Positions 1 to 64,000 of a stretch of DNA of 64,000 nt are shown here, in pieces. This stretch comes from Halorussus vallis. GTDB taxonomy: Archaea > Halobacteriota > Halobacteria > Halobacteriales > Haladaptataceae. The stretch is taken from assembly GCF_024138165.1 (NCBI RefSeq), contig NZ_CP100000.1, forward strand, positions 1,054,001-1,118,000. Direction: 5' to 3'. Within the stretch, counting starts at the first letter, position 1, and the number at the start of each line of letters is the position of its first letter. Made by a program: the position numbers and the translations under genes. The notes beneath the pieces were generated by a model. That model was not told the DNA's origin, ran no database searches, and saw nothing but the letters and a program-made list of their open reading frames with translations.

Positions 1-561
1 ACCGAGGACGACGAGGTCATCGCCGCGGACGCGGTCATGAACATCGACGACGACGCGCTGTTCCGCCAACCCGAACTCGCCGAGATGGAGGAAGAGGCCG
101 CCGAGGACGACCTCGAGGCCAAGGCCAACGACTACGGCTTCGACTACGTCCGACTCTCGGGTAACGTCGGCATCATCGGCAACGGCGCGGGCCTCGTGAT
201 GACGACGCTGGACCTCGTCGACTACTACGGCGGCGAACCCGCCAACTTCCTCGACATCGGCGGCGGCGCGAAGGCCGAACGGGTGGCCAACGCGCTCGAC
301 ATGGTGTTCTCCGACGAGAACGTCGACTCGGTCGTGTTCAACATCTTCGGCGGCATCACCCGCGGCGACGAGGTCGCCAAGGGCATCAACGACGCCCTCG
401 GGCAGTTCGACGAGATTCCCAAGCCCGTGGTCGTCCGCCTCGCCGGCACCAACGCCGAGGAGGGCCGCGAGATTCTGAACGACGAACTCGTGCAGGTCGA
501 GGAGACGCTCGAAGACGCGGTACAGCGTGCGGTCGAAAACGCGGAGGAGGAAGCACAATGA
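1..561 (+). CDS. sucC: Succinyl-CoA synthetase beta subunit, C-terminal part
   Basis: This is the last 186 residues of the nucleotide-binding beta subunit of succinyl-CoA synthetase, which makes ATP or GTP from succinyl-CoA in the TCA cycle. The 5' end lies before the window. Visible are the segment [19 protein letters not shown] and the glycine-rich DIGGGAK stretch of the CoA-ligase domain, then [14 protein letters not shown], all typical of SucC. Its stop overlaps the start of sucD by four bases (ATGA), so the two subunits are translationally coupled. The acidic, lysine-poor composition fits a haloarchaeal cytosol. Confidence 0.96.
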
Positions 562-1427
562 GCGTACTAGTCGACGAAGACACTCGCGTCATCGTACAGG
601 GCATCACCGGCGGTGAGGGTAAGTTCCACACCGAGCAGATGATGGACTACGGCACCAACGTCGTCGCCGGCGCGGTGCCGGGCAAGGGCGGCCAGGAGGT
701 CGCCGGCGTCCCCGTCTACGACACGGTCGAAGAGGCCGCCCGCGAGGAGGACGCCGACGCCTCGGTCGTGTTCGTCCCGCCGGCGTTCGCGGCGGACGCC
801 GTCTTCGAGGCGCTGGACTCGCCGCTCGACCTCGTCGTCGCCATCACCGAGGGCATCCCGACCCAGGACATGGCGAAGGTCAACAAGCGCCTCTCGGAGG
901 TCGACACCCGCCTCATCGGCCCGAACTGTCCGGGCATCATCACCCCCGGCGAGTCGAAACTCGGTATCCTGCCGGGCAACATCTTCGAGTCGGGCAACGT
1001 GGGCCTGGTTTCGCGGTCGGGCACCCTCACCTACCAGGTCGTCGACAATCTCACCTCCCGGGGCATCGGTCAGACCACCGCCATCGGTATCGGCGGTGAC
1101 CCCATCATCGGCACCGACTTCATCGACGCGCTCGAACTGTTCGAGCAGGACCAAGACACCGAAGCGGTCGTCATGTGCGGCGAAATCGGCGGCGAGGACG
1201 AGGAGGAGGCCGCCCGCTACATCGCCGAGAACATGGACACGCCGGTCGCCGGCTTCATCGCGGGACGGACCGCCCCGCCGGGCAAGCGCATGGGCCACGC
1301 CGGCGCCATCGTCTCCGGCAGCGGCACCGGCACCGCCGAGAGCAAGATTCAGGCGCTCAACGACGCGGGCGTCCCGGTGGGCGACACGCCGAACGAGGTC
1401 GCCGACCACATCGAGGACTTCCTGTAG
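558..1427 (+). CDS. sucD: Succinyl-CoA synthetase alpha subunit
   Basis: Full-length 289-residue alpha subunit, the CoA-binding and phosphohistidine-carrying partner of SucC. The N-terminal Rossmann CoA-binding domain has [30 protein letters not shown] near residues 32-45 and [12 protein letters not shown] near 121-132. The active-site histidine is visible in [18 protein letters not shown] at about residue 247, close to His246 of the E. coli enzyme. The start is the ATG that overlaps the sucC stop. A T-rich run follows the stop and probably ends the transcript. Confidence 0.97.
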
Positions 1428-1441
1428 CGCCGTTCGGTCGG

Positions 1442-1450
1442 TTCTTTTTT
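1442..1450 (+). terminator. T-rich terminator after sucD
   Basis: A run ending in six T residues begins 15 bases after the sucD stop codon. Archaeal termination commonly uses T-rich stretches on the non-template strand without a hairpin. The gene that follows is on the opposite strand, so a terminator is expected here. Confidence 0.5.
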
Positions 1451-1540
1451 CGATTCGGGGCTGTCACGGCGGCGTTTTGACCGGTCGTCGGACTGCTCGT
1501 CGTCGGTCCTCCGCACCGCAGAAATAGTGTGCCCGCGCCG

Positions 1541-1843
1541 TCACATCAGCCAGTCGACGATCCACGCCACCACCGCCGTCCCGATGAGGAACATCCCGAC
1601 CGCCGACGTGAACGGTTCGGGGAAGAAGAACAGGACGACGCCGGCGATCAGGAGCAGTCCGATCGCGCCCTCGTCCCACCAACTCCCATCGTCTTCGTCG
1701 TCTTCGGCGTACGCGGTCTCCTCGTCGTACGTATCGTACTCGTCGTCGTAGGTGCCGTACTCGTCATCGTCGTACGTATCGTACTCGTCGTCGCTGTACG
1801 CTTCGTCGTAGGTATCGTCGGCGTAGGAGTCGTCTCTGGACAC
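1541..1843 (-). CDS. Small membrane protein with acidic Asp/Tyr-rich tail
   Basis: A 100-residue protein of unknown function. Residues 1-57 are a low-complexity segment of Asp, Tyr and Glu built from short repeats such as DEYDTYDD. Residues 59-76 and 80-97 form two hydrophobic helices. The shape is a two-helix membrane anchor with a long acidic unstructured tail. The reading frame is compact and the repeat is in codon phase, which supports coding. It is convergent with sucD. I do not recognise a named family. Confidence 0.7.
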   Translation of the reverse strand: MSRDDSYADDTYDEAYSDDEYDTYDDDEYGTYDDEYDTYDEETAYAEDDEDDGSWWDEGAIGLLLIAGVVLFFFPEPFTSAVGMFLIGTAVVAWIVDWLM

Positions 1844-1898
1844 GTAGGGTCACACGGCTGCGAGCGGGTTATTCCTTGTGGCGGGGCGAGCGGCCGAG

Positions 1899-2306
1899 TC
1901 AGTCGCCGAGGCGGGTCAGACACTCCCCGCAGAAAGTCGCCCAATCTTCGTTCGATTCGCCGCAGGTCGAACACCGGACGAACTCCCCGGAGCGGCGCGA
2001 CCGGCCGCTCCGGATGGGGCCGACCGAGAGCATTCCGGCGGCCGCGTCGGTGACGCCGCGGGAGCGAGACTCCGACCGACCGGAGTCGCGGGAGGCGGTT
2101 TCGACCGAGCGGGTCGCGGAAACCGTTCGGGTGACTTCTGTCGGTATCGCGTTCCGTACTTCCGGCGGTAAGTCCTCCCGCGCCGCGAGTCGGGCGAGCA
2201 TCGCGTCGTCCCGCAGCACGTTCAGACCCCGCATGAGTCCGACGAACAGCAGCGTCGGTGCCACCGTCAACACGGCGGCGAGCGCCAGGCGGAGGGCGAG
2301 GTCCAT
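1899..2306 (-). CDS. Membrane-anchored zinc-ribbon protein
   Basis: A 135-residue protein of unknown function. The N-terminus is one or two hydrophobic segments (MDLALRLALAAVLTVAPTL), followed by an Arg/Ser-rich, probably disordered middle. The C-terminus is a CSTCG-x12-CGEC zinc ribbon, a common haloarchaeal C-terminal module. I chose this ATG over in-frame starts further upstream because the hydrophobic helix begins here and an AT-rich TATA-like sequence lies 22-30 bases before it, the usual spacing for a leaderless gene. Confidence 0.75.
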   Translation of the reverse strand: MDLALRLALAAVLTVAPTLLFVGLMRGLNVLRDDAMLARLAAREDLPPEVRNAIPTEVTRTVSATRSVETASRDSGRSESRSRGVTDAAAGMLSVGPIRSGRSRRSGEFVRCSTCGESNEDWATFCGECLTRLGD

Positions 2307-2327
2307 GTGCGAGGCAGTAGAGTCGAC

Positions 2328-2336
2328 ATAAATTAA
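2328..2336 (-). promoter_or_regulatory. TATA-like box of the zinc-ribbon gene
   Basis: The AT-rich motif read leftward as TAATTTATG sits in GC-rich surroundings 22-30 bases before the chosen ATG at 2306. This matches the position of the TATA box of leaderless haloarchaeal genes and decides the start. Confidence 0.5.
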
Positions 2337-2444
2337 CGTACCGAATTGAAGCCTCTTCGGTAGTGCCTCTCTATTCTCGCCGGCTGAGAGGTCCGAGCTC
2401 GCGATGTACGGTCGCCGCAATTTGTTCGCCGGTCGCTCGACGCC

Positions 2445-2777
2445 TCACCGCTCGTCGAGCACGCGTTCGACGTGTTGGCGGGCGTCGTCGGAGAGGTCGG
2501 CGAGCGCCACGCGCTTGTCGCGTTCGTCGTACTCGACCAATCCGGACGCGGCCAGCACCGGGAGGTGGTGGCGAGCGAACGAGAGTCGGAGCGTCTCGGC
2601 CTGCGCGTCGGCGTCGGCGGCGGCGAGGTCGTCGGCCAGTTCGGAGAGCGTCGCCGAGTCGCGCGACCGCAGGTACGCCAGCGCGGCGCGGCGGCGGTCG
2701 TCGGTCAGCGCCCAGTGGAGCGCGTCCGAGACGGCGGTCGGGCCGTCGGCGTTTGCAGTTCGCGGCGGGTCGTCCAT
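2445..2777 (-). CDS. Winged-helix regulator (DUF7344-like)
   Basis: A 110-residue soluble protein with one winged-helix domain. The pattern is ALTDDRRRAALAYLR, then TLSELADDLA as a helix-turn-helix element, then RHHLPVLAASGLVEYDERDKRVAL, which is the recognition helix and wing seen in haloarchaeal DUF7344-type proteins. It probably binds DNA as a transcription regulator; its target is not known. A two-domain relative of the same fold lies near the right end of the window (leftward, start at 63710). The family assignment is from memory of the motif. Confidence 0.75.
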   Translation of the reverse strand: MDDPPRTANADGPTAVSDALHWALTDDRRRAALAYLRSRDSATLSELADDLAAADADAQAETLRLSFARHHLPVLAASGLVEYDERDKRVALADLSDDARQHVERVLDER

Positions 2778-3117
2778 GGGTATCGTCGCAGACGACGCGC
2801 CTGCACATCAAACTGTTCGCCGTACTGATACGTTCCCGCCCGGACCCGAACCGGTGTGAACGTATGCCAACCCATCCGACGGTTAGCCGGCGACCGTCCA
2901 GTTTCCCCGGAGAGAGCGACGGCAGGAACGAGGTGGCAGGAACGGAAATGGAAGAAGCGGGACGACAGAAGTGAGGCGGCAGACGACGGAGGTGGGGCGC
3001 GTGCCGCCGGAGAGACTCCGACCAGCGACGGGGCGTAACGGAGACGGGCGGCGGCGAAAGGAAAGGGCAGACGGCGGTCGCACCGAGGCGAGTCGTCGAG
3101 CGTCCGGCCGAACGGTA
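2778..3117. other. Intergenic region with no gene seen
   Basis: About 340 bases between two leftward genes. Open frames exist on both strands but show arginine-rich, low-complexity translations typical of non-coding GC-rich DNA. I see no RNA gene, repeat or strong promoter here. Confidence 0.5.
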
Positions 3118-3354
3118 TCAGCGCGCTTCGTCGAGGTCGACGAACGCGTCGTCGTCGGCGGTGAGCCAGGTGGACATTCGCTCGACGGTGGGGAGGCCTT
3201 CGGGGTAGACGGTTCGCCTGTCGGGGCGATCCTCGTAGTTGACGACGACCGACCGGAGTTCGGCGAGCGGATGGTCGGCGTTCAGTTCCGTATCGAAAGG
3301 TGCGGGGTGGTCGGGGTCGGTCCTGCCGTCGGCGGTGTCGGGGTTACTGCTCAT
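3118..3354 (-). CDS. Small acidic haloarchaeal protein (DUF7511-like)
   Basis: A 78-residue acidic protein of unknown function. The central motif LRSVVVNYEDRPDRRTVYPEGL followed by TERMSTWLTADDDAFVDL-like sequence is a pattern I associate with a widespread haloarchaeal small-protein family (DUF7511). There is no signal peptide or membrane segment. An AT-rich stretch about 40 bases before the ATG could serve as promoter. It stands alone. Confidence 0.7.
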   Translation of the reverse strand: MSSNPDTADGRTDPDHPAPFDTELNADHPLAELRSVVVNYEDRPDRRTVYPEGLPTVERMSTWLTADDDAFVDLDEAR

Positions 3355-3857
3355 GGTGTTCCGACCGCGTTCGACGCTGGAACGCCGACGGATTAAGTAT
3401 TTTCTATGACGGATATATAGTCGTTCGGTGCGAAGGGGAGCGGTTCCCCGGACGACTTTCGTCCGGTTCGACGACGCGCCGACTTGACTGCGATTTGATT
3501 CCGTCGCGGGTAACTGTCTTCACACAATACTGTTCGCGCCGAAGTCCGGTTTTCGCCGAACCGCCGGTACGACGCTGTGGAGCATATTTTTCGACGCTGA
3601 TTTCTCGGCCACCAACCCAATACGGTAACGGCTATCACAATTTTTATATTCCCCTCCGATAGAAACCGGTACGACACGCGCAACGCGGGCGTCTGACGGA
3701 CCGCCCGCGCGACGAACGCAGTGCGCCGAGTCCCGCGAGAGCGAGCGGGACCCGACGACACCGTCGAGGAGGAACGAGACGTGATGCAACCGAAACCGAC
3801 GACGCGCGGCCGCCCGCCGGCGAGCGTCGGCCGCGCCCGACGCGGAGGCGCCTGCCG
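3355..3857. other. AT-rich intergenic region with promoter and leader
   Basis: About 500 bases between divergent genes, markedly AT-richer than its surroundings in its first 300 bases. It holds a TATA-like TTTTTATATT at 3641-3650 facing right. The rightward gene starts only at 3858, so a transcript from that box would carry a leader of about 185 bases, unusual in a group where most mRNAs are leaderless. A short frame opening at GTG 3721 ends in an ATGA overlap with the next gene. Confidence 0.5.
3641..3650 (+). promoter_or_regulatory. TATA-like promoter element with long leader
   Basis: A T-rich TATA motif stands out from the surrounding sequence. Transcription would begin near 3670, about 185 bases before the next recognised start codon. 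Confidence 0.45.
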
Positions 3858-3861
3858 ATGA
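3721..3861 (+). CDS. Possible leader ORF (46 codons)
   Basis: A GTG-initiated frame of 46 codons (an internal ATG gives 25) whose TGA overlaps the ATG of the next gene as ATGA. The product is Arg/Pro-rich with no recognised motif. The coupling overlap and the promoter upstream make a leader peptide or small upstream gene possible, but composition alone does not show coding. Confidence 0.22.
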   Translation: MRRVPRERAGPDDTVEEERDVMQPKPTTRGRPPASVGRARRGGACR

Positions 3862-4745
3862 CGGACTCCAGCGGTCCGTTCGGCCAGGCCGAGTACCTCT
3901 GTTACCGACTCCTCGTCCGCCTCGACGACTCCCGAAGCACCGCCACCTCGCGGTCGAAGTTCAACAAACTCAGCTGTATCGCCGACCGGTACCTCCAGTC
4001 GGAACTCGGCCACGACATCGAGTTCCCGCGCTACTGGTACGTCTACGGCGAAGTGGTCGACGAACCGTCGCTCGACCGTTCGTTCTACAACGCGCCCGCC
4101 GCGAAGTTCTGGTCGGGCCAGCAGTACTTCCCGGCCGACGACGTCAGCGACTGGGATTTCGCGGTCGAAGACCGCGAGAAGCGGTACATCGACGAGGCCG
4201 TCCGCTGGACGGTCGGGAAGTTCGAGCGCCAGAACACCGACCAGATAAAGCGCTACCAGTACCGCGAGTTCGTCCCGAACCGGTTCATCCGGGCGTACAG
4301 CGAACTCCGGTCGCAACTCAAGCGGGTGGACCTGGACGAACAGCGCACGCTCGGCGACTTCCAGGCCGCCGACCGGTCGCGCCGGGAGTCGGTGGTCGCG
4401 GCGCTCGACGAGATGGCGACCACCTACCCCCGGGAGGACTACCCCGAGGCCTTCGAACTCTTCCGGTCGTGGAACGACACCGTCAGACTCCTGCTCGACG
4501 ACGACCCCAACTACGCCGTCGTCGAGGCGTTCCTCGACTCGTTCATCACCACGCTCAGCAAGGTCGAGTTGCGGTTCCACCACCGCCGGAACATCCCCGA
4601 CGCCCGCATCAAGGCCTGGGAGGACGAACGACTCGAAGTGAAGGAGGCGTTCCGGTCGAACCTGGCCGAGAAGCGCCGGGAGTTGCTCGCCGCCAGGCGC
4701 GACTCGGCGGTACGGGCGCTCTCGGACTACGGTCCGGAGGTCTGA
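3858..4745 (+). CDS. Conserved soluble protein of unknown function
   Basis: A 295-residue, highly charged, mostly helical protein without membrane segments or signal peptide. Notable are YRLLVRLDDSRSTATSRSKFNKLSC near the N-terminus, the aromatic cluster FPRYWYVYGEVVDE near residues 55-69 and long charged helices to the end. I do not recognise catalytic motifs. Similar-looking proteins occur widely in haloarchaea as domains of unknown function. Codon use is normal for the window, so it is likely native. Confidence 0.75.
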   Translation: MTDSSGPFGQAEYLCYRLLVRLDDSRSTATSRSKFNKLSCIADRYLQSELGHDIEFPRYWYVYGEVVDEPSLDRSFYNAPAAKFWSGQQYFPADDVSDWDFAVEDREKRYIDEAVRWTVGKFERQNTDQIKRYQYREFVPNRFIRAYSELRSQLKRVDLDEQRTLGDFQAADRSRRESVVAALDEMATTYPREDYPEAFELFRSWNDTVRLLLDDDPNYAVVEAFLDSFITTLSKVELRFHHRRNIPDARIKAWEDERLEVKEAFRSNLAEKRRELLAARRDSAVRALSDYGPEV

Positions 4746-4841
4746 GGCGACGACTCGCCGACCGCGCTTCGCGGCCGCGCGCCGAATCCCGGATACTCTC
4801 CGCCGGAAAAATCTTGTCGGTTCGGAGACTGTGACGGTTCA

Positions 4842-5438
4842 ATGAGGGTGACTCAGACCGGGTCGGGATGGTCGCTCGACCGAATCGTCGAGGCGGTGCT
4901 CGCCGAACTCCGGGCCGCGCTCGTCGAGACGCTCCCCCAGTTGCTGACCGCGCTAATCTTCTTCGTCGTGGCGTACGTCGCCATCAGGGCGATTCTACGA
5001 CTCGTCAGACCGGTGTTCGAGGCGGTGTACGACGACCTCGTGGCCGACCTCTTCACCACCGTGGTCGCCGTCTTCCTCTGGTTCGGCGCGGCGCTCGCGC
5101 TGTTGAAGCTCCTCGGCATGGGCGAGATCGCCGCCAGCCTCGGCACCGCGACGGGGTTCGTCGCGCTCGGGGTGAGCTACGCGCTTTCGGACATGATCGC
5201 CGACACGGTCGCGGGGGTGTACCTCCTGAAGGACCCTGACTTCAACCCCGGCGACGAGGTGGTCGCCGCCGACGTGACCGGAACCGTCCAGTCCATCGAA
5301 CTCCGGAAGACGCGACTGACCGCCGACGGCGGCGACGTGGTGGTGCTGGCCAACAGCAAGGTCGAAGCCGAGTGGACCAAGAAGTCGTCGTCCGGGTCCG
5401 CCGTCGGGGCGGCGGACCCGGACGACGAGCGGGCGTGA
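4842..5438 (+). CDS. Small MscS-type mechanosensitive channel
   Basis: A 198-residue membrane protein. Residues about 33-55 and 70-90 are transmembrane helices. They are followed by the pore-lining TM3-like segment GMGEIAASLGTATGFVALGVSYALSDMIADTVAGVYLL and a beta domain with PDFNPGDEVVAADVTGTVQSIELRKTRL, the hallmark of MscS-family channels that release solutes on hypo-osmotic shock. It lacks the large cytosolic C-terminal vestibule of E. coli MscS, so it is a short form. It stands alone in its transcription unit. Confidence 0.88.
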   Translation: MRVTQTGSGWSLDRIVEAVLAELRAALVETLPQLLTALIFFVVAYVAIRAILRLVRPVFEAVYDDLVADLFTTVVAVFLWFGAALALLKLLGMGEIAASLGTATGFVALGVSYALSDMIADTVAGVYLLKDPDFNPGDEVVAADVTGTVQSIELRKTRLTADGGDVVVLANSKVEAEWTKKSSSGSAVGAADPDDERA

Positions 5439-5507
5439 TGGGTCAGACGAACGCGACAGACGGACGCGACGGGCGGGCGTGACACGGTCGGGACCGAACC
5501 GGCGCGC

Positions 5508-5517
5508 GTTTTATTCC
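5508..5517 (+). promoter_or_regulatory. TATA-like box of the 54-residue zinc protein
   Basis: The motif GTTTTATTCC lies 23-32 bases before the ATG at 5540, the spacing of a leaderless haloarchaeal promoter. It supports the short downstream gene being expressed. Confidence 0.5.
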
Positions 5518-5539
5518 GTCCCGGCGACTACCGTGGTCC

Positions 5540-5704
5540 ATGTCGAACGCGACCCACCGGTGTACGTGTGGGGCGAAACTGGAGTACAAACAGGACCTCA
5601 CGAAGGAATCCTCGGGGGTGTATCCGACCTGGAAGTGCCGGGACTGCGGCACGCCGGTTCCCGGACAGGTCGCCGAGAAGCTTCGACACCAGCACCCCTC
5701 GTAG
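5540..5704 (+). CDS. 54-residue zinc-finger microprotein
   Basis: A very short protein that is nearly all zinc-finger: HRCTCGAKL near residues 7-15 and WKCRDCGTPV near residues 31-40 supply two cysteine pairs (CxC and CxxC). The C-terminus is basic and histidine-containing. A TATA-like box sits at the right distance for a leaderless start. Haloarchaea encode many such single-finger proteins of mostly unknown role. It lies between the MscS-type gene and a leftward lipoprotein gene. Confidence 0.7.
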   Translation: MSNATHRCTCGAKLEYKQDLTKESSGVYPTWKCRDCGTPVPGQVAEKLRHQHPS

Positions 5705-5841
5705 TCGGACGAGGGCGGTTCGAGGCGGCGTGACGGGTTCGACGGCGGGCGAGAGGGTCCCGTCGCTTGCGAGGGGACACTCTCGCAGAAAAGCGGTGAT
5801 TTCGGGTCAGTACCGCGAGGGACGTCGAGAGGCCGACGGTG

Positions 5842-6600
5842 TCACTGCTCGGGCGAGTACTCGACGGTGACCTTCTGGACGCCGTAGATGTCGTCCCACT
5901 CGCTGTCCTCGTCCAGCAGTATCACCGTGAGTTCGACGTTCCCCTTCTCGACGCCGGCCCGTTCGAGGGCTTCGGGCTGGATTTCGACGGTGTACGTGCC
6001 GTTCGCGTTCTGCTCGACCGACGACCGCGCGAGGAGGTCGCCGCTGAGGTACGTGAACCGGCCGCCGTCCTCGAACGAGGCGTGGGCGTAGACGACGAAG
6101 TACGGTTCGCCGCGCACGGTGCCGTGGTCGGCGGGGTCGACGCGGGACATCGACGTGTTGGCGCCGATCCGCAGGTCGAAGTCCGAGTAACCGCTACCGC
6201 TCGCCTGGGTCTTCTGGACGACGGTGACGCCCCGGATGCGGTCGCCGACGCTCGACTCGTTGCGCTTGTCCTGGAGCGGCTTGTTCGGCGACTTCGGCTT
6301 CGACCACGAGGCGGTGGTCGTGGTCGCCGTCGTCGCGGTCGTACCGGTTCGCTCGGTCGTACTCGTCTGTTCGCCCGCGGACGTCTCCGCGGTCGTGGTG
6401 GACGTCGCCTGCGTGTCCGTGGTGGTGTCCGCGGTCGCGGTGGTCGTCGTTGCCGCGGTGGTGGTGGCCGTGGTTGTATCTGCGGGTTCCATGGTCGTCG
6501 ATTCCGTCGTCGTGTCGCTTCCGGACGGTCCGAAGCCCGCACAGCCTGCGAGCACGACGGCGAAGACGAGTCCTACTGCGATCAGTGGTCGGCGCTTCAT
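5842..6600 (-). CDS. Predicted secreted lipoprotein
   Basis: A 252-residue exported protein. Residues 1-20 form a signal peptide ending in the lipobox LAGC, with Cys20 the likely lipid-modified residue. Residues about 30-90 are a Thr/Ala-rich linker, probably a glycosylated stalk. The remaining 160 residues form a soluble domain with GVTVVQKTQASGSGYSDFDLRIGANTSM and TYTVEIQPEALERAGVEKGNVELTVILLDEDSEWDDIYGVQKVTVEY, a beta-sandwich-like pattern. Its function is not recognised; surface attachment outside the cell membrane is the main inference. Confidence 0.78.
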   Translation of the reverse strand: MKRRPLIAVGLVFAVVLAGCAGFGPSGSDTTTESTTMEPADTTTATTTAATTTTATADTTTDTQATSTTTAETSAGEQTSTTERTGTTATTATTTTASWSKPKSPNKPLQDKRNESSVGDRIRGVTVVQKTQASGSGYSDFDLRIGANTSMSRVDPADHGTVRGEPYFVVYAHASFEDGGRFTYLSGDLLARSSVEQNANGTYTVEIQPEALERAGVEKGNVELTVILLDEDSEWDDIYGVQKVTVEYSPEQ

Positions 6601-6818
6601 GGCTCGGGGTTCTCGCCTCGCCGAGTTTATTATGCGGGCGGTAACGCAGCGGTTATACGCACCGAAAGTCCGGGAACCGTCGAAACGTCCCGAAAGCGTT
6701 CCCGCTCGCCCGCCGGGAGGCCCGAGACGACTCGTGTTCGCTTGCCCCGCCGGGACCCGCGGCTACGGGCGTCGGTCGGCGTAAATCGAATCCTTATGGT
6801 CCGTTTAACGTCCGAGAA

Positions 6819-7088
6819 TCAGTCGCCGGCCGACCGCTCGGCGACCTCGTCGCGGACGGCGTCGGTGATGACGTCCATGCCGACCGCCGCCTGGTCCTCG
6901 GTCAGCACCAGCGGGGGCAGGAGTCGGAGCACGTTGCCGTACTGGCCGGCCTTCCAAACCAGCACGCCGTTCTCGAAGCACCGTCGTCTGACATCGTCAC
7001 GTTCCGATTCGCTCTCGCGGAGAGTGTCGACGAGTAGCGCCTCCGACCGGGACGCGGCCGGTATCCGTTTCGAGACGGACGGAGACAC
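6819..7088 (-). pseudogene. C-terminal remnant of a class III aminotransferase
   Basis: The last 55 residues, CFENGVLVWKAGQYGNVLRL followed by LPPLVLTEDQA and a final helix, match the C-terminal end of PLP-dependent class III (4-aminobutyrate/acetylornithine-type) aminotransferases. Those enzymes are about 430-450 residues long. Upstream the frame dissolves into unrelated sequence, and the catalytic lysine and cofactor domain are absent. It is best read as the stump of a deleted gene. The family is recognised from motif memory. Confidence 0.65.
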
Positions 7089-7188
7089 CGGGGGCGGACG
7101 AACGGTCGGGGACGAACCTCCCAGTCGGCGCTAGTGTTACTCGTGTACTCTCACAACGACTAAGTAGCGAGGGTGGAATCGGCCGAGT

Positions 7189-7335
7189 ATGGGGGAAACC
7201 ATGAACGTTTCGGCAGAACACGACAGCGCGGTCCACCACCTGACGAGGGCGTTGGAAACCGACGACGAGGGCGAAAAGCAGTTCCACGTCCGGCAGGCGT
7301 TGCAGTTACTCGGCGTGGCCGCCGTCGAGTCCTGA
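7189..7335 (+). CDS. 48-residue helical microprotein
   Basis: A short protein with an amphipathic helical core (SAVHHLTRALETDDEGEKQF then HVRQALQLLGVAA). It has no cysteines, signal or membrane segment. Two in-frame ATGs are possible, four codons apart. I prefer the first because the AT-rich element CTAAGTA lies about 27 bases before it. Function unknown; similar short acidic helical proteins are common in haloarchaea. Confidence 0.5.
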   Translation: MGETMNVSAEHDSAVHHLTRALETDDEGEKQFHVRQALQLLGVAAVES

Positions 7336-7462
7336 ACGGCGCGTCAGACGAGCGGACTCGCGTTGGTCGGGGAGCGCAGTCCGTTCTTCGCACGGGAGCG
7401 GCGAACGCGAGCGACCGCCGAACGCGGGCGACCACTGAACGAGAACCTGGCCGGAGGCCACG

Positions 7463-8479
7463 CTACCGACACGGATTGGGTTGGTCGATGTAGATCCGCG
7501 CCGGTCCATCCACGGCGAGAAACGTGACTTCGCCAGCGTAGTACGCCGACGCCTCGCCACGGGTTTTCGGAACGGTGAACTTCACGGCGTTGGGTCGCGG
7601 TCCGCCGGACTCGCGTTGGATTCCGGCCGTGGTTCCGAACACGACCGTAACCGGATGACGAGTCTGGGATTCGATAGAGAGTACGTTGTCGAACGGACAA
7701 AATCCTTCCGCGCCGCCTGCCGGCACCGTCTCCACGTCGGTCGGGATGTCGGGGGAACACGCGGTCTGCTGGAGGAGCGTCGCGTGACCGGCGCCGGAGA
7801 GTCGGAGCGAGTCCACCTCGCCGGCGAACATCATCGAGTCACCGCCCCGGTTTCTTACGGTCCCTGATGCCTCTTGGACGCGCCGACCGCTGGGGAGTTC
7901 GATGCCCTCGTTCGTCGTGAACTGGTACTCGAACGTGGATTTCGGTTCGGCCCCGAACGACGCGTCGTTCGTGTACGGACAGAACTTCTCGCCGTCGTTC
8001 GACTCCGGTGGCGTATCAGCGCCGCCACCGTCGCCAGTATCGTCGCCGGTACCACCCGCACACTGCACTTCGTCGGGTTTCCGCCCGGTCCACAGGTCGT
8101 TCGGATGCACGGACTCACCGTCGAAGTACACGTTGTACTCCTCGACCCACTGGTCGGGCAAGTCGAAGGCGAGCAGGTCGCCCGAAAAGCGATAGCAGTC
8201 CCACCCTCCGCGGGTGTAGCCTCGGACCACACAGCCGTCGGGGTCGTCTTCGACGTCGACGGTCACGACGTCCGAGTCGATGGGAGCCTGCGCCGGGTCG
8301 TCGACCTTCTCGACGCTACCGTCGACGGCGAACGCGTACGGATACGACCGGTCGCTCGGTGCGTTGATGCAGAGTTCGTGTCCGCTCCCCTGAGCCAGTA
8401 CCGTCGTACTACCGAAACCGAAAGCGGTACTCGCCGCCCCGAGTCGCCGTAACACCGTTCGTCGCGTCGAATCTGTCAT
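7463..8479 (-). CDS. Tat-exported protein with internal domain repeats
   Basis: A 338-residue exported protein. The N-terminus carries a twin-arginine signal (STRRTVLRRLG then a hydrophobic stretch ending near VLAQG). The mature part shows repeated units. The clearest two begin KFCPYTNDASF and GFCPFDNVLSI, each running about 80 residues to a FAGEV or YAGEV strand and a final cysteine. The first 100 mature residues look like a more distant third unit ending CYRFSGDLLAFDL. A Gly/Asp linker separates unit one from the rest. Paired cysteines suggest extracellular disulfides. Function unknown. The start was chosen at the Tat signal. Confidence 0.8.
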   Translation of the reverse strand: MTDSTRRTVLRRLGAASTAFGFGSTTVLAQGSGHELCINAPSDRSYPYAFAVDGSVEKVDDPAQAPIDSDVVTVDVEDDPDGCVVRGYTRGGWDCYRFSGDLLAFDLPDQWVEEYNVYFDGESVHPNDLWTGRKPDEVQCAGGTGDDTGDGGGADTPPESNDGEKFCPYTNDASFGAEPKSTFEYQFTTNEGIELPSGRRVQEASGTVRNRGGDSMMFAGEVDSLRLSGAGHATLLQQTACSPDIPTDVETVPAGGAEGFCPFDNVLSIESQTRHPVTVVFGTTAGIQRESGGPRPNAVKFTVPKTRGEASAYYAGEVTFLAVDGPARIYIDQPNPCR

Positions 8480-8714
8480 TGTGTGTCCCCCATCTCTGAA
8501 TTGCACCCATTGGCCTTCGGTCGCTCTCGCGTCTCTCGAAACGTCGACGCAAGCCGTACGACCAACTCCCTAATAAATCGCCGTTCTGACCTCTGGGCAG
8601 AGACGAAAACTCTCCTCTATGGTGTGCTGTGTCTACCTAAACACGAATCTCACTCACCGCGTTGCGACTACGGTTCTTCGACCTAACGAGTAACCGGGAG
8701 TAGGATTCGAAAAA

Positions 8715-8757
8715 TCCGCGCGGGCCGGTGCGGGGAGTGAAAAACCGCCCGCGCGGA
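8715..8757. repeat. 11-bp inverted repeat in the island flank
   Basis: Perfect arms TCCGCGCGGGC at 8715-8725 and its complement at 8747-8757, separated by 21 bases. It lies in the gene-poor stretch before the recombinase remnant. It could be a terminator-like hairpin or a relic of an insertion boundary; nothing decides between these. Confidence 0.4.
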
Positions 8758-8841
8758 GTTGAATTGGGACCTGCTGAAGTGAAACGCTACGAACGTTTCG
8801 GGAAGGGCTCGACGTTAGCCCTTAAACAGGCAGAGTACCCC

Positions 8842-8990
8842 CCAGTATTAGAGTCTTCCGACGGGCGCGAGTCGTTGCTGACGACGAAACATGGGCGCCC
8901 GGCAGGGACGAACCCCCGACAGCACATCAACGAACTCACGCGGCCCTGCCACTACACGGGCGAGTGACCGCACGAACGTGAAATTAAGGA
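8842..8990 (+). pseudogene. Tyrosine recombinase (integrase) C-terminal remnant
   Basis: The translation SSDGRESLLTTKHGRPAGTN, then INELTRPCHYTGE, a stop, and PHEREIKEC resembles the C-terminal part of haloarchaeal XerC/D-like integrases, where a TRPCxYxxxCPHxR motif is common. A TGA stands exactly where the conserved Cys codon (TGC or TGT) would be, and homology appears to continue past it. The upstream catalytic domain is not intact. It probably belonged to the element that brought in the AT-rich region beside tRNA-Val. The motif comparison is from memory. Confidence 0.55.
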
Positions 8991-9025
8991 GTGTCCACTA
9001 GTGCTAAAGGTATCCAATATAATGT

Positions 9026-9034
9026 GGATTTATA
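9026..9034 (+). promoter_or_regulatory. TATA-like box of the island membrane protein
   Basis: ATTTATACG lies about 26-34 bases before the ATG at 9060. This favours that ATG over an upstream GTG at 8991, which falls inside the recombinase remnant. Confidence 0.45.
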
Positions 9035-9059
9035 CGAACACTCTCAGTCCTGTAACCAC

Positions 9060-9896
9060 ATGGAAAAGATTCCTCCCTCGGAAGTCTTCCAGCTCGATGA
9101 GGAATCCTCAGTCGCCTTTGAGATAGCGTTCAGTGCACTCATAGCAACTGCAGTTCTCAGCTTTCCAAGACCCGGTATGGCTTATACAGGCCTAAAACTA
9201 TTTGCTATTGGGTTCCTTGCAGTAACCCTCGCCCGGTGGATGGCTGTTTTTGGCCGTTACGCTAACTCTTCGCTTGTACTGGACCAAACAACCCACTATA
9301 TTGTGTTCGTCACCTATGTCTCTCTCCTCTATCTCTTTGATGTGCTTGCTGACTGGTTGACCCTGCAACTCCCCCTTCCATTACCATCTGCGTTTTATCT
9401 CGGACTGATACTAGTCGTATTTCTGTTTGCGTTCGTTGCAGTACAAGAATTGGTGTTCAAAGATCTCCTTCTTTACGCGGCTATGCTTGGCTATAATGGT
9501 TTTCAGGATAGCGATATTGCCAGTTACCGTAAGCGGTTCGCTCAGTTTGGAAAACGGGCGATAAGTATGTCCCAAGCCGATAACCTACCGGCTAGTCTGA
9601 ATTGGCTTCAATACGCCGAGATTAAAGGTGAAGTGACTACCACCTCTGTTGGGGTATTTTATCTTTCATTTGGTCTGCTGGTCGGGTTTTTTGTAGGATT
9701 GTGGGCGGTAGTTACCGTAGCTGTGAGTGGGCGCGTAGCTACTGCAGTAGTCCTACTTGGAGCTATCATTCTCCGAATTCCGGTCAATTTCTTCTATTCA
9801 CGATACGGCCTTAATCTGTTTGAGACGGAGCTTTCTACGAAATCGCAACTAGCGACTCTTATATTCGCCTTCATATATGCGCGCATTTTGGTGTGA
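9060..9896 (+). CDS. Multi-pass membrane protein of the AT-rich island
   Basis: A 278-residue protein with about seven hydrophobic helices, in pairs near residues 20-65, 80-145 and 205-275, and a cytosolic loop near 155-200. It has no recognised transporter motif. Base composition and codon use differ sharply from the rest of the window: many A/T-ending codons, few GC-rich ones. With the recombinase remnant and the tRNA next to it, this points to recent horizontal acquisition. Function unknown. An upstream GTG at 8991 would add 23 residues but overlaps the integrase-like sequence. Confidence 0.7.
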   Translation: MEKIPPSEVFQLDEESSVAFEIAFSALIATAVLSFPRPGMAYTGLKLFAIGFLAVTLARWMAVFGRYANSSLVLDQTTHYIVFVTYVSLLYLFDVLADWLTLQLPLPLPSAFYLGLILVVFLFAFVAVQELVFKDLLLYAAMLGYNGFQDSDIASYRKRFAQFGKRAISMSQADNLPASLNWLQYAEIKGEVTTTSVGVFYLSFGLLVGFFVGLWAVVTVAVSGRVATAVVLLGAIILRIPVNFFYSRYGLNLFETELSTKSQLATLIFAFIYARILV

Positions 9897-9907
9897 AAAA
9901 CGAGATT

Positions 9908-10048
9908 TTAGGGGGAGAGTTCAGAATAAGTTAAAAATGACCCAATAAAACCGCACATCCACTGAGTCAAGGAAGGGCTGACACACGAGAGTCCTGCGAA
10001 CGCTAACAAATACGGAGATATAAAAGACACTGCGTACTCCTTCAACAT
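9908..10048 (-). CDS. Possible 46-residue hydrophobic peptide
   Basis: A short AT-rich frame between the island membrane protein and tRNA-Val. Its hydrophobic core (SFISPYLLAFAGLS, MCGFIGSFLTY) could form two membrane segments. There is no independent support such as a motif or clear promoter, so it may simply be AT-rich spacer DNA. Confidence 0.2.
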   Translation of the reverse strand: MLKEYAVSFISPYLLAFAGLSCVSPSLTQWMCGFIGSFLTYSELSP

Positions 10049-10175
10049 AATCCCGGGACGTGGAAGGTGCACGTCAGCTAACCTGATGACTTCAAATCCG
10101 AAAACAGGACTCACAAAACCAACACTGTACAGCCATCTTGCGATTATTTGTCCTTTGAAAACGGAAACGAGCGAG

Positions 10176-10250
10176 TGGGTCGGGGCGGATTCGAACCGCC
10201 GACCTGCTCCGTGTGAAGGAGCTGTCATAACCGGACTAGACTACCGACCC
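10176..10250 (-). tRNA. tRNA-Val (anticodon CAC)
   Basis: Read leftward, the sequence folds as a tRNA: a 7-bp acceptor stem GGGTCGG/CCGACCC, a D arm GTC-AGTCCGGTTAT-GAC, an anticodon stem GCTCC/GGAGC around the loop TTCACAC, and a T arm GGCGG-TTCGAAT-CCGCC. The loop places CAC as the anticodon, which reads the valine codon GTG. The discriminator base is A and CCA is not encoded. Its 3' end faces the AT-rich island, the usual arrangement where an integrase uses the tRNA 3' end as attachment site. Confidence 0.96.
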
Positions 10251-10325
10251 GAACAGTTCACCGTTCCCCCTTGCCGGACTTAAGACTTACTTTACACCGC
10301 GAAAGAAATCGGCGTCGGCGGCGAC

Positions 10326-10559
10326 TTACACTCGTTCTCGGGCGCGGCGCATCGCGCGTCGGGCGCGGCGCTGGGCTTCCCACTCTGCCTCGCGGAGTTC
10401 CGCGCGCCACTTCTCGGTTCGGGTCGGCGTCTCCTTCTCGTAGCCGGTGGCGCGTCGGATGCGGTACTCGACGGGCGCGAGTTCTTCGCGGAGGCCTCGG
10501 TAGAGGTGTCGTCCCGCTCGTCGTGCGTAGTACGTCGTGTCTTCGAAGTGTTTGTTCAT
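10326..10559 (-). CDS. Small helical haloarchaeal protein (DUF7553-like)
   Basis: A 77-residue soluble, highly charged helical protein starting MNKHFEDTTYYARRAGRHLYRG. The pattern of an aromatic N-terminal helix followed by GLREELAPVEYRIRR and a basic C-terminal helix is one I recognise from a common haloarchaeal small-protein family, though the family name is from memory. I chose the ATG over an upstream GTG because a TATA-like GCATATATTT lies about 35 bases before it. It diverges from the MBL-fold gene. Confidence 0.7.
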   Translation of the reverse strand: MNKHFEDTTYYARRAGRHLYRGLREELAPVEYRIRRATGYEKETPTRTEKWRAELREAEWEAQRRARRAMRRARERV

Positions 10560-10591
10560 CGTTCGCACACCATTCTGTTTCTATGCGAAGG

Positions 10592-10602
10592 TCAAATATA
10601 TG
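10592..10602 (-). promoter_or_regulatory. TATA-like box for the small helical protein
   Basis: Read leftward the motif is GCATATATTT, clearly AT-rich against its surroundings and placed about 35-40 bases before the ATG at 10559. Confidence 0.45.
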
Positions 10603-10754
10603 CTTTGCGCCGACCGTGCTGGTGCGTCTCGCAGGCGACCCCGAACGGAAGACGCCCGATGGAAGCCAACGCCGTCCCGGGGAAGGCACCACGGGACGAA
10701 ACTGGCAGACGGTGTCAAAAACGGTTTATCGGCAGGCGGCCTCGGTACGGGTGT

Positions 10755-11723
10755 ATGTTCACGCGGCTCTCGATACCGACGCCGTTCCAGATCGGCCCGG
10801 TGAACGCCTACCTCGCCGGGCGGACGCTGGTCGACCCCGGACCGGGAAGCGAAGAGGCGTGGGCGGCCCTGCTCGACGGCCTCGAAGCCCGCGAGCTCGG
10901 CCCGACCGACGTGACCCAGGTGCTGGTCACCCATCCCCACCCGGACCACTTCGGGTTGGCGGCGCGCCTGCGCGAACACGGCGCGCGCGTCGTCGCCAGC
11001 CCGACCGCGGCGCGGATCATCGAGGACTTCGAGGCTCGCCTCGACTACGAGCAGTCGTACTTCGCCGACTTCTTCGAGCGCCACGGCATGGCGCGCTCCA
11101 CCGCCGAACTGGTCACCGACCTCCCCGAGTCGTTCCTCCAGGCCGCCCCCAGCGTCGAGACGGACCTCGTCCTCGACGACGGCGAGACGGTCGAGGTCCA
11201 CGACACCACCCTCACCGCCGAGGCGGTCCAGGGCCACGCCCCCGGCGAAACCATCTTCACCTACGAGACGGAGGGCGACGACGGCGAGCCGAGTCGGCGC
11301 GCGCTCGTCGGCGACCAGGTGCTTCTCGACATCACGCCCAACCCCCTGCTCCAGCCCCCCGAGGAGGAGGGCGGCGAGCGACCGCGAGTGCTCCCGGCGT
11401 TCAACCGCTCGCTCGCCGACCTCCGCGAACGGGAGTTCGATCTGCTGCTCCCCGGTCACCGCGAGGTGATAGAGAACCCGCGCGAGCGCATCACCGAGAT
11501 CCTCAACGCCCACGAGGAGCGGACCGCGAACGTCAAGTCTATCGTCGACGGGCCGACAACCGCGGTCGAGGTGATGGAGGCGCTGTTCGACGACCTGCCG
11601 GCGACCGAGTACTTCTCGGGGATGAGCGAGGCGGTCGGCCACCTCGACGTGCTCGAAGCCCGCGGGGAAGTCGAACCCCGCGAGCGCGGCGGCGTCGTCG
11701 TCTACGAGGAGGTGGCGTCGTGA
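10755..11723 (+). CDS. MBL-fold metallo-hydrolase
   Basis: A 322-residue metallo-beta-lactamase-fold hydrolase. The zinc motif THPHPDHFG (HxHxDH) lies near residues 58-66, later metal ligands are in QGHAPGETIFTYE and LPGHREVI, and the C-terminal helical domain resembles that of LACTB2/glyoxalase II-like proteins. The substrate cannot be read from sequence. Its TGA overlaps the GTG of the adenine deaminase gene, so they are translationally coupled. A TATA-like GGTTTATCGG lies about 27-37 bases upstream and sets the start at MFTRLSIPTPFQIGPVNAYL. Confidence 0.88.
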   Translation: MFTRLSIPTPFQIGPVNAYLAGRTLVDPGPGSEEAWAALLDGLEARELGPTDVTQVLVTHPHPDHFGLAARLREHGARVVASPTAARIIEDFEARLDYEQSYFADFFERHGMARSTAELVTDLPESFLQAAPSVETDLVLDDGETVEVHDTTLTAEAVQGHAPGETIFTYETEGDDGEPSRRALVGDQVLLDITPNPLLQPPEEEGGERPRVLPAFNRSLADLREREFDLLLPGHREVIENPRERITEILNAHEERTANVKSIVDGPTTAVEVMEALFDDLPATEYFSGMSEAVGHLDVLEARGEVEPRERGGVVVYEEVAS

Positions 11724-13447
11724 ACGAACTCCAGCCGGTCGCGCTCGGCGAGGAGCCGGCCGACCTGGTGGTCACCGGAGGCCGGGTCTGCCTCCCCGAA
11801 AAGGGAGAGTTCCAGGCACGCGACGTCGCGGTGAAGAACGGACGGGTCGCCGCGCTCCCCGAGGACGCCGAGTCCGTCATCGGCGAGGAGACCCGGGTCG
11901 TCAACGCCAGCGGTCGCGTCGTCGCGCCCGGGTTCGTCGACGCCCACACCCACCTAGACCTCCACCAGACGTTCGAGAGCGCCTACCACTACGTCGTCGA
12001 GAGCGGGACGACCACGGTCGTCTCCGAGGCGGCCAGCTACGGTTCGGCGTTCGGCGCGGAGGGCGTCGAGCAGTTGCTCGCGGCCACCTCCTACCTGCCG
12101 GTCCGCGTGCGCGTGACCGTCCCGCCACAACCGCTGGTCGACACCTTCGAACCCCGGCGGGCAAGCGACGAGGAGGCCGAGGAACTCTCCGACCTGCTGG
12201 CCGACGACCGGGTCGTCGGCGTCGGAGAAACCGACTGGATTCACGCCGTCGGCCGGGACACGCCGGTCGAACTGCTCTACGAGCGCGCCCGCGCCGAGGG
12301 CAAGACCGTCTCGGGCCACGGCGCAGGCTGTTCGGGCGAGAAGTTCGCGGCGTTCGCCACGATAATCGACGACGACCACGAGTCCATCTCGGGCGCCGAC
12401 ATCGTCGAGCGCATCGAGAACGGCGTCCACGCCATCGGCCGGTACGGCTCCATCCGCGACGACATGGCCGCCGTCGGCGAGGCCTACCCCGAGGTCGGCG
12501 CGGCCGACCTCTCGCTGTCAACCGACGGCATGTGGCCCCGCGAACTCATCGACGAAGGCTACATGGACGTGGTCGTCCGGCGGGCCATCGAGGAGGGCGT
12601 CGCACCCGCGGACGCCATCCGGATGGCCACGCTCAACCCCGCCCGCCACTTCGGGCTCTCGGACGTGGGGTCGCTCGCGCCCGGTAACGCCGCCGACGTC
12701 ATCCTCATCGACGACCTGGACGAAGTGAACGTCTCGACGGTCATCAGCGGCGGCGAGGTCGTCTACAACAAGGGCGAGTCGAAGGTCGCCCCGCGGACCC
12801 ACGAGTACCCCGAGCGCTTCTACGACTCGGTGGACGTCGCGACCGACCCCGCTGAGTTCCGGGTGTCGGCCGACGCCGCCGTCGACGGCGAGGTTCGGGC
12901 CATCGAGTACCGCGGCGGCCTGCTGTCGGGCGAGACGACGGTTTCGCCACCCGTGGAGGACGGCGAACTCCGTGCCGACCCGGACGCCGACGTGCTGAAG
13001 GTGACGCTGCTCGACCGCCACCCGAATGGCGACGGCACCGGATTTACGGGCTTTTTGACCGGCCTTGGCCTCGACAGCGGCGCGGTCGCGACCAGCGGCA
13101 CGTGGGAAACCCCCGGCGTGGTCGCGGTCGGCACCAACGACGACGACCACCGGGCGGCCGTCGCCCACGTCGCGGAGATGGGCGGCGGGTGGGCCGTCGT
13201 CGAGGACGGCGACGTCGTCGCGGAGCTTCCCACGCGGGTCGCGGGCGCCTGTTCGGACCTCGAAGTCGAGGAAACCGCCAAACTCTACGGCGCGGTCGAG
13301 AGCGCGCTCCGCCGACTCGGCGCCGACGTCGAGCGCCCGATGCTGGCGGTCCAGACGCTCACCTTCCCCGGCGTGCCGACGCTGAGGCTGTCGTTCTCAG
13401 GCTACGCCGACGTGCTGAACCGCGAAGTCGTCGGACTGTCGCCCTGA
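11720..13447 (+). CDS. ade: Adenine deaminase family amidohydrolase
   Basis: A 575-residue enzyme that would convert adenine to hypoxanthine with release of ammonia (purine salvage). The N-terminal strand ADLVVTGGRV, the metal-binding HTHLD in VVAPGFVDAHTHLDLHQTFE, LSLSTDGMWPRELIDEGYMD and RMATLNPARHFGLSDVGSLA all follow the Ade order. A C-terminal domain of about 190 residues (SGAVATSGTWETPGVVAVG onward to VQTLTFPGVPTLRLSFSGYA) is specific to Ade-type amidohydrolases. The metal motif HTHLD differs somewhat from the HxHIESS form of bacterial Ade, so another cyclic amidine substrate is possible. It starts at the GTG overlapping the previous stop. Confidence 0.85.
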   Translation: MNELQPVALGEEPADLVVTGGRVCLPEKGEFQARDVAVKNGRVAALPEDAESVIGEETRVVNASGRVVAPGFVDAHTHLDLHQTFESAYHYVVESGTTTVVSEAASYGSAFGAEGVEQLLAATSYLPVRVRVTVPPQPLVDTFEPRRASDEEAEELSDLLADDRVVGVGETDWIHAVGRDTPVELLYERARAEGKTVSGHGAGCSGEKFAAFATIIDDDHESISGADIVERIENGVHAIGRYGSIRDDMAAVGEAYPEVGAADLSLSTDGMWPRELIDEGYMDVVVRRAIEEGVAPADAIRMATLNPARHFGLSDVGSLAPGNAADVILIDDLDEVNVSTVISGGEVVYNKGESKVAPRTHEYPERFYDSVDVATDPAEFRVSADAAVDGEVRAIEYRGGLLSGETTVSPPVEDGELRADPDADVLKVTLLDRHPNGDGTGFTGFLTGLGLDSGAVATSGTWETPGVVAVGTNDDDHRAAVAHVAEMGGGWAVVEDGDVVAELPTRVAGACSDLEVEETAKLYGAVESALRRLGADVERPMLAVQTLTFPGVPTLRLSFSGYADVLNREVVGLSP

Positions 13448-13449
13448 AT

Positions 13450-13782
13450 CTACTCCTCGAGCATATCCTCTTCGGCCCCCTCGTCCTCCCCGCCGGAGTC
13501 GCCGGTTTCGGCCGGCGACCCTGCGCCGACCTCCCGGCCGGCCGATTCGGCGTCGGCGTCGGCCTCGTCGTCCTCGCTCACCGCGGGGTGTTCGCGGATG
13601 GTTCGAATCTGCTCGTACGGGAAGAAGTTCCGACCCTGTTCGCGGGTCAGCCAGACGCCCGAATCGTAGAAGTCCAGTTCGTACCCCTCGACCGGCGAGG
13701 TCACCTCGCGCTCGCCGCCCCGGACCCTGTTGCCCTGCTCGCCGGTTCGGACGAGGTACACGTGATAGACTGTCTCTGTCAT
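13450..13782 (-). CDS. Small acidic haloarchaeal protein
   Basis: A 110-residue protein. Residues 1-70 form a small structured domain (VYHVYLVRTGEQGNRVRGGE, EGYELDFYDSGVWLTREQGR, FFPYEQIRTIREH). Residues 72-110 are a disordered Asp/Glu-rich tail. The first half reads like a beta-rich domain conserved in haloarchaea; I cannot name it. It is convergent with ade, the two stops being only two bases apart. Confidence 0.72.
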   Translation of the reverse strand: MTETVYHVYLVRTGEQGNRVRGGEREVTSPVEGYELDFYDSGVWLTREQGRNFFPYEQIRTIREHPAVSEDDEADADAESAGREVGAGSPAETGDSGGEDEGAEEDMLEE

Positions 13783-13922
13783 GTCGGGGGAAGCCTTCGG
13801 TGTCCCCGGCGAAAAGGATGACGGGCGGTCGGCGGCGCGTTCCGACGACCGAACGGGACCGTCACGGCACGGGGGTCGCGGCCGTGCAATTTATTCACAC
13901 GGTCGGCGTCCACGCGGTGACG

Positions 13923-14783
13923 ATGACCGATACCGTACTGGTGACCGGCGCGACCGGGACGCAGGGACGAGCGGTCGTCGACCACCTGCTGTCGGGCGAC
14001 CACGGCGACTTCGCGGTCCACGCGATGACCCGCCACCCCGAGAGCGCCCGGGCCCACGAACTGGGCGAGCGCGGCGCGGAGGTGGTGCAGGGGGACCTCG
14101 CTGAGAAGAACACCCTGCGACCGCTCGTCGAGGCGGTCGACGCCGTCTACGCGGTGACGAACTTCTGGGAGGCTGGCTACGAGGACGAGATCGAGCAGGG
14201 CACCAACCTCGCGGAGGTCGCGGCCGAGGTGGGCGTCGACCACTACGTGTTCAGTTCGGTCGGCGGGGCCGAACGCGACTCCGGCGTCTCGCACTTCGAC
14301 TCGAAGTGGAAGATAGAGCAGCGCGTCCGCGAACTCGACCTGACCGCGACCGTGGTCCGGCCGGTGTTCTTCATGCAGAACTTCGAGGGAATGCGCGAGG
14401 ACGTCGAGGGCGGAACGCTGGCGATGGGTCTGGCGGAGGGCGTCTCGCTCCAGATGGTGGACGCCGACGACGTCGGCGCGTTCGTCGCCGAGGCGTTCGC
14501 CGACCCCGACCGTTACGTCGGACGGGCCGACGAACTCGCCGGCGACGAACACACGTTGGAGAGCGCCGCCACGGTGTTCTCGGAGGTCCTCGACAGGGAG
14601 GTCGAACCCGTCCACGTCCCCCTCGACGACCTCCGCGAGCAGATGGGCGAGGAGTACGCGGTCATGTTCGAGTGGTTCAACGAGCACGGCTACGAGGCCG
14701 ACATCGACGCGCTCCGGGCCGACCACGACGTGGATTTCGCGGACCTGGAGACGTACCTCCGCGAACACGACTGGGGTTCGTAA
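13923..14783 (+). CDS. NmrA-like NAD(P)-binding protein
   Basis: A 286-residue atypical short-chain dehydrogenase. The dinucleotide-binding motif VLVTGATGTQGRAV is at residues 5-18, and GVDHYVFSSVGGAERDSGVS plus WKIEQRVRELDLTATVVRPV follow the NmrA/HSCARG order. The usual catalytic YxxxK is replaced by a HFDSKWKIE context, as in NmrA-type redox sensors. It may be a quinone or NADPH-linked reductase or a sensor. A TATA-like AATTTATTCA about 30 bases upstream fixes the start over an upstream extension. Confidence 0.85.
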   Translation: MTDTVLVTGATGTQGRAVVDHLLSGDHGDFAVHAMTRHPESARAHELGERGAEVVQGDLAEKNTLRPLVEAVDAVYAVTNFWEAGYEDEIEQGTNLAEVAAEVGVDHYVFSSVGGAERDSGVSHFDSKWKIEQRVRELDLTATVVRPVFFMQNFEGMREDVEGGTLAMGLAEGVSLQMVDADDVGAFVAEAFADPDRYVGRADELAGDEHTLESAATVFSEVLDREVEPVHVPLDDLREQMGEEYAVMFEWFNEHGYEADIDALRADHDVDFADLETYLREHDWGS

Positions 14784-14878
14784 CCGGGAAACGCCGGCGG
14801 GGTGCTCCACCGGACGCCGTCAGCGCCGGCGCTCGCGGCGTCCGGAGGCAGCGTCCGGTCGCGGCGTCCGAACTCGAT

Positions 14879-14922
14879 TCGCCAGCACCGGGTGGCCGAA
14901 ATCGGCCACCCGGTGCTGGCGA
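14879..14922. repeat. 21-bp perfect inverted repeat with 2-base loop
   Basis: Arms at 14879-14899 and 14902-14922 are perfectly complementary with only AA between them. It lies between the stops of convergent genes (NmrA-like rightward, small membrane protein leftward). It could act as a bidirectional terminator-like hairpin or a cruciform; there is no T-run. Confidence 0.75.
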
Positions 14923-14968
14923 GTGGCCCGAGGTCGGAGGTGCGACCCCGGCACGGACCCGCCGCCGG

Positions 14969-15283
14969 CTACTTCGACCGCGGCGAAAGTCGACGTCGTA
15001 GCGACCCGGACTCGGCCTCCGCCCGTTTCTGCGCCCGGCGAGCCTTCAGGCGGTTGTACGCCATCGCCCCGCCGACGAGCAGCGCGAGCGCCCCGATCGA
15101 CTTGAGTTTCGGCGCCATCGACGGCGGACCGTCGGTGCCGCCGCGGGACCGACTTCGGCCGCCGCTCGGGTTTCCGCTCTTGGCGCCCGTCCCGAGCGAG
15201 AACGACCGCCCCTCGCCGGTTTCGCCGCCGCCGACGTTCCAGGTCAACTGCGAGTCGTGGAAGTGTAACTCCAGGATTCCCAT
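14969..15283 (-). CDS. Small membrane protein with beta N-terminus
   Basis: A 104-residue protein starting MGILELHFHDSQLTWNVGGG, a short beta-rich segment, followed by a Gly/Ser/Arg linker, a single transmembrane helix (SIGALALLVGGAMAYNRL) and a basic C-terminal tail. The topology is probably one helix with the basic tail in the cytosol. Function unknown. It diverges from the M42 peptidase gene. Longer in-frame starts upstream give only arginine-rich sequence and were not used. Confidence 0.7.
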   Translation of the reverse strand: MGILELHFHDSQLTWNVGGGETGEGRSFSLGTGAKSGNPSGGRSRSRGGTDGPPSMAPKLKSIGALALLVGGAMAYNRLKARRAQKRAEAESGSLRRRLSPRSK

Positions 15284-15453
15284 GGCCGTTCTTCCTTCGC
15301 CGAGAGCGTCCTTATCGGTTGGGGCGGACCGTCCGTCGCGCGGTCCCACGACACCGCGTCGGGACGCGAAACGAGACGGCCGTAGACGAAACGACCGTGG
15401 ACGAGATATCCGCATTCGTGACGTTCATAAGCGGCGCGTCGCTCGGTTGGAAC

Positions 15454-16524
15454 ATGAACGGCACGTCGCGGGAGTTCCTCGAACGCCTGCTCACGACGCC
15501 GAGTCCGTCCGGGTTCGAAGTCGAGGGTCAGCGGGTCTGGGTCGACTACGTCTCCGAGTTCGCCGACGAGGTGCGCACCGACGCCTACGGCAACGCCGTC
15601 GCCGTCCTGGAGGGCGGCGACCCCACCGTCGCGTTCGCGGGCCACGCCGACGAGATCGGACTGATGGTCAACAGCATCGACGACGACGGCTTCGTCCACC
15701 CCTCGCGTATCGGCGGGTCCGACGCCACCGTGTCGAAGGGCCAGCACGTCGAGATCCACACCGACGACGGTCCGGTCCACGGCGTCGTCGGCCAGACCGC
15801 CATCCACCTCCGGGACTCCGACGACGACGCGGACGAACCCGAACCCATCGCCGAACAGCACGTCGACATCGGCGCCGAGAGCGAGGACGAGGCCCGCGAA
15901 CTCGTCGACGTCGGCGACCCCATCACCTTCGTGTCGCCCGTGGCCGACCTCTGGGGGACCCGGATGGCGGCCGCCGGGATGGACAACCGCGTCGGCACCT
16001 GGGCCGCCGCCGAGGGCCTGCGCCGGGCGGCCGAGGCCGACGTCGACGCGACCGTCTACGCGGTCAGCACCGTCCAGGAGGAACTCGGCCTCCGGGGCGC
16101 GGAGATGGTCGGCTTCGACGTGGACGCCGACGCCGTGCTCGCGGTGGACGTGGCCCACGCCGTCGACAGTCCCGACCTCGCCGACCAGGAGGACGAACAC
16201 GGCGAGGTCGAACTCGGCGGCGGACCGGTCGTCGCCCGCGGGTCGGCCAACCACCCAGTAGTCGTCCGGGCGGCCCGCGAGGCCGCCGCCGACGCCGAGA
16301 TTCCGGTGCAGTTGCAGGCCGCGGGCCGCGCGACCGGCACCGACGCCGACGCCTTCTACACCGCCCAGGGCGGCATCCCGTCGCTGAACGTCGGCATCCC
16401 GAACCGCTACATGCACACCCCGGCGGAAGTCGTCGACACCGACGACCTGGAGGCGGTCGCCGACTTGCTGGCGGCGTTCGCCGAGCGTAGCGCCGGGCGC
16501 GAAGACTTCGCCGTCGACATCTGA
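15454..16524 (+). CDS. M42 family metallo-aminopeptidase
   Basis: A 356-residue dinuclear-metal peptidase. The metal ligands and catalytic residues are visible in VAFAGHADEIGLMV near residue 51, AGMDNRVGTWAAAE near 171, STVQEELGLRGAEMVG near 206, LAVDVAHAVDSPD and PNRYMHTPAEVVD near 316. This set matches M42 peptidases (TET-like, FrvX, formerly called endoglucanase M). TET peptidases form dodecamers that finish protein breakdown after the proteasome. The start follows a TATA-like TTCATAAGC at 22-30 bases. Confidence 0.92.
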   Translation: MNGTSREFLERLLTTPSPSGFEVEGQRVWVDYVSEFADEVRTDAYGNAVAVLEGGDPTVAFAGHADEIGLMVNSIDDDGFVHPSRIGGSDATVSKGQHVEIHTDDGPVHGVVGQTAIHLRDSDDDADEPEPIAEQHVDIGAESEDEARELVDVGDPITFVSPVADLWGTRMAAAGMDNRVGTWAAAEGLRRAAEADVDATVYAVSTVQEELGLRGAEMVGFDVDADAVLAVDVAHAVDSPDLADQEDEHGEVELGGGPVVARGSANHPVVVRAAREAAADAEIPVQLQAAGRATGTDADAFYTAQGGIPSLNVGIPNRYMHTPAEVVDTDDLEAVADLLAAFAERSAGREDFAVDI

Positions 16525-16591
16525 CGCGACGTCGACGGCCGACGTTCGAGCAGCGGCGCTTTGACGCCCCTTCGAATCGAACCCACGACCG

Positions 16592-17830
16592 ATGCAGATT
16601 CCCTACGCCGATGCGACCATCGGATTCTCCCTGCCCGAGTGCGACGTGACGGTCGCCGAACCGCCCGGCGGCGACCCGGTCGACCCCCGCGAGGCCGCGG
16701 AGGCCGCGGTCGAGAACCCCCACGGTCCGCGACTGCGCGACAGGGTCGACCCCGACGACGAGGTGGCGGTCGTCGTGACCGACGTGACGCGCGCGACCCC
16801 CGACGACGTGCTCGCCGACGTCCTCCTCGCGGAACTGCGGGCCGGCGGCGTCGACCGCGAGCAGGTCCGAATCGTCGTCGGACTCGGCCTCCACCGACCG
16901 ATGAGCGACGAGGAACTCCGCGAGGCGCTCGGCGAACACGCCGACCTCGCGGAGAACCACGACGCCGAGGCCGCCCGCGAAGTCGGCACCGTCGAAGGGC
17001 CGGACGGCGAGTCGGTGGCGATCGAACTCAATCCGACCGTCGCCGACGCCGACCGCGTCGTCTCGACCGGGATGGTCGAACCCCACCAGTACGCCGGCTT
17101 CTCCGGCGGGGCGAAGACCCCCGCCATCGGCGCGGGCGGCGAGTCGCTCATCCGGTACACCCACGGCCCGGCGATGCTCTCGAACGAGGGCGTCAGACTC
17201 GGCCGGACCGAGGGTAACCCGTTCCGGGAAACGCTGAACCGGGCGGGCGACGTAATCGACCTGGACTTCTGTCTGAACGTCACCCACGCGCCGGCGGGCA
17301 TCCTCGACGCGAGCGCGGGCGACCACCGCGCCGTCGTGGCCGACCTCGCCGAGACGGCGCGGTCGGCCCTCTCGGTGCCGGTGTCGGGGAGCTACGACGC
17401 GGTCGTCGCGGGCGTCGGTGCGCCCAAGGACGCCAACCTCTACCAGACGACCCGGGCGGCGACCTACGTCGCCCTGGGCGATTACGACCCTCTCCGGGAA
17501 GGTGGCCGCATCGTCGTCCCCGCGCGCCTCCAGGAGGGCGCGGGCGAGGGCACCGGCGAGAAGCGTTTCTACGACCGCCTCAGCGGGGCCGAAAGCGCGT
17601 CGGCGCTCTACGAGGAGATGCGCCGCGGCTACGACCCCGGCGCACAGCGGGCGTTCGTCGTCGCGCGAGTCCTCCGGGAGTACGACCTGTACGTCACCAA
17701 CAGCAAGACGCCTCAGGTCGTCGGGGACTGCCTGATGCACGCCAGCGACTCGGTCGAAGACGCCGTCGAACCGGGCAGCGACGTGCTCGTGGTACCCGAC
17801 GCCCTGGACACGCTCCTCGTCAGGGCGTGA
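16592..17830 (+). CDS. larA: LarA-family nickel-pincer racemase
   Basis: A 412-residue member of the lactate racemase family, which interconverts 2-hydroxyacid enantiomers using a nickel pincer cofactor. Conserved residues are placed as in LarA: His101 in LGLHRPMSDEEL, His165 in EPHQYAGFSGG, Lys175 in GGAKT (the residue that anchors the cofactor) and His191. The spacings of 10 and 16 between the last three equal those of Lactobacillus plantarum LarA (174, 184, 200). The cofactor-making genes larB, larC and larE are not in the window. The substrate may differ from lactate. Confidence 0.85.
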   Translation: MQIPYADATIGFSLPECDVTVAEPPGGDPVDPREAAEAAVENPHGPRLRDRVDPDDEVAVVVTDVTRATPDDVLADVLLAELRAGGVDREQVRIVVGLGLHRPMSDEELREALGEHADLAENHDAEAAREVGTVEGPDGESVAIELNPTVADADRVVSTGMVEPHQYAGFSGGAKTPAIGAGGESLIRYTHGPAMLSNEGVRLGRTEGNPFRETLNRAGDVIDLDFCLNVTHAPAGILDASAGDHRAVVADLAETARSALSVPVSGSYDAVVAGVGAPKDANLYQTTRAATYVALGDYDPLREGGRIVVPARLQEGAGEGTGEKRFYDRLSGAESASALYEEMRRGYDPGAQRAFVVARVLREYDLYVTNSKTPQVVGDCLMHASDSVEDAVEPGSDVLVVPDALDTLLVRA

Positions 17831-17881
17831 GAGGAGACGAAGGCGGTGTCTCGACGTTCGAGACGCTCCGTCGGGGCCGAA

Positions 17882-19504
17882 CTACCAGAGGAGGTGCGGC
17901 CAGACGAACTGGAACAGCAGCCAGATGAGGGCGGTGAGTATCGCCGTCATCAGGACGTTGAGCACGATTCCGGCGCGCATCATCTGGCTCTGTTTGAGGT
18001 AGCCGCTCCCGAAGACGATGGCGTTGGGCGGAGTCGCGACCGGAAGCGCGAACGCGAAACTCGCGGCGATAGCGCCGGACACCGACAGGAACACCGCCGC
18101 GGCCACGTCGGTCAGGCCGAGCGTCGCCGCGAAGACGCCGCCGATGCTGATGAGGATGGGGACGATGATGGTCGCGGTGGCCGTGTTCGAGGTCATCTCG
18201 GTCAGGAAGATGACCAGCAGCACGACGACGGCGACCACCAGAACGATGGGTGCGCCCGTGAGCGACCCGAAGACGGTGTCGGCGATCCACTTGGTCGTGC
18301 CCGTCTTCGCCAGCGCGTCGGCCAGCGCGATGCCGCCGCCGAACAGCAGGATGGTCCCCCAGTCGATGTCGGCGAGTTCGTCCCACTCCATCGTGTCGGC
18401 CAGCACCAGCGCCGGAATCGCCATCAGGCCGACCACGACGTAGTAGAGCATCCCCTGGTGGCCGTCGAGACCGAAGACGCTCGCACCCTCGCCGCCGAAC
18501 AGCGTGACCGCGACCGGACCGGGCAGGTGCGGACCGAGGAAGTCGCCGAGACCGCCGACGACCCACAGCAGCGCCGTCGCGGCGAAGATGACCGCGACGC
18601 GCTTGCCGCGAGCGTCGAGCGACCCCTCCTCGGCGAGGTACCTGCGGGCCTGTTCGCGGGCCTCGCTCACGTCGTCAACCTGCGGCGGGTAGAGGACGGA
18701 CGTGAGCAGGTACCAGATTATTGGAAGAGTGACGACGACGATGGGGAGTCCGATGAACAACCACTGCGCGAACCCGATCTCGTAGCCCAGCATCTGGTTG
18801 AGCTGCGAGGCGAGCACCGCGTTCGGCGGCGTCCCGATGAGCGTCCCGACGCCGCCGACACTCGCGGCGTAGGCGGTGCCCAACAGCATCGAAACCTGGA
18901 TGTTACGGAACTCGTCGTCGGTCGACGGGTCGGCGATCGCGCCGCCGTCGGAGGCGACCTCCGAGTCCACCGGGGCGGCCGACGCGTCGGCCGCCGCAAC
19001 ACCCTCGCGACCGATGACCTGCGTGAGGACCCCGAGCGCGATGGGCGTCATCATCGCGGTCGTCGCGGTGTTCGACACCCACATCGAGAGAAACGCGGTG
19101 GCGAGCATGACCGCCAACACTAGGCGGCGGGGCGACGACCCCATCGCCGCCATCATCCAGAGCGCGATCCGACGGTCGATGTCGTACTTCTGGAGGGCGT
19201 TGGCCAGCATGAACCCCGCGATGAACAGGAAGATGAGGTGGTCGGCGAAGCCGACCAGCGCGTCGTCGAGGTCGGCGTACACGCCGAAGATGGTCAACAC
19301 GACGGGGATCGACAGCGCGGTGACGGCGAGCGGGAACGCCCCCGTCACCCAGAGGAAACCCGCGAAGAACATCGTCGCGAGCGCGAACTGTCCGCGAACC
19401 GAGAGTCCGTTCGGGTTCGGCGCGCCCGCGATGACGGCCGTTCCTAACAGTGCAAGCACGAAGACGACGATGCGTCCGCGCGGAGATGACGGTCGTGGTA
19501 TCAT
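17882..19504 (-). CDS. DASS/SLC13 family anion transporter
   Basis: A 540-residue polytopic membrane protein of the divalent anion:sodium symporter family, which imports dicarboxylates, sulfate or related anions with Na+. Two SNT signature motifs are visible, VSNTATTAMMTPIALG in the first half and MTSNTATATIIVPI in the second; these line the substrate and sodium sites. There are about eleven hydrophobic helices. A TATA-like element about 30 bases before the ATG and the hydrophobic start (GRIVVFVLALLGTAVI) fix the N-terminus. A small HTH-like gene precedes it on the same strand and may regulate it. Confidence 0.92.
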   Translation of the reverse strand: MIPRPSSPRGRIVVFVLALLGTAVIAGAPNPNGLSVRGQFALATMFFAGFLWVTGAFPLAVTALSIPVVLTIFGVYADLDDALVGFADHLIFLFIAGFMLANALQKYDIDRRIALWMMAAMGSSPRRLVLAVMLATAFLSMWVSNTATTAMMTPIALGVLTQVIGREGVAAADASAAPVDSEVASDGGAIADPSTDDEFRNIQVSMLLGTAYAASVGGVGTLIGTPPNAVLASQLNQMLGYEIGFAQWLFIGLPIVVVTLPIIWYLLTSVLYPPQVDDVSEAREQARRYLAEEGSLDARGKRVAVIFAATALLWVVGGLGDFLGPHLPGPVAVTLFGGEGASVFGLDGHQGMLYYVVVGLMAIPALVLADTMEWDELADIDWGTILLFGGGIALADALAKTGTTKWIADTVFGSLTGAPIVLVVAVVVLLVIFLTEMTSNTATATIIVPILISIGGVFAATLGLTDVAAAVFLSVSGAIAASFAFALPVATPPNAIVFGSGYLKQSQMMRAGIVLNVLMTAILTALIWLLFQFVWPHLLW

Positions 19505-19533
19505 TGATACACGCCAACAAAGCAGTTTGTTAC

Positions 19534-19543
19534 GATTAATAAC
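19534..19543 (-). promoter_or_regulatory. TATA-like box of the DASS transporter
   Basis: Read leftward as GTTATTAATC, 30-39 bases before the ATG at 19504. The region between the two leftward genes is AT-rich, so the transporter probably has its own promoter even though the HTH gene lies upstream on the same strand. Confidence 0.5.
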
Positions 19544-19583
19544 TTTCGATAGGGCAAAAAGTAGCGGAAAAAATACGAACCGA

Positions 19584-19829
19584 TTAGAAGTTCTCCGCGA
19601 TTGCACGAATCTGCTCGGCCGTGAGTTCGGCCGAGTAGAGGTCGAACAGCGTGCGGCGGCGCGACGGTGAGAGCGCGCGGGTTCCGGATTCGAGCATCGA
19701 GACGTGGGCCTGCATGAGGTCGTCGAGTTCACGTTCGACGGCGCGCTGTTCGAACCCCGCGGCGACCCGGAGCAGACGCCACGCGAGCGGCGATAGGTCG
19801 GTCACGTCGGCGCCGTCTCCCTCCGTCAT
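19584..19829 (-). CDS. Small XRE-like helix-turn-helix protein
   Basis: An 81-residue protein whose core LSPLAWRLLRVAAGFEQRAV, then VSMLESGTRALSPSRRRTL, follows the pattern of a compact Cro/XRE-type helix-turn-helix (helix, turn, VSxLExGxR, helix). The C-terminus LTAEQIRAIAENF is a further helix. It is probably a DNA-binding protein that could control the DASS transporter downstream, or itself. No ligand domain is present. Confidence 0.7.
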   Translation of the reverse strand: MTEGDGADVTDLSPLAWRLLRVAAGFEQRAVERELDDLMQAHVSMLESGTRALSPSRRRTLFDLYSAELTAEQIRAIAENF

Positions 19830-19893
19830 CGGGCGTAGCTATGCGAGGTTCGGCCCATAAACGTCGGGGTCGTCGGCCCGCCGGCCGGCGGAC

Positions 19894-22662
19894 TCACCGC
19901 ACCGGCGACGCGCTCGACCCCGTCACGGCGTCGTACCCGTCGCCGATTTCGTCCAGGACGCGCTCGTGGAACTCCTGGAGGACCGCGCTCTCGTCCTCGG
20001 CGAGAACCACGTCGCTGGCCATCAGCGTCGCCAGGCCGAACGCCTTCGGCGTAGGGGTGTCGACGCGGTTCTGGACCACCTCGACCGCGCCCGACTCCAT
20101 GTCGGCCATCACCTCCTCGACGGCCGACACCGCGAGTTTGTCTTCGATAATCTCGCGGTAGGTTTCCTCGACGACCGCGAAGTCTTCGAGGTCCTCCGCG
20201 AACCCGAGCAACATCTCGCTCGAAACCTGCTGTTCGCTCGCCGACTTCTCGTAGCCCTTGTAGCGCTTGAGGATCATCAGCGACCGGGTGGCGTTGATGC
20301 GGAAGTACCGCTGGAGGAGTTCGGTGCCTGCCAGCGCGGACCGGAGGTCGCTTCGCACGTCCTCAGGGTCGATGTCCCGCAGGATTTCGGCCACGTCGAC
20401 CTTCCGGTTCAGCGGCATCGAGACCGTGAACCCGTGGTCGGCGACCGCGACCGAGACGTTGGTGTTGGCGGCGTTCGCACACCGGTAGGCCACGACGCGC
20501 GAGAGGCCGTCGTTGAACTTCCGGCCGTAGTTCGAGTGGACGTAGTAGTGGCGCTCGTACTCCTGGCGGTCGAGTTCGATCTCGACCGCGAGGCGTTCGT
20601 CGGTGCTGACGCTGCCCGGCCCGGCGTACCGGACCTGTTCGTCGAACATCCGGGCGATGGCCCGGACGCTGTTCTCGTCGAGCGGGAACTCCCTGAGCCA
20701 CACCCGGACCGCGGGCCGCCCGCGCTTTTCGAAGCGGGAGAGGAGTTCGCCCTGAAACTCGAGGATGGAGCGGCCGAGGTCGTAGGACAGCGGCAGGCGC
20801 TCGGAGAACCACGAGGGAACCGTGGGTCGGGCGCGGGTGGGGTCGGCGTACACCTTCGACCCCCGCCGGTACTTGAACTCGAAGTTCCGGCCGCCGAGGA
20901 CGAACACGTCGCCCTTCTCCAGGGTGTCGAGGTAGCTCTCGTCCAGATTGCCGACCCACTCGCTGTCGGCGCGGGTGTACACATCGCAGGTGAACGAGTC
21001 GGGAATCGTCCCGATGTTGGTCATGTAGATGACCCGCGCGAGTCGACCCCGCTTGCCGATTAGCGGTTCGCCCACGGGGTACTCGGGGTAGTGGTACTCG
21101 CCGTCGGGCGGGTCGTTCTCGTCGCGCCATATCTTCGCGTAGACGTGCTTGTCCTCCAGGCCCTCGTAGTCGGAGGTGAGATACCGGAAGAGAGTCTCGA
21201 ACTGCTCGTCGGTGAAGTTCCGGTAGGGGTAGGCCCGCCGGACGACCTCCTTGATTTCGGACTCGGGTCTGACCTCGTTGATGGCCATGCCGTAGACGTG
21301 CTGGGCCGCCACGTCGTAGGCCTCCTCGGGGACGAACACCCGGTCGACGAACCCCTCTTCGGCCTTCTTCAGCATCACCGCGCACTCGACGAGTTCGTCG
21401 CGGTCGAGCGCGACCACCCGGCCGGTGACGGTCTGGCCGAGCTGGTGGCCCGCCCGCCCCACGCGCTGGAGTAGCGACGCGACCGACTTCGGCGACCCGA
21501 CCTGGACCACGAGGTCGATGTGGGGCATGTCGATGCCGAGTTCGAGGCTGGTGGAGGTCGTCACCACGTCGAGGCTTCCCTCCTTGAGCGCGCCTTCGAT
21601 GGACTGGCGGGCGTCCTTCGAGAGACTGCCGTGGTGACAGCCCGAGTTCTCCTCGTCGTAGACGTCGAAGCGCTCCCGGAGGTTGTGCAACACGCGCTCG
21701 GCGCCCGAGCGCGTGTTGGTGAACACCAGCGTGTTGGTGTGGTCGGAAATGAGTTCGTGGAGGTCGTCGTAGAACCGCTCCTGAACCACCTCGCGGGGCG
21801 TGTGGATGAGGTCGTCGGCGGGACACTGGAGTTCGACGTCGAACTCCCGGACGAACCGGGTGTCGACGATCTCGCAGTCGCGGATGCGGGGTTCTTCGTC
21901 GTCGTCGCTCCCCGACTCGCATCCGACCAGGAACTCGGCGATGTCGGAGAGCGGTTCGACCGTCGCCGAACAGCCGATGCGGGTCGGCGATGTCTCGGTC
22001 AACTGTTCGAGTCGTTCCAGGCTCAACGAGAGGTGGGTGCCGCGCTTGCCGTCGGCGAGGCTGTGAATCTCGTCGACCACGACGTACTCCACCGTCTCCA
22101 ACTTCCGCTTGAACTTCGGCGAGTTGAGCAGGATGGCCAGCGTCTCCGGCGTGGTGTTGAGGATGTGGGGCGTCTCGTCCAGCATCTTCCGGCGCTCGTT
22201 GCTGTCGGTGTCGCCGTGGCGAATCGCGTGGCGGACGTTCACCTTGCCGTCCATCCGTTCGCTGATACCTTCCAGTGGCACCTCCAAGTTCCGGTGGATG
22301 TCGTTGGCCAGCGACTTCAGCGGCGAGACGTACAGACAGTAGACCGAGTTGTCGAGTCCGTCCTCGGCCTCGCGCTCCTTGCGGAACAGTTCGTTCAGAA
22401 TCGCGGTGAACGCGGACAGCGTCTTGCCGCTCCCGGTGGGCGACGCCACCAGCGCGTTGCGTCGCTCGTGGACGAGCGGAATCGCCTCGCGCTGGGGCGG
22501 CGTGAAGAACCCCCCGTTGTCGGGGACGTACTCGCCGAACTCGTCGACCCACCACTCCCTGACCGCCGGTTCCAGCAACTCGAAGGCGTCTCGGTCCTCG
22601 ATCTCGACCGCGTCGGCGTCGAAATCGTAACCCCCACGCGCCAGCAACTCGCGCGCTCCCAT
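19894..22662 (-). CDS. lhr: Lhr-like superfamily 2 DNA/RNA helicase
   Basis: A 922-residue large helicase-related protein. Helicase motifs are in order: Walker A ASPTGSGKT near residue 75, DEIHSLADGKRG (motif II, DEIH), SATVEP (motif III), TSTSLELGIDMP (V) and QRVGRAGH (VI), followed by the winged-helix and beta-barrel Lhr-core domains (YRRGSKVYADPTRARPTVPS region and C-terminal helices). Lhr proteins unwind DNA and DNA:RNA hybrids in repair. The start is at MGARELLARGGYDFD; a CTTATG-type TATA lies about 25 bases upstream. Confidence 0.93.
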   Translation of the reverse strand: MGARELLARGGYDFDADAVEIEDRDAFELLEPAVREWWVDEFGEYVPDNGGFFTPPQREAIPLVHERRNALVASPTGSGKTLSAFTAILNELFRKEREAEDGLDNSVYCLYVSPLKSLANDIHRNLEVPLEGISERMDGKVNVRHAIRHGDTDSNERRKMLDETPHILNTTPETLAILLNSPKFKRKLETVEYVVVDEIHSLADGKRGTHLSLSLERLEQLTETSPTRIGCSATVEPLSDIAEFLVGCESGSDDDEEPRIRDCEIVDTRFVREFDVELQCPADDLIHTPREVVQERFYDDLHELISDHTNTLVFTNTRSGAERVLHNLRERFDVYDEENSGCHHGSLSKDARQSIEGALKEGSLDVVTTSTSLELGIDMPHIDLVVQVGSPKSVASLLQRVGRAGHQLGQTVTGRVVALDRDELVECAVMLKKAEEGFVDRVFVPEEAYDVAAQHVYGMAINEVRPESEIKEVVRRAYPYRNFTDEQFETLFRYLTSDYEGLEDKHVYAKIWRDENDPPDGEYHYPEYPVGEPLIGKRGRLARVIYMTNIGTIPDSFTCDVYTRADSEWVGNLDESYLDTLEKGDVFVLGGRNFEFKYRRGSKVYADPTRARPTVPSWFSERLPLSYDLGRSILEFQGELLSRFEKRGRPAVRVWLREFPLDENSVRAIARMFDEQVRYAGPGSVSTDERLAVEIELDRQEYERHYYVHSNYGRKFNDGLSRVVAYRCANAANTNVSVAVADHGFTVSMPLNRKVDVAEILRDIDPEDVRSDLRSALAGTELLQRYFRINATRSLMILKRYKGYEKSASEQQVSSEMLLGFAEDLEDFAVVEETYREIIEDKLAVSAVEEVMADMESGAVEVVQNRVDTPTPKAFGLATLMASDVVLAEDESAVLQEFHERVLDEIGDGYDAVTGSSASPVR

Positions 22663-23227
22663 TTGACGGACCTTGGGACCGTGCGCATAAGACGGTTTGG
22701 CTCGCGGAGCGGAAGTGAAATCCGCGGGTACTCGCCACCTCCTCCGGCGATTCGCGGGGCCGGAGTGCGAGAAAGTCCACGCCGACAGTCCGACCGCATC
22801 AGTACCGGCAGTCTGACTCCGACGCCAGTACGGCGGACTCTCGCCGACGCCGAGTCCCACGACGGCCGCCGTCGCGGGACTCGGGGCCTGCTTCGGACAC
22901 CTTCGAGCGCCTCGGCCGAGCGAGGGATTCGACCGTCGAGGGTATTCATAGCTGTTTGGTACACGGCGGAGGTGTAATCGTCGTTTTCGGGGACACTCCG
23001 CCGTATCTTCGACACCGAGCGGAGAACTCGCACAGTATAAACAAAATCACATCGAGGAGCGTCGGACGAGAGGCGGGCGACCGAGAAGCGAGAGACAGGA
23101 GTGGACTTCGAGGCCGAACGGTCGACGCGTCGGTGCGCGCCTTCGGACCCAGGTTCGGCCCTGGCGACGCGCTACCGTCCCGCACTTTCGCCCAAACGTT
23201 ATTGCGGTTCGGTCCCGGTTTTCGGAT
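22663..23227. other. Intergenic region, no gene recognised
   Basis: About 565 bases between divergent genes. The left end holds a TATA-like CATAAG for lhr. An isolated AT-rich AGTATAAAC near 23034 could be a promoter in either direction, but no convincing reading frame follows on either strand. Open frames crossing here translate to arginine-rich sequence. I see no RNA fold or repeat. Confidence 0.5.
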
Positions 23228-23971
23228 ATGCGCGTCACCTTTCTCGGAACCGGCAGCGCGATGCCGACGGGCGAGCGCTACCAGACCGGCGTCCTCGTCG
23301 AGGACGTCGAGGCCGACCGCCGGGTGCTGGTCGACTGCGGGAGCGGCGTCCTCCACCGACTCCAGCAGTCGGGCGTCGGCTACGAGAACGTCTCGTCGGT
23401 GCTGCTCACGCACCACCACCTCGACCATGTCTCGGACCTGCTCCCCCTGCTGAAAGCCAGGTGGCTGGCCGGCGAGGAGTACCTCGAAGTCGTCGGCCCC
23501 GTCGGGACGAAGGACCTGCTCGATGGCCTGCTGGACGTCTACGACTACCTCGCAGAGAAGGTCGACCTCCGGGTACGCGAAATCGCCGAACAGGAGTTCG
23601 AGGTCGGCGGATTCGACGTCGAAGCCTACGAGACGCGCCACTCGATACCGTGTTTCGCCTACCGGTTCGGCGACCGGTTCACCTTCAGCGGCGACAGCGA
23701 GGCGTTCGAGGGACTGGCGAACTTCGCCGACGGGTGCGAGATGCTGGCCCACGACTGCTCGTTCCCCGACGACGTCGACGTCGATAACCACCCGACGCCC
23801 ACCCAACTCGGCCGGGCGCTCGCCGACTCGGGCGCCGACGTCGGCCGGGTGTTCCTCACGCACCTCTACCCCCACACCCAGGGTCGCCACGAGGAGATGA
23901 TGTCGTCCATCGAGGCGTTGTACGACGGCGACGTGCGATTCGCCGACGACCTTCGAACCGTCGAGCTGTAG
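23228..23971 (+). CDS. RNase Z-like MBL-fold hydrolase
   Basis: A 247-residue metallo-beta-lactamase-fold protein that starts MRVTFLGTGSAMPTGERYQTG, the classical opening of RNase Z/arylsulfatase-type hydrolases. The metal motif LLTHHHLDHVSDLLPLL (HxHxDH) is near residue 61, then RHSIPCFAYRF, FSGDSEAF, and a terminal LTHLYPH with the last histidine ligand. It lacks the long exosite arm expected for tRNA 3'-processing RNase Z, so a phosphodiesterase or arylsulfatase-type role is as likely. Confidence 0.86.
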   Translation: MRVTFLGTGSAMPTGERYQTGVLVEDVEADRRVLVDCGSGVLHRLQQSGVGYENVSSVLLTHHHLDHVSDLLPLLKARWLAGEEYLEVVGPVGTKDLLDGLLDVYDYLAEKVDLRVREIAEQEFEVGGFDVEAYETRHSIPCFAYRFGDRFTFSGDSEAFEGLANFADGCEMLAHDCSFPDDVDVDNHPTPTQLGRALADSGADVGRVFLTHLYPHTQGRHEEMMSSIEALYDGDVRFADDLRTVEL

Positions 23972-24158
23972 CCTCGACGTCCCGCAGAGGTCGGCGGCGC
24001 GGGACGGCTTTCGTACCGTCGGGCTTCGAGAGGACCGGGTTCGCTCGATCAGCCTCGTCGAACTCCGCGTCACCCGATCAACTGCAACCGACCGCGAGTG
24101 AAATCGAATCGTTCGCGAATCGGTGCGGGTCTTTCTGACTCTGAAACTTCGCATCACC

Positions 24159-24167
24159 TTTTATACT
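24159..24167 (+). promoter_or_regulatory. TATA box of the HTH/membrane pair
   Basis: CTTTTATAC lies 23-31 bases before the GTG start codon at 24190. This spacing implies a leaderless transcript and supports GTG as the start. Confidence 0.55.
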
Positions 24168-24189
24168 GTCGTCTTCGGAACACGATAAT

Positions 24190-24534
24190 GTGAGCGAGGA
24201 CCCTGACCCCGCGACGCTGTTCGCCCTCTTCGACGACGAGTACGCGCGACGCATCCTCGCTCACCTCACCGACAGACCTATGTCAGCGACCGAACTGAGC
24301 GAGCGGTGCGACGCATCACCGCCCACGATCTACCGGCGTATCGACCGGCTGAAATCCTGTGACCTCCTCGTGGAGGAGACGAAACTGGACGAGAACGGGA
24401 ATCACTACGCCGTCTACGAGTCGCGCTTTGACTCGCTCTCGGTGACGGTGGACGACGGTACGTTCGCCGTCGATCTTTCACGGCGCGATGACCCGGCCGA
24501 CCGCCTGACGAACATGTGGGAGGAGATTCGATGA
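24190..24534 (+). CDS. ArsR-like HTH transcription regulator
   Basis: A 114-residue winged-helix protein. ALFDDEYARRILAHLTDRPM then SATELSERCDASPPTIYRRI and DRLKSCDLLVEETKLDENGN give helix-turn-helix plus wing. The short C-terminal beta part (FDSLSVTVDDGTFAVDL) is usual in haloarchaeal HTH_20-type regulators. It starts at GTG with a leaderless promoter and its stop overlaps the next ATG as ATGA. The partner is a three-helix membrane protein, a pair I know to recur in haloarchaea, perhaps membrane-linked sensing. Confidence 0.82.
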   Translation: MSEDPDPATLFALFDDEYARRILAHLTDRPMSATELSERCDASPPTIYRRIDRLKSCDLLVEETKLDENGNHYAVYESRFDSLSVTVDDGTFAVDLSRRDDPADRLTNMWEEIR

Positions 24535-24839
24535 GCGCCCTCCCCTCGGCGATGGATCTCCACGGTCCGTGGCTGGCGGCGAACTTCGTCCTCCTGTTCG
24601 TCCTGGGCTTCCTCATCGTCTACCAAGCGATCCGCGGCTACCGGCGCAACGGCGGTCGTCCGATGCTGTTTCTGGCGCTCGGCATCGTCCTGCTCACGAT
24701 CGTCCCGACCGTCATCATCCACGTCGGCGCACGGTGGTACAGCATGCGGACGGTCGGACTGGTCATCTCGCCGCTGGCGAACAGCGTCAAGGTGGTTGGC
24801 CTGGCGAGCATCGTCTATTCGCTTTACGGGCGGCGCTAA
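24531..24839 (+). CDS. Three-helix membrane protein (DUF7521-like)
   Basis: A 102-residue protein with three hydrophobic helices near residues 14-33, 45-65 and 75-95 and short basic loops (YRRNGGRP). It starts by a four-base ATGA overlap with the HTH regulator, so both are made from one transcript. I recognise the arrangement as the haloarchaeal HTH plus DUF7521 pair; its function is unknown, but it may tether or inform the regulator. Confidence 0.75.
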   Translation: MSALPSAMDLHGPWLAANFVLLFVLGFLIVYQAIRGYRRNGGRPMLFLALGIVLLTIVPTVIIHVGARWYSMRTVGLVISPLANSVKVVGLASIVYSLYGRR

Positions 24840-25012
24840 GTGCTGGTCGTACGACGTAACTGAAGCTTCGACGGGCTCTCTCGACTCGGACGTTCTCCGG
24901 CCGAAACTGTGAACGTACTCTCGCCCGTTCGAACCGTACCTACCGGACGGCGGACCGTTGTATGACGCTCTTTTCAATTATATTTCTGCGGATAATTCTA
25001 TTGATTCTGGAT

Positions 25013-25021
25013 ACCTTTAAG
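25013..25021 (+). promoter_or_regulatory. TATA-like box of the PadR regulator
   Basis: ACCTTTAAG within an AT-rich stretch, about 37-45 bases before the ATG at 25058. That gives a short leader rather than a fully leaderless transcript. Confidence 0.4.
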
Positions 25022-25057
25022 TTGGTGTGTCTCTATTGAAGGAACGGGGAACTCACC

Positions 25058-25351
25058 ATGCACGATTTAACCGGATTCCAGCGCGACCTCCTGTACGTCG
25101 TCGACGGATTGGACGAGCCACACGGCCTCGCCATCAAGGACGAACTCGAAGATTACTACGAGAAGGAGATTCACCACGGTCGCCTCTATCCGAATCTGGA
25201 CACGCTGGTCGACAAGGGGATGGTCGAGAAGGGCCAGCGCGACCGCCGGACCAACTTCTACACGCTGACGACTCGCGGGCAGCGCGAGATAAAGGCCCGT
25301 CGCGAGTGGGAAGCCCAGTACACGTCCGGAGAGGCCGAAGCGACGTCGTAG
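25058..25351 (+). CDS. PadR-family transcription regulator
   Basis: A 97-residue winged-helix protein. The sequence LTGFQRDLLYVVDGLDEPHG LAIK is followed by the recognition region HHGRLYPNLDTLVDKGMVEK and the wing RRTNFYTLTTRGQREI, the exact PadR order (GxLYPxLxxLxxxGxV). The dimerising C-terminal helix of long PadR members is missing, as usual for the short haloarchaeal type. The target gene is not evident. It is monocistronic. Confidence 0.9.
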   Translation: MHDLTGFQRDLLYVVDGLDEPHGLAIKDELEDYYEKEIHHGRLYPNLDTLVDKGMVEKGQRDRRTNFYTLTTRGQREIKARREWEAQYTSGEAEATS

Positions 25352-25415
25352 GCGTCGTCCGGAACCGAAGAATCGGGGCGGTACGAAGAATCACGTTTTC
25401 TGAGTGCTCGGAGTA

Positions 25416-25565
25416 TCAGCGACCGTCTCCGAAGCAGCGTTCGCAGACGGCGACCCGCGCCTGCATCGGTTCGTCGGTCGGATTCGGGGGAATCGTGACG
25501 TGCGTTACCGGTACGTACGCACGACAGTACGTACACCGCTCGATTGCGGTCACCTCGTCGGCCAT
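25416..25565 (-). CDS. 49-residue zinc-finger microprotein
   Basis: A very short protein with two CxxC pairs, RCTYCRAY near residues 10-17 and VCERCFGD near 40-47, separated by a Pro-rich beta stretch. It is a complete treble-clef or ribbon-type zinc finger with nothing else attached. An AT-rich TTTGAATA read leftward lies about 28 bases before the ATG. It is convergent with the padR gene. Probable role in nucleic-acid or protein binding, unknown. Confidence 0.65.
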   Translation of the reverse strand: MADEVTAIERCTYCRAYVPVTHVTIPPNPTDEPMQARVAVCERCFGDGR

Positions 25566-25694
25566 ACGACTCTCTCCACCCTTCCCCTATTCAAATGTTC
25601 CGCCGGTCGTCGGGCGGCGGCGGGATGGAGCGGAGTGGCGGCACCGCGTGCCGCGCCGCGAACGACTTTATCCCGGGGTGCCGTTCCGTCGGCC

Positions 25695-25988
25695 ATGTCC
25701 GACGTCTGTCCGTACCTGGAGTATCGGCGGTTGGCCGACGACGGCCGGGACGACGCCGAACCCCGCGCCTACTGCGCCGCGGCCGAGGAGTTCGTCCAAC
25801 CGATGCGCGCCGACATCTGCAACGGTCGCTACGGCCTGGACCACGAAACCGACTGCGAGATCTACCGCGCCCGCGAGGGACTGCCCGAGGGCGTCGACGG
25901 CGAAGGCGCCGACGGTGAGATGGCCGAAGGTGAGGACGTCGAGGGCGAGAGGACGGACGACGGGAACGCCGACGCGGGAGGCGATTGA
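25695..25988 (+). CDS. Cysteine-containing small protein with acidic tail
   Basis: A 97-residue protein. The first 55 residues carry four cysteines in the order CPYLEYR, YCAAAEEF, DICNGRY and DCEIYRA, which could bind a metal or Fe-S centre. The last 40 residues are a Gly/Asp/Glu-rich tail. It ends four bases before the BKACE enzyme gene, so the two are probably cotranscribed. A TATA-like GACTTTATCC lies about 25 bases upstream. Function unknown. Confidence 0.7.
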   Translation: MSDVCPYLEYRRLADDGRDDAEPRAYCAAAEEFVQPMRADICNGRYGLDHETDCEIYRAREGLPEGVDGEGADGEMAEGEDVEGERTDDGNADAGGD

Positions 25989-25992
25989 ACCG

Positions 25993-26832
25993 ATGGGCTA
26001 CGAGGACTACCTCGCCGGCGAGAAAGTCATCGTGACGGCCGCGCTGACCGGCGGCGTCCACGGAAAGGAGGCCAACCCGAACCTCCCCGAGACGCCCGAG
26101 GAGATCGGCCGCGCGGCCGCCGAGTGCGAGCGGGCGGGGGCGGCCGTCGTCCACCTCCACGCCCGGCGACCCAACGGCGAGCGGTCGTTCAGCACCGAGC
26201 GGTTTCAGGAGATAGACGACGAGGTGCGGGCGCGCTCGGACGTGGTGATTCAGCACTCGACCGGCGGGACCGCCGCGCCGCTCGAAGCGCGCCGCCAACC
26301 GCTCCGGACCGACCCGGCGCCCGAGATGGCGAGCCTCGACATGGGGCCGCTGAACCGCTACCGCCACCTCACCAGCGAGAACACCCGCGCGACCGTCGAC
26401 GCGCTCTACGACGAGATGGTCGACCGGGGCATCAAACCCGAACTGGAGGTGTTCAACGACGGCCACCGAAACGAGGTCCGCCAGTTGCTGGAGCGCCGGG
26501 ACCTCGACGACCCGGTGTACGCCACGCTGCTGTTCGGGTCGGGGACGCTCACCCGGCCGACACCCCGGAACTTCCTGACCGCCATCGACGACCTACCCGA
26601 GGACGCGCTGTTCAACACCATCGGCTTCGGACGCCACCAGCTCCCGTTCGCGACGATGGGCGTGCTGTTCGGCGGCCACGTCCGGGTGGGTCTGGAGGAC
26701 AACGTGTACTACCGACGGGGCGAGTTGGCCGAGAGCAACGCCCAACTCGTCCGCCGGGTCGTCGACGTGGCCGAGACGCTCGGCCGGGAGGCGGCGACGC
26801 CCGACGAGGCGCGCGACATTCTGGGGCTGTAA
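25993..26832 (+). CDS. Beta-keto acid cleavage enzyme (BKACE, DUF849)
   Basis: A 279-residue TIM-barrel enzyme of the family that condenses a beta-keto acid with acetyl-CoA to give acetoacetate and a new CoA ester, typified by 3-keto-5-aminohexanoate cleavage enzyme (Kce). Family signatures are VIVTAALTGGVHGKEANPNL near the N-terminus, AGAAVVHLHARRPNGERS (metal histidines HLHAR), QHSTGG, LEVFNDGH and GGHVRVGLEDNVYY near the C-terminus. The true substrate cannot be read from sequence. A small cysteine protein is encoded just upstream. Confidence 0.9.
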   Translation: MGYEDYLAGEKVIVTAALTGGVHGKEANPNLPETPEEIGRAAAECERAGAAVVHLHARRPNGERSFSTERFQEIDDEVRARSDVVIQHSTGGTAAPLEARRQPLRTDPAPEMASLDMGPLNRYRHLTSENTRATVDALYDEMVDRGIKPELEVFNDGHRNEVRQLLERRDLDDPVYATLLFGSGTLTRPTPRNFLTAIDDLPEDALFNTIGFGRHQLPFATMGVLFGGHVRVGLEDNVYYRRGELAESNAQLVRRVVDVAETLGREAATPDEARDILGL

Positions 26833-26854
26833 GAGAACGGTCGGCGTCGACGGT

Positions 26855-27397
26855 TCAGTACCAGTAGTTTCGGAACATGGCTCCGGTCCCGGTACTGGCG
26901 ACCAGCAGTTCCGCGACCGTTCCGAGCGGCGGCACCACCAGGAAGACCGCACCGACGACGGCCGTCAAACCCAGGGCGAGCCACCGACGGTCCACCAGCC
27001 AACCGAACAGGACGAGATACGCGACGACCCGTCCGACGACGGCGACCAGGACGAATCCGAGGAGGAGAGCGGTGAAGACGAGTCGACCGATGCCGCCGAG
27101 AAAGAGCGTGAGAAGAACGCCCACCCCGAGGGTGGTGACGAGGACGCCCAACCCCCAAAGGAACGACGAGCCCGGCGCAAGACGGAGGTGGTCGCGAACA
27201 CTGTCGAAGTAGTTGTGCCCCAGCGTGAGTACGGCCCCACCGACGAAGAGGGTGAACACGAAATTGGCGGCGGCTCGTTCGAACGGGGAGAGATAGAAAT
27301 CTGTGGCGCCGAACGGCTCTTGGGCGACGGCGACGCCAGCGAACGCGAGCGAGGCACCGAACACGCCGAAAAGAGCGAGCTGACGACTGACCGCCAT
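26855..27397 (-). CDS. Multi-pass membrane protein, unknown
   Basis: A 180-residue hydrophobic protein with about five transmembrane segments. The N-terminus (QLALFGVFGASLAFAGVAVA) may be a signal or first helix. A longer in-frame GTG start exists upstream but would prepend charged sequence, so I chose MAVSRQLALFG. There are no recognised motifs. It lies convergent to the BKACE gene and in line with another small membrane protein gene upstream. Confidence 0.68.
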   Translation of the reverse strand: MAVSRQLALFGVFGASLAFAGVAVAQEPFGATDFYLSPFERAAANFVFTLFVGGAVLTLGHNYFDSVRDHLRLAPGSSFLWGLGVLVTTLGVGVLLTLFLGGIGRLVFTALLLGFVLVAVVGRVVAYLVLFGWLVDRRWLALGLTAVVGAVFLVVPPLGTVAELLVASTGTGAMFRNYWY

Positions 27398-27533
27398 AGC
27401 AAACGTACTGCAACTAAACATAAATTCGTTGTTGCTATCGGCGGTGGTGAGGAACCGCCACCGCACGTGAATGAGGTCGGCGAAATCGGTCGGAGGAGCG
27501 AACCGCACGGAAGGTGCGCATTTCCGAGTGCCG

Positions 27534-27959
27534 TCAGAACCGCACCGACACCAACCGCTTTCCGACGCTCCGCATGCCGCCGACCACCGGCGGAAGCGCC
27601 GTCATCGACGCGGCGCAGACGACCGCCGCCGCCGCGATTCCCGCGGCAGGGACGCCGGTTTCGACGTTGGCGAACGCGCCGACGTAGGCCGCAATCGCGA
27701 CGGTCGCGCTGTAGTAGGCCGACCGCACCGGCAGAGTGTAGGGGTCGCCCGGCCGGGGCCACTCGCCGACCCCGAGGTCCACCCAACCGCCACGGAACAG
27801 CGCGGCCGCCAGCGTCGAGGCGACGATGGCTGTCAGCCCCGCGAGCGCGACCGGCCCCTTCGGTTCGGCGTACAGCAGGGCGTAGAGCGCGGGAACCGAC
27901 AGAATCGAGATTTCGAGGCCCGCGAAGAACACGTAGTCGAGGAAGCGTTCGAAGTCCAT
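27534..27959 (-). CDS. Four-helix membrane protein, unknown
   Basis: A 141-residue protein with four hydrophobic helices (LEISILSVPALYALLYAE, AGLTAIVASTLAAALF, YYSATVAIAAYVGAFA, AAGIAAAAVVCAASMTA). It starts six bases after the stop of pelA in the same direction, so it is probably in the pelota transcript. No catalytic or transport motif is seen. Confidence 0.72.
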   Translation of the reverse strand: MDFERFLDYVFFAGLEISILSVPALYALLYAEPKGPVALAGLTAIVASTLAAALFRGGWVDLGVGEWPRPGDPYTLPVRSAYYSATVAIAAYVGAFANVETGVPAAGIAAAAVVCAASMTALPPVVGGMRSVGKRLVSVRF

Positions 27960-27965
27960 GGCGAG

Positions 27966-29033
27966 TCAGTCGAGGCGGTAGCGCAGGAGCGCGGCGATGC
28001 CGCCGAAGCCCGCCAGTTGGTCGCCCGGGGCGAACTCGCTGGAGAAGACCGTCACGTCGGCGCCCTTGCGCTCGACGTCCGTGATGAGGTCGTTGACGTC
28101 GATGTCCCACTCGCCCTCGCGGCCGCGCTCCTCGCGGAGGCGCTCGTCGAGGAGGAGTAGGTGTTCGATGGCCCCGAAGTCGGCGGCCTTCTGGACCTGC
28201 TCGACGCCGTAGGCGACCTTCGCGCCCTCGCCGATGCGCTTGGTGAGTTCGTCGATGAGTTCTGCCTCCTCGGCGATGCGAGTCTCCTTCTGGACGTCCT
28301 CGACCGCGCCGCGTTTCAACACTTCATGGACGCCCCGGTCGCCGACCGCGCTGGTGTCGACCATCGTCATCTTCTCGGCGACCTCCGGGGCGTTGTCCTC
28401 GATGTAGTCGGCGGCGTCCTGCTTGGTGAACCCCGGCCCGGCGAGGATGACCGCGTCGACGTCCATCCGGGCGAGCGCCTTCGTCAGTTCGGCGAACAGT
28501 TCGTCGCGGTCGCGGGCGTACTCACCCTTGCCGGTCGTGCCCGTGAAGGTGCCCAGTTCCTCAGTGCCGTACTGGGCGACGGTGTGGAGGTGAGCCTCGC
28601 CCTCCTCGACCGTGGCGATGGCGACGTCGGGGTTCTCGCTGGCCTCCTCGGCCTCTTCGAGGCGGTCCAACTGGTCGCGCTTCCAGACCTTCTCGATGGT
28701 GAGTTCCTTGGTTTCCTCGACGTTGAGCGTGTGGTGCATGCCGAGTTGGTCCTCGCGCGAGGTGTCCTCGATGGTGCCGCCGATGCGCAGGCGGTTAGCG
28801 AACTTGTGGAACTCCACCGACTCGACCTCGATGGTGACGTACATGTGTTCGCGCTCGCCGCCCGTGTCGCGCATCTGGTCGTCGTTGCGCTGGATGCGCC
28901 GGGTGGTGTCGCCCGACACGAGGTCGCCGGGTTCGAGGACGTAGGTGAGGTGCCAGAGGTCGTCGAGGCTCTCGGGGACGACCACGATGCGCTCGCGGCC
29001 CCCCTCGACCGACTGGCGACTCTTTATCTGCAT
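27966..29033 (-). CDS. pelA: mRNA surveillance protein pelota
   Basis: A 355-residue Dom34/Pelota homologue, which with its GTPase partner splits stalled ribosomes. The N-terminal SH3-like domain ([20 protein letters not shown] ... [14 protein letters not shown]), the central domain ([17 protein letters not shown] ... [20 protein letters not shown]) and the C-terminal eL30-like domain ([20 protein letters not shown] ... [24 protein letters not shown]) are all present. The GGQ loop of the release factor eRF1 is absent, as expected. Another rescue factor (NFACT/RqcH) lies about 6.5 kb away. Confidence 0.96.
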
Positions 29034-29124
29034 ACCGACGAGTCCGTTCCGATGCGGTAAGTGCCCTGCTATTTTTCGTCCGTTCGCTCGGTGGTTCGCG
29101 ATTCCGTCGGTCCCGTGTAACAAC

Positions 29125-29131
29125 ATTTAAG
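29125..29131 (+). promoter_or_regulatory. TATA-like box before the DUF4013 gene
   Basis: ATTTAAG lies 28-34 bases before the ATG at 29159, in an AT-rich region shared with the divergent pelA gene. Confidence 0.45.
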
Positions 29132-29158
29132 GATACTCGATATTTCCTTAACTTTGAT

Positions 29159-29857
29159 ATGTTTGAAGACGCACTTTCGTACCCGACGAACGGCGAGAGC
29201 GGAGTTGCCCGAATACTCATCGGAGGGGTGCTCGGCATCCTCGCCATCCTCATCATTCCGTCATTCATCCTGTACGGCTACATGGTTCAGGCGATGACCG
29301 CAGTTTCGCGCGGCGAAGACGAACCGCCCGCGTTCGAAGAGTGGGGCGACCTCCTCGTCGACGGCGTCAAGGCGGTCGTCATCGGCATCGCGTACTCGTT
29401 CGTTCCGTTCGTGCTGATGGTGATGGTGTTCGTGGCGATGATCGGTGGTTCGAGTGCGGGCGGCGACACCGCGGGCGTCGCCGCCGGCCTGGGACTCGTC
29501 GGCATGCTCGTCGCACTGGTGCTGTCGTTCGCCATCCAGTACGTGCTCCCGGCGGCCTTGACGAACTTCGGTCGCGAAGGGTCCATCGGAGCCGCGTTCG
29601 ACTTCGACGAACTGAAACCGGTGTTGCTAAGCGGCGACTACCTCAAGGCGGTCGTCCTGACGTTCGGCATCGCGCTGGTCGGCGGCGTCGGGTTCCTCGT
29701 CTTCGCGCTCGTCACGCTTGGCATCGGGTACATCTTGGCGCCGTTCTTCTACTTCTGGCTCTACCTGGCGGGGAGTTACATGTTCGGCACGGCCTACGCT
29801 AACGTCTCGCCGGTCGAACCCCCGAGTTCGACCGAGCAGGTTCACTTCGGCGACTGA
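29159..29857 (+). CDS. DUF4013 membrane protein
   Basis: A 232-residue polytopic protein. The opening FEDALSYPTNGESGVARILIGG, the GYMVQAM ... RGEDEPPAFEEWGDLLVDGV motif and about six hydrophobic helices are diagnostic of DUF4013. No function is established. Two relatives lie 3-5 kb downstream on the other strand. It is transcribed alone and followed by a T-rich terminator-like run. Confidence 0.88.
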   Translation: MFEDALSYPTNGESGVARILIGGVLGILAILIIPSFILYGYMVQAMTAVSRGEDEPPAFEEWGDLLVDGVKAVVIGIAYSFVPFVLMVMVFVAMIGGSSAGGDTAGVAAGLGLVGMLVALVLSFAIQYVLPAALTNFGREGSIGAAFDFDELKPVLLSGDYLKAVVLTFGIALVGGVGFLVFALVTLGIGYILAPFFYFWLYLAGSYMFGTAYANVSPVEPPSSTEQVHFGD

Positions 29858-29875
29858 ACCGGAATTCGCGAACAG

Positions 29876-29885
29876 TTTCTTTTTC
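29876..29885 (+). terminator. T-rich terminator after DUF4013 gene
   Basis: TTTCTTTTTC begins 19 bases after the stop codon, a T-rich run of the type used in archaeal termination. Confidence 0.45.
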
Positions 29886-29950
29886 GCCACTAACTCGACT
29901 TTGCGGAAACCGTGAGTCTCGAACGTGGTTCTCAAAACGTATAATCGGAG

Positions 29951-29961
29951 ATACCTTTATG
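29951..29961 (+). promoter_or_regulatory. TATA-like box of the chemoreceptor gene
   Basis: ATACCTTTATG lies 27-37 bases before the ATG at 29988 and decides that start over an upstream in-frame one. Confidence 0.45.
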
Positions 29962-29987
29962 CCAACGCCCGCGACGATGAAACGCAT

Positions 29988-31634
29988 ATGTTGAACGCAC
30001 TCGCCGGGGTCCTCGGAGCGGCCACGCCCGACGCCGAAACCGAGGACGACCACGCGACGACGGCGACCTCCGACGGCCGGACCGGAGGTGAGAACGCCTC
30101 GGACGCGGCGCGCGCGGGAACCCTGACTGCCAAGTCGGTGGTCCAGAGCGTCCTCGACGGACTCTGCTACCCGATATTCACCGTCGACGCGGCGGGGAAC
30201 ATCGACCGCATCAACGACGAGGCGCTCGACCTCTTCGAGAAGACCCGGGAGGGCCTCATCGGCGTGAACCTCTTCGAACTCGACGAGGCCGACAACACCG
30301 TGATGCGCGAGGTGCTCGACACCGGCGAACCGGTCCAAAACATGGAGGACACCATCGTGGTCGACAGCGGCGAGGTGCCGGTAAGCAGGAGCCTGATGGC
30401 CATCCGCGACGACGCGGGCGAGATCGTCGGCGCGCTGGAGATCAACCGCGACATCACCGAGCGCGTCGAACTCCGCGAGCGCGAAGAGCAGTTGGAGTCC
30501 TACCAGGAGACGGTCGTCGCCGAACTCCAGACGAGTCTCGCGCGCCTGAGCGAGGGCGACCTCACGGTCGAACCCACGGTCCCCGAACCCCCGGTCCGGT
30601 TCCCGGCCATCGACAACGTCTACCGGCAGTACGACGCGATGGCCGAGGACCTCCGGTTCGCGGTCCACTCGCTCCGCGACGTCCTCGCGGCCGCCCGGGA
30701 GCAGTCCGACGAACTGTCGACCATCGGCGGGGAGATGCGGACCGCGAGCGACGAGGCGACCGACGCCATCGCCGACATCAACCGCGCCAGCGACGGGGTC
30801 GCCGACGGCGCCAGCCAGCAGGCCGAACGGGCGAGCGAGGCCGAACAGAACGTCTCGAACCTCTCGGCGTCCATCGAGGAGATCACCGCGACCGTCCAGC
30901 AGATCGACGCGCGGGCGGCCGAGGCCGCCGACCGGGCGAGCGAGGGCACCCAGACCGCCCACACCGCCATCGACACCATCGACGACGCCAGCGAGGCCAG
31001 CGCGCGCAACATCGAGATGATGGCGTCGCTCGAAGACCAGATGGAGACCATCAACGCGATGACCGACATGATCTCGGACATCGCCGACCAGACCAACCTG
31101 CTCGCGCTCAACGCCAACATCGAGGCCGCCCGCGCCGGCGGCAACGGTGCGGGCTTCCAGGTCGTCGCCAACGAGGTGAAGGCGCTCGCCGAGGAGTCGA
31201 AGGACGCCGTCGAGGAGATCTCGGACTCGCTGGAGGAACTCAAGGCCGGCATCGGCGACACCGCCGAAACCATCGAGCAGAGCAACCGCCAGGTCGAAAC
31301 CGGCGTGGACGCGGTCAGGGACGTGGTGGAGTACATCGAAACCGTCGAGGAGGCCGTCCGGGAGACGAGCGACGGCATCGAGGAGATTCGGCGCGCGACC
31401 GGCGACCAGGCGGCCGACGCCGAGGAGGTCGCCCACCTCGTCGAGGGCGTCTCGGTCGCGAGCCAGCAGGTCAGCGCCCAACTCCAGGAGGTCGCGGCGG
31501 GCCTCGACCAGCAGACCGAAACCGCCGAGGAGGTTTCGGCGGTCGCAGAGGACGTCTCGGACGTCTCCGAGGAGATGGGCGGGATGCTCGCCGACTTCCG
31601 CCTGCGCGAGGACGAAACCGCCTCGCTGGACTGA
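29988..31634 (+). CDS. Soluble PAS-containing chemotaxis transducer
   Basis: A 548-residue methyl-accepting transducer without transmembrane helices, so cytosolic. A PAS domain spans about residues 45-165 (YPIFTVDAAGNIDRINDEAL ... GALEINRDITERVELRERE), then a HAMP-like segment (LARLSEGDLTVEPTV), then a long helical signalling domain. The hairpin tip IADQTNLLALNANIEAARAG then GAGFQVVANEVKALAEESKD is the CheA/CheW contact region and is intact. It probably senses an intracellular cue such as redox or a ligand and feeds the flagellar (archaellum) system. No che genes are in the window. Confidence 0.93.
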   Translation: MLNALAGVLGAATPDAETEDDHATTATSDGRTGGENASDAARAGTLTAKSVVQSVLDGLCYPIFTVDAAGNIDRINDEALDLFEKTREGLIGVNLFELDEADNTVMREVLDTGEPVQNMEDTIVVDSGEVPVSRSLMAIRDDAGEIVGALEINRDITERVELREREEQLESYQETVVAELQTSLARLSEGDLTVEPTVPEPPVRFPAIDNVYRQYDAMAEDLRFAVHSLRDVLAAAREQSDELSTIGGEMRTASDEATDAIADINRASDGVADGASQQAERASEAEQNVSNLSASIEEITATVQQIDARAAEAADRASEGTQTAHTAIDTIDDASEASARNIEMMASLEDQMETINAMTDMISDIADQTNLLALNANIEAARAGGNGAGFQVVANEVKALAEESKDAVEEISDSLEELKAGIGDTAETIEQSNRQVETGVDAVRDVVEYIETVEEAVRETSDGIEEIRRATGDQAADAEEVAHLVEGVSVASQQVSAQLQEVAAGLDQQTETAEEVSAVAEDVSDVSEEMGGMLADFRLREDETASLD

Positions 31635-31683
31635 CAACTTCGCTAGACTGACCGCTTCGCCAGACCGACCACCTCGAAGACGC

Positions 31684-32409
31684 TTACTCCCGTTTCACCG
31701 CCCGGACGCAGAGGAACACCGGTCGCTTGGACTCCGTCTCGTATCGCTCGGGCCACCGCTCGCGGAACGTCTCGGTCGGGGTCGGCTCGACCACTTCGTC
31801 CATTCGAAAGCCCGCATCGAGGAGCGGACCGAGGATTTCGGAGAGCGACCGGCGGTAGTACGGCACCTCGACCGCCCAGTCGGCCACTCGGCGCTCGACC
31901 TCGAAGTAGTTCGCCTCGTCGTCGAGTTCGTCCAAGGGATGCCGGACCGAGAACACCAGAAAGCCGCCGGGCGCGAGGACGCGGGCGAACTCCGCGAACG
32001 TCGGCCGCCAGTCGGCGACGTAATCGAGCGCGAGCGAACTCACGACGCCGTCGAACTCGCCGTCGGCCGCGAAATCGAGCGGTTCCGCGAGGTTCGCCTC
32101 GCGGAGTTCCGCCCGCTCGCCGACTCGCTCGGCGGCGCGTTCGAGCATCGCCTCGCTCGCGTCGACGCCCACCACCTCCGTGCCCTCGTCGAGCAACCAT
32201 TCGGCGTACCGGCCGGCCCCGCAACCGGCGTCCAGCACCCGCGTTCCGGCCGCATCAGGGACGAGCGCGGTCGTCGCCGGAAACTCCAGTTCGGCGTTGT
32301 AGAGGTTCGACTCGATTTCCCGAACGTACTCGGCGGCCAGTTCGTCGTAGGCGGCCGCCGCCGTCGGTTCCTCGCCCGAAGTAGTGCCCGGTTCCTCGCC
32401 CGAGGTCAT
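31684..32409 (-). CDS. SAM-dependent methyltransferase (class I)
   Basis: A 241-residue Rossmann methyltransferase. Motif I VLDAGCGAGRYAEWLLDEG near residue 55, the acidic motif II VVGVDASEAMLE, DGVVSSLALDYVADW (motif IV region) and VLAPGGFLVFSVRHPLDELD (post-motif) are all present. The substrate is unknown; the shape is that of UbiE/Coq5-like small-molecule methyltransferases. It is convergent with the transducer gene and leads on the same strand from a DUF4013-like gene. Confidence 0.88.
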   Translation of the reverse strand: MTSGEEPGTTSGEEPTAAAAYDELAAEYVREIESNLYNAELEFPATTALVPDAAGTRVLDAGCGAGRYAEWLLDEGTEVVGVDASEAMLERAAERVGERAELREANLAEPLDFAADGEFDGVVSSLALDYVADWRPTFAEFARVLAPGGFLVFSVRHPLDELDDEANYFEVERRVADWAVEVPYYRRSLSEILGPLLDAGFRMDEVVEPTPTETFRERWPERYETESKRPVFLCVRAVKRE

Positions 32410-32458
32410 ACCGTAGCCGTGCGCGCCGGACTCACTTACGGCTTTGCCGGCGCGTCGG

Positions 32459-33190
32459 TCATCCCGCCGCCCGCCCGAGGAGCCTCGCGACGACGACCAG
32501 CGCGTAGAACGACAGCGCGAGCGCCGCGACCTCCCCGGGTCGACCGAGCGCCGCGAGCACCGCCAGCGCGCTCGCGGTCACGGCCGCGACGCCGAACGCG
32601 GCGAACCAGCCGACGAAGTAACCCGCGTCGACCGCGGTGCGCCGCAGCGCGCCGCGGTCGAGTGCCGCCCGGACGGACCCCCGGTCGGCGACCCCGACCA
32701 GCGCGGCCGGCAGGAGGTAGGCCGCCCCGGCCGCCAACACCAGCGCGACGGTCCCTGCGCCGTACACCGAGAGCGTCCGGACGAAACCCGGCGTTCCCGC
32801 TCCTGCCTGCGTGGCACCGACGGTGATTAGCAGGACCACGAGCGGCCCGGCGAGGTAGCCCGCCGAGACGGCGAGCGCTCGCAGGCCGTCGGCCGCGAGC
32901 GCGCCGAAGTCGGCGAACGCCGGGAGCGATGCGGTGCTTCCGGCTTCTGAGTCGAGGCCTCCGGAGTCCGGAGGGTCGGCGTCGGCGCGTTCCGCGCGGG
33001 CCGCGGCCGCACCGGCCCGGAGGACCGCCATCGCGTAGCCCGCCAGGAGGACCGCCGGGACGAGCGCGAGAATCGCCAGGAAACCGAGGCGGGCGAGGAT
33101 GCCGGCCGCGAGCGCGAGGACGGTCCCCACGAGCAACGCCTCCTCGCGGCGCTGACCTCGCAGCAGGTAGCTTACGGCCTCGCGGAGCAT
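32459..33190 (-). CDS. DUF4013-like membrane protein
   Basis: A 243-residue polytopic protein. The order MLREAVSYLLRGQRREEALL, GYAMAVLRAGAAA, then FADFGALAADGLRALAVSAG matches the DUF4013 layout seen in its two relatives nearby, though the middle loop is longer and Ala/Ser-rich (residues about 65-90). About six helices. Function unknown. It lies upstream of the methyltransferase on the same strand, 49 bases apart. Confidence 0.75.
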   Translation of the reverse strand: MLREAVSYLLRGQRREEALLVGTVLALAAGILARLGFLAILALVPAVLLAGYAMAVLRAGAAAARAERADADPPDSGGLDSEAGSTASLPAFADFGALAADGLRALAVSAGYLAGPLVVLLITVGATQAGAGTPGFVRTLSVYGAGTVALVLAAGAAYLLPAALVGVADRGSVRAALDRGALRRTAVDAGYFVGWFAAFGVAAVTASALAVLAALGRPGEVAALALSFYALVVVARLLGRAAG

Positions 33191-33585
33191 GCCCGACGGT
33201 TCGAGCGAGGGAGGATAGGTCTGGCGTCTCGACGGTGATGGGAGTAAGTGGTTGCCGGGAATCCGTCCGCGAACACTACGTTTGTAGAAACCGCGGTGAT
33301 GACCGCCTCGAAAGCCCCCGCCCGCTACGCTCCCGCGGCTCACTGCGGTCCTCAGCACTCACTTCGTTCATGCCTGCGGTCCTTTCGTCGCCGGGGTTCG
33401 CGTAGCGGGCGGCCCCTTTCAGTCCCGCCCCGGAGGAAGGTGTCGCCGGGCGTTCCCGTCGGTTGGTCGGCCGGGCGCTTTCAGGGGTCGGTGTGGCTGA
33501 GCGCTCCTCAGCAGTCGCGCTCAGAGCTATCGCTCGGTGGAACGATGTAAAACGTCGCAAAAGGTCGTCTCGGTCGAAATCGGAT
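33191..33585. other. Intergenic stretch holding structured element copy 1
   Basis: About 395 bases between two leftward DUF4013-type genes. Apart from the stem-loop element, the rest shows no gene. Open frames here translate the repeat and recur in many haloarchaeal genomes as spurious proteins, in my recollection. Confidence 0.5.
33310..33420. repeat. Structured intergenic element, copy 1
   Basis: Arms at 33310-33330 and 33400-33420 pair as 5 bp (GAAAG/CTTTC), a symmetric 3x3 internal loop of C residues, then 13 bp (CCGCCCGCTACGC with its complement). The loop is 69 bases. It is followed by AGTCCC and preceded by ACCGCCTC. Two more copies with the same layout occur at 45505-45617 and 50927-51045. 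All three lie between two leftward genes. It could be a structured 3'-UTR/intergenic RNA or a palindromic element. Confidence 0.8.
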
Positions 33586-34275
33586 TCAGATTGCGGGCCG
33601 GGTGGCCTCGACGCCGGGATCCCGGCCTTCGATGTCGAGCGCCTCGCCGTAGGCCCGACCGTAGATGGCCGCGGCGATGACGTTCACGGGGAACGCCACG
33701 AACGGGGCCGCGAGCCACCCGAGGACGGGCACCGCGGCGAGGCCGCCGACGATGGCGCCGCCGACCAGCGAGACGACGAGCGCCACCAGCCACCCGGTCG
33801 CGTACTTCCCGCTTCGGAGCACCGGCGAGAGTTCGCCGAACTCGAAGGCCGCGCCGACGCGCTTATCGGTCGCCAGGCGGACCAGCGCGGCGGGCAGGAC
33901 GTACCAGACCGCCAGCGAGGTCACGACGGTGACGACGACGCCGACGAACAGCGTCAGTCCGCCGGTCACGTTGCGCCCGGAGGCGAGCGCGGCCGCCCCG
34001 CCGAGGAACAGCAGAACGGCCAGGACGGCCGGGATGAGGCCGTAGACGAGCGTCACGGCGATGGCCTTCAGGCCGTCGACGGACAGTTCGCCCCAGTCAT
34101 CGAAGGCCAGGACGGTTTCGCCATCGCTGGTCCGGTCGAGGACGCCGAGTAGGTAGCCCGCCACGGGCACCAGCGGGAGCACGAGGAAGCCGAACAGGGT
34201 GAGCAGACCGCCTAACAGCAGGGTCCGGGTCGCGTCGTCACTGTCGGTCACGGAGTCGATTGCGTCTTGGAACAT
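33586..34275 (-). CDS. DUF4013 membrane protein
   Basis: A 229-residue polytopic protein starting MFQDAIDSVTDSDDATRTLL. GYLLGVLDRTSDGETVLAFD and DWGELSVDGLKAIAVTLVYG follow the DUF4013 motif (GY...R..dG......FddW..L..dGlka). About six hydrophobic helices. It is the third member of this family within 5 kb. The ATG was preferred to a GTG three codons upstream. Function unknown. Confidence 0.85.
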   Translation of the reverse strand: MFQDAIDSVTDSDDATRTLLLGGLLTLFGFLVLPLVPVAGYLLGVLDRTSDGETVLAFDDWGELSVDGLKAIAVTLVYGLIPAVLAVLLFLGGAAALASGRNVTGGLTLFVGVVVTVVTSLAVWYVLPAALVRLATDKRVGAAFEFGELSPVLRSGKYATGWLVALVVSLVGGAIVGGLAAVPVLGWLAAPFVAFPVNVIAAAIYGRAYGEALDIEGRDPGVEATRPAI

Positions 34276-34397
34276 GATGAACACCGAGCGGTCGGGCTTC
34301 GAGAAGTCGCGGCTCGCTCGGGAATAGAGACGCTCTTCGAGGGCTTAAGCGTATCGTGAGCCGTGCTACGCCGAGTTTCTCCCGGCGGTCGCCCGGG

Positions 34398-35432
34398 TCA
34401 GACGCCCCGAATCACGCCGGTGACGCCGACCGTCTCGGCGATCACCCACGCGACAAATCCGAGGTAGGCGGCCAGCAGGACGTACGACTCAACGTCGGAC
34501 AGCGAGAGGTCGGTCCGCAGGAACGTGAACAGCAGGACGGTCGCGACGGTCAGCACGCCCAGCATCGGCACGGCCACGGCGAAGTCGACGGGTGCGCTCC
34601 CGACGATGAGCACCCCAAGCGGAATCGCGACCAGCAGGTCGAACGTGTTCGACCCCAGCACGTTCCCGAGGCTGGTGACGCCCTTGCCCTTGCGCGCGGC
34701 CCGGACGCTGACCAGCGAGTCCGGCAGGCTGGTCGCCGCGGCGAGGATGGTGACGCCCGCGAGGAACTCGGGGATGCCGAACGTGTGGTTCAGGCTCTCG
34801 ATCGAGCCGACCATCTGCTCGACGGCGACCAGGATGACGACCAGTCCGACGACGAGCATCCCCCACTGCCGGGAGACGTCGACGTCGCCGACGTCCTCGC
34901 CCTCGTGGTCGCTCACGTCCTGCCACTGGATGAAGAGGTAGAGGACGTACAGCAGGAGGGGGATGACCGCGAGCGGTCGCGTGACGCTTCCGCCGAGCAC
35001 CGCGCCGCCGGACGTCGGGTAGTAGATGACCGCCAGCGCGAGCGTGACGACCAGCGCGGCGACCGATATCATGTAGAACTGCGCCTCCTTGTAGACGATG
35101 GTCCGACTGGAGGCGACCGGCTTCTCGGTCGCGATACCCGACAGCGCCGGAATCACGAGGATGTTGAAGATGGCCGACCCGACGATGGCGCCGACGCCCA
35201 TGTCGAACGCGCCCGCGAGCGCGGTGAAGACGACGCTCGCCAGTTCGGGGAAACTCGACCCGACCGCGACCACGACCGAGCCCTGAATCACGTCGGGGAG
35301 TCCGTAGTGGGCCGAGAGACGCTCGGCCGACGATTCGAGCCAGCCGCTTCCGAACCAGATGAGCCCCGTGGCGACGACGAGGACGGCCACGTGCGCGAGC
35401 GGCGTGTCGGGGAGGACGCCGAAGAGTGACAT
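34398..35432 (-). CDS. CaCA-family sodium/calcium antiporter
   Basis: A 344-residue membrane protein with about ten helices in two inverted halves. The two alpha-repeat ion-binding motifs are visible: VVVAVGSSFPELASVVFTAL in the first half and LAAATSLPDSLVSVRAARKG-like sequence in the second. These match the YrbG/NCX type exchangers, which expel Ca2+ in exchange for Na+. A hydrophilic loop (QWQDVSDHEGEDVGDVDVSR) separates the halves. It is transcribed leftward, apparently alone. Confidence 0.9.
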   Translation of the reverse strand: MSLFGVLPDTPLAHVAVLVVATGLIWFGSGWLESSAERLSAHYGLPDVIQGSVVVAVGSSFPELASVVFTALAGAFDMGVGAIVGSAIFNILVIPALSGIATEKPVASSRTIVYKEAQFYMISVAALVVTLALAVIYYPTSGGAVLGGSVTRPLAVIPLLLYVLYLFIQWQDVSDHEGEDVGDVDVSRQWGMLVVGLVVILVAVEQMVGSIESLNHTFGIPEFLAGVTILAAATSLPDSLVSVRAARKGKGVTSLGNVLGSNTFDLLVAIPLGVLIVGSAPVDFAVAVPMLGVLTVATVLLFTFLRTDLSLSDVESYVLLAAYLGFVAWVIAETVGVTGVIRGV

Positions 35433-35537
35433 CACGTCGAAACGACCGACTCGGACACCAAATGCGTTGTGTTCGGCCGCGTGGAGAGGTATATCGGGGG
35501 ACGAGCGCGGCGTCCCTCGGGTGACAATTCCGCCGTC

Positions 35538-37658
35538 TTACTCGTCTTTCATCCGACTTCCGCCGGGCGGGAGGAACTCCTGGATGAGGTCCGGGCTGGC
35601 GACCTTCCGGACGAAGGAGGTGTCGGCGAACCGCTCGCGGAACACCCGGTAGACGCGCTTCGCGACGTCGCCCTGGGCGTACCGACCGGGTTCGACCTCG
35701 ACGTGGGTTTCGACCTGCGGGACGACGGCCTCGGGCGGCCCGCCGAGGACGCGGGTGTGCGGTTCGCAGGCGATGCCGACCGCGACGCCGACCGGCACGT
35801 CCCGGAAGTAGGTGCGGTCGCCCCGGATGGCGAACCCGCCCTTCTCCAGGTACTCGCCGCTCTCGGGCGTCTTGCTCACCTGGTCGGGCGTGACCATGTA
35901 GGCGTCGCCGGCGAACCGACTGTCCTTCCAGACCGACGAGTAGGAGACGGCGAACTGCGCCGCCTGCTGCTTGCTCTCCTCGGGCACGTCGACGTCGCGG
36001 GAGGGTTCGCTCGGGTCGGAGGTCTTGAGGATAGTGACGGGCCCGCCGTGGGCCTGAGCGTGGAAGAACAGGTCGTTGCCGTCCATGTACTTCTGGACGA
36101 GTTCCTCGTTCTGGTCGGCGTTCCGGCCGCCGATGACCAGGAAGCCGTCGCTCGTGCGGAACCACCGGAACCGCTCGTACCACTGCTCGTTCTTCCGAAT
36201 CGGAATCGACGGCGCCGACAGCCAGTCGGTCTCCTCGTCCTCGGCTTCCGCCTCGCCCTCCTCGCCGTCGGCACCCTCGTCGGGTTCGGCCTCCCACTCG
36301 TCGCGTCGGCGCTCGACCTCTTCGAGGTCCTCGCGGGTGTCTTCGATGGCCGCGAGCGCGCCCTCCTTCTTCTCCTCGATGCGCTTGGCCTCGGTGTAGA
36401 GGCGGTCGGCGTTCTTCTCGACGCCGGTCGAGGCGTCGAGTTCGACGTTTGTCCCGTCGATTTCGACCGTGATGGTCCCCTCCCGGCCGTTCACGCCCTG
36501 GACGGCCTCGGCGGCGTCGATGCCCCGCTCGGCCCCCTCGGCGAACGTCGCCTCGATATCGTCCCACGACCGGCCCTCGTCCAGCGCGTTCCGGACGGTG
36601 GTGAGAATCTCGTCGGCCAGGCCGTAGTGGCCGTAGAGCAGTTCGGCCTGCTCGCGGACCGCCTCGGCCTCCTGCTCGAAGCCCTCGATGGCGCCCTCCT
36701 GCTGTTCGATGATTCGCTTTTGCTTCTCGATCTCGGCCTCGAAGTCGGGGCGCTGGCTCCCCGCGCCGGCGTCGGCCGGCTCGTCGTCGCCCGTCAGGTC
36801 GACGTTCGCGTAGTAGAAGTCGACCGCGGCGTTGAACGTGTCGAACGCTTCGGCGTCGAGGTCGGCGTACTCCTCCAGCGCGAACGGCGTCACGTCGACC
36901 AGGCGGTCGTCCTCGCGGTAGACCCGCGGGTCGAACTGGCCGGTCCGGAGCGGTTCGGCCAGGCGCTCGATGGCGTCGAAGACCGCCCGGTAGTCGTCGT
37001 CGGTGGCGTCGTCGATGTCGGTGGCCTTCTCGACGCCCGCTCGGGTGCAGACCTCCTCGGCGTAGAGGCCGCCGAAGTTGAGTTGGGTGGCGAGCGTCCG
37101 CACGATGTCCGTGTCCGACCGCTCCATCTCGGCGACGAACGACTCGTAGTCCACCTCGAAGGGGTTGACCCGCTCGTCGGGGAACTCGTACTGACTGCCC
37201 GGCGCGACGGTCCGGGACTTCAGCCGAACGGTGTCGAGGCTGTCGACGACGATGTTGTCCTCGTCGAGCACCGCGACGTTGCCCTGGCCGAACAGTTCGG
37301 CGACGATGGTGGTGTCCTCGTCGCCGCGCTCGAAGCGGAACATGAGGATGCGGTCGAAGCCGTACTGCTCGACGCCCGCGAAGTCGGCGCCCGACAGGCG
37401 ATTGCGGAGCATCATCGCGAAGTTCGGCGGCCGGCCCGGCGCGTCGGGGACGTTCTCGGGCGCCGAGACGTGGGCCCGCTTGTCGTCGCCCACCTCGATC
37501 AGGAGTTCGACCCGCCCGCGGTCGAAGTCGCGCATCTTGAACCGCAGGAGGTCGTCGCCGTAGAGGTACGCCTTGTCGAGTTTCGACCCCTCGTAGGCCC
37601 CCAGCTCCGCGACGACCGCGGCGAGGTCGATGCTCGACAGTTCCCGCTTCTGGTCCAT
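35538..37658 (-). CDS. rqcH: NFACT family ribosome rescue factor (RqcH homologue)
   Basis: A 706-residue archaeal homologue of bacterial RqcH and eukaryotic Rqc2/NEMF, which binds 60S/50S subunits blocked with peptidyl-tRNA. NFACT-N spans about residues 1-210 (MDQKRELSSIDLAAVVAELG ... NFAMMLRNRLSGADFAGVEQ), a long coiled coil about 290-480, and the NFACT-R (DUF814) domain about 490-640 (WYERFRWFRTSDGFLVIGGR, GNDLFFHAQAHGGPVTIL), then NFACT-C with PDLIQEFLPPGG. An acidic low-complexity insert (residues about 455-475) sits inside the coiled coil. The start was set at MDQKRELSS. Confidence 0.93.
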   Translation of the reverse strand: MDQKRELSSIDLAAVVAELGAYEGSKLDKAYLYGDDLLRFKMRDFDRGRVELLIEVGDDKRAHVSAPENVPDAPGRPPNFAMMLRNRLSGADFAGVEQYGFDRILMFRFERGDEDTTIVAELFGQGNVAVLDEDNIVVDSLDTVRLKSRTVAPGSQYEFPDERVNPFEVDYESFVAEMERSDTDIVRTLATQLNFGGLYAEEVCTRAGVEKATDIDDATDDDYRAVFDAIERLAEPLRTGQFDPRVYREDDRLVDVTPFALEEYADLDAEAFDTFNAAVDFYYANVDLTGDDEPADAGAGSQRPDFEAEIEKQKRIIEQQEGAIEGFEQEAEAVREQAELLYGHYGLADEILTTVRNALDEGRSWDDIEATFAEGAERGIDAAEAVQGVNGREGTITVEIDGTNVELDASTGVEKNADRLYTEAKRIEEKKEGALAAIEDTREDLEEVERRRDEWEAEPDEGADGEEGEAEAEDEETDWLSAPSIPIRKNEQWYERFRWFRTSDGFLVIGGRNADQNEELVQKYMDGNDLFFHAQAHGGPVTILKTSDPSEPSRDVDVPEESKQQAAQFAVSYSSVWKDSRFAGDAYMVTPDQVSKTPESGEYLEKGGFAIRGDRTYFRDVPVGVAVGIACEPHTRVLGGPPEAVVPQVETHVEVEPGRYAQGDVAKRVYRVFRERFADTSFVRKVASPDLIQEFLPPGGSRMKDE

Positions 37659-38212
37659 ACCCCGTGATTGCTCGTTACACCGGAAAGGCCTATCGTTACG
37701 ACGTGTTGTGAGGACGTCGGTGTAGAACCGAGTAGAGGTGTTCAGGGAGATGACGGAAAGTCCGTACTCGAAAGACGGCACGAACGGAGACAGGACGGAA
37801 AATGACGGACGGAGAGATGGAGCGAGCACGTACGAAAACGGGACGAAAGGAAACGGGAAGCTAGCTAGCTACTCCCGACTCCTATGAGAAACCGCACCAC
37901 TTCCTCCCCAGCCGACTCCCTCACTCGCACCTTCGGCGCTCGTTCGGTCGTCCCTCGCGCGAGCGACGCAGGCTTCGCCTGCGACGCCGCGCGCCACGTC
38001 TTTTAGCCGGTATCGCGCATCTCCACGGTCGGCGCGGCGCGCGGGAATCGCGGCCACTGAGTGGCCGCGATTTCTCGTGCGAGGGATGAGCGAACGAAGT
38101 GAGCGAATCGGCTGGGGAGGGTGTGGTTGCGGCCCTCATTTGTACCGGGAGTAGCTAGCTTCCTTGATTTTGCGGTGCGGTCACCAGTCGACGTAACGAC
38201 GAGATTCGTCCT
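37659..38212. other. Intergenic region with nested palindromic element
   Basis: About 550 bases between two leftward genes. The first 190 bases show no gene. The remainder is a nested palindrome of about 308 bases, described separately. Confidence 0.6.
37856..38163. mobile_element. Nested palindrome, MITE-like element
   Basis: The ends are inverted: GGAAG-CTAG-CTAGCTACTCCCG at the left (37856-37877) and the complement of GGAAGCTAGCTACTCCCG at the right (38146-38163), the left copy carrying an extra CTAG. Inside are imperfect complementary arms at 37892-37914 and 38109-38132, a 7-bp hairpin at 37967-37983 and a perfect 12-bp hairpin at 38046-38072. It encodes no protein. The form suggests a MITE-like or palindromic intergenic element; no clear target duplication is visible. 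Confidence 0.6.
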
Positions 38213-39082
38213 TCACACCTCTAGCTCCATCCCGTCGTAGCCGAACTCGAGATTCAGGTCCTCGTACCGCGACTCCAGTTCCTCGTACTCGTCTGGGCGT
38301 CGCCGATATATCTCCTCGATCTCGGTCAGCACCGTCCGGTCCGGCTTCACGGTCCGGACCTGCTCTATCGTCTGGTCGAAGGTGGTCTGGTGTTCGCGCT
38401 CCTCGGCCCAGAGTTCGTCGGTCATGATAGGTTCGCCGTCGCCGGTTTCCCGGAAGAAGCCACACTCCCTGACCCAGAGGTCGAGGTCGCGGGGAACCTT
38501 GTCGAGGTCGAGAAACGTCGTCTCGTCGGGGAATATCAGCGCCGATTCGTCGTCCTCCTCGAACAGGTAGCCCATCGCGGCGTCCTCCGAATCCCCGGGG
38601 TCCATCGGCGCGCCGACGGCCGTCACTTCGATGCCGCCGCCGAGGTCCATCGACTCGCCGTCGTCCAGCAGTTCGAACTCGGCGTATCCCAGGTCGTCGT
38701 ATTGGGCTTCGAGGTCGAGGGAGTCGGCCAGGCGGTCGTAGGTCGTCTCGCTCATCACCACCGTCGCGGGGTCCTCGTTGTCCCAGTTCTCGATGGGGTA
38801 CTGCGGTCGCCCGATGGCCTGGACGACCCGCAGGCCGCCGACGTGGTCGATGTGGTGGTGCGAGAGGAAGATGTACTCGACGTCCATTACCTCTTCGCGG
38901 TTCAGCATCGCCCAGATGCTCTCGGGCGCGTCCACCACCGCGTTCGCCTCCTGGACGTAGGTGGAGTTGCCGAGCCTCGCGTGGGGCGACCCCTCCCGTC
39001 TCGCGGGTTCGCAGACCCGGCAGTCGCAGGTCGGCATCGGCGTCTGGGAGTCGCCGCCCGACCCGAGGAGCGTGAGATTCAT
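38213..39082 (-). CDS. MBL-fold hydrolase, PhnP-like
   Basis: A 289-residue metallo-beta-lactamase-fold phosphodiesterase-like protein. It begins MNLTLLGSGGDSQTPMPTCD, with the CDCRVCEPAR cysteine cluster near residues 18-27 that in PhnP-type proteins binds a structural zinc. The metal motif FLSHHHIDHVGGLRV follows near residue 72, then FPDETTFLD. The C-terminal 90 residues (EYEELESRYEDLNLEFGYDG) form a helical tail not typical of PhnP. It likely cleaves a cyclic or phosphodiester substrate, unknown. Confidence 0.88.
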   Translation of the reverse strand: MNLTLLGSGGDSQTPMPTCDCRVCEPARREGSPHARLGNSTYVQEANAVVDAPESIWAMLNREEVMDVEYIFLSHHHIDHVGGLRVVQAIGRPQYPIENWDNEDPATVVMSETTYDRLADSLDLEAQYDDLGYAEFELLDDGESMDLGGGIEVTAVGAPMDPGDSEDAAMGYLFEEDDESALIFPDETTFLDLDKVPRDLDLWVRECGFFRETGDGEPIMTDELWAEEREHQTTFDQTIEQVRTVKPDRTVLTEIEEIYRRRPDEYEELESRYEDLNLEFGYDGMELEV

Positions 39083-39166
39083 GGACGAACTACCGGCGCG
39101 CGACCCAAAGACTCTGCGGCAGGCGACCCGGCGGCCCGTCGGGGCGGCCGCCTGAGCGGTCGGCTG

Positions 39167-40804
39167 TCAGTGGTCGGCCTCGTGGGGGTTCGGTTCGGTG
39201 CCGTAGTTCTCGGCGTGGTCGGCGTAGTCGATGAACCGCGGGGCGTCCGGGTCGAACGGTCGTTCGAGCGACTCGAACGCCCGTTTCTTGTCCCAGCTCT
39301 GCAGGCCGCCGACCGCGCCCCGGTCCTCGAGGTCGTGGTAGTCGAGGTCGGGTTCCGCGAGTTCCCACGCCTCCAGTCCGGTTTCGGTGCGGACGATGAC
39401 CGACGAATACTCGTCGGACGACCCCACCGAACCGACCGTGAGGTCGGCGCAGTAGCCGGTGAAGTCGGCGCACTCGTCGCAACCCTTCAGCGCGGCGCCG
39501 TGGAACGCCTCGATGTCCTCGGCCAGGATTCGCTCGCCGTCGCGGTCGTACACCCGCATCTCGCCGTCGAGCACGTCGAGTTTCCCGATCTCTTCGGGGG
39601 AGATACCCCGCTTCGCTTCGAGTTGCTCGCCGACGAGCCGGTGGTAGTTGAAGTTCTTGGTGCACATCAGCGCGACGGTGTACTCGACCGCCCGAACCAT
39701 CGCGTTCTGGGAGCCGTACTCCCACTCGAAGTCCTGTAAGGCCCGTATCCCCTCGATTTCGCAGGGCGTCCCCACGAGCGCGAGGCTGAGGTCCTCGGGG
39801 TCCTTCCCGGGGAGTTTGTGCTCCCACCGCGAGAGGTCGAGGTTGCCCAGCGCCATCGTCTGGTTGTAGAAGCTCCCGGCGTTCTCTATCAGTTCCTCCC
39901 GCGTGGTCGCGAGGAAGCTCTCGGCCTTCCAGGGCTCGTCGTCGCTCTCGGTGGCGATTAGCGCGCCGTCTATCTTCCCCGCCTCCAGCAGGTGGCTCAG
40001 CACCGACGTGACGACGCCGCCGTCCTGGGCGTTCTCACGCCACTCCTCGGTCACCCGCGCCGAGAACTCCGTGATGGGGTCGCCCGCGCCCTTCACGTTC
40101 TCCTCGCCGCCGGTTATCTTCCACTGGCGCTCGTAGCGGAGGCCGCCCCGCGGGCAGAAGTCCCAGCAGAGCGAACAGCCGGTGCACATCTTCACCAGTT
40201 CCGGCAGGTCGTCGTCGCCGATGCCGATGGAGTCCGACGGGCAGGCCGCCACGCACGTGCCGCACTGGATGCAACGACCCTCGTCGATGACCGCCTCGTC
40301 GAGTTCCATGAACCACGTCTTCTCGTCGGGCGTCTCGATGTCGTTCATCTCGCGCCGAATCGAGTAGCCCGGCGTCTCCAGGTCGACCCCCTCCGGGACG
40401 TTCACGCGCTCGTTGGGCGGGCCGTCCGAGAGGTCCTGGCTCGCGTCGGCCGCAGGTTCGGTGAACTCCAGGTCGGCGAGATTACCGTCGGCGTCAACGT
40501 TGGCCGGGGTCGTCCCACCGTCAGAGGCGAACTCCGACGAGCCTCCGGTCGCTTCGCTCCCGGAGACGCCGTCGGCGACCGGTTCCGTCTCCTCACCGAC
40601 GTCGCCACTCGCGCCGGTCGCGTAGGGCCGCGACTCGTCGGTCGGTCCGATGCGGTCGCCCGGAATCGTCCCGTGCTCGGTCGCGGGTCGGTGGGTCCGG
40701 ACACCGTCCGCGCGGGGGACCGTCCGCTCGTCACCCCTGTCGTCGGCGTCCGGAACGCCCGGCAACGGGTCGTCCGGCCGGCCGTCCTCGCGCTCGTCAG
40801 TCAT
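39167..40804 (-). CDS. FrhB-type F420 dehydrogenase subunit with ferredoxin domain
   Basis: A 545-residue protein. Residues 1-150 are a disordered Asp/Glu/Gly-rich extension. Two 4Fe-4S clusters follow: CIQCGTCVAACPSD (Cys178, 181, 184, 188) and CTGCSLCWDFCPRG (Cys207, 210, 213, 217). Residues 225-545 are an FrhB-like FAD/F420-binding domain (LALVGTPCEIEGIRALQDFE, RGISPEEIGKLDVLDGEMRV, KGCDECADFTGYCADLTVGS). Such subunits oxidise reduced F420 and pass electrons to iron-sulfur centres. Its ATG overlaps the nitrite/sulfite reductase stop by eight bases. A shorter start at Met153 is possible. Confidence 0.85.
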   Translation of the reverse strand: MTDEREDGRPDDPLPGVPDADDRGDERTVPRADGVRTHRPATEHGTIPGDRIGPTDESRPYATGASGDVGEETEPVADGVSGSEATGGSSEFASDGGTTPANVDADGNLADLEFTEPAADASQDLSDGPPNERVNVPEGVDLETPGYSIRREMNDIETPDEKTWFMELDEAVIDEGRCIQCGTCVAACPSDSIGIGDDDLPELVKMCTGCSLCWDFCPRGGLRYERQWKITGGEENVKGAGDPITEFSARVTEEWRENAQDGGVVTSVLSHLLEAGKIDGALIATESDDEPWKAESFLATTREELIENAGSFYNQTMALGNLDLSRWEHKLPGKDPEDLSLALVGTPCEIEGIRALQDFEWEYGSQNAMVRAVEYTVALMCTKNFNYHRLVGEQLEAKRGISPEEIGKLDVLDGEMRVYDRDGERILAEDIEAFHGAALKGCDECADFTGYCADLTVGSVGSSDEYSSVIVRTETGLEAWELAEPDLDYHDLEDRGAVGGLQSWDKKRAFESLERPFDPDAPRFIDYADHAENYGTEPNPHEADH

Positions 40805-42503
40805 CGGTCGCCACCCCCTTCGAGACGGGGGCGTCGGCCCGCCGCATCACCGACCGCAGGCGGTCGTTGCCGACCCGGCGAGTCCACTCGTAGAAGCGCT
40901 CGCCGTCGGCGCGCTCGTCGGCGTAAGCCGCGAACAGCGCTTCGAGCGCCGGAATCACGGCGTCCGCCGGAACCGCCGTCTCGACCCAGTTGAGGAAGGC
41001 GTTGTCGGTTCCGAGGCTCCCGCCGAGACCGAAGTCCATCCCCTCGACCACCGCGTCGCCCTCGTCGTTCGTGCTGTCCGGCGAGTCCTCGACCTTCACG
41101 GTTTCGCCGCGGAATCCGATGTCGGCTATCTGTGGCTGGGCGCACGAGGCCGAACAGCCCGACATGTGCATCCGGACCACGTCGAGGTCGTCGGGGGTGT
41201 CGATTCGGGCGTCGAGTTCTCGCGCCCACCGCTTGACTCGTTTCTTGGTCTCGATGATGCCGTAGTTGCAGAACTCGCTGCCGGTACAGCCGACCGCACC
41301 GCGCGAGAACGGTCCGGGATTCGGCTGGTAGTCGGCGGCGAAGGGTTCGGCGAGCAAATCGTCGACGCGTTCCTCGGGGACGTGGGTGACCAGGAAGTTC
41401 TGGTCGGTCGCGAGTCGGACCGACGCCTCCTCGGTGCCGTACTCCCCGGCGGCCCGGGCGGCCGCCGCGAACTCGTCGCCGCCGATGCGGCCCGCGACCA
41501 CGTTGAAGCCGACGTATCGAAGGCCGTCCTGCTTCTGCTCGCGGACGCCGACGTGGTCGCCGGTGTACCCCTCGGTGCAGTCCTCGCCGGCCGACGGGAG
41601 GTCGACCGTATACCGGTCCCGCACCGCCTCCTCGAACGTCTCGGGACCCAACTGCTCGACGAGATAGCGCATCCGACAGACCCCGCGGTTGTTCCGGTCG
41701 CCCAGTTCCTTGAACGTCTGGGCGACCGCCCGGCAGAACTCGACGGCGTCCTCGGGCGGGACGAACGCGTCGAGTCGGGAGGCCATCCGCGGGCCGTCCG
41801 AGAGGCCGCCGCCGACCCGGGCGTGGAAGCCGTAGTACCACTCGCCGTCGATTCGCTTTCTCGCGGGTGTCAGCCCCACGTCGTTGATCTGGGACTGGGC
41901 GCAGTCCTCGCGACAGCCGGTGACGGTCAGCTTGAACTTCCGCGGGAGGTTGGCGTACTCGCGGTTGCCCGTGAAGAACTCCGAGATAGCGTCCACTACC
42001 GGCTGGGCGTCGAAGCACTCGTGGTCTGTGAGCCCGGCCGCGGGACAGCCCAGCACGTTCCGGGCCGAGTCGCCACAGCCCTGCACGGTCGTCAGCCCCA
42101 CTTCGTCGTATCGGTCCCAGATCTCGGGGACGTCCTTGATCTCGATCCAGTGCATCTGGACGTCCTGTCTGGTCGTGATGTCGAGGTAGGCGTCGCCCCA
42201 GAGTTCGTTCTGTTCGGCCCCGCCGTACTCCTCGGGCGCGGTGGCGAACTCCTCGGCCACCTCGCCGACGACCTCGGCCTGTTCGGGTGTGAGTCGCCCG
42301 CCGGGCACCTTGGTCCTGAGCATGAAGTACCCCCGGTGGGTGCCGTGGGCGTACAGGCCCGCCCACTTCAGGCGCTCCCACTCGCCGTCGCCCGCTCGCG
42401 CCTCTATCTCGTCGAACGACAGCCCTTCCTCGGCGTACCGCTCGACGTCGTCGAGCACGTCCAGCGGGTGTTTCTCCTGTTTGTACTCCTCGACGGTGTT
42501 CAT
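40797..42503 (-). CDS. nirA: Siroheme nitrite/sulfite reductase (NirA/Sir type)
   Basis: A 568-residue ferredoxin-type assimilatory reductase, catalysing six-electron reduction of nitrite to ammonia or sulfite to sulfide. The cluster/siroheme cysteines are Cys406 and Cys412 (CTGSEFC) and Cys450 and Cys454 (CSASC), in the invariant C-x5-C ... C-x3-C order. The first half has the pseudo-repeat VQGCGDSARNVLGCPAAG and TGCREDCAQSQINDVGLTPA. Sequence does not separate nitrite from sulfite with certainty; the length and N-terminus fit haloarchaeal NirA. It is cotranscribed with the FrhB-type gene. Confidence 0.9.
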   Translation of the reverse strand: MNTVEEYKQEKHPLDVLDDVERYAEEGLSFDEIEARAGDGEWERLKWAGLYAHGTHRGYFMLRTKVPGGRLTPEQAEVVGEVAEEFATAPEEYGGAEQNELWGDAYLDITTRQDVQMHWIEIKDVPEIWDRYDEVGLTTVQGCGDSARNVLGCPAAGLTDHECFDAQPVVDAISEFFTGNREYANLPRKFKLTVTGCREDCAQSQINDVGLTPARKRIDGEWYYGFHARVGGGLSDGPRMASRLDAFVPPEDAVEFCRAVAQTFKELGDRNNRGVCRMRYLVEQLGPETFEEAVRDRYTVDLPSAGEDCTEGYTGDHVGVREQKQDGLRYVGFNVVAGRIGGDEFAAAARAAGEYGTEEASVRLATDQNFLVTHVPEERVDDLLAEPFAADYQPNPGPFSRGAVGCTGSEFCNYGIIETKKRVKRWARELDARIDTPDDLDVVRMHMSGCSASCAQPQIADIGFRGETVKVEDSPDSTNDEGDAVVEGMDFGLGGSLGTDNAFLNWVETAVPADAVIPALEALFAAYADERADGERFYEWTRRVGNDRLRSVMRRADAPVSKGVATDD

Positions 42504-42627
42504 CGGGAGCGGACCTCCGGTTCGAACGCCGAGTGCGGTTCGTTATCAGTGGCCACGGTCGTTCGTCACGAAGGGGAGACGCGAACTACTACCATCGCAT
42601 TACGGCGAAAACTGGCGGTGGACGCGA

Positions 42628-42650
42628 ATACCGGCAAACAATTCCGGTAT
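42628..42650. promoter_or_regulatory. Candidate operator upstream of nirA
   Basis: Perfect 7-bp arms ATACCGG and CCGGTAT around a nine-base AT-rich centre. The layout is that of a dimeric regulator site. Nitrogen or sulfur control of the operon is the obvious guess but is not shown by sequence. Confidence 0.35.
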
Positions 42651-42752
42651 CGGCGTCGGCCCCGAACGGGAGTCGGTGACGGGGATGACCCCCGAACGAT
42701 GGCCGTCTGAGGTTCCGGAAAGCTTCGCCTCGACTCTCGACGGACGGGGCCG

Positions 42753-42792
42753 ACCGGTCGCGCCGCTCGCGGCCCGCGGCGGCGCGACCGGT
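42753..42792. repeat. 14-bp perfect inverted repeat, terminator-like
   Basis: Arms ACCGGTCGCGCCGC at 42753-42766 and the complement at 42779-42792, loop 12 bases. It begins 27 bases after the stop of the leftward gene at 42820 and could end its transcript. Confidence 0.5.
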
Positions 42793-42819
42793 TCGGTAGT
42801 TCGGATTTGGATTCGACGC

Positions 42820-43176
42820 TCAGGATTCCGAGTCGACGCTCAGACCGACCGCGTTCTCGTCGGCGTCTTCGGCTTCCGCAAACACGTAGACCACGAAGAG
42901 GTCCTCGCCGTCGTCGTCGGTGGCGGTGAACCGCACGGTTTCGCGGTCGTCGGTTTCGAACTCGTAGGTATCCGGCTGGACCACGATGTGGTCGAGTTCC
43001 GCGTCGCCTGGCGTGTAGACCGTCTGGTCGTCGGCTCCGATGGCGCTCTCGACGGTGTAGGTCAGGGTCAGCTCCTGGTCGTCGAGCGCGCCGGTGAACG
43101 TCGCTTCGTACTGGTCGACGCTTTCGAGTTCGTCGAACGTCACCTCGGCGAGCGATGGCTCCGAAGAGGCGGTCAT
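42820..43176 (-). CDS. Acidic beta-rich haloarchaeal protein
   Basis: A 118-residue very acidic soluble protein: LAEVTFDELESVDQYEATFT, LTLTYTVESAIGADDQTVYT and TVRFTATDDDGEDLFVVYVF alternate strand-like patterns, suggesting a small beta sandwich. The start MTASSEPSLAEV was chosen because the upstream extension is arginine-rich and non-acidic. Function unknown; it stands between the nirA operon and a small membrane protein gene. Confidence 0.68.
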   Translation of the reverse strand: MTASSEPSLAEVTFDELESVDQYEATFTGALDDQELTLTYTVESAIGADDQTVYTPGDAELDHIVVQPDTYEFETDDRETVRFTATDDDGEDLFVVYVFAEAEDADENAVGLSVDSES

Positions 43177-43372
43177 GGACGGTGATACGGGGTCGACACA
43201 CTTCACCCGAGTGGCCGTTCTCGCGGTGTCGCCGGCGCGACCACGGCTCCGCATCTTGGCGTGACTTTGTGTCGCGCCGGCAGCCGCGACTCCTGTCGCT
43301 TCTCGGTGGTGCGTGATTCGTCCGTCGAGGACCGATGTAATCGAGTGCGTCCGAGTAATTCGGTCGTCACGA

Positions 43373-43603
43373 TCACGCGGCAACCGACATCGCCAAGGCG
43401 AGAAGACTCAAAGCGAGTCCGATTGCGGCGAACACTCGACTGTCGCGGACCGCCTTCGGCGAGGGTTCGAGCTGTTTGTTGTGGGGGTACGCGGTACTGG
43501 CCCGCGTCCGGAGGAAGAATCGCGTCGTCTCGTACGGATACAGCACGCCCGCTGCGGAGACGGCGACGAGTCCGAGACTGACGACGAAGAAGCCCCAGTC
43601 CAT
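43373..43603 (-). CDS. Two-helix small membrane protein
   Basis: A 76-residue protein with a first helix (FFVVSLGLVAVSAAGVLYPY), a basic loop (TTRFFLRTRASTAYPHNKQLEP) and a second helix (VFAAIGLALSLLALAMSVA). The pattern with both termini outside or both inside is typical of small haloarchaeal membrane proteins. No motif recognised. The start is clear at MDWGFF. Confidence 0.72.
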   Translation of the reverse strand: MDWGFFVVSLGLVAVSAAGVLYPYETTRFFLRTRASTAYPHNKQLEPSPKAVRDSRVFAAIGLALSLLALAMSVAA

Positions 43604-43698
43604 GGTATGCTACGAACCCTACACCTACGTAACATAAGTGTTCCCTCGCGCCGAGGAGGGCTTCGTTCGACTCGCCGACTGCGGTTCGGCGCCGGTCG

Positions 43699-45354
43699 CT
43701 ACAACCGCTTGCTGACGTACGGGCCGTCCTGGTGGTAGCCCAGTTTGGTCCGGTAGTACTCCCGGGCGCCGATGCCCGAGATGACGCTGACCTTCTCGTA
43801 CCCGGCGTCGGCCGCCATCGCCTCGGCCTTCCGGAGGAGCTTCTTGCCGTAGCCCTTGTGCTGCCAGTCGTGGGACTCGCCGCCGACTTCCACCATCGGG
43901 CCGTAAACGTGGAGTTCCCGGACCAGCGCGGCGTTTTCGAGCTCCCGCCGGACGGGGGCGCCGGGGAAGCGCAGTCGGCAGAACCCGACCAGGAGGTCCT
44001 TGTCGGGGTCCTCGTAGCTGATGAAGTGTTCGGTGCCGCCAGCGGCCTCGTAGGTCAGCACGTCGAGTTCGACGTTCTCGGGGTCCTCGTCGTTCATTCC
44101 GACTTCCCGGCACCGGATGCAGTCGCAGGTCCAGCCGTGCTCGTCCATCTTCTGGCGGGCGAGTTGGCGGAGGTTCGACTTCCAGACGCCCGCGTCGATG
44201 AAGTCGGCGGGGATGTCGCGCTGGACGCGCTGGAGTCGGGTGTACTTCGGGATCATCGACTTGATCTCGGCGACGAGTTCGGCGGCCTCCTCGTTTCTGA
44301 GGGGCTGGTACTCGTCGCGGTGCCACCAGTCGTAGGTCGCGGTGCCCCGCACCACGAGCGTCGGGTAGATCTTGAGGTAGTCGGGCTTCCACTTCTCGTC
44401 CTCAAACAGCCGGCGGAAGTCCTCGATGCACATCTCCTTGGTCATGCCGGGCTGGCCGGGCATCATGTGGAAGCCGACCTTGAACGCCGCGTCGCGCAGG
44501 CGTCGGTTGGCGTCGATGGACGCCTGGGCGCCGTGGCCCCGGTGCATCTCCCGGTTGATGCGCTCGTAGGTGGTCTGGACGCCCACCTCGACCTTTGTCC
44601 CGCCCAGATCGAGCATCCGGTCTATCTGCTCGGGGTCGCACCAGTCGGGCTTGGTTTCGAACGTCGTCCCGATGTTGCGGATGTCGCCCGTCTCGTTCTC
44701 GGCGATGACGTCTTCGAGATACCGGAACTCGTACTCGTCGAACTCTTGGGCGAAGCTCTCGCCCTCCGCGGGTTGGGGTTCGGCGTCCACGTCGTAGTCG
44801 TTCATCGCTTCGAGCGCGCGCTTGACGAACCACTCCTGGTAGTCGTGGCTCCGGGCGGTCATCGTCCCGCCCATCAGGATGAGTTCGACCTTGTCGACGG
44901 GGTGGCCGATCTCCCGAAGCTGGTGGAGCCGCAGGGTGACCTGGCCGTAGGGGTCGTAGTCGTTCTGTACCCCGCGCGCGGCGGCGGGTTCGTGGCCGGT
45001 GTAGCTCTGGGAGGAGGAGAACTCCGAGCCGGGACCGCCCGGACAGTAGAGGCACTTGCCGTGGGGACACTGGTGCGGGCTGGTCATGATGGCGACCGGC
45101 GAGACGCCCGACGCCGTCCGGACGGGCTTGCGCTGGAGCACCTCCTGGAGGTCCTCGCGGCGCTCCTCTGGCGCGTGGTCCAGCAACTCGGAATTCTTGG
45201 GAACCTTCGGCGAGGAGAACTCCGAGCAGACGTCGAGCTTCTCGCTTTCGAGGTCGTCGCGCTCCACGTCGCCCGCGAGGATGCGCTCGACGAGCTCCTC
45301 GCAGACGCGCTCGAACGCCTCGGTTTCGGTGGCGTCCGGCGTCTCGGTACTCAT
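43699..45354 (-). CDS. elp3: Elp3 tRNA U34 modification enzyme
   Basis: A 551-residue radical-SAM/GNAT enzyme that forms the carboxymethyl group on wobble uridine of tRNA. The SAM cluster cysteines are Cys96, 101 and 104 in QCPHGKCLYCPGG (C-x4-C-x2-C, the Elp3 spacing). GGTMTARSHDYQEWFVKRAL and RVQRDIPADFIDAGVWKSNL follow the Elp3 order, and the C-terminal acetyltransferase domain has the acetyl-CoA loop HKGYGKKLLRKAE. Archaea have only this subunit of the Elongator complex, so it acts alone. It is transcribed leftward. Confidence 0.96.
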   Translation of the reverse strand: MSTETPDATETEAFERVCEELVERILAGDVERDDLESEKLDVCSEFSSPKVPKNSELLDHAPEERREDLQEVLQRKPVRTASGVSPVAIMTSPHQCPHGKCLYCPGGPGSEFSSSQSYTGHEPAAARGVQNDYDPYGQVTLRLHQLREIGHPVDKVELILMGGTMTARSHDYQEWFVKRALEAMNDYDVDAEPQPAEGESFAQEFDEYEFRYLEDVIAENETGDIRNIGTTFETKPDWCDPEQIDRMLDLGGTKVEVGVQTTYERINREMHRGHGAQASIDANRRLRDAAFKVGFHMMPGQPGMTKEMCIEDFRRLFEDEKWKPDYLKIYPTLVVRGTATYDWWHRDEYQPLRNEEAAELVAEIKSMIPKYTRLQRVQRDIPADFIDAGVWKSNLRQLARQKMDEHGWTCDCIRCREVGMNDEDPENVELDVLTYEAAGGTEHFISYEDPDKDLLVGFCRLRFPGAPVRRELENAALVRELHVYGPMVEVGGESHDWQHKGYGKKLLRKAEAMAADAGYEKVSVISGIGAREYYRTKLGYHQDGPYVSKRL

Positions 45355-45695
45355 TACGTGCTATTTGGTTGGTTGGGGTGGATAAGGGTGTCGTCTACGG
45401 GTGCATTCTAGTTCTGGGTGGAGGTGAATGGCCGGTGAACCAGACAGCCAAGGTGGGACGTTCTACGTCTGCATCGACCCGACGGTGACCGCAGTGACCG
45501 CTTCGAAAGCCCCCGCCTGCTCCGCTCCCGCGGCTCGCTGCGCGCTTCAGTCGCTCACTGCGTTCGCTCCTTCCAGTGCTTACTTCGCCGGGGTTCGCGG
45601 AGCAGGCGGCCCCTTTCAGTCCCACCTGTCGGTTGTTCGGCAGGGCGTCTCCGGTGGTTAGTGTAGATTTACGAGACGATTCCGCGGTTAAGCGT
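45355..45695. other. Intergenic stretch holding structured element copy 2
   Basis: About 340 bases between two leftward genes. It is filled mostly by the stem-loop element and its conserved 5' flank (GACCGCTTCGAAAG). I see no protein gene. Confidence 0.5.
45505..45617. repeat. Structured intergenic element, copy 2
   Basis: Arms at 45505-45525 and 45597-45617: 5 bp GAAAG/CTTTC, a 3x3 C loop, then 13 bp (CCGCCTGCTCCGC with its complement). Compared with copy 1 the stem differs at two positions (C to T, A to C) and each has the matching change on the other arm, keeping the pairs. The loop is 71 bases and shares its ends (TCCCGCGGCT and TCGCCGGGGTTC) with copy 1. Confidence 0.8.
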
Positions 45696-46379
45696 TCACG
45701 AAAGCGCTGACTCCGGCGCCGAGCGCAAACTGCCGCCCGTCTGGTACCAGTAGGCGCCGACGACCAGCACCGTCGTGATGGCGAACGCACCCAGCACCTG
45801 CGCCCAGGTGTGGGCGTCGAGGTAAATGCGGTTCGGGACCATCACCACCGGAATCGCCAGCGTGGGCCAGAACTTCCGGTCGACGAGCGTCAGGTAGAGC
45901 GTCGGCATCAGCGCGATGGTGACGTGACCCGAGACGTTCCAGACCGGCGAGAGCGCCAGGTAGGGCAGGGACACCAGCGCGAGCGCCTCCATCCACCCGG
46001 GGACGAGTCGCCCCCAGTCGAAGTATCGCCAGAGGAGCCACGACGCGCCGGCGGCGACGAAGACGCCGCCGGCGACCAGCGCGTCGGTCTGCCAAGCGTT
46101 GCCCTTCGTGACCTGGAAGACGCCCTTCCCCGTGACGAGGACGTACGCCAGCGTCGGGGCCAGCGAGAGTAGACCCGCCCCGAGAAAGCCCGCGACCCGC
46201 CGCCAGAGCGCCGAGCGGTCGGCGTCCTGGCGCGCCCACTCGTGGTGGACGAGGACGAGCGTTCCGACGCCGAGCACCATGATCGGGTGGAAGACGTACG
46301 GGTAGTACTCCATCGCCGTATCGAGTACGCCCATAACGGCCCCGACTACGACGCCGAGCGGGAAAACGGCCGGGGCCAT
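45696..46379 (-). CDS. PAP2-like membrane protein
   Basis: A 227-residue polytopic protein with about six helices. The last third resembles PAP2-superfamily lipid phosphatases: SGH at residues 150-152 (NVSGHVTIALMPTLYLTL) and R-x5-H at 184-190 (NRIYLDAHTWAQVLGAF). The aspartate expected three residues after that histidine is Gln194, and the first PAP2 motif KxxxxxxRP is not obvious. It may be an inactive or altered phosphatase. An upstream GTG would lengthen the N-terminus and lie in the palindrome. Confidence 0.65.
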   Translation of the reverse strand: MAPAVFPLGVVVGAVMGVLDTAMEYYPYVFHPIMVLGVGTLVLVHHEWARQDADRSALWRRVAGFLGAGLLSLAPTLAYVLVTGKGVFQVTKGNAWQTDALVAGGVFVAAGASWLLWRYFDWGRLVPGWMEALALVSLPYLALSPVWNVSGHVTIALMPTLYLTLVDRKFWPTLAIPVVMVPNRIYLDAHTWAQVLGAFAITTVLVVGAYWYQTGGSLRSAPESALS

Positions 46380-46458
46380 TTCGTCGAGAACCGTCTCGAA
46401 GAGGACACGCCGCGCCCGGTATGCGATGAGATAACATCTCGAAGAAGCTTCAACTTCC

Positions 46459-46478
46459 GGTGTGACAATTGTCACACC
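46459..46478. promoter_or_regulatory. 20-bp perfect palindrome at the MFS start
   Basis: GGTGTGACAATTGTCACACC is fully self-complementary. It ends two bases before the ATG of the rightward MFS gene and lies about 80 bases upstream of the leftward PAP2-like ATG. The symmetry and place suggest an operator for a dimeric repressor that would block both promoters. Confidence 0.6.
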
Positions 46479-46480
46479 AC

Positions 46481-47776
46481 ATGGTCGGAGACGCCGACAC
46501 GCCGTCCGACGACCGGCCCCCCTCTCGCGGGCGACTTCCGTGGCGAGCGCGTCTCCCGTCCCGCGCCGTCGCGACCTACTACGCCTACGTCCTCTCGCGG
46601 TCGCTCGCATTCACGATGCCCATCTACGTCGTCTTCTTCCGGTCGCGGGGACTCTCGCTCGCGCAGTTCGGCCTGCTCGAAGCGACGTACACGCTGGCGG
46701 TGCTGGGCCTGGAGTTCCCCACGGGCTACGTCGCCGACCGACTCGGCCGGCGGAACGGCCTGCTGGCGTCCAACGCGCTGAGCGCGCTCGGGGCGGTCGG
46801 CTACGCACTCGCCCACTCGTTTCCGGCGTTCCTGGCCGCGATGGTCCTCCGGGCGGCCGGCGCGACCTTCTCGTCGGGGACCTCCGCGGCGTGGCTCTAC
46901 GAGGCGCTGGCCGACGACGACGAGGAAGGCGACTTCGCCCGCGTCGACGGTCGCGCCAGGGCGCTCGGCCTGGCCGGCCAGAGCGCCGCGGCAGTCGCGG
47001 GCGCGTGGGCCTACTCTGCCAGCCACCTCCTGCCGTGGGCGCTCGACGTGGCCGCGCTCGCGGCGGGCGGGGCGGTCCTGCTCGCGGTGCCCGCTCGTGA
47101 GGATGCCCCGACGGCGACGGACGACGACTCGGAGCGCCTGACGCCAGCGGAGACAGTGACGGTCGTCCGAACCGCGCTCGCACAATCCGGCCTGCGCACC
47201 TTCGTCGCCTACACCTCGCTCTTCCTGGGCGTCGTCGGGGCCGCGCTGTTGTTCGTCCAGCCGGTGAGCGTCGACGTCCTCGGCGTCGCCCCGGCGCACC
47301 TGGGCTACCTCTACGCGGGCCTGACGCTCCTGTCGGCCGCCGCCGCGGCGCTCGCGGGGCGAGTCCGCGACCGGGTCGGCGTCGACCGGTGGTTCGGGGT
47401 CGTCCCGTTCCTCGCGGCCGCGGGACTGCTCGCGGTGCTCGCGGTCCCGTGGCTCGCGCTCGCGCTGTTCTTCGTCCTCCGGGCGGCCGGGGCCGTCTCG
47501 CGGCCTCTGGCCGACCAGCGAATCAACGACGGCGTCCGGTCGCGGGGCCGAGCGACGACGCTCAGCGCAGTGTCGATGCTCCGGTCGGTCGCGGTCGCCC
47601 CGCTCAAACTGCTGGCCGGCGCCGTCGCGGCCGCCGCCCTCCCGGCGGTGCTCTCGGCGCTCGGCGCGGTGTTGCTGGTCGGCGCGGTCGGCCTGTGGCT
47701 GCGTGGGAGACTGCTCGGCGAATCGCGTTCGAACGAATGCGATTCGCCGGGCGTCGACGCTCCCGAGCGTCGATGA
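46481..47776 (+). CDS. Major facilitator superfamily transporter
   Basis: A 431-residue protein with twelve hydrophobic helices. The loop after helix two, FPTGYVADRLGRRNGLLASN, is the MFS motif A (GxLaDrxGrrxxl), and a matching VRDRVGVDRWFGVVPF loop sits at the start of the second half. The family exports drugs or sugars with protons; substrate unknown. It is preceded at once by a perfect palindrome likely to be its operator. An upstream TTG in frame was not used. Confidence 0.88.
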   Translation: MVGDADTPSDDRPPSRGRLPWRARLPSRAVATYYAYVLSRSLAFTMPIYVVFFRSRGLSLAQFGLLEATYTLAVLGLEFPTGYVADRLGRRNGLLASNALSALGAVGYALAHSFPAFLAAMVLRAAGATFSSGTSAAWLYEALADDDEEGDFARVDGRARALGLAGQSAAAVAGAWAYSASHLLPWALDVAALAAGGAVLLAVPAREDAPTATDDDSERLTPAETVTVVRTALAQSGLRTFVAYTSLFLGVVGAALLFVQPVSVDVLGVAPAHLGYLYAGLTLLSAAAAALAGRVRDRVGVDRWFGVVPFLAAAGLLAVLAVPWLALALFFVLRAAGAVSRPLADQRINDGVRSRGRATTLSAVSMLRSVAVAPLKLLAGAVAAAALPAVLSALGAVLLVGAVGLWLRGRLLGESRSNECDSPGVDAPERR

Positions 47777-47874
47777 CGGATGCGGTTCGGAACGCGACGG
47801 AGAAAGCGGAAAAGCAGAAAGAGCAGAGAACGCGGGAAGAACGGAGAGGCGAACGGCGACGAAAACCGAGTCGC

Positions 47875-50001
47875 TTACAGCTGATCGCCGATGGCCTCGA
47901 CGACCGCGTCAAGGACGTCGTCGCGCTCGCCGCTCAGGAACTCGATGGTGCCGTTGCGGGTGCCGCGGGCGACGATGCCCGCCTCGGGGGCGTCCTCGCG
48001 GGCCTGGGCCGCGACCTCGCGGACGTCGAGGGGTTCGTCGCTCCGGATGTGGAGTTCGTCCTCGCCGGCGCCCAGCGTGACGTGGTAGTCGCCGGGGGCG
48101 TTCTTCGCGCCGAGCTTCTCGCGGTGAATCTCGTCGAGCAGCAGCGTCGTCGGCGGGAAGTCGAAGCGGTGGGTGAACGCGTCGGCGTCGAGCACGGTGA
48201 ACGAGACGTCGCCGGTGCCCCGAATCGCGAGGTTCGGCTCGACCGTGTCGAGTTCAGTCTGGAGCTTCTCGCGGAACTGGCCGCTGACGTGTTCGGCGAG
48301 GTCGCGCTTCTCGTGTTCGAACAGGAGGTCGGTGATGAGTTCGCGCTTGTCCTCGTAGGACTGGTAGTAGGCCTCCAGCGCGACCGCCTCGCGGAGCGCG
48401 GTGGTGTGGTCGGCGTCGTAACCCTCCTCGTCGGCGAGTTCAGTGTACGCCTCGGGGGTGTCCTCCCAGTAACTCACCGCGGGCAGGTGGCTCAGTTCCT
48501 CGCGCACGTCGGGGTTGACGTGGGCCGCGAGGTTCGCACCGAGGACACCGGTCGTGACGTCGGTGCCGTCGGCGTCGGCGAGGAAGGGGTTGACCGCCAC
48601 GTCGACGAGGTCGGCGGCCGCGTCGTCGGGGTACTGGTGGTCGACGACCACGCGGGGCGCGTCGTAGATGTCGAGCAGTTCGAGGCCGTCCTCGGATTCG
48701 GCGGTGCTGCCGGCGTCGACGACCACGAACAGCGGAAGCTTCTCGTCGTGGCGCTCGCGGTTGTCGAGCATCTGGGTCGCGTCCTTCGTCGCGTCGCCCA
48801 TGTCGTAGTGGCCGTCTTCGAGCGGGCGGCGGTCGAAGAAGTGGTACTCGGCGTCGCTCTTGGCGTGCTCGTCGCGCACGAGCGGCAGGACGGCGCGCTC
48901 GATGGCCGCGCCGGCGACGTAGCCGTCTGCGGTGGCGTTGTGGCGGACGATGACCGGGCGCGACTCCATGACTGCCCGCCGGACGGCCTCGGCGGCGTCG
49001 CGAATCTGCTCGTGGACCGCGTTCACGGCGTCGTGGTCGGCCAGCAGGTCGACGTCGTCGGGACGGGCCTCGGCGCGGAGCGCGTCTTCGAGGCGCTGTT
49101 CGACGGTTTCGCGCTCGTCGCCGTCGAGTTTCTCCAGGTCTTCGGTTTCGACCTGAAGTTCGTTGTTGCGGAGTTCGACCTCACCGTCGAGGCGGACGAA
49201 GTCGCCCGTCTCGGCCTCGGGGTAGGCGCGAACGCCCGCCTCCACGAACGCCGCACAGTCGACGGTCGCGGTTTCGTCGCGGACCTCGAAGATGGTCGGC
49301 CCGCTGGTCTGGCGCGCGCCGACGATTTCGCCCTCGATTCGGACGTCCTCGCCCACGCGGTCGCCGAGCGTCTCGATCTGGACGCGCTCCAGTTCGCGGT
49401 CCGAATCGGCGTCGGCGTCCGACGCCGATTCGGTCCCGGACGAGGACGAGGATGACGAGGACGACGAAGACGACGAGGACGACGAAGACGACGAGGACTG
49501 GGACCGCGTCGACTGAGAGCCTCCGGCGCTTGCGCCGGCGCCGGCCCCGTCGGTCGTGGCCTGCTGGTTCTCGTCCTGCTGGTTCTCGTTGGTGCGGTCA
49601 GTTTCGTCCTCCTCCGTCTCCTCGGGGAGGACGGCCCCGCGCTCGGGGTCGTCGACGAGTTTGCCGCGGAACTCGCGTTCGGACTGGCGAATCGACCAGC
49701 CGAGGTCGACGTTGCCGTTGTTCTGTACGTCGGTCACCTGGACGAACACCTCGTCGCCCTCGTCCCAGTCGAGACTGTCGAGGCGGCGGTCGAGTTCGCT
49801 CTCGTGGAGCAGACCCGTCACGTGGTCGCCGATGTTGACGAAGACGCCGAAGTCGGCGAAGCCGTCGACGGTGCCGCGGTAGTATCGACCGGATGTGAGT
49901 TGATTCGGTGAATTGCCGGTGAACTCGAAGAGGACGTCCTGCTCGTGGCTTTGACAGATAGCCCCGTCGGCAGGCGTCCCGCAGATTATACACGAACCCA
50001 T
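47875..50001 (-). CDS. S1/OB-fold DHH phosphoesterase with poly-Ser linker
   Basis: A 708-residue nucleic-acid protein. Order: N-terminal zinc-like CIICGTPADGAICQSH (1-20), an S1 RNA-binding domain (about 35-110, GTVDGFADFGVFVNIGDHVT), a Ser-rich linker with more than 20 consecutive serines (about 165-200), an OB-fold (EDVRIEGEIVGARQTSGPTI, 210-280), then a DHH/DHHA1 core (VIVRHNATADGYVAGAAIER, FFDRRP, VDAGSTAESEDGLELLDIYD, VVVDHQYPDD). The DHH motif appears as VDHQ, as in RecJ/GAN-like archaeal proteins related to Cdc45. Possibly a replication or repair nuclease. Confidence 0.83.
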   Translation of the reverse strand: MGSCIICGTPADGAICQSHEQDVLFEFTGNSPNQLTSGRYYRGTVDGFADFGVFVNIGDHVTGLLHESELDRRLDSLDWDEGDEVFVQVTDVQNNGNVDLGWSIRQSEREFRGKLVDDPERGAVLPEETEEDETDRTNENQQDENQQATTDGAGAGASAGGSQSTRSQSSSSSSSSSSSSSSSSSSSSGTESASDADADSDRELERVQIETLGDRVGEDVRIEGEIVGARQTSGPTIFEVRDETATVDCAAFVEAGVRAYPEAETGDFVRLDGEVELRNNELQVETEDLEKLDGDERETVEQRLEDALRAEARPDDVDLLADHDAVNAVHEQIRDAAEAVRRAVMESRPVIVRHNATADGYVAGAAIERAVLPLVRDEHAKSDAEYHFFDRRPLEDGHYDMGDATKDATQMLDNRERHDEKLPLFVVVDAGSTAESEDGLELLDIYDAPRVVVDHQYPDDAAADLVDVAVNPFLADADGTDVTTGVLGANLAAHVNPDVREELSHLPAVSYWEDTPEAYTELADEEGYDADHTTALREAVALEAYYQSYEDKRELITDLLFEHEKRDLAEHVSGQFREKLQTELDTVEPNLAIRGTGDVSFTVLDADAFTHRFDFPPTTLLLDEIHREKLGAKNAPGDYHVTLGAGEDELHIRSDEPLDVREVAAQAREDAPEAGIVARGTRNGTIEFLSGERDDVLDAVVEAIGDQL

Positions 50002-50135
50002 CTTATACGCGGGAGAAATAGCCCCGGCCTAAAACTGTTGTCGAAACTGGCGCGTCGGTCTATCGCCCGCGGTGGGCGTCGGACGTTCGCCTGTGGTGGC
50101 AGTCACGGGCGAACGACCGGCGACCGTCAGTCTCC

Positions 50136-50240
50136 CGCTTGCGGGGGTACGCCGACCGCTTGCGGGGGTACGCCGACCGCTCGCGGGAGTACGCCGACCG
50201 CTCGCGGGAGTACGCCGACCGCTCGCCGCGGCCCGCCGAC
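50136..50240. repeat. 21-bp tandem repeat, about five units
   Basis: Units of CGCTTGCGGGGGTACGCCGAC-type sequence (21 bp) start at 50136, 50157, 50178 and 50199, with small changes (TTGCGGGGGT to TCGCGGGAGT) and a degenerate fifth at 50220. The array ends exactly at the stop of a leftward gene and lies upstream of the DHH gene. The period is a multiple of three but no expressed frame is evident. Confidence 0.75.
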
Positions 50241-50449
50241 TAATCCCCTTCGTAGGCTTCGACCCCCGGCAGGTCCGCGACGCCCTCGTGTTCGCCGACG
50301 AACTCGGCGTCGGCGACCGCCCGCCGGAAGTCCTCGACGCTGGAGTACTCCCGGGTCGTCAGCACGCGGCCGTCTTCGACCGCGAAGACGATTTCGTCGG
50401 TGCCGTCGTCGTGTCGGTAGTGGTCGGCCTTCGTCGGCTCCGTTGCCAT
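50240..50449 (-). CDS. Small acidic haloarchaeal protein
   Basis: A 69-residue acidic soluble protein: MATEPTKADHYRHDDGTDEI, then VFAVEDGRVLTTREYSSVED and FRRAVADAEFVGEHEGV. It is a compact beta-alpha pattern I know from a widespread haloarchaeal family of short proteins, unnamed here. The start was set at MATEPTK because the upstream extension is not acidic. It ends against the 21-bp repeat array. Confidence 0.68.
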   Translation of the reverse strand: MATEPTKADHYRHDDGTDEIVFAVEDGRVLTTREYSSVEDFRRAVADAEFVGEHEGVADLPGVEAYEGD

Positions 50450-50537
50450 ACCGAAATGGGGGACGCCGAGGTCCTTCAAGCTTGAGTCGGTAGGTGTCAC
50501 CTATCCCGAGTCGAAACGGCTCGAAACCGAACAGCGG

Positions 50538-50801
50538 TCACTCGAAGACGGGGCTGTCGTCCTCAAGCGCCTCGATGTCGGCGGCGATCTCCCGGACCTG
50601 CTCGGGAAAGAGCGCGACCTGGACCTCGTTGCCTTCGTCGTCCTCGCAGACGATTTTGACGCGCTTGTCGCCGAACTCCCTGGCCTCGGCGGTTTCGACG
50701 TCGAACAGTTTCGCTGTGGCGGTCTTGTTCGCGGGACCGACGTTCTTGATGGCGCCGTCCTTGAGTTCGACCATGAAGTCCTCGACGATGAGATTGAGCA
50801 T
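50538..50801 (-). CDS. Small conserved haloarchaeal protein
   Basis: An 87-residue acidic protein: MLNLIVEDFMVELKDGAIKN, KTATAKLFDVETAEAREFGD and VQVALFPEQVREIAADIEAL. It is a mostly beta fold ending in one helix. No motif or membrane segment is seen. The translation is compact and typical of a real gene. Function unknown. Confidence 0.72.
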   Translation of the reverse strand: MLNLIVEDFMVELKDGAIKNVGPANKTATAKLFDVETAEAREFGDKRVKIVCEDDEGNEVQVALFPEQVREIAADIEALEDDSPVFE

Positions 50802-51117
50802 GCGGGGGTAGCTTTGCGGGGTACGGTAATATAGGTGGGACTTCGGGGGTGCGGGGCGATTTCGAATGAGATTGGCCGTGTTCGCTTGCCTCGTACCGCC
50901 GGGAACAGCGTGACTGCAACCGTCTCGAAAGCCCCCGACCGCTCGCGGTCGCTCAGCGACATATCCGGGTCGGGCCTACGGCCCTCCCCGAACAGGGGTC
51001 GCTGAGACGACCACGGCCTTCGGCCGCGAGCGGGCGGCCCCTTTCAGTCCCACCTTGCCAGTAGGTTCGCCGAGTACTTTCGGAGGAAAATCGCACCGAG
51101 CGCTTCCAGAAAAACAG
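50802..51117. other. Intergenic stretch holding structured element copy 3
   Basis: About 316 bases between two leftward genes. The central 120 bases are the third stem-loop element. Nothing else is recognised. Confidence 0.5.
50927..51045. repeat. Structured intergenic element, copy 3
   Basis: Arms at 50927-50948 and 51024-51045: GAAAG/CTTTC, the 3x3 C loop, then 14 positions (CCGACCGCTCGCGG opposite CCGCGAGCGGGCGG) with one A-G mismatch. It has an extra inner helix (CGCTCAGCGAC with GTCGCTGAG...) not present in the other copies. The flank AGTCCCACCTT matches copy 2. Confidence 0.75.
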
Positions 51118-51738
51118 TCAGCCGAGCACGGCCGGCAGTTCGAGTCCGTATTCGGCCCCGAGTGTCGCGAGCGCCGCGAATCCGCGGAAGGCGTAGCCGA
51201 ACACCAGCGCGGCCGGAATCGCGCCGGCGAGTAGCGCACGTATCGGGGAGGTGTCGTGGACGATTCGCAGGCCGCCGAGGAACAGCACCGCGCCGTAGAC
51301 GGCGCAGGCGGCCCGAATCCAGGGACTCGGGATTCCGGCGAACACGCACGGGGCGGTGGCGTAAGCGATGACCTGCACCGTCTCGCTGATGCCGGCGCGC
51401 TCGCGGACGAACGGCATCAGCAGGAGCGTCTGGACCGCGGCGGTCAGGTGGAGCACCGCGGGGGCGACGAACAGCGCCGCCAGCAGGAGTCCGAACACCG
51501 CCGCGAGCGTCGGGTGGGTCCCGAGCGTCGGCGCGGCACCGTCGACCAGCGCGAACCGCGTGGCCTCCTCTAGCAGGACGACGACCACGGCGAAGACCAG
51601 GCCGGGGGCCTGGTCGCCGGGCGCGACGCCGCGCTCGAAGAACCGGCGGGGGTTGACCAGCACTTCCGCCCACGCGCGGGCGAGGCCGGCGGGGCCGCGC
51701 TCGCGTCCGCCCGTGGGGTTCTCGACCCACTGCGTCAC
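51118..51738 (-). CDS. Yip1-family membrane protein
   Basis: A 206-residue protein with about five helices. LARAWAEVLVNPRRFFERGV at the N-terminus and the hydrophobic runs FALVDGAAPTLGTHPTLAAV, TVQVIAYATAPCVFAGIPSP and VYGAVLFLGGLRIVHDTSPI match the Yip1/YIF1-like haloarchaeal membrane family. The role in archaea is unknown. It is seven bases from the thymidine kinase stop and same strand, so likely downstream in one transcript. Confidence 0.82.
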   Translation of the reverse strand: MTQWVENPTGGRERGPAGLARAWAEVLVNPRRFFERGVAPGDQAPGLVFAVVVVLLEEATRFALVDGAAPTLGTHPTLAAVFGLLLAALFVAPAVLHLTAAVQTLLLMPFVRERAGISETVQVIAYATAPCVFAGIPSPWIRAACAVYGAVLFLGGLRIVHDTSPIRALLAGAIPAALVFGYAFRGFAALATLGAEYGLELPAVLG

Positions 51739-51745
51739 GGCTAGA

Positions 51746-52330
51746 CTAATCGGTTCGGAGGGTATGACAGTTCCGACATCGCGCCTCGTAGGACTCCTCG
51801 GCGCCGACCACGATGGTCGGGTCCTCGGCGTGGGCGGGTTCGCCGTCGACGAGTCGCTGGTTGCGGGTCGCGGGTTCGCCGCACTGCGCGCAGATGGCCT
51901 GGTACTTGTCGACGTACTCGGCGAGCGACACCAGCCGAGGCACCGGTTCGAACGGTTCGCCCCGGAACGTCTGGTCGGTGCCCGAGACGATGACCCGGCG
52001 GTCGTCGTCGGCGAGGTGTTCGCAGACGCCCACCAGTTCGTCGGTGAAGAAGTTGGCCTCGTCGACGGCGACGACCTGCTCGCCGTTCAGGACATCGGGG
52101 ATGTCCCAGACGCCCGTCTCGGGGTCGACGACCGTCGCCTCCCACTGGCGGCCGTTGTGCGACCCGACGGTGTCCTCGCCGTAGCGGTCGTCGAGGGCGG
52201 GCTTGAACACCGCGACCTCCTGGCCGGCGATCTCGGCCCGGCGAAGCCGCCGGAGGAGTTCCTCGGTCTTGCCCGAGAACATACAGCCGGTGATGACCTC
52301 GACCCACCCGCTGTTGGTTATCTTGTGCAT
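51746..52330 (-). CDS. tdk: Thymidine kinase (type II, zinc)
   Basis: A 194-residue enzyme phosphorylating thymidine from salvage. The P-loop GCMFSGKTEEL is at residues 15-25, the catalytic glutamate is Glu91 in AVDEANFF, the lasso region has GTDQTFRGEPF, and a structural zinc is held by Cys147, Cys150, Cys185 and Cys188. This is the bacterial/archaeal TK1-like form. The next gene on this strand encodes a Yip1-type membrane protein. Confidence 0.97.
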   Translation of the reverse strand: MHKITNSGWVEVITGCMFSGKTEELLRRLRRAEIAGQEVAVFKPALDDRYGEDTVGSHNGRQWEATVVDPETGVWDIPDVLNGEQVVAVDEANFFTDELVGVCEHLADDDRRVIVSGTDQTFRGEPFEPVPRLVSLAEYVDKYQAICAQCGEPATRNQRLVDGEPAHAEDPTIVVGAEESYEARCRNCHTLRTD

Positions 52331-52385
52331 GTCCGTTGGCGCTCACACGAGGGTCAAAAGGATTGCCGATTTGCGCGGCCGGATG

Positions 52386-52489
52386 GCCGACAGGGCGACG
52401 GACTCGGCGTCGCCGACAGGGCGACGGTACTATCGTCGCTAACGGGGCGACGGTTTCAGTGTCGCTAACGGGGAGACGGGCTCGGCGTC
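52386..52489. repeat. 26-bp tandem repeat, four units
   Basis: Four successive 26-bp units begin at 52386, 52412, 52438 and 52464; the first two begin GCCGACAGGGCGACGG, the last two GCTAACGGGG(C/A)GACGG. It runs into a hairpin at 52481-52514. It lies in the tdk upstream region and is not in a coding frame. It could be a repeated protein-binding site or slippage product. Confidence 0.75.
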
Positions 52490-52514
52490 GCGGCCGTTTA
52501 GCCGCGACGCCGAG
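52481..52514. repeat. 14-bp perfect inverted repeat
   Basis: Arms CTCGGCGTCGCGGC at 52481-52494 and the complement at 52501-52514 around CGTTTA. The hairpin partly overlaps the last 26-bp repeat. It is downstream of the leftward mini-ORF at 52530 and may end that transcript. Confidence 0.55.
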
Positions 52515-52529
52515 TAGCGCGAAACCGCC

Positions 52530-52649
52530 TCACGCCACCGTCGGCGACGGCCCGTCGCGGTCCAGTATCTTCTCGACTATCTCGTCGAAGTTAGGTGCCT
52601 CTCGGTCGTCTCGCGGTTCGTCCGATGGATAGTGCGGTACTACCGGCAC
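52530..52649 (-). CDS. Possible 39-residue GTG-start microprotein
   Basis: A short frame beginning with GTG, reading PVVPHYPSDEPRDDREAPNF then DEIVEKILDRDGPSP. The C-terminal half is an amphipathic helix. Codons are less GC-biased than in neighbouring spacer. A TTTACTAT sequence about 50 bases upstream could be a promoter and a near-palindrome AGACGGT-A-ACCGTCT lies in between, possibly an operator. No family is assigned. Confidence 0.35.
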   Translation of the reverse strand: MPVVPHYPSDEPRDDREAPNFDEIVEKILDRDGPSPTVA

Positions 52650-52668
52650 GGTCGCTCACCCCTTCGGT

Positions 52669-52683
52669 AGACGGTAACCGTCT
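52669..52683. promoter_or_regulatory. 7-bp palindrome, candidate operator
   Basis: AGACGGT and ACCGTCT are perfect arms around a single A, between the TATA-like stretch near 52700 and the GTG of the small frame. Alone it is weak evidence. Confidence 0.3.
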
Positions 52684-52768
52684 CGACCGAAAAATCGTTT
52701 ACTATCTCTTTCGTTATGGGATGGCCGCGAACCGCCGGCCGCGCCATCTCCTCGGGTACGTCGACGCG

Positions 52769-53386
52769 CTACTCCACCGCGCCGACGTTCTCCTCGCTCT
52801 CGGGCGTCGGAGGACACGGTTTGATGTAGGCGTAGTCGACGATCTCCGTGCCGAGTTCGGCCACCCGCATCTCCAGTCGCTCGTCGGTGAACCGGCCGTC
52901 CCGGACCGAACTGTGCGAGCGCGGGACCGCCGCCTGGTGGGGGAGCACCCAGGCGTCGAGGGCGCGACAGACTGACCGGAGGTGTTCGAGCGCCGTGATG
53001 GGGAAGTTGCCGCCCGAAACCGCGAGCAGGCCGACCGTCTTGTGTTCGAACTCGTCGAAACCGCAGTAGTCGAGCGCGGTCTTCAGCACCGACGAGTACG
53101 ACCCGTGGTACATCGGGGTCCCGAGCAGGACGGCGTCGGCCTCGCGGATCTCGCGGGTGAACTCGGCCGCGTCGCCCGCTTCAGCGTCGTCGACGTCGGG
53201 GTCGAACGCCGGCAGGTCGTAGTCCCGGAGGTCGAGCAGTTCCGCGTCGCCGCCCGCGGCCTCGACGGCCTCCAGGGCGCGGTCCAGCGCGGCCCGCGTG
53301 ACGCTCTCGTCGCGGAGGCTTCCGGATACCGCCGCGACCTGCGGCGGCCCCGAGCGCGATTCGTCGAGCGGTGATGGGTTCGACAT
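52769..53386 (-). CDS. NADPH-dependent FMN reductase family protein
   Basis: A 205-residue flavodoxin-fold protein. VAAVSGSLRDESVTRAALDR near residue 18 gives the phosphate-binding loop, ADAVLLGTPMYHGSYSSVLK near 90 the FMN isoalloxazine loop, and LLAVSGGNFPITALEHLRSV the third conserved block. The family reduces flavins or quinones with NADPH. The N-terminal 15 residues are disordered. It is transcribed leftward with no obvious partner. Confidence 0.88.
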   Translation of the reverse strand: MSNPSPLDESRSGPPQVAAVSGSLRDESVTRAALDRALEAVEAAGGDAELLDLRDYDLPAFDPDVDDAEAGDAAEFTREIREADAVLLGTPMYHGSYSSVLKTALDYCGFDEFEHKTVGLLAVSGGNFPITALEHLRSVCRALDAWVLPHQAAVPRSHSSVRDGRFTDERLEMRVAELGTEIVDYAYIKPCPPTPESEENVGAVE

Positions 53387-53464
53387 ACGCCCTAGTCGGG
53401 TCCGAACCGCAAATATAGCTTCGACCGGTCGAGCGGTCGGCCCTCGCCGCGACGCGGCGAGAGG

Positions 53465-53534
53465 CCGACTCGGGGCGGCCGACCCGGCCCGGCCAACTCG
53501 GGGCGGCCAATCCGGAGCGACCGACGCGGCGCCG
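53465..53534. repeat. 14-bp degenerate tandem repeat
   Basis: Four units of 14 bp (CCGACTCGGGGCGG, CCGACCCGGCCCGG, CCAACTCGGGGCGG, CCAATCCGGAGCGA) and a degenerate fifth follow one another between two leftward genes, about 30-95 bases after the stop of the alcohol dehydrogenase gene. The role is unknown. Confidence 0.6.
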
Positions 53535-53560
53535 GTACGAACTCGCCCGCGGCAGTCTCG

Positions 53561-54877
53561 CTACTCCTCCCAGTTGTACAGCGCGTCCAAGAACATATCG
53601 CGGACATCGTCCTCGGTCACCGGCCTGGGATTGGTGCGCAGGAGGCGCTGCTGGGTTTCGACCGTCTGTTTCGCGAGCCAGTCGACGTCGTCTTCGCCGA
53701 CGTCCGCCAACTCGGCCAGGCCGCTCGGCAGGACGTTCAGGTCGCGCTGTAGTTGGACGTACTGCGCTTTGAGCGCGTCGGCCGCCGCGCGGTCGGTCAT
53801 CCCCGCAGTGTCCACGCCGAACGTCTCCGCGAGGTCGGCGAACCGCGGCGGGTCGCTCGCGGCGTTGTAGTCGATGGTGCTCGCAGGCGTGAGCACCGCG
53901 ATGGTCTCGCCGTGCTTCGTGTGGTAGCGGTTGCCGACCGGGTAGGCCATCGCGTGACAGAGGCTGGCGCCCGCCGTGAGGCCCGCGATGGCCCCGAACA
54001 GCGCGCCCTGGAGCATGTTCTCGCGGGCTTCGAGGTCGTCGCCGTTGTGGACCGCCCGCCGGACGTTCGAGGAGAGCAGTTCGATGGCCTTCTCCGAGAA
54101 TATCTCCGTCAGCGGCGTCCGACCGGCGTACACCGGTCGCTCGGCGGGGTCGGCCGCCCGGAGCAGCGAGTCGTATTCGTGGGTGGTGTAGCCCTCGATG
54201 GCGTGGCCGAGCGCGTCCATCGCGGTCTTCGCGGTGAGGTCGGCGGGCAGCGTCGTCGTCAGCGTCGGGTCGAGCACCGCGGCGTCGGCCCGGAGGTGGT
54301 TGCTGGAGATGCCCTCCTTCGTCTGCTTCTCCGGCACCGAGAGGATGGCGACCGGCGATATCTCCGCGCCGGTCCCCGCGGTGGTCGGGACCAGCACCAG
54401 CGGTTCGCCAGACGTTTCGAGCGGTCGGCCCGCGCCGGTCGGTTCGGCGACGTAGTCGAGCGGTCCGCCGCCGTTGGCGACGACCGCCCGCGTCACCTTC
54501 GCGGTGTCCATGCAACTGCCGCCGCCCAGGCCGACGTAGAAGTCGTAGCCCGCCTCTCCCGCCTCGTCGCGGACGAACGCGATGCAGTCCTCGGCGGCCT
54601 CGACCGACGGTTCGCGCTCGGAGTCGTCGTAGACGTCGACGGCGAACCCGGCGTCCGCGAGGTGGCTCTCGACCCGGCCGGCGTGACCGAGGTCGACGAG
54701 GTTCCGGTCGGTCACGACGAGGCCGCGGTCGTCGTCGTCGACGCCCAGGTCCCGCAACTGGAAGGCGAGTTCGTCGGTCGCGTTCCGGCCGAATCGAATC
54801 TCGGGCAACCGGACGTTCCAGACGGTTTCGGGTTCGAGTTCGCGGGTCGACGAGGAAACCGAGCGGTCGTAGCTCAT
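53561..54877 (-). CDS. Iron-dependent alcohol dehydrogenase (HOT-like)
   Basis: A 438-residue group III alcohol dehydrogenase. GLGGGSCMDTAKVTRAVVAN gives the nucleotide-binding site and VPTTAGTGAEISPVAI the second conserved block. The metal ligands are in LDPTLTTTLPADLTAKTAMD ALGHAIEG and later SLCHAMAYPVGNRYHTKHGE. The long insert between them (TTHEYDSLLRAADPAERPVY) and overall order resemble hydroxyacid-oxoacid transhydrogenase (ADHFE1). The exact substrate is not decidable. Start at MSYDRSVSSS. Confidence 0.86.
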   Translation of the reverse strand: MSYDRSVSSSTRELEPETVWNVRLPEIRFGRNATDELAFQLRDLGVDDDDRGLVVTDRNLVDLGHAGRVESHLADAGFAVDVYDDSEREPSVEAAEDCIAFVRDEAGEAGYDFYVGLGGGSCMDTAKVTRAVVANGGGPLDYVAEPTGAGRPLETSGEPLVLVPTTAGTGAEISPVAILSVPEKQTKEGISSNHLRADAAVLDPTLTTTLPADLTAKTAMDALGHAIEGYTTHEYDSLLRAADPAERPVYAGRTPLTEIFSEKAIELLSSNVRRAVHNGDDLEARENMLQGALFGAIAGLTAGASLCHAMAYPVGNRYHTKHGETIAVLTPASTIDYNAASDPPRFADLAETFGVDTAGMTDRAAADALKAQYVQLQRDLNVLPSGLAELADVGEDDVDWLAKQTVETQQRLLRTNPRPVTEDDVRDMFLDALYNWEE

Positions 54878-55012
54878 CGACGACCACCGGTCCAAGCACG
54901 GTCGGACGTCGTTCCCACACCCACTGTGCTATCGAGTAGCAGACTAACCATGGCGGGTACTCGGTACACACCAACATCAACGTTCCGAGAGTGTCGGAAT
55001 TATTTCATCTGG

Positions 55013-55936
55013 TCAGCGCCGGAGTCGCGCGACGGTCTCACCGTCGCGCTCCTCGACGTCGACCAGGCCGTCGTCGTCAAGGTCCGAGAGGAGGCCTTCG
55101 AGCCACTCGCGGCCGTGGGTTCCCTCCGGAGCGTAGTCCACCCGAATCCGGGGGCCGAGCTTCGACAGCGGGAGTTCGTCGTACTCCTTCAGCGTCGAGA
55201 CGACGCGACCGCGGAACTGCCGCCTGCTCCCCTCGAAACTCGGCTGGGTGGGCACGTCCGGCGCGGTGAAGTCGCCGGTTTCGTAGGCGTGGCACCACTC
55301 GCGCCACGGACAGCCCGCGGCGTCGCACTTCGGCGACTTCTCGCAGGCCACGCCGCCGAGTTCCATCACGGCGTTGTTCCAGACCCGAGACTCGCCCTCG
55401 GGCATCATCTCGGCGGCCGCCGCCTCGAACGCCGCGTCGTCGTCGGGGACGTCGAACGCACGGTGGAGCACGCGCTTGACGTTGGTGTCGACCACGGCGT
55501 CGCCGGCGTTGAACGCGAAGGAGGCGACGGCGTTGGCGGTGTAGGGACCGACGCCCATCAGCTCCTGGAGTTCGTCCGGCGTCTCGGGGAACTCACCGCC
55601 GTACTCGGTTTCGACCTGCTTGGCGGCCTCGTGGAGGTACTTCGCGCGGTTGTTGTAGCCGAGGCTGTGGTCGGTCCAGAAGCCGACGACGTCAGCGCGG
55701 TCCGCCGCCGCCAGGTCGGCGACGGTCGGCCAGCGTTCGAGGAACGCGTTCCAGGCCTCGACCACCCGGCCGAGTTGGGTCTGCTGGCTCATCACCTCCG
55801 AGACGAGGATCTCGTAGGCGTCGTCGGTCTCGCGCCACGGGAACGGCCGGTGGTCGTCCTCGTACCACGAGACGAGGGCGTCCCGGACGTCGGGGAGGTC
55901 TGCGGGGAGCGAGTACTCTGACTCGGCGTCGCTCAT
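55013..55936 (-). CDS. mutY: A/G-specific adenine glycosylase MutY
   Basis: A 307-residue DNA-repair enzyme removing adenine opposite 8-oxoguanine. The helix-hairpin-helix LMGVGPYTANAVASFAF is near residue 127, the catalytic pair is Glu47 (SEVMSQQTQ) and Asp150 (VDTNVKRVLHRAF), and the Fe-S cluster cysteines are 198, 204, 209 and 215 (C-x5-C-x4-C-x5-C). That differs from the usual C-x6-C-x2-C-x5-C. The C-terminal part (YEQ-like domain) recognises 8-oxoG. It is monocistronic. Confidence 0.94.
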   Translation of the reverse strand: MSDAESEYSLPADLPDVRDALVSWYEDDHRPFPWRETDDAYEILVSEVMSQQTQLGRVVEAWNAFLERWPTVADLAAADRADVVGFWTDHSLGYNNRAKYLHEAAKQVETEYGGEFPETPDELQELMGVGPYTANAVASFAFNAGDAVVDTNVKRVLHRAFDVPDDDAAFEAAAAEMMPEGESRVWNNAVMELGGVACEKSPKCDAAGCPWREWCHAYETGDFTAPDVPTQPSFEGSRRQFRGRVVSTLKEYDELPLSKLGPRIRVDYAPEGTHGREWLEGLLSDLDDDGLVDVEERDGETVARLRR

Positions 55937-56018
55937 CGCCCGGAGGTAAGAACGAGACGGGTAAAGGGACCGCGGTTCGGACCGCCCGGTTCGCGACTCG
56001 CGTTATCGCTCGACTCGG

Positions 56019-56300
56019 TCAGCCGAGCGCGCGCTCCCGGACCAGTCGGGCCGCCTCGCCGTCGTCGTCTTCGAGGTCTGCTTCGACGAGCCGGTACGTG
56101 TCCCTGCCGAGCGCGGCGTTCGCAGGACACCGGCCCATCAGCCCGGTCACGGTGAGTATCGCGCCGACGGCGGCCGCCAGCGCCATGAGGCCCGGCCGGA
56201 GCCGAATCCGCCCGCGGAGTGACAACACCGCGACGAACAGCAGTATCGGCCCGAGCGTGATTCTGATTCCCTCGTCGAGTCCGCCGACGTTCCGTTTCAT
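56019..56300 (-). CDS. YgaP-like inner membrane protein (DUF2892)
   Basis: A 93-residue membrane protein. The start MKRNVGGLDEGIRITLGPIL and the segment LTVTGLMGRCPANAALGRDT, with its single conserved cysteine, follow the DUF2892 pattern; two helices lie at about residues 15-31 and 40-58. A C-terminal acidic tail (LVEADLEDDDGEAARLVRE) is extra. The family may bind or transfer sulfane sulfur. Start at MKRNVGG; a longer frame upstream is arginine-rich. Confidence 0.8.
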   Translation of the reverse strand: MKRNVGGLDEGIRITLGPILLFVAVLSLRGRIRLRPGLMALAAAVGAILTVTGLMGRCPANAALGRDTYRLVEADLEDDDGEAARLVRERALG

Positions 56301-56457
56301 GCGTGGCCTCCCATGGTCTCCTCCGGACCACGAGACGACGCCGCAACACTTGAACGTGGGTGGCGCCGTGGGACGGGTTCGACGCCGCCCGCCGGCCCGG
56401 GACAAACGGTGAGGCGAACCCCGCACGTTTATCGGGTGGCCTGCGAATCCACGGGCG

Positions 56458-56706
56458 ATGAGTAGTCTCGCCCGCTCGGCGTTCCTGGTCGGCGTCACGC
56501 TCGTCGTCGCCGCGTCCGCACTGGCGATGTTCGGCGTCTTCGGACTGTTCGTCCTCGGCGCGGTGCTGACCGTCGGCGGCGGCGTCGCCTCGGCGGTCGA
56601 GTACCTCGGTAGCGACGATAACTACAGAGTCGAGTGTCCCGATTGCGGGGCCGACAACTGGGCCGAACGAACCCGTTGTCGGGAGTGCGACGGGCGACTA
56701 CCCTGA
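56458..56706 (+). CDS. Two-helix membrane protein with zinc ribbon
   Basis: An 82-residue protein. Two hydrophobic helices (SAFLVGVTLVVAASALAMFG, FGLFVLGAVLTVGGGVASAV) are followed by a cytosolic zinc ribbon, CPDCGADNWAERTRCRECDG, with two CxxC pairs. A TATA-like ACGTTTATCG lies 24-33 bases upstream. Similar small zinc-ribbon membrane proteins are common in haloarchaea; function unknown. A 22-bp inverted repeat begins four bases after the stop. Confidence 0.78.
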   Translation: MSSLARSAFLVGVTLVVAASALAMFGVFGLFVLGAVLTVGGGVASAVEYLGSDDNYRVECPDCGADNWAERTRCRECDGRLP

Positions 56707-56709
56707 CCT

Positions 56710-56764
56710 CCGCTTTCGGGACGGCGGCCGCGACTGCCGGTTGCGGCCGCCGTCCCGAAAGCGG
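56710..56764. repeat. 22-bp perfect inverted repeat
   Basis: Arms at 56710-56731 and 56743-56764 are perfectly complementary with an 11-base loop. It starts four bases after the stop of one gene and ends 28 bases before the ATG of the next in the same direction. It could reduce read-through or protect the upstream mRNA end. Confidence 0.7.
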
Positions 56765-56792
56765 TTTCCCGCCCGCGCCCGACCACCCGGGC

Positions 56793-57122
56793 ATGAGTCT
56801 GGACGACCTTCGCGACGACGTCGAGCGGGAGTACTCGGACCTCGGCGAGGAACTTTCGGTGTCGCTCGACCGCCAAACCAGAAACGAACTGGCGATACTG
56901 AACGCCGCGTTCGGGCCGGACGGTACCGACGAGACGGTCCGCCGGGCGATACACACGCTCTTTCAGGCGACCGTCGAGAGAGGAAACCTCGACTTCCACC
57001 TCCGGAGTTCCTACGACGTAACCTACGACGAGTTCCTCTCGGGGATGACCTACGAGGAGATGACCGGCGGCCAACAGTTCCCCCAGCAGCGACAAGACGA
57101 CGACCGCCGATACCAGTTCTAA
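56793..57122 (+). CDS. Small acidic helical protein
   Basis: A 109-residue soluble acidic protein: LDDLRDDVEREYSDLGEELS, LDRQTRNELAILNAAFGPDG, ETVRRAIHTLFQATVERGNL, then FHLRSSYDVTYDEFLSGMTY and a Gln-rich tail (QQFPQQRQDDDRR). No known motif. It follows the zinc-ribbon gene separated by the 22-bp hairpin, so it may have its own start of transcription. Confidence 0.72.
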   Translation: MSLDDLRDDVEREYSDLGEELSVSLDRQTRNELAILNAAFGPDGTDETVRRAIHTLFQATVERGNLDFHLRSSYDVTYDEFLSGMTYEEMTGGQQFPQQRQDDDRRYQF

Positions 57123-57177
57123 GCGTCGTTCGGTGGAGTCCCGGCGACCGGGCACGGAAAACGAAGAGAGTCCGGCA

Positions 57178-57212
57178 GGTCGCGTGACGCCGGCGGCCGG
57201 CGTCACGCGACC
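57178..57212. repeat. 16-bp perfect inverted repeat
   Basis: Arms GGTCGCGTGACGCCGG at 57178-57193 and the complement at 57197-57212, loop CGG. It lies between the convergent stops of the acidic helical protein and the zinc protein and may terminate transcription from either side. Confidence 0.65.
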
Positions 57213-57224
57213 GGCGACGGGCGC

Positions 57225-57467
57225 TCAGTCGCCGCCCGCGTTGACCCGCTTTATCATCTCGATGGCCGAGGACGTGCCTTTGCTCTCGTCCTTCGCGTCC
57301 CGTTTCCGGTCGGTTCGCCGGCCCTCGGACGCGGAGTCGGTCGAGTCTCCGTCGACCGATTCCGCGGGGCCGTCCCGACACGACTCGCACCGCGTCTCGT
57401 CCTCGTGGATGTAGTAGCGTTCGCCGCAGTCGCCGCACTTCCGGTAGGTGTAGCCGTCGATGTCCAT
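57225..57467 (-). CDS. 80-residue zinc-finger protein
   Basis: A short protein whose first 30 residues form a zinc ribbon: KCGDCGERYY and RCESCRDGP (two CxxC pairs). The remainder is Asp/Ser/Arg-rich and disordered, ending in an amphipathic helix (SSAIEMIKRVNAGGD). It resembles the small zinc-ribbon proteins earlier in the window. Function unknown. Start at MDIDGYTYRKCG. Confidence 0.75.
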   Translation of the reverse strand: MDIDGYTYRKCGDCGERYYIHEDETRCESCRDGPAESVDGDSTDSASEGRRTDRKRDAKDESKGTSSAIEMIKRVNAGGD

Positions 57468-57620
57468 TACCCACCCCCGAAGAGCGGTTCGCCGAGTATC
57501 TTCTGGTATCCGATTCGCGGGAGCGCGGTCGGGGTTCTACGACTCGGGCGCTCCGCCGCGACCGAAGGACAACGCACAAACCCCGCGCCTGCGAAGACGG
57601 CGGTAACGTCACCCGTTCAG

Positions 57621-58331
57621 ATGACACGCTACGAGGGCGTCCACGCCCATCCCGACGGCGACAGCACCGTCGCGCGCATGGCCGCCACCGCCGCCGACCA
57701 GGGGTACGACGGCGTGGTGGTGCGCAACCACAGCGGCGCGACCGCCGAGTACAATGCCGAACGCGTCGCCGAGGCCTACGACGTGGACGTGGTCGACGCC
57801 ATCGAGATTCGGGCCGACGACCCCCAGCAGGCGAGCGGGCACGTCGGCAACTACCGGCCCAAGTGCACCCTGCTGGTGCTCCACGGCGGGACGAACGAGC
57901 TGAACCGCTTCGCGGTCGAGCAGGAGCGAATCGACGTGCTGGCCCACCCGATGCGGGGCCGCGGGGACTTCAACCACGTGCTGGCGAAGGCGGCGGCCGA
58001 GAACGGCGTGCGGGTGGAGTTCAACCTCGCGCGGGTGCTCCGGAACGACGGCGGCCCCCGGGTCCAGGCGCTCTCGGACCTCCGAAAGCTCCGCGAAATC
58101 GTCGAGCAGTACGACGCGCCGTTCGTCGTCAGCGGCGACCCCCGAAGTCATCTCGAACTGCGCGCACCGCGGGAACTGACGGCGGTCGGGGAGGCCATCG
58201 GGTTCGAACCGGACCGGATTCGGGAGGGCCTGGCCGAGTGGGGTCGACTCGCCGAGCGCAACCGCGAACGCGCCTCCGACGATTTCATAGCGCCGGGGGT
58301 CAAACGCGGCAAGTATGAAGAAGACGCTTGA
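57621..58331 (+). CDS. rnp3: RNase P protein component 3 (Rpp30)
   Basis: A 236-residue Rpp30 homologue of archaeal RNase P, which removes the 5' leader of tRNAs. It starts MTRYEGVHAHPDGDSTVARM and keeps the TIM-barrel features NHSGATAEYN, LLVLHGGTNELNRFAVEQER, VLAHPMRGRGDFNHVLAKAA and VVSGDPRSHLELRAPRELTA. Its stop overlaps the next gene by 17 bases. With Pop5 and PsmA downstream it forms the RNase P/proteasome neighbourhood known in archaea. Confidence 0.93.
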   Translation: MTRYEGVHAHPDGDSTVARMAATAADQGYDGVVVRNHSGATAEYNAERVAEAYDVDVVDAIEIRADDPQQASGHVGNYRPKCTLLVLHGGTNELNRFAVEQERIDVLAHPMRGRGDFNHVLAKAAAENGVRVEFNLARVLRNDGGPRVQALSDLRKLREIVEQYDAPFVVSGDPRSHLELRAPRELTAVGEAIGFEPDRIREGLAEWGRLAERNRERASDDFIAPGVKRGKYEEDA

Positions 58332-58926
58332 CGAGCACGCTTCTCGCTTCGACGACATCGCCGGCGAGTACGACGACACCCAGAACGACACCGACGAGTA
58401 CCGCGCGAGCGTCTCGCTGGTGGTCGAGCATGCAAATCCCGGCCCCGAGGACACCGTCGTCGACCTCGGCACCGGGACGGGCGCCATCGCGCTGGCGCTC
58501 GCCGAGGACGCCGGAACCGTCGTCGGTCGGGACATCAGCGAGGGAATGATGGACCGCGCACGCGAGAAGGCGGCCGAGCAGGGCTTCGAGAACGTCGAGT
58601 TCGGCGAGGGTCGCTTCCGGGACCCCGGCGTCGAGAGCGCCGACGTCGTCGTCTCGAACTTCGCCATGCACCACCTGAGCGACGAAGAGAAGGTCGAAGC
58701 CATCGAAGCCATCGCCGAACTCGGCCCGCGGAAGTTCGTGCTCGGCGACGTGATGTTCTTCGGGACGCCCGACCCCGACGAACCGTTCTACAGCCCCGAG
58801 GTCGACGACCCCTCGACGGTGGGCCACCTGGCCGACGCGCTGACCGACGCCGGGTTCGCGCTGACGGCGGTCGAGCGCGTCCACGAGCAGGTCGGCGTGC
58901 TGGTGGCCGAACGCGGCGAAGAGTAG
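58315..58926 (+). CDS. SAM-dependent methyltransferase
   Basis: A 203-residue class I methyltransferase beginning MKKTLDEHASRFDDIAGEYD. SAM motif I is VVDLGTGTGAIALALAEDAG, then VVGRDISEGMMDRAREKAAE and FGEGRFRDPGVESADVVVSN. YgiQ-like or class with methylation of a small molecule or RNA are possible. It overlaps the rnp3 stop by 17 bases, so it is translationally coupled to it. In some archaeal genomes a methyltransferase sits in this RNase P locus. Confidence 0.85.
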   Translation: MKKTLDEHASRFDDIAGEYDDTQNDTDEYRASVSLVVEHANPGPEDTVVDLGTGTGAIALALAEDAGTVVGRDISEGMMDRAREKAAEQGFENVEFGEGRFRDPGVESADVVVSNFAMHHLSDEEKVEAIEAIAELGPRKFVLGDVMFFGTPDPDEPFYSPEVDDPSTVGHLADALTDAGFALTAVERVHEQVGVLVAERGEE

Positions 58927-58943
58927 TACGGTCGGAACGTCGG

Positions 58944-58986
58944 CGAGGACCGGTCGCCGCGCGGTCCGCGTGGCGACCGGTCCTCG
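58944..58986. repeat. 15-bp perfect inverted repeat
   Basis: Arms CGAGGACCGGTCGCC at 58944-58958 and the complement at 58972-58986 with a 13-base loop, beginning 18 bases after the methyltransferase stop. It is terminator-like but lacks a T-run. Confidence 0.5.
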
Positions 58987-59059
58987 TCAGCGAACGGGAG
59001 CGGAACGGACCGCCGCGGGCGTTCTCCTTAACTCTCCGCGGTGAGAAGTGACGGCCAGC

Positions 59060-60082
59060 ATGTCGGATACGGATTACGAGGAGTACGACGTGGTGGTCGT
59101 CGGCGGCGGACCGGGCGGCCTGACCGCGGCGCTGTACACCACGCGCCTCGGTCACGACACGGCGGTTATCGACCGGGGCGGCGGCCGGGCGGCGATGATG
59201 GCCGACACGCACAACGTCGTCGGCGTCACCGAGGACGTCTCGGGCGTCGAGTTTCTTGAAACCGCCCGCAAGCAGGTCGAATCGTACGGCGCCACCGTCA
59301 TCTCGGAACTCGTCGAGGCGGCCGAACGACTCGACGACGGCCGGTTCCGCCTCGCGGCGGGCGACGGCGAGTACGTCGCCGAGCGGGTCGTCCTCGCCAC
59401 CGGATTCACCGACGAACGCCCGGACCCGCCGCTTCCCCGAACCGGTCGAGGCCTCCACTACTGTCTGCACTGCGACGCCTACATGTTCATCGACAAGCCG
59501 GTGTACGTGATGGGGACCGGCGAGAGCGCCGCCTACGTGGCGATGATCATGCTCAACTTCACCGACGAGGTCGACCTGCTCCTGCGGGGCGACGACCCCG
59601 AGTGGAGCGACGAGACGGACGAACTGCTCCGGGCACACCCCGTCGACGTCATCGAGGCCGAAATCGCGGAGGCCAACACCGGCGACGACGGCTGGCTCGA
59701 GAGCTTCGCGTTCGAGGACGGGACCGTCCGCGAGTACCGCGGCGGTTTCCCGATGCACGGGGCGGACTACAACAGCGACCTCGCCGAACAACTCGGCTGC
59801 GACCTGAACGACGACGGGACCGTCGCGGTCGACGAGGACGGCGAAACCAGCGTCGAGGGCGTCTACGCCGTCGGCGACCTCACCCCCGGCCACAACCAGA
59901 TTCCGGTCGCGATGGGCCAGGGCGCCGACGCCGGCATCGCGATCCACATGGACATCCGCGAGTACCCCAAGACGCTCGAAGAACTCGACGCCGAAGGGTC
60001 GGTCGACCCGGAGGCGGTGCCCGCGGTCTCCGAACATATCAGGGAGGCGGCCGCGACGTTCGCCGTCGGCGAAGAGGACTGA
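59060..60082 (+). CDS. Thioredoxin-reductase-like flavoprotein
   Basis: A 340-residue FAD protein. It begins with the FAD motif DVVVVGGGPGGLTAALYTTR near residue 12. In the middle HYCLHCDAYMF gives a CxxC pair at the place of the thioredoxin-reductase disulfide, and PVYVMGTGESAAYVAMIML the second nucleotide-binding site. The C-terminal FAD-contact VYAVGDLTPGHNQIPVAMGQ is intact. It may reduce a thioredoxin or be a ferredoxin-dependent relative. Start at MSDTDYEEYD. Confidence 0.87.
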   Translation: MSDTDYEEYDVVVVGGGPGGLTAALYTTRLGHDTAVIDRGGGRAAMMADTHNVVGVTEDVSGVEFLETARKQVESYGATVISELVEAAERLDDGRFRLAAGDGEYVAERVVLATGFTDERPDPPLPRTGRGLHYCLHCDAYMFIDKPVYVMGTGESAAYVAMIMLNFTDEVDLLLRGDDPEWSDETDELLRAHPVDVIEAEIAEANTGDDGWLESFAFEDGTVREYRGGFPMHGADYNSDLAEQLGCDLNDDGTVAVDEDGETSVEGVYAVGDLTPGHNQIPVAMGQGADAGIAIHMDIREYPKTLEELDAEGSVDPEAVPAVSEHIREAAATFAVGEED

Positions 60083-60132
60083 GCCGAGGCGGGCGCCGCG
60101 TGCCGAGCGGCGAACCGCGCAGAATCCGGGCG

Positions 60133-60291
60133 TCAGTCGTCGCGCTGGCTCAGCCACTCGGCGAGCAGCGTCCGAATCGCCGCCTCGCGGTTGTCGCGAT
60201 GGTCCGCGAACGCGATGTCGTCGACGGCGTCGAGTTCCTCGTCCTCGAGTTCGATAGTAACTTCCTCCATGTCGAGGTGGTCGAGATGCAT
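60133..60291 (-). CDS. Ribbon-helix-helix-like regulator
   Basis: A 52-residue protein. MEEVTIELEDEELDAVDDIA followed by DHRDNREAAIRTLLAEWLSQ has the strand-helix-helix order of the CopG/MetJ-like ribbon-helix-helix fold. It probably forms a DNA-binding dimer; the target is unknown. The longer start MHLDHLDMEE was used because a TATA-like box lies 26-33 bases before it; MEEVTIEL is possible too. Confidence 0.7.
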   Translation of the reverse strand: MHLDHLDMEEVTIELEDEELDAVDDIAFADHRDNREAAIRTLLAEWLSQRDD

Positions 60292-60711
60292 CTTGGACAG
60301 TCTGCGAACGGCAAGCACATATACGTTCGTCAGACGGACGTTTGACGGGGCGCGAACCGACGGGGAATCGGACGAAGGCGCCGCTCGCCGGCGGTCGGCG
60401 CTTGTGCTGGTACTCGACGCTGACTGCGCGGTCGGAGTCGGGACGATGCGCGGTCGGGGCCGGGACGACCGCCCGAACATCCGGGACTGTCACCGCAGAA
60501 GTTCAGTTTGGGGGTAGTGGTAGCGGGATACCAGCCCGGGATGACAGTCACTGGAAGCGGCCAGTTTCCGTCGTTTGGACATCACCATCCAGAATGTTAA
60601 GCGTTCTCACCGAACAGATTCGAACTGGTAGATTCGGCGCGGGTTTCGGACTCGAATCCACAGCGGACCTTTCAAGCCGACGGCCGACCAACGTCCGGCG
60701 ACGGACCGACG
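60292..60711. other. Intergenic region between RHH gene and Pop5
   Basis: About 420 bases between divergent genes. It has the RHH promoter at its left end and an AT-rich GTTAAGC near 60597 that could be a promoter for the Pop5 gene. A short rightward frame exists but codes for no recognised protein. I see no RNA or repeat. Confidence 0.45.
60317..60324 (-). promoter_or_regulatory. TATA-like box of the RHH gene
   Basis: Read leftward GTATATGT, 26-33 bases before the start codon at 60291, as expected for a leaderless transcript. Confidence 0.5.
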
Positions 60712-61191
60712 ATGAAACATCTCCCCAAGCACCTCCGACCGCGCTGGCGCTACCTCGCCGTCGAACTCGAAACGTGGCCCGACGCCTCGGTCGGGCGCCG
60801 GGACTTCCAGCGGAGCGTCTGGTTCGCGGCCCAGAACCTGCTGGGCGACGTCGGGAGCGCCGACGCCGACCTGAAGGTCCTCCAGTTCGAGTTCTCGGAG
60901 GGCGCCGGCGAAGCCGTGGTTCGCGCCCGCCACGGCCACGTCGAGGAGGCCCGCGCGGTGCTGGCCTGCGTCCACGAAATCCGCGGCGACCCCGTGGGCC
61001 TGCGAGTCGCCGGTATAAGCGGTACGGTACGTGCCTGTGAAGAAAAGTATTTAGGAGCAGACGCCGAATTTTCGGGCGAGAGAAAAGTCGTGTTCGAGGA
61101 CGCCCACCGTTCCGCCGTCGTTCGGAACGGACTCCTCGACGTGCGGATGGATGGTGCGTTCGCGGGCGCGACGGAACTCGATTTCGAGTGA
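60712..61191 (+). CDS. rnp2: RNase P protein component 2 (Pop5)
   Basis: A 159-residue Pop5/Rpp14-family subunit of RNase P. It starts MKHLPKHLRPRWRYLAVELE and has the FQRSVWFAAQNLLGDVGSAD, LQFEFSEGAGEAVVRARHGH and ALACVHEIRGDP-like segments of the RRM-type fold. The C-terminal 45 residues are an acidic extension common in haloarchaea. It binds Rpp30 in the holoenzyme. Its stop is four bases before psmA, so the two share a transcript. Confidence 0.9.
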   Translation: MKHLPKHLRPRWRYLAVELETWPDASVGRRDFQRSVWFAAQNLLGDVGSADADLKVLQFEFSEGAGEAVVRARHGHVEEARAVLACVHEIRGDPVGLRVAGISGTVRACEEKYLGADAEFSGERKVVFEDAHRSAVVRNGLLDVRMDGAFAGATELDFE

Positions 61192-61195
61192 TACT

Positions 61196-61960
61196 ATGCA
61201 GGGACAAGCCCAACAGCAGGCCTACGACCGTGGGATTACGATTTTCTCCCCGGACGGACGGCTCTACCAGGTCGAGTACGCCCGCGAAGCCGTCAAGCGC
61301 GGCACGGCGAGCATCGGCGTCCGCACCGAAGGCGGCGTCGTGCTCGCGGTGGACAAACGCATCCGTTCGGAGTTGATGGAGCGGACGAGCGTCGAGAAGA
61401 TTCACAAGGCCGACGACCACATCGGCATCGCCTCGGCGGGCCACGTCGCCGACGCCCGCCAGCTCATCGACTTCGCCCGGCGGCAGGCGCAGGTCAACCA
61501 CCTCCGCTACGGCGAACCCATCGGCGTCGAGACGCTGACCAAGGAGGTCACCGACCACATCCAGCAGTACACCCAGGTCGGCGGCGCGCGCCCGTTCGGC
61601 GTCGCGCTCATTATCGGCGGCATCGAGGACGGCGAACCCCGCCTCTACGAGACGGACCCGTCGGGGACGCCCTACGAGTGGAAGGCGCTGGCGGTCGGCG
61701 CCGACCGCGGCGAGATTCAGGACTATCTCGAGGAGAACTACAACGAGAACGCCGACCTCGACGGCGGCATCGAACTGGCGCTCCGCGCGCTGGGCACCGT
61801 CAACGACGACGAACTCTCGCCGGAGGGCGTCGGCATCGCAACCATCGACGCCGAGTCCGAGCAGTTCGTCGAACTCACCGACGAGGAGATTGAGGAGTAT
61901 CTCGGCGAACTCGAACTGCTCGGCGAGGGCGGCGGCGACGAGTCCGAACCCGAAGAGTAA
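61196..61960 (+). CDS. psmA: Proteasome alpha subunit
   Basis: A 254-residue alpha subunit of the 20S proteasome, forming the outer rings that gate entry. The N-terminal YDRGITIFSPDGRLYQVEYA motif with the alpha-helix H0 is complete, and the Ntn-fold strands follow. The C-terminal region is acidic (IEEYLGELELLGEGG), a haloarchaeal trait. Its ATG is four bases after pop5. It works with beta subunits and PAN ATPases, none of which are in this window. Confidence 0.96.
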   Translation: MQGQAQQQAYDRGITIFSPDGRLYQVEYAREAVKRGTASIGVRTEGGVVLAVDKRIRSELMERTSVEKIHKADDHIGIASAGHVADARQLIDFARRQAQVNHLRYGEPIGVETLTKEVTDHIQQYTQVGGARPFGVALIIGGIEDGEPRLYETDPSGTPYEWKALAVGADRGEIQDYLEENYNENADLDGGIELALRALGTVNDDELSPEGVGIATIDAESEQFVELTDEEIEEYLGELELLGEGGGDESEPEE

Positions 61961-62151
61961 CGAGTTCGAAGCCACCGACGCCGCATCGTCGGCAATCGAC
62001 CCTTCTCCCGCGGTTTCACCCGACCACCGGCGGGGCTCGCGATTCGGTGAGCGACGCGACCGACGAGACGCGACGAGCGACCACGGGCGACCGGCGACTG
62101 ACGACCGGTCGGTAGCCTGAATCGGAGCGGCGACAGACCCCGGTCGGAGCG

Positions 62152-62949
62152 TCAGGATTCGAGGACGCCGATTCGTTCGCCGCGGTAGCCGAACACGGTC
62201 TGGTAGCCGTACGCCGACATCAGTACGGGCCAGAACGCCGCCTCGGCGACCAGTTCGTCGCCGTCGGCCGCCGCGAACGCCTCGCCCGCCGCGACCTGCT
62301 GGAAGTTCTCGGCGAACACCTCGTACTCGTCTGCCGGGGGCTTGGGGACCGGATTGCCGAGGCCGAACACCGTCACGTCGTCGCGGGCGGCGCCGACGAC
62401 CGGTTCGTCGTCGGCGAGTACGCCGGTCGCTTCGAGGAAGCCGTAGACGAGTTCGACCGCGTTCTCGGCCGCCCGCTCGGAGCCCTGATAGCCGCACTCG
62501 ACTTCGAGCGTGTGGGGGTACGAGATGAGTCGGCCCTCGCTCTCCTCGCCGGTTTGGACCAGCACCGAGACGGGGAGGAACGGACACAGCGACCGGGCGA
62601 CCGCGCCGACCGTGTCCACGAGCGCGAACGGTTCGCCGTACGACTGGGTGGAGTGGAGCGACAGCGTGGTGCAGTCCCGGAGTTCGCTCGCGAGCGCCGA
62701 CGCCAGTCGCCCCTCGTGGGTGTCGGCGTTCGGGTCGCCGGGGAACGCTCGGTTCAGGTCCTCCTCGACGTACCGAACGCCCTTCTCCAGCGCCTCCTCG
62801 TTCGCCACGACGAGTTTCACCGGGCGCTCGACGTCGGGGGCGTCGGAGAGCAGACGTTCGACCGCGCGGACGCCGCAGGGTTCGTCGCCGTGTATCGCCG
62901 CGACGACCGCCACTTCGGGCGTGCCGTCGCCCAACTGCTCGATTCGCAT
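62152..62949 (-). CDS. Succinylglutamate desuccinylase/aspartoacylase family protein
   Basis: A 265-residue zinc carboxypeptidase-like enzyme. VAVVAAIHGDEPCGVRAVER near the N-terminus holds the zinc residues (HxxE), and LSLHSTQSYGEPFALVDTVG holds the third histidine (LHS). The order fits the AstE/AspA family that cleaves acyl groups from amino acids. The C-terminal 70 residues form a barrel-like domain. Substrate unknown. Start at MRIEQLGDG; longer frames upstream are arginine-rich. Confidence 0.87.
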   Translation of the reverse strand: MRIEQLGDGTPEVAVVAAIHGDEPCGVRAVERLLSDAPDVERPVKLVVANEEALEKGVRYVEEDLNRAFPGDPNADTHEGRLASALASELRDCTTLSLHSTQSYGEPFALVDTVGAVARSLCPFLPVSVLVQTGEESEGRLISYPHTLEVECGYQGSERAAENAVELVYGFLEATGVLADDEPVVGAARDDVTVFGLGNPVPKPPADEYEVFAENFQQVAAGEAFAAADGDELVAEAAFWPVLMSAYGYQTVFGYRGERIGVLES

Positions 62950-63026
62950 GGCCAAAATTGCGGGCCAGGCGAGCCTTGAGCGTTTCGGCTCCGGCGGCGC
63001 TCGGGGGACGAAGAATGGCGACCGAG

Positions 63027-63710
63027 TTACAGTTCGCAGAGCGTTTCGATGCGGGTGGCGAGCGCCTCGCCGCTCTCGGTCGCGGCGACGAGGTCGTGTT
63101 CCTGCTCGTAGGCCGCGAGGTCGGCGTCGGTGAGTCGCGGGACGTGGGTGTGGTACAGCGAGAGGTAGATTCCCAGCACGGTTTCGGGGTCGATCTCCGA
63201 CAGGGGCTTCCCGCGCTCCTCGACCGCGACCTCGTCGGCGAGGTCCGGGAGCGTCAACTCCCGGTGGGTCAACAGCGTCCGGAGCGCACACCGCCGGCGC
63301 TCGTCGGCGAGCACGTCCAGCAGGGTCCCCGCGGAGACGGCGAGGTCGGCGGCGTCGATCTCGTCGACCGCGGCCAGCGACCGTTCGAGGAGGTCGTCGG
63401 CCTCGTACCGGACCGTCCCGCGGTCGACGTCGCGGTCGGCGTAGCCGACGTCGGCGAGTCGGGGGAGCACCGAGTGGTGGAGCAACGTCGTCGCGCGGTC
63501 GGCGTCGAGCGAGTCGTCGGCGGCCGCCAGGCCCGCCGCGAGGTCGTCGACGGTGACCGTCCGACTCCCCGCCTTCGCGAGGTGGCGGACGACGGTCCGA
63601 CAGCGGGGGTCGGCGAGCACCGCGAAGACGGTTCCGCGGTCGTCCCTGCCGGGACCCTGCCGGGCCGCGTCGGTCCGGGGGAGGTCGTGTGTGTTGTCGG
63701 TCGAGGTCAT
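63027..63710 (-). CDS. Tandem winged-helix protein (DUF7344 type)
   Basis: A 227-residue protein made of two winged-helix domains. Domain one is about residues 25-105 (VFAVLADPRCRTVVRHLAKA ... HHSVLPRLADVGYADRDVDR), domain two about 120-220 (LLDVLADERRRCALRTLLTH ... LYHTHVPRLTDADLAAYEQE). Each has the LADxRRR and HxxxPRLxDA patterns of this haloarchaeal family. It is likely a transcription regulator. The single-domain relative lies at the other end of the window. Confidence 0.8.
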   Translation of the reverse strand: MTSTDNTHDLPRTDAARQGPGRDDRGTVFAVLADPRCRTVVRHLAKAGSRTVTVDDLAAGLAAADDSLDADRATTLLHHSVLPRLADVGYADRDVDRGTVRYEADDLLERSLAAVDEIDAADLAVSAGTLLDVLADERRRCALRTLLTHRELTLPDLADEVAVEERGKPLSEIDPETVLGIYLSLYHTHVPRLTDADLAAYEQEHDLVAATESGEALATRIETLCEL

Positions 63711-63944
63711 TGTCGTCTCCGTTTCGGCGTCGAGCGGGCCGGGCCGGGCGCCGCGTCGACGGTCGAGCGAGCCGGCCCGACCCCCGAACCGGCCGATTTC
63801 CTGGGGGAGTCCGGCCGCGTCGCCGGTTCGCGACGACGACCGCGGTGGGGGCTACGGCGGCTTCGTACCCGATACGTGTGCCCCGAGGCAGTATATAAGT
63901 TCTTTATTCCGCTTGAGTTCAGACTCGATAACACGCATCACGCG

Positions 63945-64000
63945 TCAGTCCAGCGACTCCGCGTACGCGAAGTCCGAGTCGTCGGCCGTCGGCCGCGCGC
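63945..64000 (-). CDS. C-terminal end of a leftward gene (partial)
   Basis: The last 17 residues (ARPTADDSDFAYAESLD) of a protein whose start lies beyond the window. The acidic ending and stop are typical of a haloarchaeal protein, but too little is visible to name it. Confidence 0.4.
   Translation of the reverse strand, partial: ARPTADDSDFAYAESLD

Follow-up and report, generated by a model that had tools for sequence, protein, structure and literature searches.

Stem-loops between genes of Halorussus vallis as probable copies of a palindromic DNA element of haloarchaea

Three stem-loops and the anatomy of their core

The stretch of DNA analysed here, referred to as the window, comprises 64,000 nucleotides (C1:1054001-1118000) of the 5.05 Mb genome of Halorussus vallis and contains exactly three copies of a stem-loop repeat, all of them where an earlier note on this DNA had located them (Table 1). 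Two DUF4013 genes enclose copy 1; copy 2 has Elp3 on one side and a weak PAP2-like gene on the other, and both neighbours of copy 3 are small hypothetical genes. The GAAAG and CTTTC ends and the internal loop of CCC opposite CCC described in that note were found in all three copies. Copies 1 and 2 have 13-bp stems free of mismatches (arms CCGCCCGCTACGC/GCGTAGCGGGCGG and CCGCCTGCTCCGC/GCGGAGCAGGCGG, respectively), and they differ, as had been claimed, at two stem positions where both arms are altered together. The stem of copy 3 (CCGACCGCTCGCG/CGCGAGCGGGCGG) contains one A.G mismatch, and its interior forms a three-way junction, unlike copies 1 and 2, which therefore places copy 3 in a second subtype. 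Folded as single-stranded DNA, copies 1, 2 and 3 reach z-scores of -3.6, -3.0 and -6.4.

Table 1 Positions of the repeat copies, their flanks and associated features
Feature	Position	Strand	Basis or remark
Copy 1 core, type B interior (GAAAG-CCC-13 bp stem-interior-stem'-CCC-CTTTC)	33310..33420	+	fold and covariance match
Copy 2 core, type B interior	45505..45617	+	orthologous site in relatives empty, type A or type B
Copy 3 core, type A interior (three-way junction)	50927..51045	+	fold and covariance match
5' flank of copy 1, weakly conserved; family consensus approximately GCAACGACAGCAACGGTGACCGCCTC	33277..33309	+	flank information profile, 71 copies
5' flank of copy 2, weakly conserved	45472..45504	+	flank information profile, 71 copies
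5' flank of copy 3, weakly conserved	50894..50926	+	flank information profile, 71 copies
3' flank of copy 1, conserved, AGTCCCGCCC	33421..33430	+	flank information profile, 71 copies
3' flank of copy 2, conserved, AGTCCCACC	45618..45626	+	flank information profile, 71 copies
3' flank of copy 3, conserved, AGTCCCACC	51046..51054	+	flank information profile, 71 copies
About 300 bp extra relative to relatives, between the DUF4013 gene pair, approximate extent	33240..33560	.	protein-match spacing
OB-fold-linked element, L041	2501-4258		
OB-fold-linked element, L044	2501-4287		
OB-fold-linked element, L046	2501-3884		
OB-fold-linked element, L078	208-1683		
OB-fold-linked element, L110			

The core reads GAAAG, CCC, a stem of about 9-14 bp, an interior of type A or type B, the complementary stem, CCC and CTTTC, and is 111-123 bp long in most copies. 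Its constant ends, GAAAGCCC and CCCCTTTCAGTCC, are invariant in 23 of 23 aligned copies. In type A interiors, which form the three-way junction, the internal loop of the main arm is asymmetric and a small side hairpin is often present; type B interiors, as read from the alignment, have conserved TCGCTGCG and GTGCTT.CGTCG segments with small internal loops, and are the commoner type among copies read outside Halorussus. Conservation extends into the flanks, weakly over about 33 nt on the 5' side and strongly over about 10 nt on the 3' side (71 copies).

Smaller repeats accompany some cores. A degenerate tandem repeat of about 31 nt (CGGTTGGTTCACCGAGCGCTTCCGGTGG) occupies the 3' flank of copy 1 (33431-33560) and is also present in the 3' flanks of other copies, and degenerate extra 5' ends (CTCGAAAGCCCCCGCCCGCTCGCC...) stand in tandem about 60 nt upstream of cores L026, L028 and L001. 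Perfect hairpins with loops such as GCGAAGC and GCAAAGC are nested within cores L011, L023, L116, L164 and L200, as if small hairpin modules had inserted into one another.

Copy number, placement and exchange between sites

A whole-genome covariance search had been proposed in the earlier note. With a model built from 23 copies and a threshold of E <= 0.01 it returned 81 matches, 79 of which were analysed further, giving about 80 copies overall including the three in the window. The genome contains 55 occurrences of the pattern CTTTCAGTCCC and none of its reversed form. All 79 copies are intergenic according to our own codon-score gene finder, which was tried on the window. By gene setting, 36 are in tandem as in the window, 12 in tandem but reversed, 20 between divergent and 10 between convergent genes, and one is unassigned. 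The observation that the stem-loops lie between two leftward genes thus holds for all three window copies, but across the genome it is a bias rather than a rule (36:12, two-sided binomial P = 0.0007; bottom strand sense in 36 of 48 tandem settings). The GAAAG end points toward a start codon in 56 of 78 copies, mostly 100-230 bp away. Strand does not vary in any pattern along the chromosome (runs test, P=0.38), and a replication-strand bias was rejected on this basis.

Within Halorussus the number of copies per genome ranges from none (G009) or one (G013) up to at least 86; a copy in Halorussus halophilus lies at NZ_CP044524, 380157-380275. The exact end pattern CCCCTTTCAGTCCCRCCC was detected in 203 of 391 haloarchaeal genomes and 61 of 86 genera (reversed control, 0), including Haloarcula, Haladaptatus, Halobaculum, Natrinema, Natronococcus, Haloparvum, Halovenus and Halobellus, and copies are plasmid-borne in three genera. 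A viral origin was rejected, as just two viral contigs and no phage records matched.

Some copies occur as facing pairs. In H. vallis their 3' ends point inward and are 107-311 bp apart (L016, L028, L056, L052, L067, L068, L070), and pairs about 33 bp apart are found in Haloarcula and other genera (L091, L093, L108, L121, L137, L139), where the spacer is in some cases palindromic around GGTTGATCAACC. In other species, the site beside the homologue of the window gene at 51118-51738 is occupied by a different intergenic repeat of haloarchaea, CACAGCACCGCAACCGC..CCTCCCCAGCCGATTGC..CATCCCTCGCGCG (L272, L275, L276, L277, L279), and similar sequence forms the 3' flank of about 12 copies in H. vallis.

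Comparison of orthologous sites revealed both presence or absence of the repeat and exchange of its interior. The protein matches of the DUF4013 pair are 399 bp apart here versus 72-184 bp, with no core, in 13 relatives, and the start of the extra segment falls a short way upstream of the promoter that serves the gene at 32459-33190. The site upstream of Elp3 was compared across 18 Halorussus genomes, of which 14 were informative and the other four uninformative: it is empty in six (G016, G015, G008, G013, G009, G005), carries type B in H. vallis and G006 and type A in G011, G014 and G004, and is shortened in G007, G002 and G001. The interior is thus exchangeable at one site while the ends and orientation stay unchanged. 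At the site of copy 3, type A is present in G006, and other relatives are empty or have another repeat.

The core of copy 1 is 95-96% identical to that at C1:1436934, although the flanks of the two are unrelated. More generally, core pairs that are 92-97% identical have 5' flank identities of 0.43-0.70, compared with 0.57 for random pairs. Near-identical cores in flanks as unlike as those of random pairs indicate that the core is the unit that is copied or converted, and the present comparison fits either movement of the core or its conversion between sites. Ectopic gene conversion readily occurs in haloarchaea and can also give similarity restricted to the core. Many copies are old, since numerous species carry one at an identical site with unchanged orientation. 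No target-site duplication was evident at the DUF4013, Elp3 and copy 3 sites, and the idea that the CCC/CCC loop is itself such a duplication is unsupported, since old copies keep the loop unchanged and deletion gave rise to the short form of the close pair G014/G004. That pair, the only close one, records a loss and not a gain, and near-identical genomes yielded no clean case of recent insertion. Two further observations count against a mobile element: the DUF4013 insertion, at about 300 bp, exceeds the core, and a neutral mobile element does not call for the 36:12 orientation bias.

A constrained fold and its likely medium

The earlier note had tied its proposal of a selected RNA or DNA fold to paired substitutions beyond those separating copies 1 and 2. 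Such substitutions are numerous in type A, where the 23 copies have two-sided changes at 17 of 37 pairs (79 cells versus 6 one-sided) and covariation reaches 0.271, against 0.081 +- 0.009 after shuffling (0 of 500 as high) and at most 0.067 after sliding. In 76 distinct copies from many genera, 96.8% of the first nine stem pairs are Watson-Crick versus 55.5% after shuffling, a value biased upward by preselection of this set for at least 8 of 9 pairing, which leaves the variety of pair types unaffected. A constrained fold with a constant CCC/CCC loop therefore stands from that proposal, but paired changes alone are not proof of selection because template switching from arm to arm makes them too. 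Copy L008 (C1:644089-644218) is the case in point: in no other aligned copy is the CCC/CCC loop replaced by CCCCC/GGGGG, which pairs fully, and this change from CCC to GGG is the footprint of arm-to-arm copying. A better sign of constraint is supported by the loops, as CCC/CCC and the small loops of types A and B are kept unpaired at the same positions in copies across the class.

On balance, the stem-loops in our view probably belong to an interspersed palindromic DNA element of haloarchaea that is non-autonomous. A DNA repeat is favoured by the mixed orientation, by copies that separate divergent genes, by strictly Watson-Crick changes, by slippage deletions at the stem base and by plasmid-borne copies. 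Short forms without a hairpin were detected in 41 of 391 genomes; of the 73 that were listed, 44 retain just the self-complementary base of the stem (for example CCGG or CCGCGG), as expected from replication slipping over an extruded hairpin. In the close pair, the core of G014 is full length, and at the same site G004 lacks the interior, lost between GCT repeats; G013 also carries an element there. Among about 1460 outer-stem cells, G.U pairs number 10 on the top strand, and A.C on the top strand, equivalent to G.U on the bottom strand, numbers 26. Scarce G-U pairs, slippage deletions and arm copying in L008 therefore favour folding as DNA. One strand is nevertheless singled out by the wobble asymmetry, the tandem orientation and the triloops: C-GNA-G is found on the bottom strand in 62 of 98 perfect triloop hairpins within the H. 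vallis cores, and on the other strand in 2. As DNA, d(C-GNA-G) is an unusually stable triloop. These loops were at first suspected to be UNCG RNA tetraloops, a reading rejected because they are 3 nt in phase and read C-GNA-G on the bottom strand. Of the two outcomes anticipated in the earlier note, an RNA or a strand-symmetric DNA element, mixed orientation and plasmid copies thus favour DNA, but the tandem bias is not strand-neutral.

The same strand preference is what a structured RNA could explain. The bottom strand (5'-GGGACUGAAAGGGGC...) would then be transcribed, mostly within the 3' untranslated region of the gene upstream or else as a small RNA, and would act by binding a protein; copies would have spread through the usefulness of that RNA. 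The very strong covariation, the conserved internal loops, the bottom-strand bias of both triloops and tolerated wobbles, and the sense orientation of the bottom strand in three quarters of tandem settings would all agree with this, and covarying stems with conserved loops are likewise features of Rfam families. We nonetheless regard it as unlikely. With 20 copies flanked by divergent genes and 12 of the 48 in tandem settings antisense, a consistent sense orientation is absent; the flanks contain no AT-rich promoter-like block that could serve as a promoter of their own; G-U pairs make up only about 1-2% of outer-stem cells; Rfam gave no family match over the window, nor around copy 1 at E up to 10; and members of the genus manage with one copy or none. 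A role as transcription terminator or 3' mRNA stabiliser was rejected, because convergent settings (10) are fewer than divergent ones (20) and an association with gene 3' ends would give the reverse.

Placement raises the further prospect of a cis-acting DNA site upstream of promoters, such as an insulator or a replication or nucleoid site, selected for its position. Consistent with this are the exclusively intergenic copies, the GAAAG end facing a start codon in most copies, the excess of divergent over convergent settings and the retention of orthologous copies in several species. However, the same promoters lack the element in related species and one genus member is free of it, the neighbouring genes have no evident common function, and strand follows no pattern along the chromosome, which together make this explanation rather improbable. 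It is less probable again that the fold is under no selection, the repeats being inert debris formed by template switching between the arms of quasi-palindromes and homogenised by gene conversion: arm copying in L008, slippage deletions and paired changes almost without intermediates speak for such a process, but it would erase the mismatched positions that stay unpaired across the class, and the ends are invariant.

Candidate movers and related repeats

The unit of the palindromic DNA element favoured here is a core whose single strand folds back on itself and which has constant ends, an outer stem free in sequence but strictly complementary, and one of two swappable interiors. An enzyme supplied in trans may read the ends and the constant unpaired bulges of the folded strand, which might then be copied or moved into intergenic sites, often just upstream of promoters. 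Cores could be swapped between copies via gene conversion or repeated insertion, and lost again via replication slippage over the hairpin. We infer that the mover would be a dedicated enzyme and that the bottom, G-rich strand would be the one recognised. The more specific proposal of a class-wide, strand-specific mobile element of single-stranded DNA, with its identity in the fold (unvarying internal loops, C-GNA-G triloops and stems free in sequence) and moved by a haloarchaeal enzyme other than Y1/RAYT, is put forward only tentatively, and we hold it to be possible rather than probable.

A Y1/RAYT transposase was rejected as the mover, given that PF01797 is absent from G001, G002, G003, G010 and G011, which hold from 33 to at least 86 copies each; element ends were found at 0 of 28 Y1 loci. 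No autonomous long form was detected among 276 ends examined up to 3.5 kb, matching ends never being more than 284 bp apart. In Haloarcula plasmids, Haladaptatus, Halorussus and HArc-gm2, a type A element is followed after 400-1200 bp by a similarly oriented gene for an OB-fold SOSS-B/RPA-like protein (Table 1; L110 by end pattern only). This protein was rejected as a required partner, as its gene is present in the copy-free G009; G016, with 44 copies, has no close homologue.

The nearest published counterparts, likened by their described properties, appear to be the SMR-A repeats and bacterial REPINs. SMR-A of Haloquadratum walsbyi (HqIRS42/43/55), whose mobilisation has been called enigmatic, is by description also haloarchaeal, about 110 bp long, non-coding and present in tens of copies, with prominent inverted terminal repeats and no reported target duplication (PMC3119063). 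It was, however, found in a single species and lies mostly inside the near-terminal palindromes of PATE/IS605 elements (PMC3119063), whereas the present family is class-wide and located between ordinary genes. The element flanks contain no ends of IS605 recognisable by eye; a short form GAAAGCCCCCTTTCAGTCCC is present (L016), and that of the close pair is the deletion product described above. PATEs, derived from IS605, are similarly haloarchaeal, non-coding and multi-copy with palindromes near their ends, but they have two near-terminal palindromes around a core instead of one hairpin (PMC3119063).

REPINs and REPs are short, palindromic, nearly all extragenic, present in tens to hundreds of copies and believed to be mobilised in the form of a folded single strand (PMC3116915). 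The present family differs in having no Y1/RAYT link, a larger interior and conserved bulges. Membership of the REPIN/RAYT system was rejected: the repeats are palindromic, multi-copy and extragenic, but a flanked single-copy RAYT is missing, and the foot of the hairpin has the constant ends given above in place of a GTAG- or CGTC-type tag. MITEs are likewise small and non-autonomous with inverted terminal repeats; here, neither a parent transposon sharing the ends nor a target duplication was seen, and the interior structure is conserved, which MITEs do not need. A solitary CRISPR does not fit. The literal ends were not found as a published motif in the open-access literature, which leaves room for an earlier description; the sole related match, a Desulforudis CRISPR repeat sharing CTTTCAGTCCC, was taken as chance. 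Neither a 2025 survey of REPs in bacteria and archaea nor one from 2010 covering 104 structured RNAs names a haloarchaeon.

For the haloarchaea, these results describe a repeat read by its shape more than by its letters, with two swappable interiors on the same ends, in about half of the genomes sampled, and in some of them it makes up a good share of the intergenic sequence. They also carry a caution, as strong covariation by itself does not imply an RNA. Together the copies may offer a large natural data set on the recognition and spread of a DNA fold without a visible transposase.
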